Source: an uncultured Clostridia bacterium
GTDB taxonomy: Bacteria; Bacillota; Clostridia; Oscillospirales; Ruminococcaceae
Reading direction: 5' to 3'
Length of the DNA stretch: 47,618 nucleotides
NCBI GenBank assembly: GCA_945873955.1
Contig: CAMCFA010000012.1
Location: 1-47,618, forward strand
Both the position numbers and the translations under genes were made by a program. Each line of letters starts with the position of its first letter. The first letter of the stretch is position 1. The notes beneath the pieces are model-generated. The model was not told where the DNA came from. It worked only from the letters and a program-made list of their open reading frames with translations, and ran no database searches. This document shows, one piece after another, positions 1 to 47,618 of this stretch.

Positions 1-74
1 TCTGCCGTCGCCTTAGGTCACTTCACTGATATCATGCACCTCGGCGAGAGAGTGACGCGCCATTTGTGCGCCGC

Positions 75-90
75 TAAATTACAATTTAAA
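75..90. repeat. End fragment of dispersed palindromic repeat
   Basis: AAATTACAATTTA just downstream of yqfD. The same end motif occurs at 11429, 22555, 27372, 27440 and 29756. Only the terminal part is recognisable here, so it is either a truncated copy or the end of a diverged one. Confidence 0.45.
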
Positions 91-94
91 GCAT

Positions 95-1279
95 TCAATC
101 TACTTCTATCTCCTGTTCCTCCGCAATATTGCCCCGCAGGGTATATGTCACCACCAACCTTATGCCGTCCTCCTGCGGTATTGTCTGCTTATCACAGGAA
201 ACTACTTCGTACTCCCCATAGAAATTCTGCTCAAAGTCCTCCTGCATTTTCGCCAGCCCCGCAATGCAATCGTCGGCGGAGCGCGTGATATCCTGTGTGC
301 GCCAGCGAGTGAAAGTCCCGTGCCGGAGCTTCAACGGAGTTTCATGTCCGAACAGCCGTATCACCTCTGTTTCCTCAGAGTAAACGGCGTTATCCACCTG
401 CGCCGTCCCAAAGAACAGCGGGTATACATCGTCCTGAAACACCAGCCATGTGAATTCGGTCGTTTCGCCGTCGGCGGTCTGTATCGTGTCGTTGTACGGC
501 AGGAAGAACTCCCTTGTTTCGGTGAATTCACCGATCACCTCAGCGCTGGCATGCTTGAAGGTCACATTCCCGGCGGCGTCGGTCACGACCCCGCTGACAA
601 GAAGCCCTCCCTCCGGGACGCCGCTGCCTGTTTCCACCGCAAGCGACCCGTCCCGCACTGTGTGGTTGATCACCACCGCGTCCCGAACAGCAACCAGATT
701 GCAGGGGGAATCCACGGACACCATTTCCGGTATCGGCGTTCCGGTTTCCAGCGCGACCTCCACCCGGAAGCCAACGCAGGTGACGTCCACCCATGAGCTT
801 TCCGGGACCTCCAGCATTATGCGCCGCTCTGCGGCGGTAGAGTCTATATGCCGTGCAGAAGAACCCTCCCGTATGCCGCACTCGTCCAGGATAGTCATGA
901 CCTGCGCCCGCTGCGCCGCAGTCACCGTGCCGGAGCTGACAATCTCTATATCCTGAATGTGGCTCTCACTCAGAGCTGTCAGCAGAATGAACGCCAGAAA
1001 TCCTATGTACAGCCCGATACGGCGGCTGTATTTCATTGCGGTGAAGTACAGCCCCCGCCGCTTCCCCGCTCTTATTCTCACACCATAACGGCGGGCAGTC
1101 TTGGCGGTCTCCCAGTAGTCCGCCGGGGAGACCATGCCGCTCACTGTGCCGTCGCCGAAACGCACCCGGCGCAGTTCTATCCCGCGCTCTATCAGCGAGG
1201 TGGTCATTTTCTCCGGGAATCCGCCTATCCCGCTGAATTCCACACTTCCCAGCCACGAGCCGGTTCTTTTTTCTGCCAT
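95..1279 (-). CDS. yqfD: Sporulation protein YqfD
   Basis: A 394-residue protein of the YqfD family, membrane-anchored proteins conserved in spore formers and expressed in the mother cell during sporulation. A soluble N-terminal part (about residues 1-80) is followed by one membrane segment near residues 90-105 (IGLYIGFLAFILLTAL) and a long extracytoplasmic part that starts with a POTRA-like stretch. The open frame extends upstream to 1372, but that would overlap yqfC heavily. ATG at 1279, two bases after the yqfC stop, is the sensible start. It forms an operon with yqfC, which is the usual order. Family assignment is firm; the biochemical role is not established. Confidence 0.9.
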   Translation of the reverse strand: MAEKRTGSWLGSVEFSGIGGFPEKMTTSLIERGIELRRVRFGDGTVSGMVSPADYWETAKTARRYGVRIRAGKRRGLYFTAMKYSRRIGLYIGFLAFILLTALSESHIQDIEIVSSGTVTAAQRAQVMTILDECGIREGSSARHIDSTAAERRIMLEVPESSWVDVTCVGFRVEVALETGTPIPEMVSVDSPCNLVAVRDAVVINHTVRDGSLAVETGSGVPEGGLLVSGVVTDAAGNVTFKHASAEVIGEFTETREFFLPYNDTIQTADGETTEFTWLVFQDDVYPLFFGTAQVDNAVYSEETEVIRLFGHETPLKLRHGTFTRWRTQDITRSADDCIAGLAKMQEDFEQNFYGEYEVVSCDKQTIPQEDGIRLVVTYTLRGNIAEEQEIEVD

Positions 1280-1281
1280 AG

Positions 1282-1551
1282 CTATATCTCCACAAACGAC
1301 ACCGACTGTATCTCTCCGAGGATCCTCACGCCGTAAGCGCCGAAGCTCTCCAACTGAAGCTCCGCGCCGCACACCCGCAGCAGCCTGTCCCGGAGCTTCA
1401 GCACGATCTCCCCGGATTTTTCGCGGCTGTCGGTGCAGCTTATGACCGCCGTGCAGTTTTCAGCGGTCAGTTCCCCGAAGTCCTTTATTGTTATCACCGA
1501 ATGTCGGTAGGGCAGGTCGCCCAGCGAGATCAGCGACTGCTTTATTCCCAT
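1282..1551 (-). CDS. yqfC: Sporulation protein YqfC (YabP/YqfC family)
   Basis: An 89-residue protein of the YabP/YqfC family, small spore-coat-assembly-type proteins made of one beta-rich domain. Features matching the family are the N-terminal LISLGDLPYRHSVITI segment, the central ENCTAVISC strand and the G-Y-G-V-R-I-L-G-E-I-Q-S-V-SF end. A strong GGAGGG lies 6 bases before the ATG at 1551. It is the first gene of a two-gene operon with yqfD. A perfect inverted repeat GCATAA-TTC-TTATGC at 1589-1603 lies about 40 bases upstream and may be an operator; no housekeeping promoter was evident. Confidence 0.88.
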   Translation of the reverse strand: MGIKQSLISLGDLPYRHSVITIKDFGELTAENCTAVISCTDSREKSGEIVLKLRDRLLRVCGAELQLESFGAYGVRILGEIQSVSFVEI

Positions 1552-1625
1552 GTCTGTCCCTCCGCAATGTTCGTCCGAATCAGTTTCTGCATAATTCTTA
1601 TGCGCTGTCCGGTCAGATTATTCCT

Positions 1626-1655
1626 TTGACATATCTTGACATTTTATGCTAAAAT
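1626..1655 (+). promoter_or_regulatory. Putative promoter of the chemoreceptor gene
   Basis: TTGACA (1626-1631), an 18-base spacer and TAAAAT (1650-1655) with an extended TGc just before it. It is followed by an AT-rich leader of about 130 bases to the receptor start at 1793. Recognised by consensus only. Confidence 0.5.
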
Positions 1656-1792
1656 TTCACCACACATTTCTGCAATTATGTGGTTTTGATAAAAAATAAG
1701 TAAATTTTGTATATATCTCTGACGATATATAGTATATAATTATAAAAAAAGTCCGGCAGCGCTGGGTAAAAATATGGGAAGGGAACAGAATT

Positions 1793-2818
1793 ATGAAAAA
1801 ATCAATGAAAATAGGCGCGAAGATAACGTTATTTTCCTGTGCTGCGGCGGTAATTTCCGCAGCGGTAATGGCGGTGGTCACTACCGTGATTTTTATGAAT
1901 TTTGTTGATACGCTGCAAAAAAAGGAAACCGGCACCGGTGTGAAAGTGCTTGAAGCGGAAATCAACACCGAAGTTGGCTCCTTGAACGACATTTGCAAGC
2001 TTCTAGCCGCGGACGAAGATTTCAGCGCGGCGGCTCTGGACAGAGTGTGGAACAGCAACGCCTCTGAAGGGTGTAGCGGCGCGTATTTCGCCGGCGGCAG
2101 CGCTGCATGGCAGACGGAGGGCTTCCCGTTCGGCGCTGAGATAACCTCCAAAAGCGGAGGTGTGATCTGTCAGGACGGCAGGCTGCTGGCGGTATCGGTT
2201 TACAGTGCCGGGGACGGCGCGCTTGTCGCCTGCAAGGATCTCAGCGACCTGTCATTCGTTGATTCGGTAAAGAAAAAGACCGGGGCGGAGCTTACGCTGT
2301 TCCGTGAGAATATACGTTACAGCACAACGCTGCTGAATTCCTCCGGCGCGAGGAATATCGGCACGGAGATGTCCGCCGACATCTGGCAGCAGGTCCAGAG
2401 CGGCGAGGTATACATAGGGCAGGCTGTCATAAACGGGCTGAATTATTATGTGAACTACACCCCCATGATCGACATGGACGGTAAAATAATCGGCGCATAC
2501 TTTGCGGGATATTCCACCGTGGAAACTGACAGAGAGCTTGCCACAGCGATAGTTATCGCGGCGGTGGTGCTTGTGATTCTTTGCGGTATTGCGGCGGTGC
2601 TGTTGTTCTTCGCAATGAAGAAGCTGGTAAGGCAGCCGGTGGCGGAGGTCGTAAATATCTGCGGGCAGATAAGCTCCGGCACGCTGGACTCTCCGGACTC
2701 TGAATTTCGGTTCGCGAACGACGAAATGGGCGATATCGCCGAGAATCTCACCGAGGCGAAGCACAAGCTGCACACCATTGTCGGGGATATCTCACGGGTG
2801 CTTTCCAGCATGGCATAG
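1793..2818 (+). CDS. Methyl-accepting chemotaxis protein, N-terminal part (ends at in-frame TAG)
   Basis: Encodes the sensory half of a chemoreceptor. A first membrane helix at about residues 10-36 is followed by an extracellular single-Cache-like ligand domain to about residue 245, which ends with a NYYVNYTPMIDMDGKIIGAYFAGYS block typical of such Cache domains (quoted in part: PMIDMDGKIIGAYFAGYS). A second helix at about 250-275 leads into a HAMP region. The frame then stops at TAG (2816-2818), but the same frame continues immediately with a normal receptor signalling domain. The natural protein is clearly one chain of about 625 residues. A single GAG or CAG to TAG change in the expected M-A-E-G-D-F-S linker would explain the stop. 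Nothing else is damaged. Confidence 0.85.
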   Translation: MKKSMKIGAKITLFSCAAAVISAAVMAVVTTVIFMNFVDTLQKKETGTGVKVLEAEINTEVGSLNDICKLLAADEDFSAAALDRVWNSNASEGCSGAYFAGGSAAWQTEGFPFGAEITSKSGGVICQDGRLLAVSVYSAGDGALVACKDLSDLSFVDSVKKKTGAELTLFRENIRYSTTLLNSSGARNIGTEMSADIWQQVQSGEVYIGQAVINGLNYYVNYTPMIDMDGKIIGAYFAGYSTVETDRELATAIVIAAVVLVILCGIAAVLLFFAMKKLVRQPVAEVVNICGQISSGTLDSPDSEFRFANDEMGDIAENLTEAKHKLHTIVGDISRVLSSMA

Positions 2819-2830
2819 GGCGATTTCTCA

Positions 2831-3670
2831 GTGCAGCCGAGTATGGAATACATGGGCAATTTCGACGAGATAAACCACTCTTTCCGCACCATACAGCAGA
2901 CCCTCAGCGGTATCATCATGAATATCAACACCTCCTCCGGTGATGTGACGGCGGGCGCACAGCAAATGGCAGACGGTTCGCAGCTTCTGGCGGAGGGCAC
3001 GACAAAGCAGGCGACGGCGGTAGACCAGCTCTCCTCCACAATAGCAGAGATATCCGACAACATCGCAAGGACTGCGGAGAACGCGAACAGAGCCAGCGAG
3101 CTCTCCAACAACTGTGCAGACCAGATAATCGCGCAGGGGCATGAAATGGAGCACATGCTGTCCGCAATGGATCAGATCCAGCAGCAGTCCGTGGCAATAG
3201 CAGACGTCATCAAGACCATTGAGGACATTGCGTTCCAGACGAACATTCTGGCGCTGAACGCCGCGATAGAAGCAGCCAGAGCCGGCGAGGCAGGCAAGGG
3301 CTTCGCGGTGGTCGCGGACGAGGTAAGAAACCTTGCCTCCAAATCGGCGGAATCTGCGAACAGCACCAAGGATCTTATCTCCTCCACGATACAGGCGGTG
3401 GAGAACGGTTCCGGAATTGCCCACAAGACCGCCGAAACAATGAACGACGTGATCCGGCTGTCGCAGGAGAGCGCGAATATCGTGGCGGAAATATCCGCGG
3501 CGGCGGAGCAGCAGTCCGGCGCGGTGAAGCAGGTCACTGTGGGTATCGAGCAGATATCGCAGGTAATCGCCACCAATTCCGCGACGGCGGAGCAATCTGC
3601 TGCTTCCTGCGAGGAGCTTTCAGCGCAGGCGCGGATACTCAAGGAGCAGATCGACAGGCTCAAGATTTAA
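2831..3670 (+). CDS. Methyl-accepting chemotaxis protein, signalling domain (C-terminal part after TAG)
   Basis: Continues the reading frame of the preceding receptor half. It carries the full cytoplasmic coiled-coil signalling domain, with the conserved hairpin tip around [19 protein letters not shown] and the following [10 protein letters not shown]. This tip binds CheA and CheW; flanking helices carry the methylation sites. GTG at 2831 is only the first start-like codon after the stop and has no good ribosome binding site, so separate translation is doubtful. The piece is either the dead end of a pseudogene or is reached by readthrough. No chemotaxis or flagellar genes lie nearby, which is common for receptors. 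Confidence 0.85.
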
Positions 3671-3674
3671 CTAC

Positions 3675-3704
3675 AAAGCCGTCCGGGAAACACCGGGCGG
3701 CTTT
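3675..3704 (+). terminator. Rho-independent terminator after the chemoreceptor
   Basis: AAAGCCGTCCGG and CCGGGCGGCTTT form a near-perfect 12-bp stem with a short A-rich loop, five bases after the receptor stop. The T tract is short. Confidence 0.75.
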
Positions 3705-3760
3705 ACAAATCTCTGAAGATGTGGTATACTCATCATATTACAAAAGAAAGGACAGACAAA

Positions 3761-4375
3761 ATGAAAAAGCTATTATCTGTTTTGCTGGCGGCGCTGATGA
3801 TATTCTCACTCACCGCCTGCGCGAATGATCCAAGCGCACCGGAGAGCGCGGTTTCTTCCGAGGACATTTTCTCTGCGGTATCAGTGCCGGAGCTTAACGA
3901 AGAACCTGCCGCCGAGCCTCCCGTAACTGACGGACAGCCCAACGCTCCCCCGACCGTGGAGCAAACCGAAGTATTCACCGCCGAGGCGCTCCCGGATATC
4001 ACCACCGAATCGCCGGAGCTGCCGGAAATCGACGAGAACGGCAGCTACACCAGCCGCGACGACGTGGCGCTGTATATCCACACCTACGGACATCTTCCGC
4101 AGAACTTCATAACCAAAAAGGAGGCGCAGGAGCTTGGCTGGAGCGGCGGCTCGCTGGAGCCCTACGCGCCGGGCAAATGCATAGGCGGCAGCCGTTTCGG
4201 CAACTACGAGGGTCTTCTGCCGGAGAAAGACGGCAGGAGCTACACCGAGTGCGACATTGACACACTGGGAGCGAGCAGCCGCGGCGCAAAGCGTATCGTT
4301 TTCTCAAACGACGGGCTGATATATTACACTGACGACCATTACGAGAGCTTCACGCTGCTTTACGGGGAGGAATGA
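3761..4375 (+). CDS. Barnase-type ribonuclease, lipoprotein
   Basis: A 204-residue exported guanyl-specific RNase. A signal peptide ends in a lipobox (FSLTAC, Cys at about residue 20), so the enzyme is probably lipid-anchored rather than freely secreted. An acidic, Pro-rich linker (about 22-90) precedes the barnase domain (about 95-204). Barnase landmarks are present: the ITKKEAQELGW helix with the active-site Lys, APGKCIGG, the catalytic Glu in TECDI, the Arg in KRIVFS and the catalytic His in DDHYESF. ATG 3761 is preferred over an upstream in-frame start because GAAAGGA precedes it at good spacing and it begins the signal peptide. The barstar gene follows directly. The likely role is a toxin or a nutrient RNase, with the inhibitor protecting the cytoplasm. 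Confidence 0.9.
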   Translation: MKKLLSVLLAALMIFSLTACANDPSAPESAVSSEDIFSAVSVPELNEEPAAEPPVTDGQPNAPPTVEQTEVFTAEALPDITTESPELPEIDENGSYTSRDDVALYIHTYGHLPQNFITKKEAQELGWSGGSLEPYAPGKCIGGSRFGNYEGLLPEKDGRSYTECDIDTLGASSRGAKRIVFSNDGLIYYTDDHYESFTLLYGEE

Positions 4376-4377
4376 GC

Positions 4378-4662
4378 ATGGAAAACCGCACACTTATCAT
4401 TGACGGCGCTTCTGTCGGCGGAATGGAACAGCTTCACGGCAGATTCTACGCCGCGTTTGATTTTCCCGAATGCTACGGCGAGAACCTTGACGCCCTGCAC
4501 GACTGCCTTACGGACATCATGGAGTATGACGCGGTGATCCGCGTGACTAACGCTTCCGCGCTGGAACAAAGTCTTGGCGAAAAGACCGCTGCGGCGCTGC
4601 GCCGGGTGCTGAACGACTGCGCCGCGGAGAATCCGCATATCACGGTAGAGTTTATCGGCTGA
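4378..4662 (+). CDS. Barstar-family RNase inhibitor
   Basis: A 94-residue barstar homologue that should bind and cap the active site of the barnase encoded directly upstream, before it is exported. The diagnostic segment YGENLDALHDCL matches barstar and keeps the two Asp residues that contact barnase; the usual Trp in this helix is His here. Two starts are possible: ATG at 4372 overlaps the barnase stop (ATGA), while ATG at 4378 has GGGGAGG seven bases upstream. The second is preferred. Translation is coupled to the toxin gene, which guarantees co-production of the inhibitor. Confidence 0.92.
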   Translation: MENRTLIIDGASVGGMEQLHGRFYAAFDFPECYGENLDALHDCLTDIMEYDAVIRVTNASALEQSLGEKTAAALRRVLNDCAAENPHITVEFIG

Positions 4663-4677
4663 AAAACAGAACAATAC

Positions 4678-4717
4678 AAAGCGCGGCGGGAGTTACCCTG
4701 CCGCGCTTGTTTTTATT
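4678..4717 (+). terminator. Terminator after the barnase-barstar operon
   Basis: AAGCGCGGC and GCCGCGCTT form a stem, extended by GG/CC, with a loop around AGTTA. It is followed by GTTTTTATTTT. It lies between convergent genes and overlaps the stop region of the minus-strand GLUG gene, whose transcripts it may also end. Confidence 0.8.
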
Positions 4718-7700
4718 TTGTGGTATTTTCGGTCTGTTCCGAAGCAGCCGCTTTCTTGGCGGCGCGTTTCTTTTTGATGAGGATCGTCCACAGCACAATA
4801 TTGATAACCGCGATAATGACGCACCCTCCGATAATCAGTATCGGAACAAGGTCCGTAGGCTGCCGCTGAACGCAGAACGAGCCGACACCGCTTTCAAGCT
4901 GAGGCGCTTCCACAATGAGATAATGCCCGTTCTGGGTGAAGCCCACGTTCTTCCACGAGCCGTTGACATACTGCATGATGTTCAGCGAACCTCTGCCCTC
5001 CGGCGCTAGGAAACGAAGCTGCGTGACAGTTCCGTCGGGCAGGTCGCTGCGTATCTCCACCAGCCGCAGTTCACTGTTGTTGTCCGGCGGGAAAACGCTG
5101 CTGCTTTCAGTGGATACAGTTACCCTGCTGCCGTCGTCGAAAAGCCCGTCCGCCAGCACCAGCGGGAATTCCCCGGACTTCTCCGCGCTTTCGATCACCG
5201 TGACGTAGGGGGTATATATCGCCTCCACCTCTGTGGGGAACGTTATGCAGTCGTTATCGAATTCCGACCACTTCGCGAAATTTCCCTCCTTTGCCGGGAT
5301 ATCCGGGAATTCGTCCGGGGAGAGCGCCGCGCCGTAGTCAACCTGAATGGTGTCTGTCACCTCTCCGTCAACGATGAATTTCACGTCGATAATAGCAGTG
5401 CTGCCTGCGATCTGCGCGAACCGCGCGAAATCTACCGGTGAGGCTGCCCCCGCGTAGCTTATGCCGTCGATTCCCGCCGTTCCGCGGTCAACGAAGCTGT
5501 TGCGCAGCACCTCGGCATTTTCGTCCGAGAAATCCACATACCCGGCGATAGAGCCGGAGCGCTCTGTGCAGTCGGAAACATTGAGAATCGCAGCGTTGTC
5601 GGTGAGGATAAGCCCCTGCCCTGCGATACCGCCGACATATCCCAGCGCGGAGATAGATGTCTTTGCTATGCAGTTTCTTATCGCCGCCATTGATGAACCC
5701 GCGATACCTCCGGCGTAGCTGCCGCTGGTGCTGGTGACCTTGCCGTTCTCGGTGGAGTTTCGCACGACGCCCATTTCCATTCTGCCGACGATACCGCCGC
5801 AGTAGTTCTTTTTGGCGGTGATCTCTCCGGTGTTGGTGCAGCTATCAATGATGTCCCGCACCTTGTAGCTGAAGCTGAACGACGTATCGCCGGAGTATGC
5901 GATATCGTCTTCCGGGTCGAAGTCGAAGTCGATAGCCATTGACCCGGTGATACCGCCGACATTGAGGTCGCCCTGTATGCCGCCGTAATTTATGCAGGAC
6001 ATCACCTTGCCCTGTCTGCTGGTGGAGTCGTCCTCCGAAACGTCGGTGGTGAAGCTGTCGTCCTCTTCCTTAGTCATCAGTTTGTCTTTAAGTTCTTGAA
6101 GGATATCAGAGATATTGTCGAACTCGTCGCATATCGCCTGAATATCGTCCAGCAGGACGTCACTCTGCGCCTCCGCTGTGCTGCTTATTGAGGAGATCGC
6201 GCTGATAATTCCGGAGAAGTTCGCGGAAAACCCGTCAACAGCCGCCGTGAATTCTTCGTCAGTCGCGGGGAACTCCACCGCGGGCTTGTCGCCCAGTATT
6301 TTCACGGTATCCGCAAGCTGCCCGCAGGCGTCCGAGAACACTCTGCAAGCCTCCGACAGATAAGCGGACGCGTCCGACGCGGACTGAGAAACGCCGTTCA
6401 GCGTGTCCATTACCGCAGAAACATAGTCCGCAGCCTCGCTGAAGCTGTCCCCGGCGGAGGTTATCTCGTCGGAGGAATCGGAGATCTTGTCCGCAGCCGC
6501 TGAAATGGCTTCAATGCTGTCCTTTATCGCCCCGGTGTCTATCTGGTCGGTTATCTCGTTCATTGCGTTGGTGATGTCGTCGGCGTAGTCGGAGATATTC
6601 CGGACACACTTGTTGATGATGTCTAGCTGCTCCGAAATATCGTCGTATGTGTTCTCCGGCACTCTGGAGCTGCTGATATTCTCGTATGCGTCAGTTACCT
6701 TGTCGATAGCCTTTTCCGCTTCTGAAAGCGCTTTGCTGAGTTCCTCGCAGGCAGCTTCCAGCTCGGAAAGACCGTCCTTTAGCTGCTGTGTGTCAACAGC
6801 CTTGCTGAGATGATCAGAGGCATTTGAGAGATGTTCTGCGGCTTGAATAAGATTATCCGCGGCAGCCTGTAATTCGTCGGACGCTTTGTCAGTGTCCGGT
6901 ATCTCCTGTGAAGCCGCCTCCAGCGCGGCAGCCGCGCGGATCGCCGCCTTGCTCAGTTCGGCAACTGCTTCGTCCAGCTCGTCAAGACCCTCTTGCAGCT
7001 CGTCAGCGTCAACTGAGTTCACGATCTTCTGTATTGCGCTGCTCATTTTGCTAAGCGCCTTAGTAACGTCTTGCAGACTTCTGGAAAGCTCGATTATCCC
7101 GTCCGACAGCTCCTCAAAATCACGTCCGGTGACCCACTGTTCAAGATCGTCGCAGGCTTCGCCAATCTTCGTCAGCGCATTGCAGATAGTTTTGACCTCG
7201 CCGTTGGCGTTGTTCAGCGCTTTGATCATGGATTTTACCGCGTCGTTCACACGGTCGGTGTCGCCCATTGCCGCGCTTAATTCCTGTGCGGCTGCGCTGA
7301 TATCGTCAAGGGCGGCGGATATCTCGTCTATCGCAGCGTTGAGGGAGTCTATGCCCTCCTGCGCGCTGTCGATAGCCGCCTGCATATCGTCATTAGTAGC
7401 GGTTATCTGGTCGAAAACCTCCTCAAGTGAGCTGCTGAACTGGCTGAGAAGATCCAGCCCCTCTTGAAATCCGTCCAGAGCCGGGGCAATGCCGTCCAGA
7501 GCCTCGTCCACCCGTGCGGAGATCTCGTTCAGACCGTCTGCCCAGCCGTTGTAGATGACGTCGGTGCGGTCGGCGATATCGTCCGCGGAATTACGCAGCT
7601 TCTCCATCTGCCATGTAAGCCCCTGAACCTCGTCGTTCACCGCGCCGCCGGCGGATCTTGCGTCCTCGATAAGCCGGTCGGTAAGTCCGCTGAGAATATC

Positions 7701-8690
7701 CATTTCGTCCAGCAGCTTCTGCACCGTGTCCTCGTCGAAATCAATGCTACGGAAAGGCTCCATTTGTCCGGCAATGCCGCCGACGTCCTTTCGCCCGAAT
7801 ATCTCGCCGTGGTTCACGCAGTTGTTGACATACCCGGATTGTCTGCCGACAATACCACCGACATTGTAACCGATATGCGGATATCCCACCGTGCCGTAGT
7901 TTTCGCAGCCCTGTATTATCCCGTCGGAAAAGCCCGAGATACCGCCTGCGTCCGACATAGAGGAAGGCTCCTCCTGTGAAATTATGCTGTCCCAGTCAAT
8001 ATCACGGATAGACAGCTTGGCTTCTGACGCGGTGGTATTGACGCTGCACCGGCTGACGCTGTTAAGTATCGTGCCGGAACTGCTGCCGGCAATGCCGCCG
8101 GAAAGGTGTTCGCCGGAAATCGCCCCGGAGCTGCTGCAATTTGAGATAAGTCCGCTGTTTTCGTTAATGCCCGAGATACCGCCGACATAGTTGATACCCT
8201 TTACTGAGCCTTCAAAGGTGCAGCCCGTGATGTTGCCGGAGTTGCTGCCCGCGATACCGCCGACGTATTCAGCGCTGCCCGCCGGGGACACCGTTCCCTT
8301 TACGGTGAGATTTTTCACCAGCGCACCCCGCTGGACGTATCTGAAAAGCCCGACGTATGAGCCGGCGCCGGTGATGTTCAGCCCGGAGATAGTGTGACCG
8401 TTTCCGTCGAACGTACCTCCAAATATCGGTATCGGGGTTATCTCCCCGGAGAGGGTTATATCAGCGGATAGAGTTACATACAGATCCTTGCTGTAAGAGT
8501 CCAGCCGGCAGTTTTCGGCGAAATTCAAAAATCCGGCGGCGTCAGAGATGATAAGCTCACGCTTTGCTGTCTGTCCCGCAGCAGATGAGTTAGGTGTAGC
8601 AGGCGCGGCAGTTTCCGCGATAACATTTGCCGGAATAGCCAGCGCAAGTACGACCGCAGCGGCAATAGAAATGATTTTTCTTGTTCTCAT
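4713..8690 (-). CDS. Giant GLUG-repeat / coiled-coil membrane-anchored surface protein
   Basis: A 1325-residue exported protein. A signal peptide (about 1-25) is followed by a beta-helical block of GLUG-type repeats (about 75-308; units such as YVGGIAGSNSGNITGC). A very long helical region (about 310-870) is rich in Ala, Asp, Ser and Leu heptads of the D-x-L-S-x-A kind and is predicted coiled coil. A second GLUG block follows (about 900-1060), then beta-rich domains (about 1080-1250), one membrane helix (about 1283-1303, LVPILIIGGCVIIAVINIVL) and a short basic tail. The ATGA overlap with the upstream exporter gene means translational coupling. The helical insert splits one GLUG domain into two halves. 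Function is unknown; the pairing suggests an external accessory of the exporter. Confidence 0.8.
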   Translation of the reverse strand: MRTRKIISIAAAVVLALAIPANVIAETAAPATPNSSAAGQTAKRELIISDAAGFLNFAENCRLDSYSKDLYVTLSADITLSGEITPIPIFGGTFDGNGHTISGLNITGAGSYVGLFRYVQRGALVKNLTVKGTVSPAGSAEYVGGIAGSNSGNITGCTFEGSVKGINYVGGISGINENSGLISNCSSSGAISGEHLSGGIAGSSSGTILNSVSRCSVNTTASEAKLSIRDIDWDSIISQEEPSSMSDAGGISGFSDGIIQGCENYGTVGYPHIGYNVGGIVGRQSGYVNNCVNHGEIFGRKDVGGIAGQMEPFRSIDFDEDTVQKLLDEMDILSGLTDRLIEDARSAGGAVNDEVQGLTWQMEKLRNSADDIADRTDVIYNGWADGLNEISARVDEALDGIAPALDGFQEGLDLLSQFSSSLEEVFDQITATNDDMQAAIDSAQEGIDSLNAAIDEISAALDDISAAAQELSAAMGDTDRVNDAVKSMIKALNNANGEVKTICNALTKIGEACDDLEQWVTGRDFEELSDGIIELSRSLQDVTKALSKMSSAIQKIVNSVDADELQEGLDELDEAVAELSKAAIRAAAALEAASQEIPDTDKASDELQAAADNLIQAAEHLSNASDHLSKAVDTQQLKDGLSELEAACEELSKALSEAEKAIDKVTDAYENISSSRVPENTYDDISEQLDIINKCVRNISDYADDITNAMNEITDQIDTGAIKDSIEAISAAADKISDSSDEITSAGDSFSEAADYVSAVMDTLNGVSQSASDASAYLSEACRVFSDACGQLADTVKILGDKPAVEFPATDEEFTAAVDGFSANFSGIISAISSISSTAEAQSDVLLDDIQAICDEFDNISDILQELKDKLMTKEEDDSFTTDVSEDDSTSRQGKVMSCINYGGIQGDLNVGGITGSMAIDFDFDPEDDIAYSGDTSFSFSYKVRDIIDSCTNTGEITAKKNYCGGIVGRMEMGVVRNSTENGKVTSTSGSYAGGIAGSSMAAIRNCIAKTSISALGYVGGIAGQGLILTDNAAILNVSDCTERSGSIAGYVDFSDENAEVLRNSFVDRGTAGIDGISYAGAASPVDFARFAQIAGSTAIIDVKFIVDGEVTDTIQVDYGAALSPDEFPDIPAKEGNFAKWSEFDNDCITFPTEVEAIYTPYVTVIESAEKSGEFPLVLADGLFDDGSRVTVSTESSSVFPPDNNSELRLVEIRSDLPDGTVTQLRFLAPEGRGSLNIMQYVNGSWKNVGFTQNGHYLIVEAPQLESGVGSFCVQRQPTDLVPILIIGGCVIIAVINIVLWTILIKKKRAAKKAAASEQTENTTK

Positions 8691-11239
8691 ACTTCTGTAC
8701 CCTCCGGTTCTTCCATGATATCGTCCACGTCGTCGGACGGACTGCCGAAAATACCGTCGATGTCGGCGATGTGTTTCCCGTCGGGGTCGATGTGATTGAT
8801 TATCTGCCGGTCTACCCGCTGTTTCAGCTCGTCGGAGTTCTCGCTGTCAAGCTGCGCGCTCAGCTCGCCGTGGATTACACCGGAGATCCGCGCGTCAACG
8901 ATACCGGAAACGTAGCCGCGTACATGACCGTTCACACGCATGTAGCCGGAGCGGTGCTGAACGATATCTCTGCGCTTGAGGGTGAACGAGGTCTTTTCAA
9001 TGATAGTATCACCCAGAAGCAGAATAGGCGGCAGCACGAACATAACAAGGAATATTGAAATAAACGTACCTCTGCCCAGACATAGACCAATTGAGGAGAT
9101 CGCCTCGTCGGAGGACAGAATTCCTATCAGCATACCGGCTATCGCAAGTATCGCGCCGGAGCTGATGATCGTCGGGAATGCGAAATTGAGCGTTTCCACG
9201 ATAGCGTCCTTGATCGGCATTTGTTTTTTGAGCTCGGTGTAGCGGCTGGAAATAACGATCGCGTAGTCGATGTTCGCGCCCATCTGGATAGAGCTTACGA
9301 TAAGGTAACTCATGAAGAAGATGTTCGTACCCGAAAGCACCGGGAAAGAGAAGTTTATCCAGATAGAGCCTTGAATTATTGCCAGCAGAAGCACCGGAAG
9401 TCCCGCCGACTTGAAAGTGAACACAAGTATCACCAGAACGAACAGGAACGACAGCACGCTTACCAGCATATTATCAGTCGCGAAGCTGGTACCCAGATCG
9501 TAATCGCTGGTGGAGTCGCCGACTATATATGCGCCGTCGGGGTAGTATTCGTATACTATCTCGTGCAGGTCGTCAAGGAACGCAAAGGTCTCCTCGCCCT
9601 CCTCCGGGATATTCGTGAACAGCAGCATACGGCTGTAATTCTCGGTGCTTAGCTGGAGCTTCGCGTCGTTGAGCTGTTCGTTGAGATCGTCTATGTCCTT
9701 GTTGAGATCGTCGTCAAGGGTGACGTAGCCTGCCTCTTTCTGCTCGTAAATGTAACCGAACATATCAATGAGCGGAACAGCGTAGTTGTTCACGGAGCTT
9801 ACTATCTGCCCGTAGTTCTCCTCGGAGGCTGCGTATGCCGAGTAGGCTAGCTGGACTATCTCAATATCCATGTCGGTAAGCTCTGCGAACTGCCGCGGAG
9901 TAAGCGCGTCGGTCAGCATATAGCCGTCCATTGCTTCGATATTCGCAAGCCCCATTGCGGAGTCTACCTCCGGCAGGCTCTCCAGACGTTCCAGCAGGCG
10001 GTGTTCCTTATTGTAATCGCCGGCGGGTACCATGACTACCACAAGGTTGCTGGTGTCAAAGGTATCTTTGATCTTTTCCTCGGCGATCTGCGTGGAATTT
10101 CTGGTGATCGTCGAAAGCGTAGAATAGCCGTACACATAGTTACAGTTGCTAGACAGCACGAAGCTGACAACCAGAAACACCACATATATCGGAGGCAATA
10201 TGAATTTTGTCTTTGAAGCCAGCTTACCTATCGCGGTGATCTTCGGCACAAAGTAGCGGTGGTGGGTTTTGTCGATAAGCGGCGAGAATGACATCAGCAG
10301 TCCGGGCATGAGCGTGAACACCACGAAAATACTGCACAGGATAGCCTTTACCAGCACGATACCAAGGTCAAAGCCTATCTTGAACTGCATAAACATCATT
10401 GCCACCATACCGGAGATAGTGGTTAGGCAGCTTGAAGAGATTTCCGGGATAGCCTTGCTGAGCGCCGTTATTGTGGCTTCCCGGGGTTCCATTGTTGTGC
10501 GTTCCTCGGTGTAGCGGTTGCAGAGAATGATTGCGTAGTCGATAGCAAGTGCAAGCTGAAGCACTACTGCAATTGAGTTGGAAATAAACGATATCTCGCC
10601 GAATATGAAGTTCGTACCCATATTCAGCAGAGCCGCCATACCGAAAGTCATCAGCATGACCGGGACTTCCATGTAGGTATGCGACGTGAATAAAAGCACG
10701 GCAATAATGATAACCACCGCGATAAGAACGACCACCTGCATTTCGGCGGCAATGGTTTCAGCGCTGCTGTTTCCCACCTCGCTGGAGATGTATGCGTCGT
10801 AGGATTCCAGCTTTTCCCGTATGGCGATCATGGCGTCCTTGGATATCTGATCCTCCGCCTCGCCGTCAAATGTGACTGAAAGCAGTGCAGCGCCGTTTTT
10901 GTAGCTGTCCTCGTCGTTCTCCACGACAACAGAGGTCACGCCGTCTATTTCTTCAAGCTCTGCGGCTACCCGCTCGGCGGTATCGAAGGTCACGTTGTCC
11001 AACATGATACTTCCCGAACCAAAGGTCACGAATTCCTCGTCCATAAGGGTCAGACCTATACGGGTCTCCGTGGTGTCCGGCAGATAGCTGGTGAGGTCGT
11101 TGTTTACCTGCGTCCAGCCGGTGGCGATAGCGCAGAATATCGCCGCGATTATGTAAAACAGATAGAATGCTTTCCGCTTGTCAACAATGATCGCGGCCAC
11201 CTTTTCGATAGGTGATTGCTTTTTCTTTTGTGTACTCAT
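8687..11239 (-). CDS. MMPL-family RND transporter
   Basis: An 850-residue exporter of the MMPL/RND superfamily, which use the proton gradient to move lipids or hydrophobic compounds out of the inner membrane. Two tandem halves each have an N-terminal helix, a large extracellular loop (about 55-190 and 405-600) and a group of five or six membrane helices. The conserved DYAIIL/DYAIVI motifs sit in the fourth helix of each half (LAIDYAIILCNRYTEER and NIDYAIVISSRYTEL). A hydrophilic, acidic C-terminal extension of about 90 residues ends the protein. Of the in-frame starts, ATG 11239 has GGAG eight bases upstream, while GTG 11248 lies too close to it. A consensus promoter lies upstream. It overlaps the GLUG gene by 4 bases, and the two probably act together. 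Confidence 0.9.
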   Translation of the reverse strand: MSTQKKKQSPIEKVAAIIVDKRKAFYLFYIIAAIFCAIATGWTQVNNDLTSYLPDTTETRIGLTLMDEEFVTFGSGSIMLDNVTFDTAERVAAELEEIDGVTSVVVENDEDSYKNGAALLSVTFDGEAEDQISKDAMIAIREKLESYDAYISSEVGNSSAETIAAEMQVVVLIAVVIIIAVLLFTSHTYMEVPVMLMTFGMAALLNMGTNFIFGEISFISNSIAVVLQLALAIDYAIILCNRYTEERTTMEPREATITALSKAIPEISSSCLTTISGMVAMMFMQFKIGFDLGIVLVKAILCSIFVVFTLMPGLLMSFSPLIDKTHHRYFVPKITAIGKLASKTKFILPPIYVVFLVVSFVLSSNCNYVYGYSTLSTITRNSTQIAEEKIKDTFDTSNLVVVMVPAGDYNKEHRLLERLESLPEVDSAMGLANIEAMDGYMLTDALTPRQFAELTDMDIEIVQLAYSAYAASEENYGQIVSSVNNYAVPLIDMFGYIYEQKEAGYVTLDDDLNKDIDDLNEQLNDAKLQLSTENYSRMLLFTNIPEEGEETFAFLDDLHEIVYEYYPDGAYIVGDSTSDYDLGTSFATDNMLVSVLSFLFVLVILVFTFKSAGLPVLLLAIIQGSIWINFSFPVLSGTNIFFMSYLIVSSIQMGANIDYAIVISSRYTELKKQMPIKDAIVETLNFAFPTIISSGAILAIAGMLIGILSSDEAISSIGLCLGRGTFISIFLVMFVLPPILLLGDTIIEKTSFTLKRRDIVQHRSGYMRVNGHVRGYVSGIVDARISGVIHGELSAQLDSENSDELKQRVDRQIINHIDPDGKHIADIDGIFGSPSDDVDDIMEEPEGTEV

Positions 11240-11292
11240 TGGCTTCACTCCAGATCAATTGTCTGCATTGTATTTCTCTTTGGCGATTATTA

Positions 11293-11321
11293 ATTATACC
11301 ACTTTTTGCCGTGGCATTCAA
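11293..11321 (-). promoter_or_regulatory. Promoter of the MMPL-GLUG operon
   Basis: On the minus strand, TTGAAT (11316-11321), a 17-base spacer and TATAAT (11293-11298), about 55 bases upstream of the exporter start. Confidence 0.65.
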
Positions 11322-11428
11322 TGAACAATGTAGGAAGTTTGTCCTAAAAATTAAAATCTGGCACATATCAGCGCGGTTAGAAGGTCCTATGTAATTTCTG
11401 CCAAGAGTATTGCTGGAACAGAAAGAGG

Positions 11429-11480
11429 AATTGTAATTTGTAGGGCGGATTCTCTTATCCTCTTTGCGCAGCAAAATTGT
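11429..11480. repeat. Dispersed palindromic repeat copy
   Basis: Starts with AATTGTAATTTGTAGGGCGG and ends with the TTTGCGCAGCAAAATTGT core. This is one arm of the same element that occurs as a full palindrome at 27372-27450. It abuts the decayed parM fragment and may mark where that gene was broken. Confidence 0.65.
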
Positions 11481-11486
11481 ATTACA

Positions 11487-11728
11487 ACTTTTGTCGATAA
11501 CGGCAGTGTACCCCTGTTGGAATACCGAACAGCCAACAAAATGCACCTTGTAAAGCCTGTCGTTGAACTCAAATTCCACGCGTTCGTTTCGCATGAGGTA
11601 GTTTGTGAACTCCTCGCGCTGCGCCTTGACCCAAGTGAGCGGTAGTCCCGCCGCGAGGTGAACATCTGCTTCGGAAAGACCAACACGCTTAAGCTCTTTC
11701 GCAATGCCCACAAGCGTGAGTACCTCTT
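11487..11728 (-). pseudogene. Decayed parM-like fragment
   Basis: About 80 codons that match, residue for residue with few changes, an internal part of the ParM-like protein encoded at 35885-36799. The match runs from LTLMGVAKELKRVGL through AAGLPLTWVKAQREEF to FPQGYTAVIDK. In this copy the residues read LTLVGIAKELKRVGL and FQQGYTAVIDK. The N-terminal nucleotide-binding start and the whole C-terminal half are missing. The frame then runs into the adjacent repeat. It is a relic of an older mobile element related to the one now at 29.8-37 kb. An open frame that includes it extends to 11181, but the rest has no recognisable sequence. Confidence 0.8.
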
Positions 11729-11827
11729 TCTATATATGTGGTGCACCTATGGTAGTAATAGATGGCATAGGTAGAAGGGATAAGAACATTCAGCTACCTC
11801 AGGAGTTTTAGCTTTTTAAGGCATCGA

Positions 11828-12031
11828 TTATGACCGATTCATCATAGCCAGCAATTCGGTGCGATTTGCACAGTCGGTCTTTTTTAATATATTCCGAACG
11901 TGGAACTTTACCGTGTTTTCAGAAATAAATAATTTTGCAGATATTTCGCCGTTAGAAGCACCCTCTATAATCAGATTAAGCACCTGCGTTTCTCGCGAAG
12001 ATAGTTCATATTTTTGGATAAATGCATTCAA
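11828..12031 (-). pseudogene. LuxR-type HTH fragment, N-terminally truncated
   Basis: Encodes a complete LuxR/GerE DNA-binding domain of about 65 residues, including LSSRETQVLNLIIEGASNGE and ISENTVKFHVRNILKK (both canonical helices). It lacks the N-terminal sensory or receiver domain that normally precedes it. The first start-like codon is TTG 12031 with no ribosome binding site. The frame continues without a stop a few codons further (SSKERL) before running antisense into the dockerin gene. It is probably the 3' end of a larger regulator whose front was deleted. A free-standing small LuxR protein is possible but less likely. Confidence 0.75.
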
Positions 12032-15000
12032 GCGTTCTTTGCTGCTACAGTAAATGGAATAATGTACGTCTGTATGCAGAAGACTGCACTATCACCAAGA
12101 ACGGTGAAAAGCTGTTCTTCAGCACCTATTATAATGGTCTCCTGCTTGACGACACCTCTCTTGTAAGCGCAGGCGATGATCTGCTGCTTACCTTTGACGA
12201 CGGAAATTCATACGGGTCAACTGCAATAACAATATATAGTGATAACGGTCAGCTTCTCGGCGTGGCAGAACCTCTTTATGTTACATACAGAGGTCGGGCA
12301 AATATTCAGGTGTCACGCTCGCTTGCCCTGAATTACAGCGTACTGCTCTACGACGCAAGCGGAAAGCTTATCGAAACAAGAAGAGGTGCTATCGGCAACT
12401 CTCTTACTGCCAACGAGTATTTTGAGTGGCTGGCTGCGGGAAATTATACCGCTGTATTTATAGAAACCAGCTACTTCGACTCTCTTGAAGCAGGCTCTTA
12501 CAGCACAATCGCTCAGGCAAACGCGCTTTCTTCCGATTATACCGCAAAGGTTCCGTTTACTCTTACCGATAACGAGTGGACAGAAAAGAGCGTTGTTGTT
12601 CCGACAAATGCTTACGCCAAGGGTACGTTCAACGAAGCTGCAACAGGTATATCCATGAAGCAGACGTACCCGGAGACTGTCGATATTGATGTGGTATGCA
12701 TACCTGCGGCAGATTTCAAGATGTACGAAAACTCCAGTGTCACCCTGAAAATTATCACCAACCAGAACGGACAGACAGCAGGAAACTTCATCAGCACACG
12801 CTCCTTGGCTATCAACGGACATTCGCTTGACGCTAACCGCTGGAATCAGGTAACCAACGGCGGTATTATCAAGGAGGACGGTAGTATTACTCTGACGCTC
12901 AGCGCAGAGCAGCTCAAAAAGTACGGCGGTTTCCCGCTTACATTCTCCACTACTGTCGTTATGACAAATCCGCTTGAGTTCAACGCTGTCGCTACATTAA
13001 CGTATCGTGACGAGAACAATCGTGAGAGGACAAATTTTGTCGGCATTTACGAGGAGCAGCGCGGCAATCTTTCTCTTAACGTACCTGCTCTTACCGCTGA
13101 CGGAAGCTTTACCGTTTACGGCATCGGACCTGCTTCCACAAAAGAAAAGCCCTACAATGTAACCGTATATGCAAACGGAGCGCCGATAGCAACCGTAAGG
13201 ACCGATACTAACCTCGGTTACTTCAAGGCTAAGATCTCCATTGATGAAAACGATCTTGACGAATACGAAACGATCTCTTTCACCGCAAAGGGAGCATTCT
13301 CCGACGGAAGCGGCGCGGCTGAATCTTCTGTTGAAGAAACGCTCTATTCCTCCGGTATGGGCGCTCTGGTTAAGAACGAGCTATACTGGGACTACTTATT
13401 TGGCAGCATGAATTCAATAGTTGTCTGGGACGACGGCGACCCTGTAAATATTAATACCAGCTACTATATTCCCGCGCAGCGCATGGAAACCGGTTATCAG
13501 TGGAAGCTTACCTTTGATAACCCCGACAAGGTATATGATGTTACGGTAAGCTACCTCAAAAACGGCGAGGTGGTTGATATACCGGCAACCCGTGTTAGCG
13601 GCACAGATTATTTCATGACCGAAAAGGTTTACCTCTACGGAGCAACGCCCGACGGCGCATGGGTATCCTATATGCACAAGGACGATGTGTATATGAAGCC
13701 GAGTGACGATACCGATATTAGCGAAGCAGAATTTGCTGAAATCTGTGATTATCTGAACAGTCTTTCGGCATTCAGCGAGTTCCAGGGTACTCCCGATGAT
13801 TTCTCCTTTGTGCTTGAAGCCGATGAGTATAAAGTAGGAATTATCTGCTACGACGAGGACGTTGCATGGGATAATGATAAAATCGCTGAATTTGAGAGCA
13901 TGCCCGAGGGCGAAATACTCCCGTTCTGCATAGGCTATGAGCAGGGCTACCTGCCCCTGACAAACGGAGTCTTTGCTCTGCACAGTGTGGAGAAATATAT
14001 CAACAGTGATTCTCCCGGCGACTATTTCTATGTTGACGAGATTTACACCCTTACCTCAAGGACGATAACTGTTTGGGATACACAGACCCAAACAGCTTAC
14101 AAAACCGTTGTACAGATAGGGAACGACCCGACTCTCCAGCCCAAGGAATACGCAGAGGAAGAGGACGAGTATGCTGAATATCTCCGCGTGCTGGACGTTC
14201 TTACAGTATGGTATGATTTCAACTTCCTGGTTACCAATGGATTAACCGAGACTTACTCAAACACGGTCAGCGTCACCCGTTTTATGGGCGCATCGTCAAA
14301 GCCTAAAAAGAAAAAGGTTGATTATGGCGAAATTCCGGACTATACGCCCAATATGTTTGATTGGATGAGAGAAAAAAAGAAGGGTAAGCCAATAACCGCA
14401 GATGAAATAGTACAGATGCAGCAGTTTTACTATGATAACCAATTATGCTTCAAATTTGCATCGGGATTTTATGATAAATCGGTACAAAATTGTTTTGACA
14501 AAGTCAAAAGTTACAAGGTAAACTTTTTGGGCATAATGACTTGTAAGGCAGCAAGCACGCTTCCCACCGGTCTTCTTGATATTGTAGCAGGTCCTGAGAA
14601 AGTAGCACTCAATTTTGTTAAAGGGCAGATAACAGATGGCATCAAGGAGAAAATCAAGGCGAGTCTTGAACAGGTCGATACACAAGCACAAGCGCTTGCC
14701 TACGACTTATACTATGCAACAAAATACATGCAGAAACACGTATCGGATGTCTGGTGTAACTCGATAGACTGGAAGAACTTTCCTTATAATCTCTTTAACC
14801 CCAATATACATAATGGAAAAACAAACCGTGGCAAAACATATCAGCGTATGCCGTCAGGTCCTCGCGGAAAGCTGGATCCATCGGGTGTTATCTATGAGGC
14901 GGTAGAAAGCAATGTCATTGACGGTGCGACCGCAACACTGTACTATTTCGACGGCACTAACGGAGTGATTGCGGATTCCACTTACTTTGGAATTGAGCCT

Positions 15001-16830
15001 AACCCGCAGACCGTAGGAGAAAACGGATTTTATCAGTGGTTCGTTCCAGTCGGAAACTGGCGCGTTGTTGCTTCTAAGGACGGTTACACGACCGTTGACA
15101 CAGGCTCCAGCGCGGACTACGGACTGAATGCGGCACTGAAAGCAGACGGATACTACTATATGCCTGTTCTTCCTGTTCAGCTTGACGTCAACATAGGTCT
15201 TGTAAGCTACGAAGCTCCCAAAGTCGAATCCATTAACGCAACAACGGACGGAGTATTCATCACCTTCAGCAAGTATATGTCAGAGGGTGAACTTACTGCT
15301 GCAAATATCGGTCTGTATATAAACGACGCTCTTGTAACTCTGGACAGCAGCAACGTCATTCTTGCAGACAGCGAAATGGTGAATGCAGACAGCACAATCT
15401 CCTACACCAAGACAGTTAAGCTCGCTTATCCGGGACTTACAACAAGCGATAAGGTCCAGGTAGTCATCAATACCAATGTCAAGAGTTACGCCGGTGTTCA
15501 CATGGCAGAACGGTATGACAGCGGCGTTATGGACGTGACCGAGCCTGCACAGGCAGCTGCTCCTACCGCCTCTGTAAGCGGCGGACAGGTAGAGAAGAAT
15601 ACTGCTGTAAAGCTGACCAGCGAAACCGCAGGCGCTGTTATCTACTATACAACCGACGGCACTGAGCCTACAACAAGCAGCGCTGTATACAGCGGAGCAA
15701 TTCTTATCGGAGAAAGTGTTACAATAAAGGCAATAGCTGTAAAGCTCGACATGAGAAACAGCGATGTGCTGACTGTAAATTACACTGTTATCGAAGAAGC
15801 GCCCGAAGATGACAGCGACAGACCTGAAAAAGTCGTTGCAACAATGAACGGTAAAGTAATAACTGATAACAGCACCGTTTCTGCCGGATACCTGAAGTTT
15901 GAAACAGCAGCCGCGGGTGCGAAGATATACTACACCACAAACGGAAACTGTCCCATGGTGGATATTGAAAACCGTATCGAATACACACGACCGATATATC
16001 TGGAAGCCGGAAAAACCTACTTCTTCAGAGTGCGTGCGTACAACGGAAAGTATTCTGAAGGATTACCGCTTCACATTACGGTAAAAAGCGGAAGCTCCGG
16101 CAGTTCGGGCGGCGGTGGAGGATACAGACCCACTACCCCGACAGAACCCACGAACCCATCTATCCACGGCTCTGCAAAGAGCTGGGGTGATATTGCGGCA
16201 GAGCTTGCAAAGCTCACAAACGGCTCTGAGGTAACAATCGAGCTTAACGGCAATACCACAGTTCCCGTCGAGGTAATCAAAGTGATTGATGAGCGTGACC
16301 TTAAGGTAACATTCGTAGTTGACAGCGTTAAGAGCTGGAAAACAGACGGTGCGAAAATCACAACTCCTGCGGAGGCTGATCTTACATTCACAAAGACAGC
16401 AAGCACGAAATCCAATGGTCTGCGCGGCATTGAAGGAACTCAGTTCTGTATAAACAACACTGGCATTCCCACAAGCCTTGAAATTGCATTCAGGACGGAA
16501 CACGCAGGAAAGTTTTCAAACCTCTACAAGGACGTTTCCGGCAAGCTGGTATTCGTGACCTGCGCTAAGCTCGGTGAGGACGGAAAGGTAATTCTTCCCG
16601 ATGTTGCTGAAAAGGGCGATTATGTAGTTATGCTCTGCGAATTCAGCGACCTTCCCGGCGACATGGACAACGACGGCATTCTGAGTCAACAGGACGCAGC
16701 GGCGATCCTGAAGGATATCATAGAACTGGAGAAGGGCAAAAATCCGCTTATGGCAGACTTTAACGGTGACGGCTATATGGACCAAAAGGACGCATCGGCA
16801 ATTCTGAAAAGAATAGTTGGTATAGCGTAA
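12022..16830 (+). CDS. Large dockerin-containing extracellular protein, 5'-truncated
   Basis: A long frame of 1602 codons that lacks a signal peptide. The nominal ATG lies inside the neighbouring LuxR remnant, and recognisable sequence begins about residue 12, so the true 5' end is missing. From N to C: beta-rich repeats (to about 560), a mixed segment (about 770-935), a carboxypeptidase-regulatory-like domain (about 950-1035), an Ig-like SbsA-type domain (about 1056-1172), two chitobiase/hexosaminidase C-terminal-type domains (about 1178-1260 and 1266-1356; motif YYTTDGTEP), a Gly/Ser linker, another beta domain and a type I dockerin (about 1544-1602). The dockerin has two calcium loops, DMDNDGILSQQDAA and DFNGDGYMDQKDAS. 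Dockerins plug into cohesins of a cellulosome or cell surface. No promoter or ribosome binding site was found, so expression is doubtful. Confidence 0.8.
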   Translation: MHSSVLCCYSKWNNVRLYAEDCTITKNGEKLFFSTYYNGLLLDDTSLVSAGDDLLLTFDDGNSYGSTAITIYSDNGQLLGVAEPLYVTYRGRANIQVSRSLALNYSVLLYDASGKLIETRRGAIGNSLTANEYFEWLAAGNYTAVFIETSYFDSLEAGSYSTIAQANALSSDYTAKVPFTLTDNEWTEKSVVVPTNAYAKGTFNEAATGISMKQTYPETVDIDVVCIPAADFKMYENSSVTLKIITNQNGQTAGNFISTRSLAINGHSLDANRWNQVTNGGIIKEDGSITLTLSAEQLKKYGGFPLTFSTTVVMTNPLEFNAVATLTYRDENNRERTNFVGIYEEQRGNLSLNVPALTADGSFTVYGIGPASTKEKPYNVTVYANGAPIATVRTDTNLGYFKAKISIDENDLDEYETISFTAKGAFSDGSGAAESSVEETLYSSGMGALVKNELYWDYLFGSMNSIVVWDDGDPVNINTSYYIPAQRMETGYQWKLTFDNPDKVYDVTVSYLKNGEVVDIPATRVSGTDYFMTEKVYLYGATPDGAWVSYMHKDDVYMKPSDDTDISEAEFAEICDYLNSLSAFSEFQGTPDDFSFVLEADEYKVGIICYDEDVAWDNDKIAEFESMPEGEILPFCIGYEQGYLPLTNGVFALHSVEKYINSDSPGDYFYVDEIYTLTSRTITVWDTQTQTAYKTVVQIGNDPTLQPKEYAEEEDEYAEYLRVLDVLTVWYDFNFLVTNGLTETYSNTVSVTRFMGASSKPKKKKVDYGEIPDYTPNMFDWMREKKKGKPITADEIVQMQQFYYDNQLCFKFASGFYDKSVQNCFDKVKSYKVNFLGIMTCKAASTLPTGLLDIVAGPEKVALNFVKGQITDGIKEKIKASLEQVDTQAQALAYDLYYATKYMQKHVSDVWCNSIDWKNFPYNLFNPNIHNGKTNRGKTYQRMPSGPRGKLDPSGVIYEAVESNVIDGATATLYYFDGTNGVIADSTYFGIEPNPQTVGENGFYQWFVPVGNWRVVASKDGYTTVDTGSSADYGLNAALKADGYYYMPVLPVQLDVNIGLVSYEAPKVESINATTDGVFITFSKYMSEGELTAANIGLYINDALVTLDSSNVILADSEMVNADSTISYTKTVKLAYPGLTTSDKVQVVINTNVKSYAGVHMAERYDSGVMDVTEPAQAAAPTASVSGGQVEKNTAVKLTSETAGAVIYYTTDGTEPTTSSAVYSGAILIGESVTIKAIAVKLDMRNSDVLTVNYTVIEEAPEDDSDRPEKVVATMNGKVITDNSTVSAGYLKFETAAAGAKIYYTTNGNCPMVDIENRIEYTRPIYLEAGKTYFFRVRAYNGKYSEGLPLHITVKSGSSGSSGGGGGYRPTTPTEPTNPSIHGSAKSWGDIAAELAKLTNGSEVTIELNGNTTVPVEVIKVIDERDLKVTFVVDSVKSWKTDGAKITTPAEADLTFTKTASTKSNGLRGIEGTQFCINNTGIPTSLEIAFRTEHAGKFSNLYKDVSGKLVFVTCAKLGEDGKVILPDVAEKGDYVVMLCEFSDLPGDMDNDGILSQQDAAAILKDIIELEKGKNPLMADFNGDGYMDQKDASAILKRIVGIA

Positions 16831-16846
16831 GTTCAACTGATTAGCG

Positions 16847-16880
16847 AATGGGCGTACAGATAATGTGCGCCCATTTCTTA
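16847..16880 (+). terminator. Terminator after the dockerin gene
   Basis: AATGGGCGTA and TGCGCCCATT form a 9-of-10 bp stem followed by TTCTTA, 17 bases after the stop. Confidence 0.65.
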
Positions 16881-16910
16881 TGTCCCGAAACAAGCTTGAC
16901 TACCAGCTTA

Positions 16911-16947
16911 AAAGAAGAAAGGCTGTGTGAGTGGTCACAAAGCCTTT
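16911..16947 (-). terminator. Terminator after the transglutaminase-domain gene
   Basis: AAAGGCTGTGTGA and TCACAAAGCCTTT form a 12-of-13 bp stem (16918-16947). On the minus strand it is followed by TTCTTCTTTT, as expected for the end of the gene that starts at 20168. Confidence 0.65.
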
Positions 16948-17021
16948 CAAAAGATTATTTCAAAACTTCTTTATTTGTCCTGTCCTTTAAGGAGAACAGT
17001 TCATTTATTCAATAGCCTTAG

Positions 17022-20000
17022 TTACCGCCATTTTTCCCCGAACACTACCGAATGATATCCCAGATCGTAGAAGTCGTTTTCGCTCAGCAGGCAGAAGTGT
17101 CCGGAAGGCTTATCGCCTGTGGTGAAGTTCTCATCAAAGGTTACGTCAATATAATAAATCTTGCCGTTTATCTGTACGCAGTTCCACATATGCGCCCCAA
17201 GCGTACCGCCCGGCTCGCCTGCGTAACCGGTGACGGTTGCTGCTTTGATGCCGCAGCGTGACGCAAGTTCTTGGAGCATGGTGGCAAATGCCTGACATAC
17301 GCCAGTGTTGTTGTCGATCAGACCAAGATATGAGTAGCTCTCTTGGCTGTACGAGTAGTCGTAGGAGTAGTGTTTTATCATGTAGTCGTGAAGAGCGATG
17401 ATTTTTTCCTTGTCGGTCATTCCGCTCTTTATGCATGACTTGATGATATTATTCAGCTTCTGGCTGTATACAATAGCTTCCTTGCTTGCCCTGCTCTTGA
17501 GCGCAGGATTTTCGCCAAGCCGCCTTATCATGTACCCAAGGTCGTAGGTTATTGTGGCATTTATGCTGACCTTATCCAAATCAGAGTCCACATTCCTTGA
17601 TACGCTTCCTATATCGTCTTCGATAATCCAATCAGCAATGTAGTAGTCTATCATAGCTCCCATACTCGGTGAGCAGGTGAACGAAATGTCCGTGTAGAGA
17701 TATTCAAAGATATCCATCCATACGGAGTAAAGGTCGTTGGGCTTGGTTATGTGCATACCCTTAGTATATTTCGTTTTGTTGCGCTTGAACGAGGTAACTG
17801 AAATGCCTTGTCCCTCGGGGGTAGCGTCAAGGATTTCATCCTTAGAGAGCAGACCCTCTGCTATGTGTTTTACGCCGGAATAATACCTATCTATATTCAG
17901 TATTTCGTCAGAAGCGGTGGATAGGTTTTCAATCCTGCCGCCGTTAAGCGTCAGGTTGGTGCGGTTGTTTATCTGAATCGGGCAGGAGTAAACCGACTTT
18001 ATGTCGCAATTATTTATTGTTAGTCGGGGAACATCCTCAGCGAATATCCATTCATCCATAACAATACCGTTATTCATTTTGCCGCCGTTCAAGGTTAAAG
18101 CAGAGGAATTAATAAATGCCGTATAATACTTGGTGTCAAATGTTCCGCCGTTTATCACGATGGAAACTGTATCTCCTGTACAGTCAAAGCCTGCCTCGCC
18201 CTTGAACTTTCCGCCGTTTATCGTCAATTTGAGATTGCTGCCAACGCCGGCGAAACAGCTGGCGTAATAATCGGAACCGGTGCCCGCAGTAAGCTCAGCG
18301 TAGTTTACCGTGAGCTTTCCAGCACTCGGTATAATGACAGTGTCATTAGCAGTCATTTTGCCGCCGTTTATCGTGGTTTTGCTGGAAGTGCCATAGCACT
18401 GGAATGCCTGGAATGTTCCCGAAAGCGTGCCGCCGTACATGGTGAAGGTACTGTTGTCGTTGAGTACCGCAGGCCACTCGCCTGTATTCTTGATAGCACC
18501 TGTGCCCTTACTGTCTGTCAGCACAAGGCTGCCGCCCTTTATGAGAATAACTGTATAGGAGGGGTCAGCAGTCGCGCCCGTGATCTTATAGCCGTTTAGG
18601 TTAAGGCGGTATGCTCCGCTCTTTATCTCAATGCCGGTTTTGCCGAGGTTGATACTCTTTGTGAGCTTATAGCTGCCGCCCTTGCCGCTTGTAAGCGCGG
18701 TACGAAGCTGCTGCGCGGTTGATATGCTCTTAACGGTAGCGGTAGTCACAGTGACTTTGCATTTCAGCTTATAGGTCGCAGCTTTGACTGTGCCGTTTGC
18801 GGGAACTTTTACGGCAGCGGTTATCGTGGCAGTGCCTGCCGCCTTTGCTGTGACCTTGCCCGTGGTCTTTCCGACAGAGGCAACGGAAGATTTGCTTGTG
18901 GTATATGTTACGGTCGCCTTGTCAGGCAGATTGTTTATGTATAGGTTTATTACCTCGCCCTTTTTCAGAGCCGCAGAGCTAATGCTGATTTTCGGCGCGG
19001 GCGGCGCAACATTCACAAGATAGGTTCTTGAAACGGTTATGAGTTCCCTGTCGTTAGTGACATATGCGGTGATGGTGGCACTGCCGGATTTTTTCGCGGT
19101 AAGAGTCGCTGTTGTTTTGTCTGCATTGCGTGTTATGGAAAGCACAGCAGGGTCGCTGCTCTCCCATGTAATGTCGCGGTATTCCGGGCTTACGCGCAGC
19201 ATTGCCTGTGATTTTTCGCCAATCTCCAAAAGCGCCGACGTGCTGTCGTCAAACTCTGCAAAGGCAGTCTGAATCTTAAGAATAACGGTGTATTCGAACA
19301 CACCGCCATTGTCGCCGTTAACAGTGATATCAAATACACTTTCAAAACCGTCAACCTTTGACACACTGCCTGAGTAGACATACTTCACCTCGCCGGTAAG
19401 CCAGTTGATCGACAATATTGACTCATCAAAATAGCTGAAGGACATTGAGCAGCCTATGGTTGTGAGGTCGCCGCTCGAATTAATCTGCGGTTTGGTTTCC
19501 ATACCCAGCTTTACGCCGTTTTTCGTGGTCGGGTAAACATTAGCAGTTCTGCCGTTTATGCTGTCCGGAAAGATAGTGACAACAGCAGGATATGTTATGG
19601 AATCCTTTATCTCCTGGGCTTTTTCATCATTCTCGGGTGCGTCCTTTGAGGCAACTATCGTCACATAAAAAGTGAATGTCTGGGAAGTTCCATTGTTGGC
19701 AGAAACCTCCGCTTCAACCTGATACTTCTTTCCGATTACAATAGACGGGTCTTTTGCAAAATCATAGTTGATATAGTATGAATCTATATAGCTGCCATAA
19801 CCGTTCGAATAGTGGTATGAATAACTCAACACATTATCGGCTGCTTGTTCAAATTCGAATGAGATATTTATCTCGGTGATAGAAGTGCTTTTTTTGGCGG
19901 ACAGATCCTTTACCATATTTACCCCTTCAGGCAGGTCAGGAGTAAGATCCACAATGCTCCCCTCTGAAGCCTCAAGGGTGTAGTTCTTTTTGAAGCTGAT

Positions 20001-20168
20001 CATGTCGGATATCTTTGTGACCGAAGCAGCAGAAGCGCTCTGCGAAAACAAATCGGTCTGATATGTAGCAGAAAATGCCATGAACAGTGCAAGAACAAAT
20101 GAGATTATTCTCTTTTGCGAAAAGTGCAGGAATTGCTTTTCACTGTTTATGGCTGTCTTTTGTTTCAT
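17022..20168 (-). CDS. Secreted Big2 / beta-helix / transglutaminase-like protein
   Basis: A 1048-residue exported protein. A long signal peptide (about 1-48) is followed by an N-terminal beta region and two Ig-like Big2-type domains (about 300-390 and 390-475; KSGSATITAYV and AAGTATITAAV). A right-handed beta-helix follows (about 480-745), with repeated rungs of the form LTINGGK that give visible CCGCCGTTTAT repeats in the DNA. The C-terminal transglutaminase-like domain (about 905-1048) keeps a Cys (GVCQAF, about 953), His (GAHMWN, about 991) and Asp (YIDVTFD, about 1008) triad. Such domains act as cysteine proteases or crosslinkers at the cell surface. AAGGAGG lies 7 bases before the start, and a consensus promoter is upstream. 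A large regulator gene is divergent from it. Confidence 0.87.
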   Translation of the reverse strand: MKQKTAINSEKQFLHFSQKRIISFVLALFMAFSATYQTDLFSQSASAASVTKISDMISFKKNYTLEASEGSIVDLTPDLPEGVNMVKDLSAKKSTSITEINISFEFEQAADNVLSYSYHYSNGYGSYIDSYYINYDFAKDPSIVIGKKYQVEAEVSANNGTSQTFTFYVTIVASKDAPENDEKAQEIKDSITYPAVVTIFPDSINGRTANVYPTTKNGVKLGMETKPQINSSGDLTTIGCSMSFSYFDESILSINWLTGEVKYVYSGSVSKVDGFESVFDITVNGDNGGVFEYTVILKIQTAFAEFDDSTSALLEIGEKSQAMLRVSPEYRDITWESSDPAVLSITRNADKTTATLTAKKSGSATITAYVTNDRELITVSRTYLVNVAPPAPKISISSAALKKGEVINLYINNLPDKATVTYTTSKSSVASVGKTTGKVTAKAAGTATITAAVKVPANGTVKAATYKLKCKVTVTTATVKSISTAQQLRTALTSGKGGSYKLTKSINLGKTGIEIKSGAYRLNLNGYKITGATADPSYTVILIKGGSLVLTDSKGTGAIKNTGEWPAVLNDNSTFTMYGGTLSGTFQAFQCYGTSSKTTINGGKMTANDTVIIPSAGKLTVNYAELTAGTGSDYYASCFAGVGSNLKLTINGGKFKGEAGFDCTGDTVSIVINGGTFDTKYYTAFINSSALTLNGGKMNNGIVMDEWIFAEDVPRLTINNCDIKSVYSCPIQINNRTNLTLNGGRIENLSTASDEILNIDRYYSGVKHIAEGLLSKDEILDATPEGQGISVTSFKRNKTKYTKGMHITKPNDLYSVWMDIFEYLYTDISFTCSPSMGAMIDYYIADWIIEDDIGSVSRNVDSDLDKVSINATITYDLGYMIRRLGENPALKSRASKEAIVYSQKLNNIIKSCIKSGMTDKEKIIALHDYMIKHYSYDYSYSQESYSYLGLIDNNTGVCQAFATMLQELASRCGIKAATVTGYAGEPGGTLGAHMWNCVQINGKIYYIDVTFDENFTTGDKPSGHFCLLSENDFYDLGYHSVVFGEKWR

Positions 20169-20210
20169 ATTATATCCTCCTTGCAGATCGGAATATATTA
20201 CTTCATTATT

Positions 20211-20238
20211 ATTATATCACCGCCGAAAAAAATGTCAA
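20211..20238 (-). promoter_or_regulatory. Promoter of the transglutaminase-domain gene
   Basis: On the minus strand, TTGACA (20233-20238), a 16-base spacer and TATAAT (20211-20216), about 43 bases before the start codon. Confidence 0.75.
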
Positions 20239-20337
20239 TATAATTTCCGAATTGACAATGTGACACTATGGAAACCACTAGCCTTTTGAGCTGGTATATA
20301 GTATAATAAAGAGTATAAAAACATAATGGAGTACCAT

Positions 20338-22068
20338 ATGAAATTTTTTGAAAAACTCAACGAATATATGGAAGGCATGAATTGCACCGCCAAGGAGCTT
20401 AGCAACGCCTCCGGCTTATCCCCTGCAACTATCAGTCGCTATAAAAACGGCGAGCGTATCCCTGAAATTGACAGCGAAGCATTCGGTCAGCTTTGCGAGG
20501 GTCTGGCTGATCTTTCAAAGAGCAACGTTGGGGCAGAACTGTCGAAAAGCGAGATAGAGCGCAGCTTTTACATCTGCCCCGACATTATTGCGACAGACAA
20601 GGAGCAGTTTCGCCATAAGCTGAATATACTTATTTCCGTTCTGAATATCAACATTTCAAAGCTGTGTCAATACACGAACTATGAAACGTCCGCGCTTTTC
20701 AGGATAAGGAACGGCTCACGAAAAGCGTCCGACCCGGTCAAGCTTGCGGCGGATATCTCTGGCTATGTGTCGCGCGAATGCGGCGAGGAGAAGGACAGGC
20801 AGGTGCTCTCCGAGCTTTTCGGTTGCCCGGCAGACGAGCTGTCTGATACGGCGGTGCTTTATAAAATGGTAAGTGACTGGCTTATCACCGGGCAAAGCCG
20901 CTCAAAGGACGAAGTAACGGGTTTCCTTGAAAAGCTGAATGAATTTGACCTTAACGAATATATCAAAGCAATTCACTTTGACGAACTTAAAGTCCCTACC
21001 GCACCATTTCAGCTTCCGACTTCAAAGGCATACTTCGGACTTCAGGAGATGATGGCAAGCGAGCTGGATTTTCTGAAAGCGACTGTTCTGTCCAAATCAA
21101 AAGAGCCTGTTATTATGTACAGCGATATGCCGATGGAAGAGATGTCAAAGGATCCGGAATTTCCGAAAAAGTGGATGTTCGGAATGGCTATGATGCTGAA
21201 AAAAGGTCTGCATCTGAATATGATACATAACCTCGACAGGCCGTTCAATGAAATGCTTCTCGGACTTGAAAGCTTCATTCCTATGTATATGACAGGGCAG
21301 ATTTCTCCGTTTTATTTTGATAAGCCGCAAAATACCGTATTTCTTCACTTTCTCAAAGTTTCGGGAACTGCGGCACTTACCGGGGAAGCTATTGCGGGAA
21401 ATCATGAAAGCGGAAAGTATTATCTGACCAAAAGCAAAGAGGAGGTTGCATACTACCAAAAGCGGGCGCAGGATATGCTTACCCACGCCAGCCCGCTTAT
21501 GGACATATATACTGCGGAAAATGAAGAAAAGCTGAACGCATTTTTGCTTATGGATTCAGGCACCGGCGGAAATAGAAGGAGCATACTATCCGCTCCTCCA
21601 TTATACTCGATGGAACGAGAGCGTTTAGAACATATTTTAGGAGAACGCACTTTTTCGCACGCGGAAAAAGAAAAGGTGCTTAACTATGCTGACAGGCAAA
21701 AACGAATGATAGAGGACCTTCTTGCTTCGTCAGAGGTAGAAGATGAGATACCCATTCTCACAAAGGAGGAGTTTCAAAGGTATCCGATAAGTATTTCTCT
21801 GTCGGGAATATTCCTGGAAAAGGATATTGTGTATTCATACGATGAATATCTGGAGCATATCCGTCTGACCGAGGAATTTGAAAACCGGCACAAGAATTAT
21901 CGTCTGAAAAAGACCTCTGCGTTTGTTTTCAGAAATCTTCAGATACACATTCACGAAGGCAAGTGGGCAATGGTGTCAAAGAGCAAATCGCCCGCAATTC
22001 ATTTCGTGATACATCACCCAAAACTCTGCCAAGCAATAGAGCACTTTGTTCCGCCAATGGTGGAGTGA
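20338..22068 (+). CDS. Large XRE-type HTH regulator
   Basis: A 576-residue protein. Residues 1-55 form a Cro/C1-type helix-turn-helix (AKELSNASGLSPATISRYKN). A second, weaker HTH-like segment follows around residues 85-130 (ISKLCQYTNYETSALFRIRN). The rest, about 430 residues, is a mixed alpha/beta region without a domain I can name. ATG at 20326 is possible, but GGAG six bases before ATG 20338 decides the start. It is divergent from the secreted transglutaminase-domain gene about 170 bases away and may regulate it; that is an inference from position. TATAAT at 20302-20307 is a likely -10 element, but no matching -35 was evident. A good terminator follows. Confidence 0.7.
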   Translation: MKFFEKLNEYMEGMNCTAKELSNASGLSPATISRYKNGERIPEIDSEAFGQLCEGLADLSKSNVGAELSKSEIERSFYICPDIIATDKEQFRHKLNILISVLNINISKLCQYTNYETSALFRIRNGSRKASDPVKLAADISGYVSRECGEEKDRQVLSELFGCPADELSDTAVLYKMVSDWLITGQSRSKDEVTGFLEKLNEFDLNEYIKAIHFDELKVPTAPFQLPTSKAYFGLQEMMASELDFLKATVLSKSKEPVIMYSDMPMEEMSKDPEFPKKWMFGMAMMLKKGLHLNMIHNLDRPFNEMLLGLESFIPMYMTGQISPFYFDKPQNTVFLHFLKVSGTAALTGEAIAGNHESGKYYLTKSKEEVAYYQKRAQDMLTHASPLMDIYTAENEEKLNAFLLMDSGTGGNRRSILSAPPLYSMERERLEHILGERTFSHAEKEKVLNYADRQKRMIEDLLASSEVEDEIPILTKEEFQRYPISISLSGIFLEKDIVYSYDEYLEHIRLTEEFENRHKNYRLKKTSAFVFRNLQIHIHEGKWAMVSKSKSPAIHFVIHHPKLCQAIEHFVPPMVE

Positions 22069-22090
22069 ACTGCTGAACAATTGCTGAAAA

Positions 22091-22126
22091 AAATGAGCGA
22101 CGCCTATTTTGGGGTGTCGCTCATTA
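22091..22126 (+). terminator. Terminator after the XRE regulator
   Basis: ATGAGCGACGCC and GGTGTCGCTCAT form a 12-bp stem (22093-22124) with an 8-base loop; there is an A tract before it and a weak T run after it. Confidence 0.7.
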
Positions 22127-22172
22127 CAGTTAGCCGCCGATTTGTCTTGGTTGAATACTTCTTTATCAATAG

Positions 22173-22346
22173 CCAACCATACCCAAACCATCAACGATAG
22201 AAGATTATTCGGAGCAGTATAAGCTGCGTATTCCAAAATCGCTGCACCAACAGCTTTCGGAACACTCAAGGCAGAAGGGTATCAGCATGAATCAGTATTG
22301 CCTTTACATGCTTACGAAATATGATACCGCCACGCATAATGTATGA
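22173..22346 (+). pseudogene. HicB-family antitoxin remnant (C-terminal part)
   Basis: About 57 codons read PKPSTIEDYSEQYKLRIPKS, then LHQQLSEHSRQKGISMNQYC and a short end, stopping at TGA 22344-22346. This is the typical C-terminus of HicB antitoxins: the Pro-Ser linker and then a ribbon-helix-helix/Arc-like DNA-binding domain. Upstream in this frame are stops at 22170 and 22152. The N-terminal RNase-H-like part and any hicA toxin are absent. The fragment is followed directly by the dispersed repeat. Confidence 0.75.
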
Positions 22347-22367
22347 CAAACAAGCCCTTGCTTTTTT

Positions 22368-22568
22368 GGCAAATGTGGGGCGCTGCCCCACACTCGGTGG
22401 TTCGGGCGGTTTCGCCGTAGACGAAATTCCCGGCGCTCCGCCGTGAAAGCCTGAACATAAGGGAGCGAAGCGACCCACATTATTCTCCTTTTGGAAGCCA
22501 AGAGGAACCGAAAAGCAATTTTGCTGCGCAAAGAGGGAAAGAGAATTGCCCGCCAAATCACAATTTAT
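22368..22568. repeat. Composite dispersed repeat with hairpins
   Basis: Contains GTGGGGCGCTGCCCCAC (palindrome), then TTTTGGAAGCCAAGAGGAA, the core AGCAATTTTGCTGCGCAAAG and an end CCGCCAAATCACAATTTAT. The first parts recur nearly unchanged at 47539-47618, and the core and end recur at 11429-11480. It separates the hicB remnant from the EIIA-like gene. Confidence 0.65.
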
Positions 22569-23056
22569 ATCTCTCTATGAACCCTATATTCCGCCGCTGT
22601 TTTTCCTGCCAGCCTCACACCGGAATGGACATGCAGCTCGGTTATCAAACTGCAATCCGGGAAAGTCACCACCGCTGCGGCAGGCGAACCTCGAAAGTCC
22701 TCCTGCGACATTCGGCAGACGCACTTCCCCGCCGCCACCAGATCTCCGGCGCGTATCATCATCTCCGAAGCGCCGCACAGCTCCACCGCCAGTTCCAGTC
22801 CGTCCCCGGTGCGGAGCGAAAAGCCGCTTCCGTCCTCCAGCACGCTTATCACCGCGCCGTCCGCAGGGGCGCATATTTCCACCGCAGGCAGGCTTCCCAG
22901 CAGGAATCCGGCTATCCCGCCCGCGGCGCATACTCCGAAGCCCTCTCCACTGTACCGCCGTGAGTTCTCACCGCCGTTAAGCTCTTGCAGCGGAAACACC
23001 CTGCCCCCCGCCGGACTGACCAACCGCCGCTCACTGTAATATTCATTCTCCTGCAT
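22565..23056 (-). CDS. EIIA(Glc)-like protein lacking the phospho-histidines
   Basis: A 163-residue protein with the fold signature of the glucose-type PTS EIIA domain: LVSPAGGRVFPLQEL at the start, GEGFGV, APADGAVISV, then GLELAVELCG and AAGKCVCRM. In functional EIIA the strand after the A-P-x-D-G motif carries two His residues (in H-A-F-S-I and V-H-F-G). Here those positions read GSGFSL and AVELCG, so neither His is present. It therefore probably cannot pass phosphate and may be a regulatory or binding domain. There is no PTS permease nearby. ATG 23056 is preferred because GGGAGAGG precedes it. A longer frame reaches 23134. Confidence 0.65.
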   Translation of the reverse strand: MQENEYYSERRLVSPAGGRVFPLQELNGGENSRRYSGEGFGVCAAGGIAGFLLGSLPAVEICAPADGAVISVLEDGSGFSLRTGDGLELAVELCGASEMMIRAGDLVAAGKCVCRMSQEDFRGSPAAAVVTFPDCSLITELHVHSGVRLAGKTAAEYRVHREI

Positions 23057-23140
23057 GTTATCCTCTCCCATTAAGCGTTGTTTCCGCAATACGACAAAAA
23101 AATACCCGCCGCGGACTGTAATTATTGTTGACAATTCTTC

Positions 23141-23169
23141 TTGAATTACTCAACACAATGGGCTATAAT
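23141..23169 (+). promoter_or_regulatory. Promoter of the CPA2 antiporter gene
   Basis: TTGAAT (23141-23146), 17 bases, TATAAT (23164-23169). The leader that follows contains ATGCTT and AAGCAT as a small inverted repeat around the AAGGAAGG ribosome binding site. Confidence 0.7.
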
Positions 23170-23214
23170 GTTATAGTATAAAAAAAACATGCTTAAAGGA
23201 AGGAAGCATATTTC

Positions 23215-24486
23215 ATGGTAGAGTGCTTTAAGAATCTCGCGATAATACTGATCTCGGCAAAATTGCTGGGACTTGTGGCAAAAAAGCTGAAAGCTCCGCA
23301 GGTGGTTGGTCAGATACTTGCCGGACTGCTTATCGGTCAAGCAGTGCTGGGCTGGGTGGAAGCGGACAGCTTCATCAAGACAATGGCGGAGATCGGCGTT
23401 GTTCTGCTGATGTTCTCCGCCGGGCTTGAAACCAACCTAAAGGATCTGCTGAAAACCGGACCAGTGGCGCTGTGTATAGCCCTTGCGGGAGTGTTCGTCC
23501 CCATGGGCGGCGGATATCTGATGTACACGATCTACTGCGGTATCAACCCAGACGCTGCCGCCGGCGGAAACGTCATGAATCAGGCGCTGTTTATCGGCAC
23601 GATAATGACCGCGACCTCGGTCAGCATTACAGTGCAGGCTCTGCGGGAGCTTGGACATCTTAAAAGCAAGATCGGTACGACGATAGTCAGCGCGGCTATA
23701 ATCGACGATATCATCGGCATTATCGTACTGACTGTCGTTATCGGCATGGAGGGCGGAAACGACGCCAGCGCGCCGACTATCTCCGGCTCGCCTATCGCGG
23801 ACGTATTCATCAAGACCGGGCTGTTCATCGTGTTCAGCTTCGGGGTCGGCTTCCTGATGTACTTCCTGTTCAAGTTCCTTGACAAGAAGTTCTACCACCA
23901 GCGCAGAATACCGATCTTCGGTCTGGTGCTGTGTTTCCTCATGGCTTACTGCGCCGAAACCTTCTTCGACATTGCGGACATCACCGGCGCTTACGTTGCC
24001 GGAATAATCCTCTGCAATCTTCGGGACGCAGAGTATATCGCCGGCAAAATGGACATCAGCTCCTACATGCTGTTCGGACCGGTGTTCTTCGCTAGTATCG
24101 GGCTTAATATCACATTCGACGGCTTTACGGTGGATCTGCTGTGGTTCTCGCTGGCGTTCGTGGTTGTGGCTCTGCTGGGCAAGATAATCGGCTGTGGTCT
24201 GGTGGCGAAAGCATTCCGCAACAGCTGGAAGGACTCACTAAAGATCGGCGTGGGAATGATGACCCGCGGCGAAGTAGCGCTGATAGTAGCCAACAAGGGT
24301 CTGGCGGTCGGGCTGGTGGAACAGAGATACTTCTTAGCGGTGATCCTGCTGATAATCGTATCCTCGGTTTCCGTACCGATAATCCTAAAGCTGCTGTTCA
24401 AGGGTGAAAACGCTCCGGGCAGCGGCACAAAGCACGAAATTCACCCGGACGCCGACGAAGCGGACGAAGTTCCTGCGGAATATTGA
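23215..24486 (+). CDS. CPA2-family cation:proton antiporter
   Basis: A 423-residue integral membrane protein of the monovalent cation:proton antiporter-2 family (Kef/NapA type). About 12 membrane helices are visible from the hydrophobic periodicity. Family landmarks are KLKAPQVVGQILAGLLIG near the start, GVVLLMFSAGLETN (helix 3), SAAIIDDIIGIIVL with the adjacent Asp pair that binds the exchanged ion, and the late MTRGEVALIVAN helix. It lacks the C-terminal NAD-binding RCK domain of full Kef systems and ends in a short acidic tail. It probably exchanges Na+ or K+ for protons. It has its own promoter and stands alone. Confidence 0.92.
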   Translation: MVECFKNLAIILISAKLLGLVAKKLKAPQVVGQILAGLLIGQAVLGWVEADSFIKTMAEIGVVLLMFSAGLETNLKDLLKTGPVALCIALAGVFVPMGGGYLMYTIYCGINPDAAAGGNVMNQALFIGTIMTATSVSITVQALRELGHLKSKIGTTIVSAAIIDDIIGIIVLTVVIGMEGGNDASAPTISGSPIADVFIKTGLFIVFSFGVGFLMYFLFKFLDKKFYHQRRIPIFGLVLCFLMAYCAETFFDIADITGAYVAGIILCNLRDAEYIAGKMDISSYMLFGPVFFASIGLNITFDGFTVDLLWFSLAFVVVALLGKIIGCGLVAKAFRNSWKDSLKIGVGMMTRGEVALIVANKGLAVGLVEQRYFLAVILLIIVSSVSVPIILKLLFKGENAPGSGTKHEIHPDADEADEVPAEY

Positions 24487-24492
24487 TACAAC

Positions 24493-24522
24493 GATCCCCC
24501 CGGCGCGGTATCCGGGGGGATC
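24493..24522 (+). terminator. Hairpin after the antiporter gene
   Basis: GATCCCCCCGG and CCGGGGGGATC form an 11-bp GC-rich stem. There is no T tract, so termination is likely but not certain. It lies between convergent genes. Confidence 0.6.
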
Positions 24523-24543
24523 TGGAATGATTAGTATACTATC

Positions 24544-25167
24544 TTATCTGATGAAATTTGTGCGGATCACCTTTTCCTGCGCCGGGCGTTCGATACCCGC
24601 AGCTTTGCCTGCTTCAATGCATTTCAGCAGCCAAGCCATGTTTCTGGCAAGGGTCTGAAGCGTCTGAATTCCCTCCAGATCCTGCAATACCTGCTCCGGG
24701 GTGCTGCCGTGGACTTGATTCCAATACTGGGAGGAAACCACCGGCATAGAGCTGATCGTGAAATACTTGTTCATCTGGTCGAACGCGGCAGAAGCGCCTC
24801 CGCGGCGGCAGGAAACAACCGATGCCGCAGGCTTGCCGGCAAGGTGCTGCCCGCCGGAGTAAAACGCCCTGTCCATAAACGAGGTCATTGCGCCGCTTAT
24901 CGCCGCGTAATGCACCGGAGAGCCGAAGATAAACCCGTCCGCCTGCGCAGCAAGCGTGGTGAATTGATTCACCGTATCCTCAACAACGCACTTGCCCAGA
25001 CCTTTTTTACATGCGCCGCAGCCCATACAGCCGGAAATAGGCTTTGCCCCTACCCAGAATATCTCGGTATGTATTCCCTGCTTCTCAAGCTCCTTTGCGG
25101 TTTCCTGAAGCGCCATGTCAGTGCAGCCGTGCTGGTGCGGGCTGCCGTTTACTAATAGTACTTTCAT
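24544..25167 (-). CDS. Flavodoxin-family NAD(P)H-dependent oxidoreductase
   Basis: A 207-residue flavoprotein of the NADPH-dependent FMN reductase/flavodoxin-fold family. The N-terminal KVLLVNGSPHQHGCTD is the FMN phosphate loop. SGCMGCGACKKGLGKCVVED gives a Cys cluster after the second strand, as in iron-sulfur flavoproteins but shorter. GFIFGSPVHYAAISG is the isoalloxazine loop. It likely reduces quinones or other electron acceptors; substrate unknown. GGAGGT precedes the ATG. Its promoter overlaps a divergent-site palindrome shared with the EamA gene region. Confidence 0.88.
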   Translation of the reverse strand: MKVLLVNGSPHQHGCTDMALQETAKELEKQGIHTEIFWVGAKPISGCMGCGACKKGLGKCVVEDTVNQFTTLAAQADGFIFGSPVHYAAISGAMTSFMDRAFYSGGQHLAGKPAASVVSCRRGGASAAFDQMNKYFTISSMPVVSSQYWNQVHGSTPEQVLQDLEGIQTLQTLARNMAWLLKCIEAGKAAGIERPAQEKVIRTNFIR

Positions 25168-25196
25168 TTATATACCTCCAGAATATTGTTTTGTTA

Positions 25197-25237
25197 ATAT
25201 TACAGACTGTTATGCAAAGTGCAAAACACACAGTCTG
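25197..25237 (-). promoter_or_regulatory. Promoter with palindromic operator for the flavodoxin gene
   Basis: On the minus strand, TTGCAC (25219-25224), a 16-base spacer and TAATAT (25197-25202). CAGACTG (25203-25209) inside the spacer and CAGTCTG (25231-25237) just upstream of the -35 form an inverted repeat. This layout suits a repressor or redox regulator. The regulator is not encoded next to it. Confidence 0.45.
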
Positions 25238-25298
25238 ACCATGTATGTATTATATACCAAAATCACGGATTTTGCAACCGTTTATGAGAGAATAAATT

Positions 25299-26249
25299 AT
25301 GAAAAAGCATCTTAATAAGTTGTGGGTGGTTGCGCTGATCGCGTTTCTGTGCTGCGCCCTGTGGGGGAGTGCTTTCCCTGTGATCAAGATAGGCTACCGG
25401 CAGTTCGGCATAACCGACAGCGGCGCGGGCGCTAAGATACTCTTTGCCGGGGTGAGGTTTATTCTGGCGGGGCTGCTAAGCTGGGCGGCGGGAAGTGCGG
25501 CGGCTAGGAAACCCCTGCTCCCCCGAAAACAGGATATCCCGCGGATAGCCGCGCTGAGTCTGTTCCAGACTATATTGCAGTACACCTTCTTCTACCTCGG
25601 ACTTGCCAACTGCACCGGGATGAAATCCTCGATAATCAACGGTTCAAGCCCGTTCGTGGTCATTCTGCTGACAACTCTGGTGCTCCGCATGGAAAAAATG
25701 ACCCTGCTGAAGCTGCTGGGCTGTCTGCTTGGCTTCGCCGGAATAATCGCGATAAATCTAGGTGGAGATATGGCGGGCTTCGCGTGGAACGGAGAGGGTT
25801 TCATCTTTCTGTCGGTGCTTTCCTATGCCGGGTCTACCATACTGATAAAGCGGTTCACCGCCGACGGCTCCTCCCCGGTGATGATGTCGGCGTACCAGTT
25901 TACCTTCGGCGGGGCAGTCATGGTTCTGACCGGGCTTGCGCTGGGCGGAGCTTCCGGCGGCGAATGGACGGTTTCCGCGCAGGGAATAATAACGTTGCTG
26001 TATCTGGCGGTGGTTTCCGCAGCGGCGTACAGTCTGTGGGCGGTTCTGCTGAAATTCAACCCGGTATGCCGGGTGGCGGTGTTTGGATTCCTCACCCCGG
26101 TATGCGGGGTACTGCTTTCAGCGCTGCTTCTTGGTGAAGCTGAACAGGCATTTCAGCTTCGCTCGCTGATATCACTCGCGCTGGTGTGCGTCGGGATATG
26201 GCTTGTTAATCTGCCGGAAAAACAAACAGAATCCCCGGAAAAGGAGTAA
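25299..26249 (+). CDS. EamA/DMT-family transporter
   Basis: A 316-residue membrane protein with ten predicted helices arranged as two EamA repeats (about 10-145 and 160-300). Characteristic features are the early ALWGSAFPVIK and the NCTGMKSSIINGSSPFVVIL segment of helices 3-4. DMT-family members export or import small metabolites; the substrate cannot be read from sequence. The upstream ribosome binding site is weak (GAGAG). The queH gene follows after 3 bases, so the two are co-transcribed. A role in queuosine precursor traffic is conceivable but only a guess from position. Confidence 0.87.
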   Translation: MKKHLNKLWVVALIAFLCCALWGSAFPVIKIGYRQFGITDSGAGAKILFAGVRFILAGLLSWAAGSAAARKPLLPRKQDIPRIAALSLFQTILQYTFFYLGLANCTGMKSSIINGSSPFVVILLTTLVLRMEKMTLLKLLGCLLGFAGIIAINLGGDMAGFAWNGEGFIFLSVLSYAGSTILIKRFTADGSSPVMMSAYQFTFGGAVMVLTGLALGGASGGEWTVSAQGIITLLYLAVVSAAAYSLWAVLLKFNPVCRVAVFGFLTPVCGVLLSALLLGEAEQAFQLRSLISLALVCVGIWLVNLPEKQTESPEKE

Positions 26250-26252
26250 CAC

Positions 26253-26885
26253 ATGCAGAAATCGAATTACCAGAAAATGCTTGACGAATTGATAGCCTCG
26301 CTGGACGGGAAAGTCCCCCGGCTGCTGCTGCATAGCTGCTGTGCGCCCTGCTCCAGCTATGTGCTGGAGTACCTGTCGCAGTATTTCAGCATTACTCTGC
26401 TGTACTACAACCCGAACATCTCCCCGCAGGAGGAGTTCGACAAGCGCACCCGTGAGCTGCGCAGGCTGGTTGAACAGCTCCCGATGAAGCACCCGGCAGA
26501 CGTGGTAGTCCCGCCCTACCGTCCGGAGGAATTCTACACGGCGGTAAAGGGTCTGGAGGACGTCCCGGAGGGCGGCGAACGCTGCTTCATCTGCTACCGG
26601 CTGCGGCTTGAAGCGGCTGCGAAATACGCGGCGGAGCATGGGTATGACTACTTCTGCTCCACCCTGTCGATAAGCCCCATGAAAAACGCCGCAAAACTGA
26701 ATGAGATCGGCGCTGAGCTTTCGGAGATTTACCCGGTGAATCTGCTGCCGTCAGATTTCAAGAAGCGAGGCGGATATCTCCGCTCAATTGAGCTGTCAAA
26801 GGAGTACGGGCTGTACCGGCAGAACTACTGCGGGTGCGTGTTCTCCAAGCGGGAGGCGGAGCTTAGGGAAGAAAATAAGCGGTGA
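26253..26885 (+). CDS. queH: Epoxyqueuosine reductase QueH
   Basis: A 210-residue member of the QueH (former DUF208) family, which reduces epoxyqueuosine to queuosine in tRNA wobble position 34, replacing QueG. Visible are LLLHSCCAPCSSYVL with the Cys-Cys and C-A-P-C motifs (residues 29-33), the metal/cluster ligands in ERCFICYRLRLE (about 108-112), and the C-terminal NYCGCVFS. AAGGAG lies 6 bases before the ATG, inside the end of the EamA gene. Length and motifs are normal for the family. Confidence 0.93.
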   Translation: MQKSNYQKMLDELIASLDGKVPRLLLHSCCAPCSSYVLEYLSQYFSITLLYYNPNISPQEEFDKRTRELRRLVEQLPMKHPADVVVPPYRPEEFYTAVKGLEDVPEGGERCFICYRLRLEAAAKYAAEHGYDYFCSTLSISPMKNAAKLNEIGAELSEIYPVNLLPSDFKKRGGYLRSIELSKEYGLYRQNYCGCVFSKREAELREENKR

Positions 26886-26909
26886 AGTTTTTCACCGCTT
26901 TTTTTTATT
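26878..26909 (+). terminator. Terminator after queH
   Basis: AGCGGTGAA and TTCACCGCT form a strong stem followed by eight T residues. It lies between convergent queH and rnhA. Confidence 0.88.
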
Positions 26910-27348
26910 TTCCGGAATTCAAATCCCTCTGCGCCACTGCAAGACGGTCGCAGCGCTCGTTTTCCGGGTGTCCTGCGTGACCTTTTATCCAGCAGAATTC
27001 CACGTCGTGCACTGCCAGAAGCTCCAGCAGCTTCTCCCAGAGATCGGGATTGAGGGCGGGCTTTCCGTCGGACTTCTTCCAGCCGCGCTTTTTCCAGCCC
27101 TGCGCCCAGCCCTTTTCTATGCCGTCAACAACGTACTTGCTGTCGGTGGTGAGCTTCACCTCGCAGGGGAACTTCAGCGCAGACAGAGCCTCGATCACTC
27201 CGGTAAGCTCCATGCGGTTGTTGGTGGTGTAAGGCTCACCGCCGGAAAGTTCCTTCTCTCTGCCGTCACAGCGCAGGATCGCTCCCCAGCCTCCCGGTCC
27301 GGGATTCCCGCTGCACGCGCCGTCTGAGTATATTTCTACAAATTTCAT
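26905..27348 (-). CDS. rnhA: Ribonuclease HI
   Basis: A 147-residue RNase HI, which cuts the RNA strand of RNA-DNA hybrids. All catalytic positions are visible: Asp in [11 protein letters not shown], Glu in NNRMEL, Asp in TTDSKYV, His in [10 protein letters not shown] and Asp in RCDRLA. It also has the basic handle region [12 protein letters not shown] of the E. coli-type enzyme. GGAGGT precedes the ATG. It ends in the queH terminator and is monocistronic. Confidence 0.96.
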
Positions 27349-27371
27349 AGTACCTCCTGTTTGGTGAATAG

Positions 27372-27450
27372 ATTGTAATTTGTAGGGCGGATTTCCTTTT
27401 ACTCTTTGCTGCGCAAGGAGTAAAAGGAAATCCGCCCTATAAATTACAAT
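27372..27450. repeat. Full palindromic repeat (MITE-like), about 33-bp stem
   Basis: Arms begin ATTGTAATTTGTAGGGCGG and end CCGCCCTATAAATTACAAT; the arms are complementary through TTTCCTTTTACTC/GAGTAAAAGGAAA, with a loop around TTTGCTGCGCAAG. This is the most complete copy in the window. It lies between rnhA and the end of yicC, whose stop codon is four bases away, and could also act as a transcript-end hairpin. Confidence 0.8.
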
Positions 27451-27453
27451 TTA

Positions 27454-28332
27454 TCACTCAATATTCTGAATCTGCTCCCTAATCTTCTCTATCTCGCTCT
27501 TCTGGTCAACGACAATTCGTGTGACCTCAATATCCTGCACCTTAGAACCGATAGTGTTGGTTTCCCGGTTCATTTCCTGCACGAGGAAGTCGAGCTTTCT
27601 GCCGACAGGCTCGCCGGATTCCAGCATAGTGCGGAACTGCGCGATATGGCTGCGCAGGCGCACTGTTTCCTCGTCAACGGCGGTCTTTTCGGAGAAGATA
27701 CCCGCTTCCATGAGAATTCGGTTCTCGTCAATGCTGGTGGACTCCAGCACCTCGCACATCTTGTCGTACAGCTTCCTGCGGTATTCCTCCACGATCATCG
27801 GGGAACGCTGCTCTACTGTGCCGACCCATTCCTCTATCCTGTCCAGACGGGATATAACGTCCTGCTTCATGCGCTCGCCCTCGGCTTCGCGCATGGCAAT
27901 GAAATGATCCAGAGCCTCCTCCGCGGCGGACTTGATGTCCTCCCAGAGCTGCTCCTCGTCGGTTTCTTCTTTCACCACGGTGAACGCGTCCGGAATACGC
28001 AGGATATTTGACAGCGAAAGGTCGTCCTGAAGGCTGAATTCATCTTTGACAGAACGCAGCGCCTCAACGTAATCCCGCACGATCTCCTTGTTGATAGTGA
28101 TCTTCTCATCGGCGGCTGCAACATTGCACACCAGCACCGAGACCTCGACCTTGCCGCGGTTTATCCTGCCTTGCAGCATGGATTTCAACTTGTCCTCGAC
28201 ATAGCCAAGACTGCGGGGCAGCCGTGCGCTGAATTCGTAGTATCTGTGATTCACCGCCCGGATCTCCACGGTGATGTCCCTGCCGTTAAGTACCTTGTGA
28301 CCTCTGCCGAAGCCTGTCATACTCTTTATCAT
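27454..28332 (-). CDS. yicC: YicC/YloC-family endoribonuclease
   Basis: A 292-residue protein of the YicC/YloC family, stress-linked metal-dependent endoribonucleases. The family start is exact: MIKSMTGFGRG, then VEIRAVNHRYYEFSARLPR. The conserved C-terminal block is GRKLDFLVQEMNRETNTIGS, and the protein ends with IEKIREQIQNIE. Length is normal. AAAGGG precedes the ATG. It follows the PLP enzyme gene on the same strand after about 20 bases and may share its transcript. In many Bacillota it precedes remA/gmk, which are absent here. Confidence 0.93.
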   Translation of the reverse strand: MIKSMTGFGRGHKVLNGRDITVEIRAVNHRYYEFSARLPRSLGYVEDKLKSMLQGRINRGKVEVSVLVCNVAAADEKITINKEIVRDYVEALRSVKDEFSLQDDLSLSNILRIPDAFTVVKEETDEEQLWEDIKSAAEEALDHFIAMREAEGERMKQDVISRLDRIEEWVGTVEQRSPMIVEEYRRKLYDKMCEVLESTSIDENRILMEAGIFSEKTAVDEETVRLRSHIAQFRTMLESGEPVGRKLDFLVQEMNRETNTIGSKVQDIEVTRIVVDQKSEIEKIREQIQNIE

Positions 28333-28352
28333 TGTTTTTCCCTTTCACTATC

Positions 28353-29609
28353 TTAAATCTTTGCAAGACCCTTGTCCAACATAGACTGCGCCGCCAGCAT
28401 AATTCCCGCCTTGCCGGTGGGGAAGGTAAGTCCGCCTTGCAGCCACACCGCATACGGCTCACGCAGCGGGGCGTCCGCCGAAAGCTCTATCGAAGCGCCC
28501 ATTGTGAACGCTCCCGCAGCCATGATGACTTGACTGTCATAGCCCGGCATGTCCCACGGCTCCGGCGTAGCAAAGCTGTCCACCGGAGAACCGCTCTGTA
28601 TGCCCTCGCAGAACGCGATAAGCTGCTTCTCGCCGCCTAATTTGAGCGCCGCGATTATGTCGGTGCGCTTCTCGTCGTACTTCGGGAACGCCTCGTACCC
28701 CATAAGCTGAAACAGCGCCGCCGCAAACACCGAGGTTTTCAGCGCCGCGCACACCGCCTCCGGCGCGTGGAAGATACCAAGATACATTCCCCGAAGCTGG
28801 TTCAGCGAAGCGCCGACCTCCTTGCCTGCGCCGGGGGTGGTCAGCCGGTAGGCGCACAGCTCAACGAGGTCTTTACGTCCGGCAATGTAACCGCCGGTTT
28901 CCGCGATACCGCCGCCGAGGTTCTTTATAAGGCTGCCGACGATTATATCAGAGCCTACCGCTGTCGGCTCGACCTCCTCAACCAGCTCGCCGTAGCAGTT
29001 GTCGGTCATTATTATGCAATCCGGGTTGACGCTGCGGACTGATTCGCAAATCTTCCCGATAACCTCGATAGTCAACGACGGGCGCAGTGAATACCCCCGC
29101 GAACGCTGGATATAAGCCATTTTGCAGCTTCCGGCGCGCGCCTTTATACCCTCGTAGTCGGGCGTACCGTCCGGCAGCAGGTCAACCTTGTCGAATTTCA
29201 CGCCGAAGTCTTTCAGTGAGCCTATCCTCTCCCCGGAGATAACGCCTTGAATGGTGTCGTAGGGTTCTCCTGTCACCGAGAGCATAAGGTCGCCGGGGCG
29301 AAGCAGACCGAACAGCGCGGTGGTTATCGCGTGAGTTCCGTTGACGAAATTATGCCGCACCAGAGCGTCTTCCGCGCCGAGTATCTGCGCGAACACCGCG
29401 TCCAGCTTGTCCCGTCCGTCGTCGCCGTAGCCGTAGCCGTTCGTGCCTTTCATGTGGATATCGCTTATTTTGTTGTCAATAAAGGCTTTCAGCACCCGCT
29501 GTCCGTTGAAGTCCGCCATGCGGTCAAGCTCCGCGAACCGGGGGCGGCACATCTCCATTGCCTTTTCGCTTAATTCCACCAGCTCCGGTGAAAAGTTGAA
29601 TACTGCCAT
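28353..29609 (-). CDS. Methionine gamma-lyase family PLP enzyme ('aluminium resistance protein' type)
   Basis: A 418-residue fold-type I PLP enzyme. The conserved features of this group are HMKGTNGYGYGDDGRD near residue 55, the HNFVNGTHAITTALF block, and VGSLIKNLGGGIAETGGY, where the Lys (about residue 230) forms the Schiff base. Members are annotated as methionine gamma-lyase family or aluminium resistance proteins. Carbon-sulfur lyase activity is expected, but the real substrate is not proven. AAAGGA lies somewhat far (about 14 bases) from the ATG. It lies directly upstream of yicC on the same strand. Confidence 0.88.
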   Translation of the reverse strand: MAVFNFSPELVELSEKAMEMCRPRFAELDRMADFNGQRVLKAFIDNKISDIHMKGTNGYGYGDDGRDKLDAVFAQILGAEDALVRHNFVNGTHAITTALFGLLRPGDLMLSVTGEPYDTIQGVISGERIGSLKDFGVKFDKVDLLPDGTPDYEGIKARAGSCKMAYIQRSRGYSLRPSLTIEVIGKICESVRSVNPDCIIMTDNCYGELVEEVEPTAVGSDIIVGSLIKNLGGGIAETGGYIAGRKDLVELCAYRLTTPGAGKEVGASLNQLRGMYLGIFHAPEAVCAALKTSVFAAALFQLMGYEAFPKYDEKRTDIIAALKLGGEKQLIAFCEGIQSGSPVDSFATPEPWDMPGYDSQVIMAAGAFTMGASIELSADAPLREPYAVWLQGGLTFPTGKAGIMLAAQSMLDKGLAKI

Positions 29610-29755
29610 TTTATATCTTTGTTTCCTTTCAGATCAGTTAATACATACATATTTATTTTACACTCTTTTTCATGTTATGTCAACACCTAAACCGGAAAAA
29701 ATGTAAAGCCCGAGAAGCGGAGGGGGCTTCTTAGGCTTTTCTCTATCTCACCGAT

Positions 29756-29828
29756 AAATTGTAATTTGTAGGTGAGTTTGTCATTTCTCTGTGAGATTGT
29801 CCGTGGCTGCCGTTGGCAGCCAACGGAC
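29756..29828. repeat. Repeat end plus strong hairpin at element border
   Basis: AAATTGTAATTTGTAGG (29756-29772) is the end of the dispersed repeat. It is followed by GTCCGTGGCTGCC-GTT-GGCAGCCAACGGAC (29799-29828, written in arms), a 13-bp stem with one bulge. It lies just beyond the recombinase gene, near the left border of the mobile element. Confidence 0.5.
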
Positions 29829-29865
29829 GTGGGGGAAAACTCTAGAGCATTTCCCAAAGCGCACC

Positions 29866-31449
29866 CTAATCCACTTTTCCAATAAACCTGTAATAAATCT
29901 CCACCCTCATGGTGCCGTTTTCGCTGTCGCGCTCATGAACAACGATTTTCTCTATCAGCAGGTGAAGAAGCTCTTCTGAAAGCTCTGTGATGTCGGTGTA
30001 GTGCGAGATGAGTTCAGCAAATTTCTCCGCATTTTCGGTGAGCTGCTGAGATTGGTTCAGCTTGGCGGATATTTGCTTTAGCCGTTCTTGAATCTCCGTG
30101 CGCTCTTGCTCAACATTTCTGCTGAGTTCGGAATAGTTGTCCTCGGTGATTCTTCCGAGCGCCTTGTCTTCATATAGGCTCTGAAATATCTTGGCTAACG
30201 CCTGTTTTCGTGCGGTCAGCTTCTCCGCTTCCTTTTTAAGTGCGGAAAGCCCCGCACTTTTTTCGCGGTTTGAAGCGTCCAGCAGCTGCTTAACAAACCT
30301 GTCCTTTCCGTCAGCCGAAAGCGCAGCGTATCGTTGAATACTTGTCAGAACGATCTGCTTGATTTGTTTCAGCGTAATGCTATGCCGAGAGCAATCGGAC
30401 TTTCCGTAGCGCTTATATATCGCGCAGGAGTACCGACCAGATTTGTTGCTCTTACTGAACACCATTTTTCGCCCGCACTCACCGCAGGCCATAATCCCGC
30501 GGAAAATGTTTTCTGGGTTTGTGACCTTGCCATGCTGCTTTACTGCAATCCTCTGCCCGACTTCCTCAAAATCCTCACGAGAAATCAGCGGCTCGTGGTT
30601 GTCGCGGACTACTATCCACTCGTCCTCGGGAGCAGTGCACACTTTCTTGCTTTTGAATGACTTGCTCTTTCTGCGCCCGTTCACAAGGTCGCCAACATAA
30701 ACAGGATTTGTCGCAATCGAATAAACGCTCCTGTCCTCCCATGCGTAAGGGTGCTTTGCGGAAGCCGAATCCTTGTACACACCATATTTCTCTGCAAGAA
30801 AAGCCCTCGGCGTCAGTATCATATCCTGCTCCAAACTTTTCGCGACCTCATAGCAGCTTTTTCCTTCCAGCAATTGCTCAAAAATGCGCTTCACGATTGG
30901 CGCATTTTCATCGGGGACAAGCCTGTGCCTGTCGTTGTCAGCCCGCTTGTAGCCATACGCGGGATAACCGCCGAGGAACTCGCCGTTTTTCGCTTTAATA
31001 TGCAGCGCGGACTTAATCTTTCTGCTGCAATCCCTCGCGTACCATTCGTTGATGATGTTCTTGAATGGTGCGAACTCGTTATCGCCGTTGTCGGAGTCAA
31101 CATTGTCGTTGACCGCAACGAACCGCACATCATGTTCGGGGAAGAAAATCTCGGTGTAGTAGCCTGTTTTGAGGTATTCCCGCCCCAGTCTGGAGAGGTC
31201 TTTCACAATGACCGCGCCAACCCTGCCGCATTCAATGTCCGCAATCATGCGGCAGAAATCGGGTCTGTCAAAATTCGTTCCGCTGTAACCGTCGTCAACA
31301 TAGAATTCTGTGTCCGTAAAGCCGTTGTCACGTGCATACTGCGACAGCATGGTTTTCTGTGTCTGAATGCTGATACTTTCAGAGGAAAACTCATCGTCCC
31401 TGCTGAGTCTGCAATAAAGCGCTGTTGTTCTGTTCTGCTGTATATTCAT
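29866..31449 (-). CDS. Large serine recombinase
   Basis: A 527-residue site-specific recombinase that integrates and excises the element. The resolvase-type catalytic domain (about 8-150) has the nucleophile Ser16 in YCRLSRDDE, then YVDDGYSGTNFDRP and VIVKDLSRLGREYLKTG. The DNA-binding recombinase domain follows (about 165-290), then a zinc ribbon (CGECGRKM and later YKRYGKSDC) and a C-terminal coiled coil (about 390-480). An open frame reaches 31563, but ATG 31449 with AAAGGA upstream and a consensus promoter further back is the real start. Typical of Tn4451/TnpX-type and other clostridial integrative elements. Confidence 0.93.
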   Translation of the reverse strand: MNIQQNRTTALYCRLSRDDEFSSESISIQTQKTMLSQYARDNGFTDTEFYVDDGYSGTNFDRPDFCRMIADIECGRVGAVIVKDLSRLGREYLKTGYYTEIFFPEHDVRFVAVNDNVDSDNGDNEFAPFKNIINEWYARDCSRKIKSALHIKAKNGEFLGGYPAYGYKRADNDRHRLVPDENAPIVKRIFEQLLEGKSCYEVAKSLEQDMILTPRAFLAEKYGVYKDSASAKHPYAWEDRSVYSIATNPVYVGDLVNGRRKSKSFKSKKVCTAPEDEWIVVRDNHEPLISREDFEEVGQRIAVKQHGKVTNPENIFRGIMACGECGRKMVFSKSNKSGRYSCAIYKRYGKSDCSRHSITLKQIKQIVLTSIQRYAALSADGKDRFVKQLLDASNREKSAGLSALKKEAEKLTARKQALAKIFQSLYEDKALGRITEDNYSELSRNVEQERTEIQERLKQISAKLNQSQQLTENAEKFAELISHYTDITELSEELLHLLIEKIVVHERDSENGTMRVEIYYRFIGKVD

Positions 31450-31498
31450 AAAAACCGTCCTTTCTTTCAGCAGACAGAATCGGAATAATTGCATTTTT

Positions 31499-31527
31499 AT
31501 TATACACCACTTTAGAAGAAAATTCAA
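31499..31527 (-). promoter_or_regulatory. Promoter of the serine recombinase gene
   Basis: On the minus strand, TTGAAT (31522-31527), 17 bases, TATAAT (31499-31504), about 50 bases before the start. Confidence 0.7.
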
Positions 31528-31569
31528 GACATTAAAGTATAAAAGTTTTGTTTCCGATTCCATTTGCTG

Positions 31570-31598
31570 TTGTAAAAGATTTGGATATGTGGTATAAT
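31570..31598 (+). promoter_or_regulatory. Promoter of the STAND ATPase gene
   Basis: TTGTAA (31570-31575), 17 bases, TATAAT (31593-31598). The transcript would begin about 20 bases before the GTG start. Confidence 0.65.
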
Positions 31599-31627
31599 GG
31601 TTGAAAAAGTAGTTGGGAAGTGATTGG

Positions 31628-33853
31628 GTGAAAAGGTTAGATTTCAGCGGAGTAATAAAAATACTGCTTGGCTACCGCAGTCTAAGTGAGAGCTTTTCGC
31701 AGAGCGAATTTGTCGCGGAGTTGTTCAGCGCGTTCTATGAAAAGAATGACGCCTCCGTTGACGAGGGGCAGGTCAGCCGTTGGGTGAACGGCGACGAGCG
31801 TGTACCCGAGAAATACGCTTCCTTTTACGCCGAGAACAAGAATTTCGCTGCGCTCTGCTCGGACATAAAAACGAACATCTTTCCCGTCCTCTCCGACCGC
31901 TGGCAGGCGGTAAATGAACTCCGCGATTTAGCGCTTTACGACAGCGGAATTTCCGAAAACAAAAAGGCGGAGCTGCTGTGTGGGCTAAGCTCCAACAACG
32001 ATTATGCGTATGCGGAGTTTGTCGCAAAGACGATTTTGTTCGCAATACAGCGCGGAATTACAAATCTGCAAAAGTATTCCGAAAGCGCCTCGCCTGTACT
32101 TTCCGAAATCGTGTTCGGCTGTGATGTTCCAAAGGTCTGCCCAAATTTCTGCGGCAGAGAAACCGAGCTTTCCGAGCTGCACCAACTGCTTACAGAAAAC
32201 GGCAAAGTGTTCGTCAGCGGAATTGCAGGAATGGGTAAAACAGAGCTTGCCAAAGCCTACGCCAAGTCGCACAAAAAGGACTACACCAACATTCTGTTTC
32301 TGAACTACTGCGGCAGCCTTGCAGAAACCATTGCCGCGCCTGTTTTCGTGGGAGATAATGGTCTGGTGACTACTTCAGACCGCTACCAAAACCACCTCCG
32401 CCTACTGAAAACCCTGTCTTACAGTACACTTATTATAATAGACGGCTTTGACACGGTTGCCGCCGAAGAACCGGAACTTGCGGAAATAATGCAGCTTCGC
32501 TGCCGAGTGCTTTTCACCACCCGAAGCAGCTTTGAAAACAGCGCGGTGCTGAACCTCGCAGAGCTGTCCGAGGAAAGCGCATTTTTTCTTTTTTCAGCAT
32601 TTTTCTACCGCGCCGAAACAGAGCGTGAAACCGTCACCGAAATAATCCGCACAATTCACTCCCACACCCTTGCGATTGAGCTTGCGGCAAGACTTTTGCA
32701 GCGCAGTTTAATCAAGCCGAATGAGCTTTTGGAGAAACTGAAAAGCGGCTTCGGAAACCCCAATACCGCCGATAAAATCAAGGTAACAAAGGACGGAAAC
32801 GCCTTCAGCGACACATATCACAACCACATTAGAACGCTGTTCGCACTGGGAAATCTCTGCGATGAGGACAAGTATGTAATGCGCTGTCTTAGCTTTGTTC
32901 CCGAACGCGGAATTGACGCGCGGAGCTTTGCGCTTATGGCGCAGCTTGCGACCGTGAACAGCATAAACGACCTCGCAGAATACGGTTATATCCGCAGTTT
33001 TGAAGCTGACGACCTCACAATTTCGCTTCACCCGATGATACGGGATATTACCGTCACTGATTTACAGCCGAGTTACACGAACTGCGAACGGCTGATGAAT
33101 TCTATCGGCATGGTTTGCAGGTTTCACGGAACTCTTATCCCGAATTTCCGGCTTTTCGCGGATATTCTTGACGGCATAATGACCTATATTAAAGCGGATT
33201 CGCCCGGTTTTATCCCATTCGCCGAGGACGCATTCACTTATGTTTTTCAACACAGCACCGAGGCTCTATGCGAAAAGATTATTGCGAGAATTGAAGCTGC
33301 CGACTGCCTTTCCGCCAACGACAAGGCTTTGCTATGCGATTTCCGCGCCCAGCTTTTGAGAATTTACAGAAAAGATAACCTCGCGGCGCTTGAACAAGAA
33401 AAGCAGGCGTTTGAAATTTGCACTGACGAAAACAGCCTGCTTTACATGAACCTGTGCAACAATCTCGGCAGTTTGTACATGGAAAATAACGACCTTGTTT
33501 CTGCCGAAAAGTACATCAGCAAAGGATTTTCGCTGCTGAAAAATCGCGTTGTGATTGACCAAGACTACATAACCGGGCATTTGGTTAAGGGCTGGCTGCT
33601 GTGTAGGCTGAACAGAATTGAGGAAGCTGCGCCGCTGTTTACAATGTGTTACGAAATTCTTCGCGAAAACAACGCTTTATGCTCGGAGAGCTGCGCTATC
33701 TGCTTTGAAAATGCGGCGATTATCTGCGAGGAAAAAGACCGAGCTGACTATGCGAAAATGCTTTTGCAGTGCGCTTATGAGATTTTCTGCGCCCTGCCTA
33801 ACCGCGAATTGTATGAGGACGAGATTGAGAAAATCCTCTCTTACCTTGAATAA
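31628..33853 (+). CDS. STAND (NB-ARC-like) ATPase with HTH-like N-terminus and TPR-like C-terminus
   Basis: About 741 residues. The N-terminal 70 residues look like a divergent helix-turn-helix (DEGQVSRWVNGDERVPEKYA). The NTPase domain (about 170-450) has a Walker A loop GIAGMGKTELAKAYA, a Walker B-like TLIIIDGFD and a sensor-like RVLFTTRS, as in NB-ARC/AP-ATPases. The C-terminal third (about 520-741) has helical hairpins of TPR type (LYMNLCNNLGSLYMENND, LVSAEKYISKGFSLL). Such STAND proteins are ligand-gated switches, either regulators or abortive-infection defence proteins. No effector domain is visible. GTG 31628 with GGGAAG upstream is preferred over TTG 31613. It is convergent with the relaxase gene. 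Confidence 0.75.
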   Translation: MKRLDFSGVIKILLGYRSLSESFSQSEFVAELFSAFYEKNDASVDEGQVSRWVNGDERVPEKYASFYAENKNFAALCSDIKTNIFPVLSDRWQAVNELRDLALYDSGISENKKAELLCGLSSNNDYAYAEFVAKTILFAIQRGITNLQKYSESASPVLSEIVFGCDVPKVCPNFCGRETELSELHQLLTENGKVFVSGIAGMGKTELAKAYAKSHKKDYTNILFLNYCGSLAETIAAPVFVGDNGLVTTSDRYQNHLRLLKTLSYSTLIIIDGFDTVAAEEPELAEIMQLRCRVLFTTRSSFENSAVLNLAELSEESAFFLFSAFFYRAETERETVTEIIRTIHSHTLAIELAARLLQRSLIKPNELLEKLKSGFGNPNTADKIKVTKDGNAFSDTYHNHIRTLFALGNLCDEDKYVMRCLSFVPERGIDARSFALMAQLATVNSINDLAEYGYIRSFEADDLTISLHPMIRDITVTDLQPSYTNCERLMNSIGMVCRFHGTLIPNFRLFADILDGIMTYIKADSPGFIPFAEDAFTYVFQHSTEALCEKIIARIEAADCLSANDKALLCDFRAQLLRIYRKDNLAALEQEKQAFEICTDENSLLYMNLCNNLGSLYMENNDLVSAEKYISKGFSLLKNRVVIDQDYITGHLVKGWLLCRLNRIEEAAPLFTMCYEILRENNALCSESCAICFENAAIICEEKDRADYAKMLLQCAYEIFCALPNRELYEDEIEKILSYLE

Positions 33854-34759
33854 TCACCACTCAAATTCGTACTCCTCGTCCTCTTCGTCGTACTGTTCCT
33901 CATACTCCGCGCTGTTTATGCGCTCAAGTTCGGTTTCGATTCCCTGCTTTGTGAACATATCCCCAAGCCTGCTTCCTCTGACGGAAACAGGTTTTCCGTT
34001 TTTGTCCTTGTATTCGGGGTGGCGATACGAAATGGTGTTTCCTGCAACTCTACATTCCACTCCGTAATCTTCCTTGAGAGCGCGAATGACATCTTCAAAG
34101 CTGCAATTCTTCGGTTCGCAAATCTCAATCCGAATAACCTCGCGCAGTTCGTCCTTGAAGCTTCTCTTGCCGAGCTTTTTCATCTGCGACTCGCCGCGAG
34201 TTCGCCGTTCGGCAGAGCCGTAGAAATTTTCGCGAATCGAGTTAACAAGCCCGTTCGCCTCGCATTGTTTCCCGAAATACTCGGACATCTCCACAAGCTC
34301 TTTCCTGCCGCGGCGGAACGATTTCCCTGTCTGCATATTACAGTTGCTGACCAAAAAGTGAGCGTGAATGTGTTCCGTATCCGTATGTACCGCAAACAGC
34401 ACTTGGTAGCCTTTCTTGTAAAACTGTTCGTTCGCAAACTGCCGCGCTATCCGGTACGCAAGCTCGTATGTCAGCCGTTCGTTGTCGGCGGGGTGAAACG
34501 AAATTGCTATCTTGTGGGCAAGAATGGTGTCGGGTTTGAGGTGGCTGGACGACTTACCGTTCAGCTTGCGCGTGACAAGCACATTGTTCGCGAAATTATC
34601 TCGGTCACAGCCGAGTGCATTGTAGAGGTGCGGCTCAGTCTTTTTTATTCCGCTGCGGATTTGGTCAGGGCGTTTTCCGAGAATGTAAGCCGCAGCGGAT
34701 TTCAGCTGCCCGACCTCCTTGCAGGGCGAGAACTTGACATTCACATTTCCGTATGCCAT
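33854..34759 (-). CDS. Relaxase / mobilization nuclease
   Basis: A 301-residue relaxase of the MobA/VirD2-like (Relaxase, MOB-P-like) family, which nicks oriT and pilots the strand in conjugation. The metal-binding three-His motif is clear in HTDTEHIHAHFLVSN, and the upstream AHKIAISFHPADN is the usual second motif. The likely nucleophilic Tyr lies in the N-terminal SAAAYILGK segment. The C-terminus ends in a very acidic tail. It overlaps mobC by 19 bases, which is the normal order. No helicase domain or type IV secretion genes are present, so the element depends on a helper. Confidence 0.9.
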   Translation of the reverse strand: MAYGNVNVKFSPCKEVGQLKSAAAYILGKRPDQIRSGIKKTEPHLYNALGCDRDNFANNVLVTRKLNGKSSSHLKPDTILAHKIAISFHPADNERLTYELAYRIARQFANEQFYKKGYQVLFAVHTDTEHIHAHFLVSNCNMQTGKSFRRGRKELVEMSEYFGKQCEANGLVNSIRENFYGSAERRTRGESQMKKLGKRSFKDELREVIRIEICEPKNCSFEDVIRALKEDYGVECRVAGNTISYRHPEYKDKNGKPVSVRGSRLGDMFTKQGIETELERINSAEYEEQYDEEDEEYEFEW

Positions 34760-35127
34760 TCGCCTGCCTCCACAACATACATATCCACAATCGGCTTATT
34801 CAGGAACGCTTCAAGGCTTTCCATTACGCTGTCATATCGTTTCTGAATTGTGCAGAGAGAACTTTCCGCTTCGGGAAACCGCCCGCTGTTCGCGAGGTAC
34901 GCGATTTGGTTTATGTTCACGCCGACTTTCTGAAGCTCGAAGAAAATAGCCTTGAGGGTGTTATTGAATTGGTAGATTTTCACATCGGATTTATCAAGTA
35001 TTTTCAGCAGAAATGCGGTTTTATTCAAACCGCTTGCTTTCTGCTTTTTGTTCCACCGCTCCAGCTCTTTTTCGGAGAGCCGAAACGAAAGCTGATGCGA
35101 ACGGACACGGTTGCTTTTGGTACTCAT
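34741..35127 (-). CDS. mobC: Relaxosome accessory protein MobC
   Basis: A 128-residue MobC-family protein that binds near oriT and helps the relaxase open the DNA. The N-terminal RSHQLSFRLSEKELERWNKK is a ribbon-helix-helix-like DNA-binding start. The FFELQKVGVNINQIAYLANS segment is the family hallmark. It is translated ahead of the relaxase with overlapping ends. Confidence 0.88.
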   Translation of the reverse strand: MSTKSNRVRSHQLSFRLSEKELERWNKKQKASGLNKTAFLLKILDKSDVKIYQFNNTLKAIFFELQKVGVNINQIAYLANSGRFPEAESSLCTIQKRYDSVMESLEAFLNKPIVDMYVVEAGEWHTEM

Positions 35128-35180
35128 GTAGCCTACTCCTTTCTGTGATTCATGGCTGATTTCTGTGACCCGCTGGGGGT

Positions 35181-35356
35181 CTCGGGGGCGAAGCCCCTGA
35201 GCAGGTAGAACCGACGGCGTCTAGCCGGAGGTACTACCTGCCTATCCCCACAACGCACCGGATTTGGCTAGACAAGCAAGCCCTCCGTTGTGGGGATTCG
35301 CGTCCCCGACGGCGGCAGGAACCTACGCCAAACGAGGTCGTGCAATCCGCCGTCGG
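35181..35356. other. Candidate oriT with nested inverted repeats
   Basis: The 380-base gap between mobC and the parR-like gene holds four inverted repeats: CTCGGGGGC/GCCCCTGAG (35181-35201), GCAGGTAG/CTACCTGC (35201-35241), CCCCACAACG/CGTTGTGGGG (35246-35295) and CCGACGGCGG/CCGCCGTCGG (35306-35356). Such structure directly upstream of mobC is where oriT is usually found. Downstream, AAAAGTGAT occurs twice (near 35420 and 35475) and could be a binding site for the parR-like protein. The nick site cannot be read. Confidence 0.6.
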
Positions 35357-35507
35357 TCGCTCACGGGCTATGGCTTAGGGGTGTTTTGTGTGACATCATG
35401 CAGATAGCACTATTGCTCAAAAGTGATGTACATGGTTTTCAAGTGCCTTTTCATGTGACTTCATTCTTTGGCAAAAGTGATTTCTAAATTGCTGAAAAAG
35501 AAATAGT

Positions 35508-35888
35508 TTATCCGTCAAGAAAGTCCCAATCCACATTGTCGGTATTTTGTTCCGTTGATTGTTCAACAGGCTGAACGCCCGCAGTACCTACCAGTTTCAG
35601 CAGATATGATGTCAGGAATGTTGGCAATCCCTTTTCAAGAGACTGTTCCAGCGCTTCAACGATACGCTGCACGAATATTTCCTCGCGCTCACGGCTCTCG
35701 AAAAAGGGGTCGTACTCCGCTCGTTCCTGCCGCTCAAAGTAATCGCACACCGCAAGAGTAATCGCATGGTTGACCGACTTGTATTTCTCTTTGTCGAGGT
35801 TCTGCAAATACTCCCACGCGGCTCGCTGCTCGGGCTTGTCAAGATTGAAACGGAGCGTTGTGCTTTTGATTTTCCCCAAACCGCTCAC
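35508..35888 (-). CDS. ParR-like partition adaptor
   Basis: About 126 residues. It is a small DNA-binding-type protein placed directly after the actin-like gene, the position of ParR/StbB adaptors. Residues KSTTLRFNLDKPEQRAAWEY and YKSVNHAITLAVCDYFERQ look like a ribbon-helix-helix unit. The acidic C-terminus ends in VDWDFLDG, a candidate peptide for binding the actin filament. GTG 35888 overlaps the ParM stop (GTGA); a longer frame to 35945 would overlap by 61 bases. Identification rests on context and fold pattern rather than a clear family match. Confidence 0.6.
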   Translation of the reverse strand: MSGLGKIKSTTLRFNLDKPEQRAAWEYLQNLDKEKYKSVNHAITLAVCDYFERQERAEYDPFFESREREEIFVQRIVEALEQSLEKGLPTFLTSYLLKLVGTAGVQPVEQSTEQNTDNVDWDFLDG

Positions 35889-36799
35889 CTCTGCTTCTGG
35901 AGCTTGTCCAGCGCAAGGGATTCGTAACCTTTCGCCGTTGCGCAAATATCCGAGATAATTGTAACGCGGTCGCTAGGCGGTACAAAATGCTTGAAAATGC
36001 AGCTTCCACCGCCGACAACATAGAGCCGCATAAGCTCTGGGTTGTACTCGTACTTTCGGAGCGTACCAAAAATTTCGGTACAATACTCCTCCACTGCGTC
36101 TTTGATACAAGCGAGGTACTTGTCGCCAATGTCCGCCTTTCCGTACCGAATTACGCTCTCAATAATGCTCTCGTCAATTTTCGTCCCGAATCTGTCCATT
36201 ACGGCGTTTGCGGCGCGGATAACGCATTGGTTGACACCGAGTTTCTCAGTCCAGCATTTGCTTGCAACAGGTCGCGTGTTTGTTATGTACATGATATTCA
36301 TTGTTCCGTTGCCGATATCCGCGAGCATATTTACACCGCGCATTTCGCCGAGTTTGTCGATAACCGCGGTGTAGCCCTGCGGGAATACCGAACAGCCAAC
36401 GAAATGCACCTTGTAAAGCTTGTCGTTGAACTCGAACTCCACGCGTTCGTTTCTCATAAGGTAGTTGGTGAACTCCTCGCGCTGCGCCTTTACCCAAGTA
36501 AGCGGAAGCCCTGCCGCGATGTGAACCTCTGCCTCGGTAAGTCCTACGCGCTTTAGCTCCTTCGCCACACCCATGAGCGTGAGCAGGTAGTAGTCGCTGT
36601 CGCTCGCCTTGTCCGAAATGAATGCCTTGTGACCCTCCCCGCAGCTGTAATACATTCCGTCGTAGCGCAAAATATTTGAGCCGAATGTGGGGCGGGTCGT
36701 TGAACCCACAATACCCGTCGGGGTTACGGTGTTTGCGGTCTTAATGTTGCCGTAGCCGTGGTCAATGCCGATGATTTTGATGTTGTTAAGTGCTTTCAT
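35885..36799 (-). CDS. parM: ParM/StbA-like plasmid segregation actin
   Basis: A 304-residue actin-like ATPase of the ParM/StbA type. The phosphate-1 loop is IIGIDHGYGNIKTA at the N-terminus and the second phosphate loop is LADIGNGTMNI (about residue 160). The adenosine region is VVGGGSCIF near the C-terminus. Such filaments push plasmid copies apart and are also found in integrative elements, where they may stabilise the excised circle. ATG 36799 has GGAGG upstream inside the end of the tnpW-like gene. A decayed copy of the middle of this gene lies at 11487-11728. Confidence 0.88.
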   Translation of the reverse strand: MKALNNIKIIGIDHGYGNIKTANTVTPTGIVGSTTRPTFGSNILRYDGMYYSCGEGHKAFISDKASDSDYYLLTLMGVAKELKRVGLTEAEVHIAAGLPLTWVKAQREEFTNYLMRNERVEFEFNDKLYKVHFVGCSVFPQGYTAVIDKLGEMRGVNMLADIGNGTMNIMYITNTRPVASKCWTEKLGVNQCVIRAANAVMDRFGTKIDESIIESVIRYGKADIGDKYLACIKDAVEEYCTEIFGTLRKYEYNPELMRLYVVGGGSCIFKHFVPPSDRVTIISDICATAKGYESLALDKLQKQR

Positions 36800-36980
36800 G
36801 TTTGTCCTCCTTGTTGTCTGTCGCGCTTACAAGAGCAGGCTGTTCAAGCAGCTGCATGATGAGCTGCTCCGAGGTCTTGCGCGCGGACTGGTTGCTGTAC
36901 GAGGTCACGATAAATCTTGTACCGCCGATGTCCTCCTCGTACTGTTCTCCAAGCTGGCGGTAGTTGTTTGCGTCTGCCAT
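36786..36980 (-). CDS. TnpW-like small transposon protein
   Basis: A 64-residue protein, start ATG 36980 with GGAGG nine bases upstream; the open frame further to 37211 is not credible. The segment GGTRFIVTSYSNQSARKTSEQLIMQLLEQ resembles TnpW-type proteins of Tn4451-like elements (a short beta start, then S-x-T-S-x-E and an amphipathic helix). Function is unknown. It is first in the minus-strand operon and overlaps parM by 14 bases. Confidence 0.6.
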   Translation of the reverse strand: MADANNYRQLGEQYEEDIGGTRFIVTSYSNQSARKTSEQLIMQLLEQPALVSATDNKEDKHEST

Positions 36981-37137
36981 TCTTTTGTCCTCCGATTTCT
37001 GTATTTCGCCTTTATTCCACCGCGGTGATTGTGCTTTCGGCGATATGTATATTCTACTTGAATTGCTTGAAAAACTCCTTGATGGAGGGTTGATGGACAG
37101 TTGAGAAGTTTTACGTGATAACTGATTTTGGGCATAG

Positions 37138-37166
37138 AAAAACGGCTCTATTGTGCGGGATAGAGC
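37138..37166 (-). terminator. Possible minus-strand terminator at the right border
   Basis: GCTCTAT and ATAGAGC form a 7-bp stem (37145-37166). On the minus strand it is followed by CGTTTTTC. No minus-strand gene lies upstream of it now, so it may belong to the pre-insertion site. The 36981-37285 stretch otherwise contains short TTGA repeats (37059-37107) and nothing coding that I can support. Confidence 0.4.
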
Positions 37167-37285
37167 TGCTATGTATTTTTTCTTTTGAATATAGTGAATT
37201 TCACGATGCAAATCTTATGACATTGTATTACAGCAACGAAACGAAATTCGAACAAAATCATTACATCAGGTTCGGCAAGAAACCA

Positions 37286-37314
37286 TTGACAAATGTCAAA
37301 AATTGTGATAAAAT
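37286..37314 (+). promoter_or_regulatory. Promoter of the methyltransferase-like/DUF1848 operon
   Basis: TTGACA (37286-37291), 17 bases, TAAAAT (37309-37314) with an extended TG. TTGACAAATGTCAA around the -35 is a palindrome and a possible operator. Confidence 0.7.
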
Positions 37315-37359
37315 GATACATATAAAGACATTGGGGTCAATTTTAACAGGAGGTAGACT

Positions 37360-38250
37360 ATGCTTATAAAAGAAATATTGGAGTATTGTGATAAAGATTA
37401 TTTGCATAAATCGTGTGAGTGCCCTGACTGTAACCACCCTAACATGTGTCCGGGCAACTGTGGCGATTGCCTCAAACAAATACATTTTAAATCCAATATC
37501 CCCCAAGCAAGGCACAGTTACGATTGTGTTAACCTCGTGAATTACTATGTATGCAAATACGCCTTAAAATACACATCCGAGATATACAATGCACTTTATG
37601 GCTTGGGAAAGATAGCAAGTGCAGAAAAACTAAAAGTCCTGTCTATTGGCTGTGGCCCATGCACAGACCTGTTTGCCCTTGATATTATGAGAAAAAGAGG
37701 GCATTATAGCTTTGAGAAGGTAGAATATCTGGGTGTAGAGCCATTGGCTTCATGGAGCAGAATTCATAACAAGATAGCCCAATATGATGAAGATTTCAGC
37801 GTGCACTTTGAGTATAGCGATATTCAAAGGGTTCTGCCCATACTAAAAAACGAGGGCTTTGAAGCAGATGTGATTATTATGAATTATCTTCTTTCCGATT
37901 TCCATAAATATGGAGGTCAAGAGAATGTTCTTGACTTTTTGGACGAACTGGTGTATTATATAGAAAAAGTATGTCCTAACACTGTTATTATCATAAATGA
38001 TATAAACCTTGAATGCTCAAGAGGCGGCGGCAGAGACTATTTTGATACTTTGTTTTGGAAATTACAGCCTATGGGCTTTCAATGTTCCAGAAGGCATTTT
38101 AATAACAGTAATAGGGAGAATCATTATCATTATGGTATAGAGTATTCTTCAAACAATTTAGTTTTTCCCGATAAAGTCATTGGGAAATACATAAATTATA
38201 GTCCATTCGAGACCTGTGCCAGTGCTCAAATAATTATATACAAGGAGTGA
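37360..38250 (+). CDS. Cys-rich protein with class I SAM-methyltransferase-like domain
   Basis: A 296-residue protein. Residues 17-40 contain a dense Cys cluster of the pattern CXCXXCX5CXXXCXXC, likely to bind zinc or an iron-sulfur cluster. From about residue 85 it has a Rossmann methyltransferase pattern: KVLSIGCGPCTDLFALDI is motif I (G-x-G-x-x-x-D variant), VEYLGVEPLASW is the acidic-loop region with Glu in place of the usual pattern, and ADVIIMNYLLSDF is motif IV-like. It has AGGAGGT before the ATG and its own promoter. It forms a two-gene operon with the DUF1848 gene 6 bases downstream. I do not recognise a named family. Confidence 0.65.
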   Translation: MLIKEILEYCDKDYLHKSCECPDCNHPNMCPGNCGDCLKQIHFKSNIPQARHSYDCVNLVNYYVCKYALKYTSEIYNALYGLGKIASAEKLKVLSIGCGPCTDLFALDIMRKRGHYSFEKVEYLGVEPLASWSRIHNKIAQYDEDFSVHFEYSDIQRVLPILKNEGFEADVIIMNYLLSDFHKYGGQENVLDFLDELVYYIEKVCPNTVIIINDINLECSRGGGRDYFDTLFWKLQPMGFQCSRRHFNNSNRENHYHYGIEYSSNNLVFPDKVIGKYINYSPFETCASAQIIIYKE

Positions 38251-38256
38251 TGTCTC

Positions 38257-39192
38257 GTGATAATAAGCGCAAGCCGCAGAACTGACATTCCCGCATTTTA
38301 CAGCGAGTGGTTCTTCAACAGAATAAAAGACGGCTATGTGCTTGTCAGAAATCCGATGAACATTCATCAGGTGAGCCGCATAAGCCTTTCTCCCGATGTT
38401 GTGGATTGTATCGTGTTTTGGACAAAGAACCCCAAGCCAATGATGAGCCGACTTGATGAGCTGAAAGGTTACAACTATTATTTTCAGTTTACACTTAATT
38501 CGTATTCGACAGATGTTGAGCCGAATGTTCCATCAAAGGGCAAGGATATACTTAATACTTTTATTGAGCTTTCGGATATGGTTGGACCTGAAAGAATCAT
38601 TTGGCGTTACGACCCAATTATTGTAACCGAAAAATATTCTATTGAATATCACGCCACCTACTTTGAAAAGCTTGCTCTGGCTCTGAGCGGGAAATTCGGC
38701 AGATGTGTTATCAGTTTTGTAGATGAATACAAAAAGAACGCAAAGAATTTCCGTGATAATGGTCTGAAAGAGCTTGAAAGAATTCAAATGGCTGACATTG
38801 CACAGCGTTTTTCCGAAATAGCAAAAAGGTATAGCTTTAAGATTTATACCTGTGCCGAACAAATAGACCTAAGCGATTACGGAATTGAACACAACAGTTG
38901 CATAGACAAAGAGCTTATCGAAAGTCTTGTCGGAGCAAAGCTGAAAGTTCAGAAAGATAAAACACAGCGCGATGAATGCGGGTGTGTTGACAGCATTGAT
39001 ATCGGCTCTTACAACACCTGCACACATGGCTGTAAATATTGCTATGCCAATTACAGCTCAGGTGTTGTCTTAAACAACTTTAGCTGCTACGACCCAAATT
39101 CTCCTCTGCTATGCAGTTTGCTTCAGCCAGAGGACAAGGTGACAGAACGTCCGATGAAATCACTGATTGATAATCAGCTTGATTTATGGTAA
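38257..39192 (+). CDS. DUF1848 family protein (putative Fe-S / radical-SAM-like)
   Basis: A 311-residue DUF1848 protein. The family start is IISASRRTDIPAFYSEWF, followed by VFWTKNPKPM and YYFQFTLN. The C-terminal part has CGCVDS, then CTHGCKYCYANY, a CxxxCxxC motif like that of radical-SAM enzymes though at the wrong end of the protein. Biochemical function is unknown; iron-sulfur chemistry is inferred from the Cys pattern. GTG 38257 follows AAGGAGTGATG. It is co-transcribed with the Cys-rich methyltransferase-like gene. Confidence 0.82.
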   Translation: MIISASRRTDIPAFYSEWFFNRIKDGYVLVRNPMNIHQVSRISLSPDVVDCIVFWTKNPKPMMSRLDELKGYNYYFQFTLNSYSTDVEPNVPSKGKDILNTFIELSDMVGPERIIWRYDPIIVTEKYSIEYHATYFEKLALALSGKFGRCVISFVDEYKKNAKNFRDNGLKELERIQMADIAQRFSEIAKRYSFKIYTCAEQIDLSDYGIEHNSCIDKELIESLVGAKLKVQKDKTQRDECGCVDSIDIGSYNTCTHGCKYCYANYSSGVVLNNFSCYDPNSPLLCSLLQPEDKVTERPMKSLIDNQLDLW

Positions 39193-39195
39193 AAT

Positions 39196-39222
39196 AAAGC
39201 TCCTGTTTTTGCAGGAGCTTTT
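39196..39222. terminator. Bidirectional terminator
   Basis: AAAGCTCCTG and CAGGAGCTTT form a 10-bp stem with T tracts on both strands (TTTTAG; TTTATTTT on minus). It ends the DUF1848 operon and probably the ABC transporter operon. Confidence 0.8.
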
Positions 39223-39273
39223 AGTATTTGATGAAAAACAAACGAAATAGGATAATAAAAGAATATATATTAC

Positions 39274-41649
39274 CTACCTAATACACTCAGCAATGCTGAC
39301 CCGACATATCCGATACGCAATTACTGCACCAACACAAGCTGTGACCACGGCATATCCTGCCGCCATAACAGCAATCAGCCACCCGCCAGACATAGGTATC
39401 TGCAAAACCCATACCAGCAGCCACCCAAGCACTGCGCCGCTCAGAAACGATACTGCTATGGATATTCCGTTCTCTGCCGAAAGCAGACGGAACAGCTGCC
39501 CACCGGTTAGACCCGCCGCGCGTAAATATCCATACACTTTTCTGCGCTGTGCAGCTCTGGAAGCAGTGACTATTGCAAAGCTTATCAGCGAAACCGCCGC
39601 AATACCGGAAATAAATACGACAGACACCATTTCAATTTGTGAAGTGATTTCAGTGCGCACCTGCTGCTCTTGTATATAATCAGTCGTATGGAACAGGCTG
39701 CCGTAATGAGATTTGAAATCATTTATAAGCCGATATACTGCCGTGCTGTCCTCCGGAAGCCATAAATACACGGCGTCGTACCCTTTCTGTATTCCAATGT
39801 TCTCAAACGCCTTATCTGACCATATCAAACCGCCTTCTATGCAGTCGGATAAAGCCCGTGTTTTCCTGTCGGGCGAATCAAAAGAAAATTCAGCGACCGC
39901 GCAGATAGTCACATTTATCTCGTAATATTTCATCTTGTCGTATGACGGTGCGTCAGGGTCACTATTGACCACAAAGCCCAGCTGTATCACATCTCCAACG
40001 GAATGCTCATAAGCGCCGCCCGAGCTGACCCATATTGCCTGAGTTCCTGTTTGCAGTCCTATTCTATCTATTTCGCCGTCAATAATATGACCACTAATGT
40101 AATTCATCGAATCGTCATCAAGACCGTTAATTCTAAGTGCAAATATATCTTGGTCGGAAAATCCGAGCCGCTCCATGTCCTGCTTTATATCATCGTTGTG
40201 GCTGTCGGAATAAATATCACCCGAACCATCGCTGACACCAAGCTCATAGACATACTGCCGCTTTATTCCGATTACATCAGCACCTCTGTTCTTTAAAGCC
40301 TGAAATTCCTGCTCTGAAAGGCCTGAATTGTATCTTGACACATTCAGCGTGGTTACTGTCTGGTCGGTGAACAACACCGACATATCATACGGTCGCTCCA
40401 TCTGAAGTATTGTGGAACGCATTTGGGCATTCACAGACACAGCAATAAATAACAGCATTACCGCAAGAAATGTCGTGACCGCACAGGCAGAAATCTCCTG
40501 ACCGTTCATAATGTAGCAGCGAAGGGAGTACAGCCAAATCGGGTCGCTGCTTGTGACCTTCATGCCTGTTTTTGGAGGACATTTCCGCAACTCACAGTTG
40601 ACAGGTCTTCTAAACCCTTTTTTGACCCAGTATATCTCCACTGCACATAATATTACTACTGAAAAAACAACAAAAGCCGCCAGCTTGATTATGGAGATAC
40701 AATGAACCATTCCTGCACGGAACATGGTTATCGCACAGCCGCCGACTGCTCCAAAAATAAGCGCCGGAACAATAAGCAGGCAGAGCCTTATCACCGAAAT
40801 AGCGGAAACGCTTTTTTCGTCAAAGCCAGCTGACCTCAGAACGCCAAGCTCTTTTCCGGTCATTCTGCTGAAAACAAAAAGTACAGCCAAAAATGATATT
40901 AAGACAAACACGATAAGCACAACATTCAATATCGCCACGCTATTGTCGGAGCTTATCCCGAACATGGAATTCATCACATCAAGGCTGTTTCGTTGGTTCG
41001 GCAGGAATACCGCTCCGTCAGTACCGGTTACATTGCCCTTCACGCTCACAAAGTAATACATTGCGTCAACACATTCACCGCCTACAAATGCATTGGGCAT
41101 CTCCGGCATGTTCCCGGAGGAATCCCACTGATACCCCGAAAAGTCGTTGACAATGCCGCAAAGCGAAAACACAGCCTGAGATTTTTCCGGTGAATTGATG
41201 TTAATGGTGATTTTATCGCCAACAGCGGAATTGGGATAGAGAATGTCATGCAGCGAGCGCTCAAGAGCAATCTCGTTTTCAGTTTGGGGAAGCCTTCCTT
41301 CAACAGCAGTAATGCTGCAATGGCTCACGGCGGTATCGTCCGCATTGCCGGCAATAATTAACCTGTCGGTGCTTTCGTTGTCCTTTGTTCCGTTGAATGC
41401 TACTGCTATAACGCCGGTTTCTTCAAAATCACCATAATGTTCGACATTCGGAGTTTCGGTACAGAATATCCCGTCATGCGTTCCGAAAATACCGTCAAGC
41501 GCGGTTTCGTTCGATATTCTGAAATCATCAAGCATAGACAGTTCCGCCGCGAAGAATATTGTTATGACCAGATATGCCAGAAATACGCCTATGTTCCTTG
41601 CCCTGTGAAGCGACATATTTCTCAGCACATAATGTGTTATCAGTTTCAT
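39274..41649 (-). CDS. FtsX-like ABC transporter permease
   Basis: A 791-residue permease with an N-terminal membrane helix (about 18-38), a large extracytoplasmic domain, and two FtsX-type helix groups (about 240-345 and 665-785) separated by a central helix (about 385-410) and a second extracytoplasmic domain. This is the MacB/Bce-like plan for exporters or resistance pumps acting on peptides or lipoproteins. It starts immediately after the ATPase stop codon with no gap, and GGAAGG upstream of it serves as binding site. Third gene of the operon. Confidence 0.88.
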   Translation of the reverse strand: MKLITHYVLRNMSLHRARNIGVFLAYLVITIFFAAELSMLDDFRISNETALDGIFGTHDGIFCTETPNVEHYGDFEETGVIAVAFNGTKDNESTDRLIIAGNADDTAVSHCSITAVEGRLPQTENEIALERSLHDILYPNSAVGDKITININSPEKSQAVFSLCGIVNDFSGYQWDSSGNMPEMPNAFVGGECVDAMYYFVSVKGNVTGTDGAVFLPNQRNSLDVMNSMFGISSDNSVAILNVVLIVFVLISFLAVLFVFSRMTGKELGVLRSAGFDEKSVSAISVIRLCLLIVPALIFGAVGGCAITMFRAGMVHCISIIKLAAFVVFSVVILCAVEIYWVKKGFRRPVNCELRKCPPKTGMKVTSSDPIWLYSLRCYIMNGQEISACAVTTFLAVMLLFIAVSVNAQMRSTILQMERPYDMSVLFTDQTVTTLNVSRYNSGLSEQEFQALKNRGADVIGIKRQYVYELGVSDGSGDIYSDSHNDDIKQDMERLGFSDQDIFALRINGLDDDSMNYISGHIIDGEIDRIGLQTGTQAIWVSSGGAYEHSVGDVIQLGFVVNSDPDAPSYDKMKYYEINVTICAVAEFSFDSPDRKTRALSDCIEGGLIWSDKAFENIGIQKGYDAVYLWLPEDSTAVYRLINDFKSHYGSLFHTTDYIQEQQVRTEITSQIEMVSVVFISGIAAVSLISFAIVTASRAAQRRKVYGYLRAAGLTGGQLFRLLSAENGISIAVSFLSGAVLGWLLVWVLQIPMSGGWLIAVMAAGYAVVTACVGAVIAYRICRVSIAECIR

Positions 41650-42309
41650 TTATGTGATCCTTCCGTCCATGAGCGTTATTGTCCGCTTTCCTTTTCGTGC
41701 AAAATCAGGGTCATGGGTAACAATTACTACTGTCTTTTTCAAATCGCTGTTGAGTCTGAACAGCATATTATGAACATTCTCAGCCGCTTCGGAATCAAGA
41801 TTTCCGGTCGGTTCATCGCACAGAATCACCTGCGGGTCTGAAATAAGCGCTCTCGCGATTGCAACGCGCTGCTGCTGACCGCCGGAAAGCTGCGACGGCA
41901 GATGTTCCAGCCTGTCACCGAGTTCAAGTGTGGAAATCAGATGCTCCCATAATCTGCGGTCAGGCTTTTTTCCGGCAAGCAGCACAGGGTACTTGATGTT
42001 TTCTGCGGCGGTAAGCTCAGGAACAAGGTTATAATCCTGAAAAACAAAACCGATATTATCGCGCCGGAACCTCGCCAGCTTCCTTTCCGAAAGTGATGAT
42101 ATATCAATATCGCCGTACTTGATACTGCCCGAGGTCGGTCTGTCAATGCCGCCTAAAATGTGCAGCAGCGTTGATTTCCCCGAACCGCTCTTTCCCATTA
42201 CAAAGACCAACTCGCCGTCATTCACCTCAAACGAAACTCCGTCCAGAGCCGTGACGGTGTTGTTTTCGCCGAGAGTATAGCATTTTCTTAGCTCATTTAT
42301 CGTTATCAT
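41650..42309 (-). CDS. ABC transporter ATP-binding protein (MacB/LolD/Bce type)
   Basis: A 219-residue ATPase that drives the FtsX permease next to it. Walker A is GKSGSGKSTLLHILGG, the Q loop VFQDYNLVPELTAAENI, the signature LSGGQQQRVAIARAL and Walker B VILCDEPTGNLDS; the switch His is in VIVTHDP. All catalytic residues are intact and the length is typical. GGAG precedes the ATG, which overlaps the end of the upstream membrane-protein gene. Confidence 0.95.
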   Translation of the reverse strand: MITINELRKCYTLGENNTVTALDGVSFEVNDGELVFVMGKSGSGKSTLLHILGGIDRPTSGSIKYGDIDISSLSERKLARFRRDNIGFVFQDYNLVPELTAAENIKYPVLLAGKKPDRRLWEHLISTLELGDRLEHLPSQLSGGQQQRVAIARALISDPQVILCDEPTGNLDSEAAENVHNMLFRLNSDLKKTVVIVTHDPDFARKGKRTITLMDGRIT

Positions 42310-42883
42310 CTCTGCGCTCCTTTTTCAGACACATTACACCTTTTCTTATGAACCACCCGCCTGTTATTCCTGCTGCGGTAAGCAGGTATCTTGCCGTATC
42401 ATACCAGTAGCTGTACACTATGCCGGACAGAGCGGCAAGGTTTATTGCCAGTTCCAAAGGAAGCACCACGGCAAGAGAAACAACAGCGAATTTTTTCGCA
42501 GTACGCAGGTTGAACGCTTCGGCGGCTGTTATCCCCCATACTATCCCGAACCCCAGCGAAACCGACAGCCCAAACAGCTGCGGCGCAATACAGTTTTCCC
42601 AAAGCTCCTGCTGTGTCAACAAACCGCCAAAATCATCGACTGTCAGCAAAACGCTTGAAAACGGAATAACATCAATGCTCTGTCCCCTTAACGCCCCGCC
42701 AAATATCACATATGTACCCAGCGACTGAATAAGCCAGAATATCATCGCTGCCGCAAGGACAACAGCGCATATCAGCTGTCTTAGCGTCAGCTTTCGCATT
42801 ATAAGCGGCACAGCAATAGCGATTATCGCAATGATAATAAGCGCCGCCGGGAGTATTCCGCTATGAGTATCAATCATGTACAT
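42293..42883 (-). CDS. Small polytopic membrane protein of the ABC operon
   Basis: A 196-residue protein with about five membrane helices (near 10-28, 35-60, 95-120, 128-152 and 155-175) and a basic C-terminus. I do not recognise a family. It is the first gene of the operon: GGAGGAG lies 7 bases before the ATG and a strong promoter is upstream. Its 3' end overlaps the ATPase gene by 17 bases. It may be a partner subunit or an immunity-type protein of the transporter. Confidence 0.75.
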   Translation of the reverse strand: MYMIDTHSGILPAALIIIAIIAIAVPLIMRKLTLRQLICAVVLAAAMIFWLIQSLGTYVIFGGALRGQSIDVIPFSSVLLTVDDFGGLLTQQELWENCIAPQLFGLSVSLGFGIVWGITAAEAFNLRTAKKFAVVSLAVVLPLELAINLAALSGIVYSYWYDTARYLLTAAGITGGWFIRKGVMCLKKERRDDNDK

Positions 42884-42920
42884 TTTCAGGCTCCTCCAAA
42901 AATATCTGAAAGTTTTACTA

Positions 42921-42949
42921 ATAATATCATTGATTTAGCCGCTTGTCAA
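42921..42949 (-). promoter_or_regulatory. Promoter of the ABC transporter operon
   Basis: On the minus strand, TTGACA (42944-42949), 17 bases, TATTAT (42921-42926). It is back to back with the promoter of the regulator genes. Confidence 0.78.
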
Positions 42950-42955
42950 CAAATT

Positions 42956-42987
42956 AGTGAAGTTTGACAATAAAAAGTGAAGTTTGG
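42956..42987. promoter_or_regulatory. Direct repeats, candidate LytTR binding site
   Basis: AGTGAAGTTTGAC (42956) and AGTGAAGTTTGGA (42976) lie 20 bases apart, about two helical turns, between the two divergent promoters. LytTR regulators bind direct repeats with this kind of spacing, and one is encoded next door. Confidence 0.65.
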
Positions 42988-43000
42988 AATTATTACCTGA

Positions 43001-43029
43001 TTGACAGCCTTTCTTTTTCAGCGTATAAT
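43001..43029 (+). promoter_or_regulatory. Consensus promoter of the two-component operon
   Basis: TTGACA (43001-43006), 17 bases, TATAAT (43024-43029): a perfect match to the housekeeping consensus. Confidence 0.85.
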
Positions 43030-43059
43030 TATTTCAAGGGCAATATCAAGGAGGGCGTT

Positions 43060-43782
43060 ATGAGAGCGGCAATATGCGATGATAATGAAACTATGTTAAA
43101 ACATCTGTTGGAGCGGATATCAGGTGCAATGGCAAGAAACGCGGTAAAGTGTGAATTTCAGACCTTCACCTCGGGGAACAGCTTTCTTAAAGCACATAGA
43201 ATCAATATGTTTGACATTGTATTTCTGGATATAAAAATGCCGGAAACAGACGGCTTTGAGGTCGCGCGGCAGATACGCCGGCTTTCCGAAAAGACATACA
43301 TAATATTCATCACTACTGAGAACGCTCTTGTTTACGATAGTCTTGATTTCCGACCGTTTAACTTTATTCCAAAGGACACCGCCGAAATAATGGAGATAAA
43401 ACTGAACAGTGTTATCAAAAAGCTTGCTGCACATATTTCGGCAAATATGCCCATCTGTTTTTCGCTGCCGCACGGTGAAAAGAAATATGTTCATGCCGAG
43501 GATATTCTCTATGTATCCAGCAAATCAAATTATGTCGATATAAACTGCAAAAACGAGGTCATACATTTGCGCTCCAAGCTTGAAAGCCTTTTGGAGCAGC
43601 TGCCGGAAATGTATTTTGCCCGTATTCATAACAGATACATCATCAATTTATCTCACCTTTGCAGGATAGATAACACCCGTTTTTATGTCCTGCTGGACAG
43701 CGGCATTGAACTGGATATAAGCAGAGCATATAAGCCTCTGCTGACGGAAAAATATAACCTTTATCTCAGAAACAACAGCTGA
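43060..43782 (+). CDS. LytTR-family response regulator (AgrA-like)
   Basis: A 240-residue regulator. The receiver domain (about 1-120) starts MRAAICDDNE with the acidic pair, and has the phospho-acceptor Asp in IVFLDIKMPETDGFE (about residue 58) and the Lys in FIPKDTAE. The LytTR DNA-binding domain (about 140-238) has ILYVSSKSNYVDI and FARIHNRYIINLSHL. AAGGAGG five bases before ATG 43060 fixes the start; the frame open to 42964 is not used. It is followed 12 bases later by the sensor kinase gene and likely controls the divergent ABC operon through the direct repeats at 42956. Confidence 0.93.
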   Translation: MRAAICDDNETMLKHLLERISGAMARNAVKCEFQTFTSGNSFLKAHRINMFDIVFLDIKMPETDGFEVARQIRRLSEKTYIIFITTENALVYDSLDFRPFNFIPKDTAEIMEIKLNSVIKKLAAHISANMPICFSLPHGEKKYVHAEDILYVSSKSNYVDINCKNEVIHLRSKLESLLEQLPEMYFARIHNRYIINLSHLCRIDNTRFYVLLDSGIELDISRAYKPLLTEKYNLYLRNNS

Positions 43783-43794
43783 TTGGAGGAAAAA

Positions 43795-45135
43795 ATGTGG
43801 AATATATTTGAAGCGTTAGTCACCTTATTCGAGCAGCTTTTGGTTTTTCGGTTCATCTGCGGAGTGCTGAAATATGATATATCCTGTCCGAAAGGAAGGA
43901 TAGCATACATCTGCGGAAGCGTGGTCGGTACGGTCTTTGCAATAGCATTGAGCTTATTCTCCCGTTCTACTTACTGGATTGGGATAGCTTATGTCATGTA
44001 CTGGTTTATATATTCATTGATTGGCGTGTACTGGTTTATATTTTCGTTGATTTGTTTTAAGGGCGCTGTCCTGAAAAAACTGTTCGCCTCTGTGGTCGCC
44101 GATGTAGTGTTATTAGGCACAAAAGCTCTAGTGACAAGCATTGCTTGTGCCTTGATTGATATTGATGTATCCTATGTTTATACCAAGCCCGGACTTGTTC
44201 GCTTTTTGGTGCTGGTTACGATACAGGTCATAAATGTGTATCTGTTCAGCCTTATTCTGAAGTTTGTTGATGGTTCGCTGCTTAGAATGAAAAAGTCCGA
44301 ATGGGCGCTTGTTATCTCAGTATTTTTAGTTTCGTTCATGGTACTGGCTTTGATACATACGATTTTTTCCGCCATTAATCTGAATGCAGTCAATACTGTA
44401 TTGGTTTTTGCTTCGGAATCGGGAATTGTCCTTCTTAATGTGATATGCCTGTATATGACGCTTTCACTCAGCAAAAGCAACAGCGCCGCAGAAAAAATCA
44501 AACTGCTTGAACAGCAACAGGAGCATAATATCCAATATGCCGAATCAATCAGAAAGCAGTACGAGGAAATGCGAAGCATTCGGCACGATATGAAACAGCA
44601 CCTTGCAGTAATATCACGGCTCGCCAACGAAGGAGACATATCGGGCGCGGCAGAATACGCAGCCGAATGCTCAAATCTACTTGAAGCAGTTGACATATTC
44701 GTTGATGTAAAGAATAATTTTATAAACGCTATCCTTAATTCCAAGCTCAGCATAGCCAAATCTAAGGGGATAACGGTTCTTTGCAGTTCAAGCAGCGACA
44801 TATCCGGTATATGCGAGCACGACCTTTGCATTCTGCTCGGAAATATGCTTGATAACGCCATAGAAGCAGCTGAAAAAATTCAAGGCGCAAAATTCATAGA
44901 GGTTTCAATATTGGTTGATGAGGACAAATTGAACATTTGCGTTTCAAACTCTATTGCAAGTTCCGTTCTGAAAAATAACCCCAAACTCAAAACCAGCAAG
45001 AGTAATAAAGCTTTACACGGCTTTGGAATAAGGTCTATATGGCACATTGCCGAAAAATATAACGGCAGCCTTGATTTTTACGAGGAGGAACTGGTGTTTA
45101 ACTGTCGAGTGCTGCTGTTTAAGAAAGAGCTTTGA
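43795..45135 (+). CDS. GHKL sensor histidine kinase (AgrC-like)
   Basis: A 446-residue kinase of the AgrC/HPK10 type. Six or seven N-terminal membrane helices (about 1-215) form a peptide-sensing region. A coiled coil (about 225-255) follows, then the H box SIRHDMKQHLAVI (His about 264), the N box LLGNMLDNAIEAAEK (about 350) and the G box HGFGIRSI. GGAGG before ATG 43795 is preferred to TTG 43783. Within the membrane region, VMYWFIYSLIG is followed by VYWFIFSLIC, an in-frame 30-bp tandem duplication (43997-44056). Partner of the upstream LytTR regulator. Confidence 0.92.
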   Translation: MWNIFEALVTLFEQLLVFRFICGVLKYDISCPKGRIAYICGSVVGTVFAIALSLFSRSTYWIGIAYVMYWFIYSLIGVYWFIFSLICFKGAVLKKLFASVVADVVLLGTKALVTSIACALIDIDVSYVYTKPGLVRFLVLVTIQVINVYLFSLILKFVDGSLLRMKKSEWALVISVFLVSFMVLALIHTIFSAINLNAVNTVLVFASESGIVLLNVICLYMTLSLSKSNSAAEKIKLLEQQQEHNIQYAESIRKQYEEMRSIRHDMKQHLAVISRLANEGDISGAAEYAAECSNLLEAVDIFVDVKNNFINAILNSKLSIAKSKGITVLCSSSSDISGICEHDLCILLGNMLDNAIEAAEKIQGAKFIEVSILVDEDKLNICVSNSIASSVLKNNPKLKTSKSNKALHGFGIRSIWHIAEKYNGSLDFYEEELVFNCRVLLFKKEL

Positions 45136-45438
45136 TCAGTTAATATATTTACTACTACAAGTTTGGAGTTAATTGTTCCAAGTCCCTGCTGGGGGATGAC
45201 ATTATCAATTTTTACTGTCTGTCTAGGTCGCGATTTTTTTGAATTCCGTAGTAGTATTTTATAAGTCAAAACAATATGAACGAATTATTGCGTTGAATGT
45301 TTCACGGGAATCTGCGATATAAATCAGAATTGACAAACCCTCCTTTCATCGTAGCTCAGCGGTACTATTGTGCTGATGTAATTTTGTGGCAGGCGATATA
45401 CCTAGCAGAGAAACACCTTCAAAAACAGTATACCTTGT
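45136..45438. other. Non-coding gap after the sensor kinase
   Basis: AT-rich. It contains ACTACTAC (45151 region) and GTAGTAGT (45249 region) as a widely spaced inverted repeat, and AAGGAGGG on the minus strand near 45340 with no convincing gene after it. GTAGCTCAGCGGT at about 45351 looks like a tRNA D-arm, but no T-arm or acceptor follows. Confidence 0.4.
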
Positions 45439-45466
45439 AAAAAAAGCGGCAGCTGTTTTGCTGCCG
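45439..45466 (-). terminator. Terminator of the reverse transcriptase transcript
   Basis: CGGCAGC (45447-45453) and GCTGCCG (45460-45466) form a 7-bp GC stem; on the minus strand it is followed by seven T residues (45439-45445). It ends the RT transcript about 135 bases after the stop codon. Confidence 0.82.
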
Positions 45467-45600
45467 TTGAAAGCATTATTCTGATTCTGTCTGCCTTTCT
45501 TTGCACAATCGGAAGCGCCCGATTTCTGCATATAATACTTCGCCCTCTGCATCAATAGCAGGGGGCTGCTTATTTGGGCTAAGGGAGTTATTCTGCGGAT

Positions 45601-46929
45601 TTATTGTGGTTTGTTGAGCGCTTTTCTGATTTTTCTCATGTGCTTGCGCACAGGACGCTTTACCGATTCAGCTCTATCGAAGGTATTGTATGCGCGATTT
45701 ACATAGGTAATAAAGTTGCCACCTTTCATTCCCAAATTGGCTTTTGCGCCCTTGCATGAATAGAGCCTGTACAAATTCCTGCAAGAAATAGGATTTCCGT
45801 TTGGAGAAATAAAATCGCTTTCAACAATTTGTTTGGCTTTTCTGTAAAGCCTGTAATAGTACTTGGAAACGGTTTTATCCCTTATGGTAACTTCCGTTCC
45901 ATCAAACGAGAACCCCAAAAAGTTTATTCGTGACTTTTGAGTAAGCTCCTCCTCGGCGGACTCATAAGAAAATACCACTTTATCACAGAAATGGTATAGC
46001 TTTGTCTTTTCTGGAGATAACTCCACGCCCGGCATATCTTTATAATACTGCATTATCCATGAATATACTTCATTAAACTTTGATACAGAGATATTTGGTA
46101 AAGCAATAATAAAATCATCGCTATACCTCATATATAGTCCGCCCAACTCACGAACATAGTTATTGATTATCTTATCTGCGCTAAGCATATAGATATTCGC
46201 CAAAACGGCGCTGATTGCAGAGCCTTGCGGAATCCCGCAATTTCCATTGCGCTGTAAATACTGCTTTTTGTGCTGTTTGAATTCCTGAGAAGATAGTACT
46301 GTTTCCTTTTCGTTAAGCTCACGAATACCCTTTTGAGTATTGGGTAACCCATTTATTGTAAGCAAGTCATTTATATCCCAAAAAGAGTATCTTGTTATGT
46401 TCTTAAATACTGCGTAGTAATCGTCGGGCAGCTTTGTCACACTCAAAAGACTGCACAGTTGAGATTTAAGGTAATTGTGGTCAACTTTGTCAAAAAAACT
46501 TGTAAAATCACCTATCATAACAAAGCAATCTTGGTTTGCTTTAATAAAATCAAATGCTGTTTTAGCAAATGTAATATTATTTTGCTTTTCTAAATTGTTT
46601 CTGTATGCAATAGCGACATTGTTTATCCCGTCATCCAAAGCTCTCTGATTATACCTTTCATTCAGCAGGAAAGAGTAATATTGATAGATGCATCTATCAA
46701 TATGGGCGGAGTAGCAAATTGGTCGCTCTTTATTCTTTACACCATCGGTTTTGTTATACTTTTTAAATTTCCTTGTGCTTCGAATAAAAGGATAAAACCC
46801 GTGATGAGCAACCGACTTAGGATTTGTGATGTAGTTCCATATAAAGTTGTTTCCAACAGATACTCTCTTGTCAAAATGAGCATAGCTCTTGATGGCGCTG
46901 TTCTTTTTTCTCCATTTTAATATATCCAT
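45601..46929 (-). CDS. Stand-alone reverse transcriptase, likely defence-associated (UG/DRT-like)
   Basis: A 442-residue RT. Motifs in order: a palm motif MIGDFTSFFDKVDH with the first catalytic Asp (about residue 138), NCGIPQGSAISAVLANIYM (about 235), the active site YMRYSDDFIIA (about 270) with the Asp pair, and SRINFLGFSFDG. The PQG form rules out diversity-generating RTs, and there is no maturase or endonuclease domain as in group II introns. The C-terminal 100 residues are basic (KRPVRKHMRKIRKA). ATG 46929 with AGGAG five bases upstream fixes the start; the open frame to 47028 is leader. A promoter and a structured leader of about 290 bases precede it, and a terminator follows. Best explanation: an anti-phage RT with an upstream template RNA. 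The exact class cannot be set from sequence alone. Confidence 0.85.
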   Translation of the reverse strand: MDILKWRKKNSAIKSYAHFDKRVSVGNNFIWNYITNPKSVAHHGFYPFIRSTRKFKKYNKTDGVKNKERPICYSAHIDRCIYQYYSFLLNERYNQRALDDGINNVAIAYRNNLEKQNNITFAKTAFDFIKANQDCFVMIGDFTSFFDKVDHNYLKSQLCSLLSVTKLPDDYYAVFKNITRYSFWDINDLLTINGLPNTQKGIRELNEKETVLSSQEFKQHKKQYLQRNGNCGIPQGSAISAVLANIYMLSADKIINNYVRELGGLYMRYSDDFIIALPNISVSKFNEVYSWIMQYYKDMPGVELSPEKTKLYHFCDKVVFSYESAEEELTQKSRINFLGFSFDGTEVTIRDKTVSKYYYRLYRKAKQIVESDFISPNGNPISCRNLYRLYSCKGAKANLGMKGGNFITYVNRAYNTFDRAESVKRPVRKHMRKIRKALNKPQ

Positions 46930-47222
46930 TTTTTCTCCTAAAAAGTGAAAATGCCCAACGGCAAGGGGGTAGCATCCAGCACCGTCAGGCATATACATTA
47001 ACACGACATAGAAAGAAAGTCCCTTCAATATCGACTACCCTAAAAACAATACTCCATTGTGGTATAATAACAAAGGAAGGTGGTTACATGACCAGCGTAA
47101 ACATAATTGCAATAGCAATAGTCTTGCTGTTCGTACCTGAACAAGTTGTTCCGAAACTTCTATTCGAAATCATCGGAAACTACTTGACAACAATTCCTCT
47201 CCATCATATCAGTATATGATGC
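46930..47222 (-). ncRNA. Candidate structured template RNA / leader of the RT gene
   Basis: From the promoter at 47229-47257 the transcript would start near 47222 and run about 290 bases to the RT start. Visible structures: ATCATAT/ATATGAT at the very 5' end (47203-47220), a 12-14 bp hairpin CAAGTTGTTCCGA/TCGGAAACTACTTG (47142-47186), AGCAA/TTGCT (47114-47128), and ATGCC-CA-ACGG/CCGT-CA-GGCAT (46951-46992). The loop of the last contains a segment (46967-46972) complementary to 47035-47040, a possible pseudoknot. This is the position and size of the non-coding RNAs of DRT2- or DRT9-like systems. Confidence 0.55.
47088..47219 (+). CDS. Possible 43-residue hydrophobic peptide antisense to the RT leader
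   Basis: ATG 47088 to TGA 47219, preceded by AAAGGAAGGTGG at good spacing and by TATAAT (47063-47068), though no -35 is visible. The product starts MTSVNIIAIAIVLLFVPEQV, a short hydrophobic stretch like a small membrane peptide. It lies wholly antisense to the RT leader, so it may be a chance frame created by the RNA structure; a small toxin-like peptide is the alternative. Confidence 0.25.
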   Translation: MTSVNIIAIAIVLLFVPEQVVPKLLFEIIGNYLTTIPLHHISI

Positions 47223-47228
47223 ATAAAT

Positions 47229-47257
47229 ATTATAGCACGGATTATCATACTTTGCAA
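47229..47257 (-). promoter_or_regulatory. Promoter of the RT leader and gene
   Basis: On the minus strand, TTGCAA (47252-47257), 17 bases, TATAAT (47229-47234). It is placed about 300 bases before the RT start codon. The stretch from 47258 to about 47450 is very AT-rich and shows no gene. Confidence 0.65.
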
Positions 47258-47499
47258 TAGTTTTTTGAAAAAAATAGTAAAAATAGAAACTTACAATAAT
47301 TTCATTTATAGAAAACCTCATTCAAGAAATACTATCGCCATTTACATCGATAAGGAAAGTACTTATCAATGCTTATTCAAACATTTTATATAAATCTGGG
47401 TATTGTTTTGCGCATATTCTAATTCTGTCTGGTTTGAAATGCGCAATGGGAATTGCTCTCTTGTTTTCCCCCATACCCCTTTAGCGCTTTTGAACGCGT

Positions 47500-47618
47500 T
47501 TGCGCGCTGTCGCGCGAGTAGCGGCGCGTTCGCGCCGAGTGTGGGGCTTTGCCCCACACCCCACTTCCTTTTGGAAGCCAAAAGGAAGCGAAAAGCAATT
47601 TTGCTGCGCAAAAAGTTA
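47500..47618. repeat. Composite dispersed repeat, second long copy (runs off the window)
   Basis: GCGCGCTGTCGCGCG and CGGCGCGTTCGCGCCG hairpins are followed by GTGTGGGGC/GCCCCACAC, TTTTGGAAGCCAAAAGGAAG and the core AGCAATTTTGCTGCGCAAA. The second half matches 22480-22533 almost base for base. It continues past the window end. Confidence 0.65.

What the first reader, a model, noticed from the sequence alone, without database searches (positions are those of the whole stretch)
45439..47257. Stand-alone reverse transcriptase with a structured leader: candidate RT-ncRNA defence system
One transcription unit consists of a promoter (47229-47257), about 290 bases of hairpin-rich leader, an RT with YSDD active site and PQG motif but no intron, retron or CRISPR partner, and a terminator (45439-45466). 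Known defence RTs of the DRT2/DRT9 type have exactly this plan, with the leader RNA used as template. The leader has four hairpins and a possible loop pairing between 46967-46972 and 47035-47040. The RT sits in an AT-rich stretch near a mobile element and a possible defence cassette.
Basis: partly seen in the sequence, partly recalled or inferred. Interest (0 to 1): 0.82.

Follow-up and report, generated by a model that had tools for sequence, protein, structure and literature searches.

The report
Antiviral reverse transcriptase hiding a gene
A Clostridia genome carries a DRT2-type antiviral reverse transcriptase whose upstream RNA, if copied over and over into DNA, is predicted to assemble a promoter and an endless reading frame for a growth-stopping protein, so a known defence trick reaches a distant branch of the family with a different jump signal.

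Summary

Beyond the finding: the leader hides a 144-nt template (47051-47194) whose ends share ATTGTT. Copied head to tail it would join TTGACA, 17 bases and TATAAT, then a ribosome site and ATG, in one frame without a stop: the neo gene of DRT2 (48-residue hydrophobic repeat). 0 of 10,000 shuffles score as high; an ORF-blind rule finds such a unit in 14 of 16 RT-6-type loci.

Differences from Klebsiella DRT2: jump word ATTG instead of ACA, longer unit, another Rfam RNA (RT-6, not RT-12), 29% RT identity to a Klebsiella-type relative. One relative (L019) keeps RT, scaffold and jump word but encodes no neo. Mechanism and defence are inferred; nothing was tested in cells.

The parts
47229..47257 (-). 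promoter of the ncRNA-RT unit (TTGCAA, 17, TATAAT, TG before the -10)
   Evidence: consensus match only
46930..47223 (-). ncRNA / leader, about 290 nt
   Evidence: 5' end set by the promoter and the RT-6 match, 3' end by the RT start; RNA ends not mapped
47150..47223 (-). Rfam RT-6 RNA (RF03027): 5' handle plus conserved AUUGUUGUCAA
   Evidence: 53.6 bits, gathering score 46.7
47203..47220 (-). 5' handle hairpin ATCATAT-ACTG-ATATGAT
   Evidence: read from the sequence; consensus stem of RT-6
47189..47194 (-). jump word ATTGTT, 5' copy (first bases of the template)
   Evidence: exact 6-nt repeat, period 144
47045..47050 (-). jump word ATTGTT, 3' copy (just 3' of the template)
47051..47194 (-). 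predicted reverse-transcription template, 144 nt
47184..47189 (+). -35 box TTGACA of the neo promoter (on the cDNA strand, permuted in the genome)
47063..47068 (+). -10 box TATAAT of the neo promoter; 12 nt from the start of the unit, 17 nt after the -35 box once units are joined
   Evidence: no + strand promoter-like site in the unjoined DNA
47073..47080 (+). ribosome-binding site AAGGAAGG of neo
47088..47090 (+). ATG start of neo; the frame runs through every joined unit without a stop (48 codons a unit)
47034..47040 (-). pseudoknot strand A, GGGTAGT
   Evidence: helix 1
46967..46973 (-). pseudoknot strand B, GCTACCC
   Evidence: helix 1
46982..46992 (-). 3' hairpin (buttress-like), 5' arm ATGCCTGACGG
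   Evidence: helix 3
46951..46961 (-). 3' hairpin, 3' arm CCGTTGGGCAT
   Evidence: helix 3
46948..47054 (-). 3' scaffold domain (model R1)
   Evidence: 67.3 bits; the window was in the training set
45601..46929 (-). Drt2 reverse transcriptase, 442 aa, PQGS and YSDD
45439..45466 (-). intrinsic terminator

Best explanation
The unit is a divergent DRT2 anti-phage system. A promoter makes one transcript; its first ~290 nt form an ncRNA that the RT holds by a 5' handle and by a 3' scaffold with a pseudoknot. After phage infection the RT copies the 144-nt template between the two ATTGTT words into cDNA. At the end of each round the nascent cDNA end (AACAAT) re-anneals to the downstream ATTGTT copy and copying starts again, giving head-to-tail repeats. 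Once double-stranded, each junction is a full promoter (TTGACA, 17, TATAAT), followed by a ribosome site and ATG in a frame that never meets a stop. The product, Neo (repeat MTSVNIIAIAIVLLFVPEQVVPKLLFEIIGNYLTTILHCGIITKEGGY), would stop growth of the infected cell. Shown here by sequence: RT family and predicted fold, RNA family, covarying scaffold, template layout, in-frame junction, same layout in relatives. Inferred from the published Klebsiella DRT2 work: RNA binding, phage trigger, jumping, second strand, expression, toxicity, defence.
Against: NCBIfam's Drt2 model gives 366 bits, under its cut-off of 390. The ACA words of the Klebsiella system are absent at the template ends. One RT-6-type relative, L019, has no neo, and L155 fails the fixed rule and passes only with a weaker promoter (TTGACT/TACAAT). 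In the shuffle test of 28 loci 16 have 0 of 100 shuffles as high, but L021, L019, L024, L018, L023 and L026 have 10 to 39. Neo's amino-acid sequence shows no clear excess of third-position changes in six pairs of relatives (34, 38, 44 differences at positions 1, 2, 3). 11 of 7,518 overlapping tiles of the rest of the window reach the leader's score, though none meets the strict combination. Only 2 of the 4 genomes with Drt2 had an RT-6 match. No expression or phage data.
Confidence: 0.9

Rival explanations
1. It is DRT2 by descent, but the cDNA itself, not a Neo protein, is the active product; the endless frame is a by-product of promoter and spacing constraints.
For: Neo's amino-acid sequence is poorly conserved; L019 has RT, scaffold and jump word but no open frame.
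Against: Unit lengths from 117 to 165 nt are divisible by three and open in 14 of 16 RT-6-type loci although the frame was not used to choose them; ribosome site and ATG follow the junction promoter in the window; repeats lie above their random-codon mean of hydrophobicity in 14 of 14 loci tested, though not each significantly. Stop codons abolish defence in the Klebsiella system (PMC12039810).
Confidence: 0.06
2. The leader is only a cis-regulatory RNA of the RT gene (attenuator or stability element), and the RT works alone.
For: It lies in the 5' leader of the RT gene and folds better than shuffles.
Against: It matches an RNA family found with Drt2, the junction layout is not expected for a regulatory leader and is reached by none of 10,000 shuffles, and the 3' domain has the pseudoknot-in-hairpin plan known from the RNA that the DRT2 RT binds (PMC12039810).
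Confidence: 0.02
3. The RT is a relic of a group II intron, retron or other mobile RT with no defence role.
For: A mobile element lies about 9 kb away; the RT domain scores 74 bits on the group II maturase model.
Against: Group II cut-off is 300 bits and retron St85 235 bits, reached 74 and 41; Rfam finds no intron RNA in the window at its cut-offs; the locus is rare and scattered among relatives and occurs in phage records.
Confidence: 0.01

Closest known systems
Klebsiella pneumoniae DRT2 (PMC12039810; PMC11100668; PDB 9c0i)
   Same: Stand-alone Drt2 RT of 425-442 aa, upstream ncRNA of 280-290 nt with 5' handle, template, pseudoknot and 3' hairpin; unit divisible by three; TTGACA-17-TATAAT at the junction with the -10 box 12 nt from the unit's end; neo antisense to the ncRNA; hydrophobic repeat.
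   Different: Jump word ATTGTT (ATTG at both ends in 12 of 16 RT-6-type loci) instead of ACA; unit 144 nt instead of 120; start codon 19 nt after the -10 (about 13 nt reported there); YSDD instead of YCDD; RT 29% identical to a close relative of it (L151); ncRNA start matches Rfam RT-6, whereas L151's RNA matches RT-12.
Rfam RT-6 RNA (RF03027)
   Same: Window match above the cut-off over the full 75-nt model.
   Different: Rfam describes only the first 75 nt; here it is the first quarter of a ~290-nt template RNA, and its conserved UUGUCAA holds the complement of the neo -35 box.
DRT9 (PDB 9vma, 9nlv)
   Same: RT plus ncRNA.
   Different: Far weaker match; DRT9 makes homopolymer DNA (PMC12483538, title and abstract start seen in the listing).

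Membership tests
DRT2 | RT belongs to the Drt2 family | tested here: met
   PADLOC E 3e-142, PDB sequence, fold. NCBIfam's equivalog model is 24 bits under its cut-off: a divergent member.
DRT2 | RT without further domain or partner gene in its unit | tested here: met
   Pfam finds only RVT_1 over its cut-off; a terminator follows the RT. That no other gene is needed was not tested.
DRT2 | upstream structured ncRNA with 5' handle, pseudoknot and 3' hairpins | tested here: met
   binding to the RT not tested.
DRT2 | short word repeated at both template ends | tested here: met
   ATTGTT at period 144.
DRT2 | unit divisible by three with one stop-free frame across the junction | tested here: met
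   144 nt, one open frame.
DRT2 | junction makes a sigma-70 promoter followed by ribosome site and start codon | tested here: met
   TTGACA-17-TATAAT, AAGGAAGG, ATG; activity not tested.
DRT2 | phage-triggered concatemeric cDNA, toxic Neo, defence | not testable with these tools
   needs cells.
Klebsiella-type DRT2 (ACA jump words, RT-12 RNA) | ACA at both ends of the template | tested here: not met
   Template ends carry ATTGTT.
Klebsiella-type DRT2 (ACA jump words, RT-12 RNA) | RT-12 match in the ncRNA | tested here: not met
   Only RT-6 in the leader. So a different branch of DRT2, not this subtype.
DRT9 | RT closest to Drt9 | tested here: not met
   Drt9 E 1.3e-21 against Drt2 3.3e-142.
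Retron | retron RT model over its cut-off | tested here: not met
   St85 model 41 of 235 bits. msr/msd RNA: only what Rfam covers was searched.
Group II intron RT | maturase model over its cut-off; intron RNA nearby | tested here: not met
   74 of 300 bits; no intron RNA in the window at Rfam cut-offs.

The most novel reading that the evidence does not exclude
The orphan Rfam RNAs RT-6 and RT-12 are pieces of the template RNAs of two branches of DRT2, and the branch of the window jumps on an ATTG word instead of ACA. Within this branch some members (L019) keep the RT, the scaffold and the jump word but have lost the neo frame and promoter, so that they would make concatemeric DNA that encodes nothing: a DRT2 whose DNA is itself the effector, rather than a decayed locus.
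Probability: 0.2. Interest if true: 0.75.

Novelty: new variant of a known kind. Interest (0 to 1): 0.56.

Why it matters
Tang et al. (2024 preprint, section read) could predict ncRNAs but found Neo harder to annotate in divergent DRT2 clades and suggested that other mechanisms may act there. Here a divergent Clostridia branch is explained by the same mechanism once the jump word is allowed to differ, so word, unit length and junction become testable branch by branch. It also proposes a function for two RNA families that, as I recall, are named only for lying near RTs, and it points to a member without neo as a natural test of what the cDNA does on its own.

Tried and rejected
Protein scans of viral contigs with P0001, L008 and L013 found no relative; the alignment scan found 8, of which L027 and L029 were too partial to use. 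Genome contigs gave only an identical copy, L002. L002 (duplicate), L010 and L011 (second pieces of G000 and G981) and L153 (no leader in the stretch) were left out of the counts. A codon-position test for selection on Neo was inconclusive. Of 16 stretches prepared for covariation, 14 were aligned; L009 was misaligned and dropped, L022 and L158 were never in the 13-row alignment. By eye L009 has a comparable pseudoknot and hairpin; not counted. Model R1 reaches 6 of 27 sources at E 1 or less: four training sequences, L158 (E 1.5e-6) and weakly L159 (E 0.19); not L009, L022 or the more distant loci. The promoter printed for L009 is an internal false choice; searches have the likely one. DRT9, retron and group II readings were rejected; those folds rank lower, which alone excludes nothing. 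The methyltransferase-like and DUF1848 genes at 37.4-39.2 kb were considered as partners: no match in 163 fetched loci, most of which reach only a few kb beyond the match, so this settles nothing; no paper held names DUF1848 with reverse transcriptase.

Full report
What is there. On the minus strand the window holds a promoter (47257-47229), a 294-nt leader (47223-46930), an RT of 442 aa (46929-45601, PQGS, YSDD) and a terminator (45466-45439). The own genome has one copy. An identical RT with an identical stretch of 480 nt upstream lies in a contig titled 'MAG: uncultured Clostridia bacterium', so the host is very probably a Clostridia MAG.

Distribution. At E 1e-30 or less the window RT finds relatives in 5 of 394 genomes of its order, 4 of 391 of its class and 4 of 398 of its phylum, the window's own genome counted each time; with the relative L008 as query, 8 of 397 genomes of L008's family, its own counted. 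Three of 50,697 phage records carry one, two of them unverified metagenome clones; 36 of 72,556 plasmid records match, the weakest being group II RTs. This rare, scattered pattern fits a defence gene but does not prove it.

The RNA. Rfam RT-6 (RF03027) matches 47223-47150 at 53.6 bits, cut-off 46.7, the only match in the window at Rfam's cut-offs. Of 16 related loci scanned, 13 show RT-6 before Drt2, 9 of them over the cut-off; L158, L159 and L160 do not. L161 and the window locus L001 also do. Of 15 more distant loci none shows RT-6 at E 0.05 or less and 2 show RT-12 (RF03016), one over the cut-off; both are annotated drt2 loci. Searching 398 genomes with RT-6 alone gave two matches, the window and G981 (under the cut-off), and G981 has a Drt2 there; two further genomes of that sample with Drt2 had no RT-6 match. 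So RT-6 and RT-12 are most likely parts of the ncRNA of two DRT2 branches. No paper of the held library names RF03027, RF03016, 'RT-12 RNA' or 'RT-6 motif', 'RT-6 RNA', or DRT2 together with Rfam; the paper that I recall as the source of the RT-n families is not held, so I cannot say what it states.

The scaffold. 97.3% of 298 cells are paired; 19 of 23 pairs show two-sided changes. No shuffle of 500 reaches four of the five measures, 9 of 500 reach the number of pair types; partners slid by 1-3 columns pair in 32-52%. I drew this structure from the same sequences, so the percentage paired leans towards it; the two-sided changes are the stronger point. Pseudoknot alone: 100% paired, 5 of 7 pairs with two-sided change. 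RNAalifold finds the hairpin by itself. A model built on this (R1) picks up L158, not in it, at E 1.5e-6. The published DRT2 RNA has a 5' handle, a template, a pseudoknot, a tower and a buttress hairpin (PMC12039810).

The hidden gene. The leader repeats ATTGTT at positions 30 and 174, period 144. Copying 47194-47051 into cDNA and joining units gives TTGACA-ACAATACTCCATTGTGG-TATAAT, spacer 17, then AAGGAAGG and ATG, and one frame without stops, 48 codons a unit. In the genome the two boxes lie in the wrong order, and no promoter-like site is found on the + strand of 45000-47618. The geometry equals the published one: -10 box 12 nt from the start of the unit, -35 box 11 nt (published 12) from its end, 17-nt spacer, unit divisible by three, gene antisense to the ncRNA (PMC12039810).

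Is it chance? Score of the window 15.0; 0 of 100 and 0 of 10,000 dinucleotide shuffles reach it. Of 7,518 overlapping 294-nt tiles from the rest of the window 11 reach the score, none with a repeat of 6 or more, a 12-of-12 promoter and an endless frame together. Of the 28 loci, 16 have 0 of 100 shuffles as high, six have 1 to 3, and L026, L023, L018, L024, L019 and L021 have 10 to 39. An ORF-blind rule sets the unit length from the first TGTCAA (or, if there is none, one with its first base changed) and the best complement of TATAAT alone, then asks whether the length is divisible by three and open. Of 35 loci examined, 22 pass: 14 of 16 RT-6-type (L158 counted in through model R1; misses L155, L019), 4 of 6 of the branch with the Clostridioides phage and kin (misses L012, L020, where another anchor gives an open unit), 4 of 13 of the rest (three without an anchor; L154, with a 1-nt repeat, is probably chance). 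Shuffling the interior keeps a frame open in 6-48% of cases among the RT-6-type (0% for L019). Merged to 13 lineages (L003 and L161 into L008; L155, a miss, into L156), 12 pass against 0.76 expected, P about 4e-15 if lineages were independent (L019's chance set to 0.15 by hand). L151, Klebsiella type, passes with 111 nt, a length reported in print, and serves as a positive control; L150 and L152, also annotated drt2, do not pass.

How it differs. Of the 16 RT-6-type loci, 12 have ATTG at both template ends, counted by me from the table (not L007, L009, L022, L158; L019 counts although it lacks neo). The published word is ACA, and loss of homology between the ACA words abolished defence (PMC11100668). 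In the phage branch the words are others, such as GTAT or TATT. Units of the passing RT-6-type loci are 117-165 nt. Neo repeats are hydrophobic: GRAVY 1.14 in the window, 2 of 500 random-codon controls as high; 14 of 14 loci tested lie above their random mean, from 0 of 500 (L157) to 102 of 500 (L003) controls as high. Their sequence is not clearly under selection: differences at codon positions 1, 2, 3 are 34, 38, 44 over six pairs.

An exception worth keeping. L019 (G981) has RT, RT-6, scaffold (95 bits, a training member) and TATTG at both template ends, but a unit of 166 nt, stops in every frame and no junction promoter. It may be decayed or may make non-coding concatemers.

Surroundings. 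Serine recombinase, MobA-type relaxase and ParM-like protein at 29.9-36.8 kb mark a mobile element. Between it and the RT lie a methyltransferase-like gene and a DUF1848 gene (37360-39192), which match PADLOC's C3a159 (E 3e-18) and RTasDUF1848 (E 1e-52, listed under DRT), then an FtsX-type permease with its ABC ATPase and a LytTR/GHKL two-component pair. Of 10 neighbours scanned only the two named and the ABC ATPase (an ATPase-type match) hit PADLOC models. Whether the DUF1848 pair has anything to do with this RT is open.

Literature seen: PMC12039810: outline, sections 4 (part 1), 7, 8, 9 (part 1), 10, 23, 41; PMC11100668 (preprint): outline, sections 7 and 10, passages; PMC12596737 and PMC12632851: passages only; PMC12483538: abstract start in listings. 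Supplements were not seen, nor the journal version of the preprint; whether any homologue tested there is of the RT-6 type is unknown to me, so the claim that this branch is unexplored is limited to these texts.

Noticed in passing
L019 (G981 C116), upstream of the RT: DRT2 relative with intact RT, scaffold and TATTG jump words but a 166-nt unit with stops in all frames and no junction promoter.
   Followed up: partly
   Followed up: partly
L151 1334-1446, L152 1321-1446: Rfam RT-12 (RF03016) lies directly before annotated drt2 genes: it appears to be the 3' part of the Klebsiella-type DRT2 ncRNA.
   Followed up: partly
L005 and L006: Two relatives have a damaged RT (one in-frame stop; match ending at residue 184) while the template still reads as an open unit.
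   Followed up: no
L013 285-597 (-): Group II intron RNA pieces (Rfam D1-D4) lie opposite and upstream of this DRT2 relative in an unverified phage clone.
   Followed up: no
window 29866-36799: Mobile element: serine recombinase with DUF4368, MobA-type relaxase, ParM-like ALP_N protein.
   Followed up: no
window 3719-4375 (+): Barnase-type ribonuclease domain (PF00545) at the end of a 218-aa protein.
   Followed up: no
window 47045-47075 and relatives: In several relatives the -10 complement sits in a small local hairpin just before the jump word, with what look like compensatory changes by eye; not counted.
   Followed up: no
window 47440-47618: GC-rich repeat-like stretch at the contig end, just upstream of the unit's promoter.
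   Followed up: no
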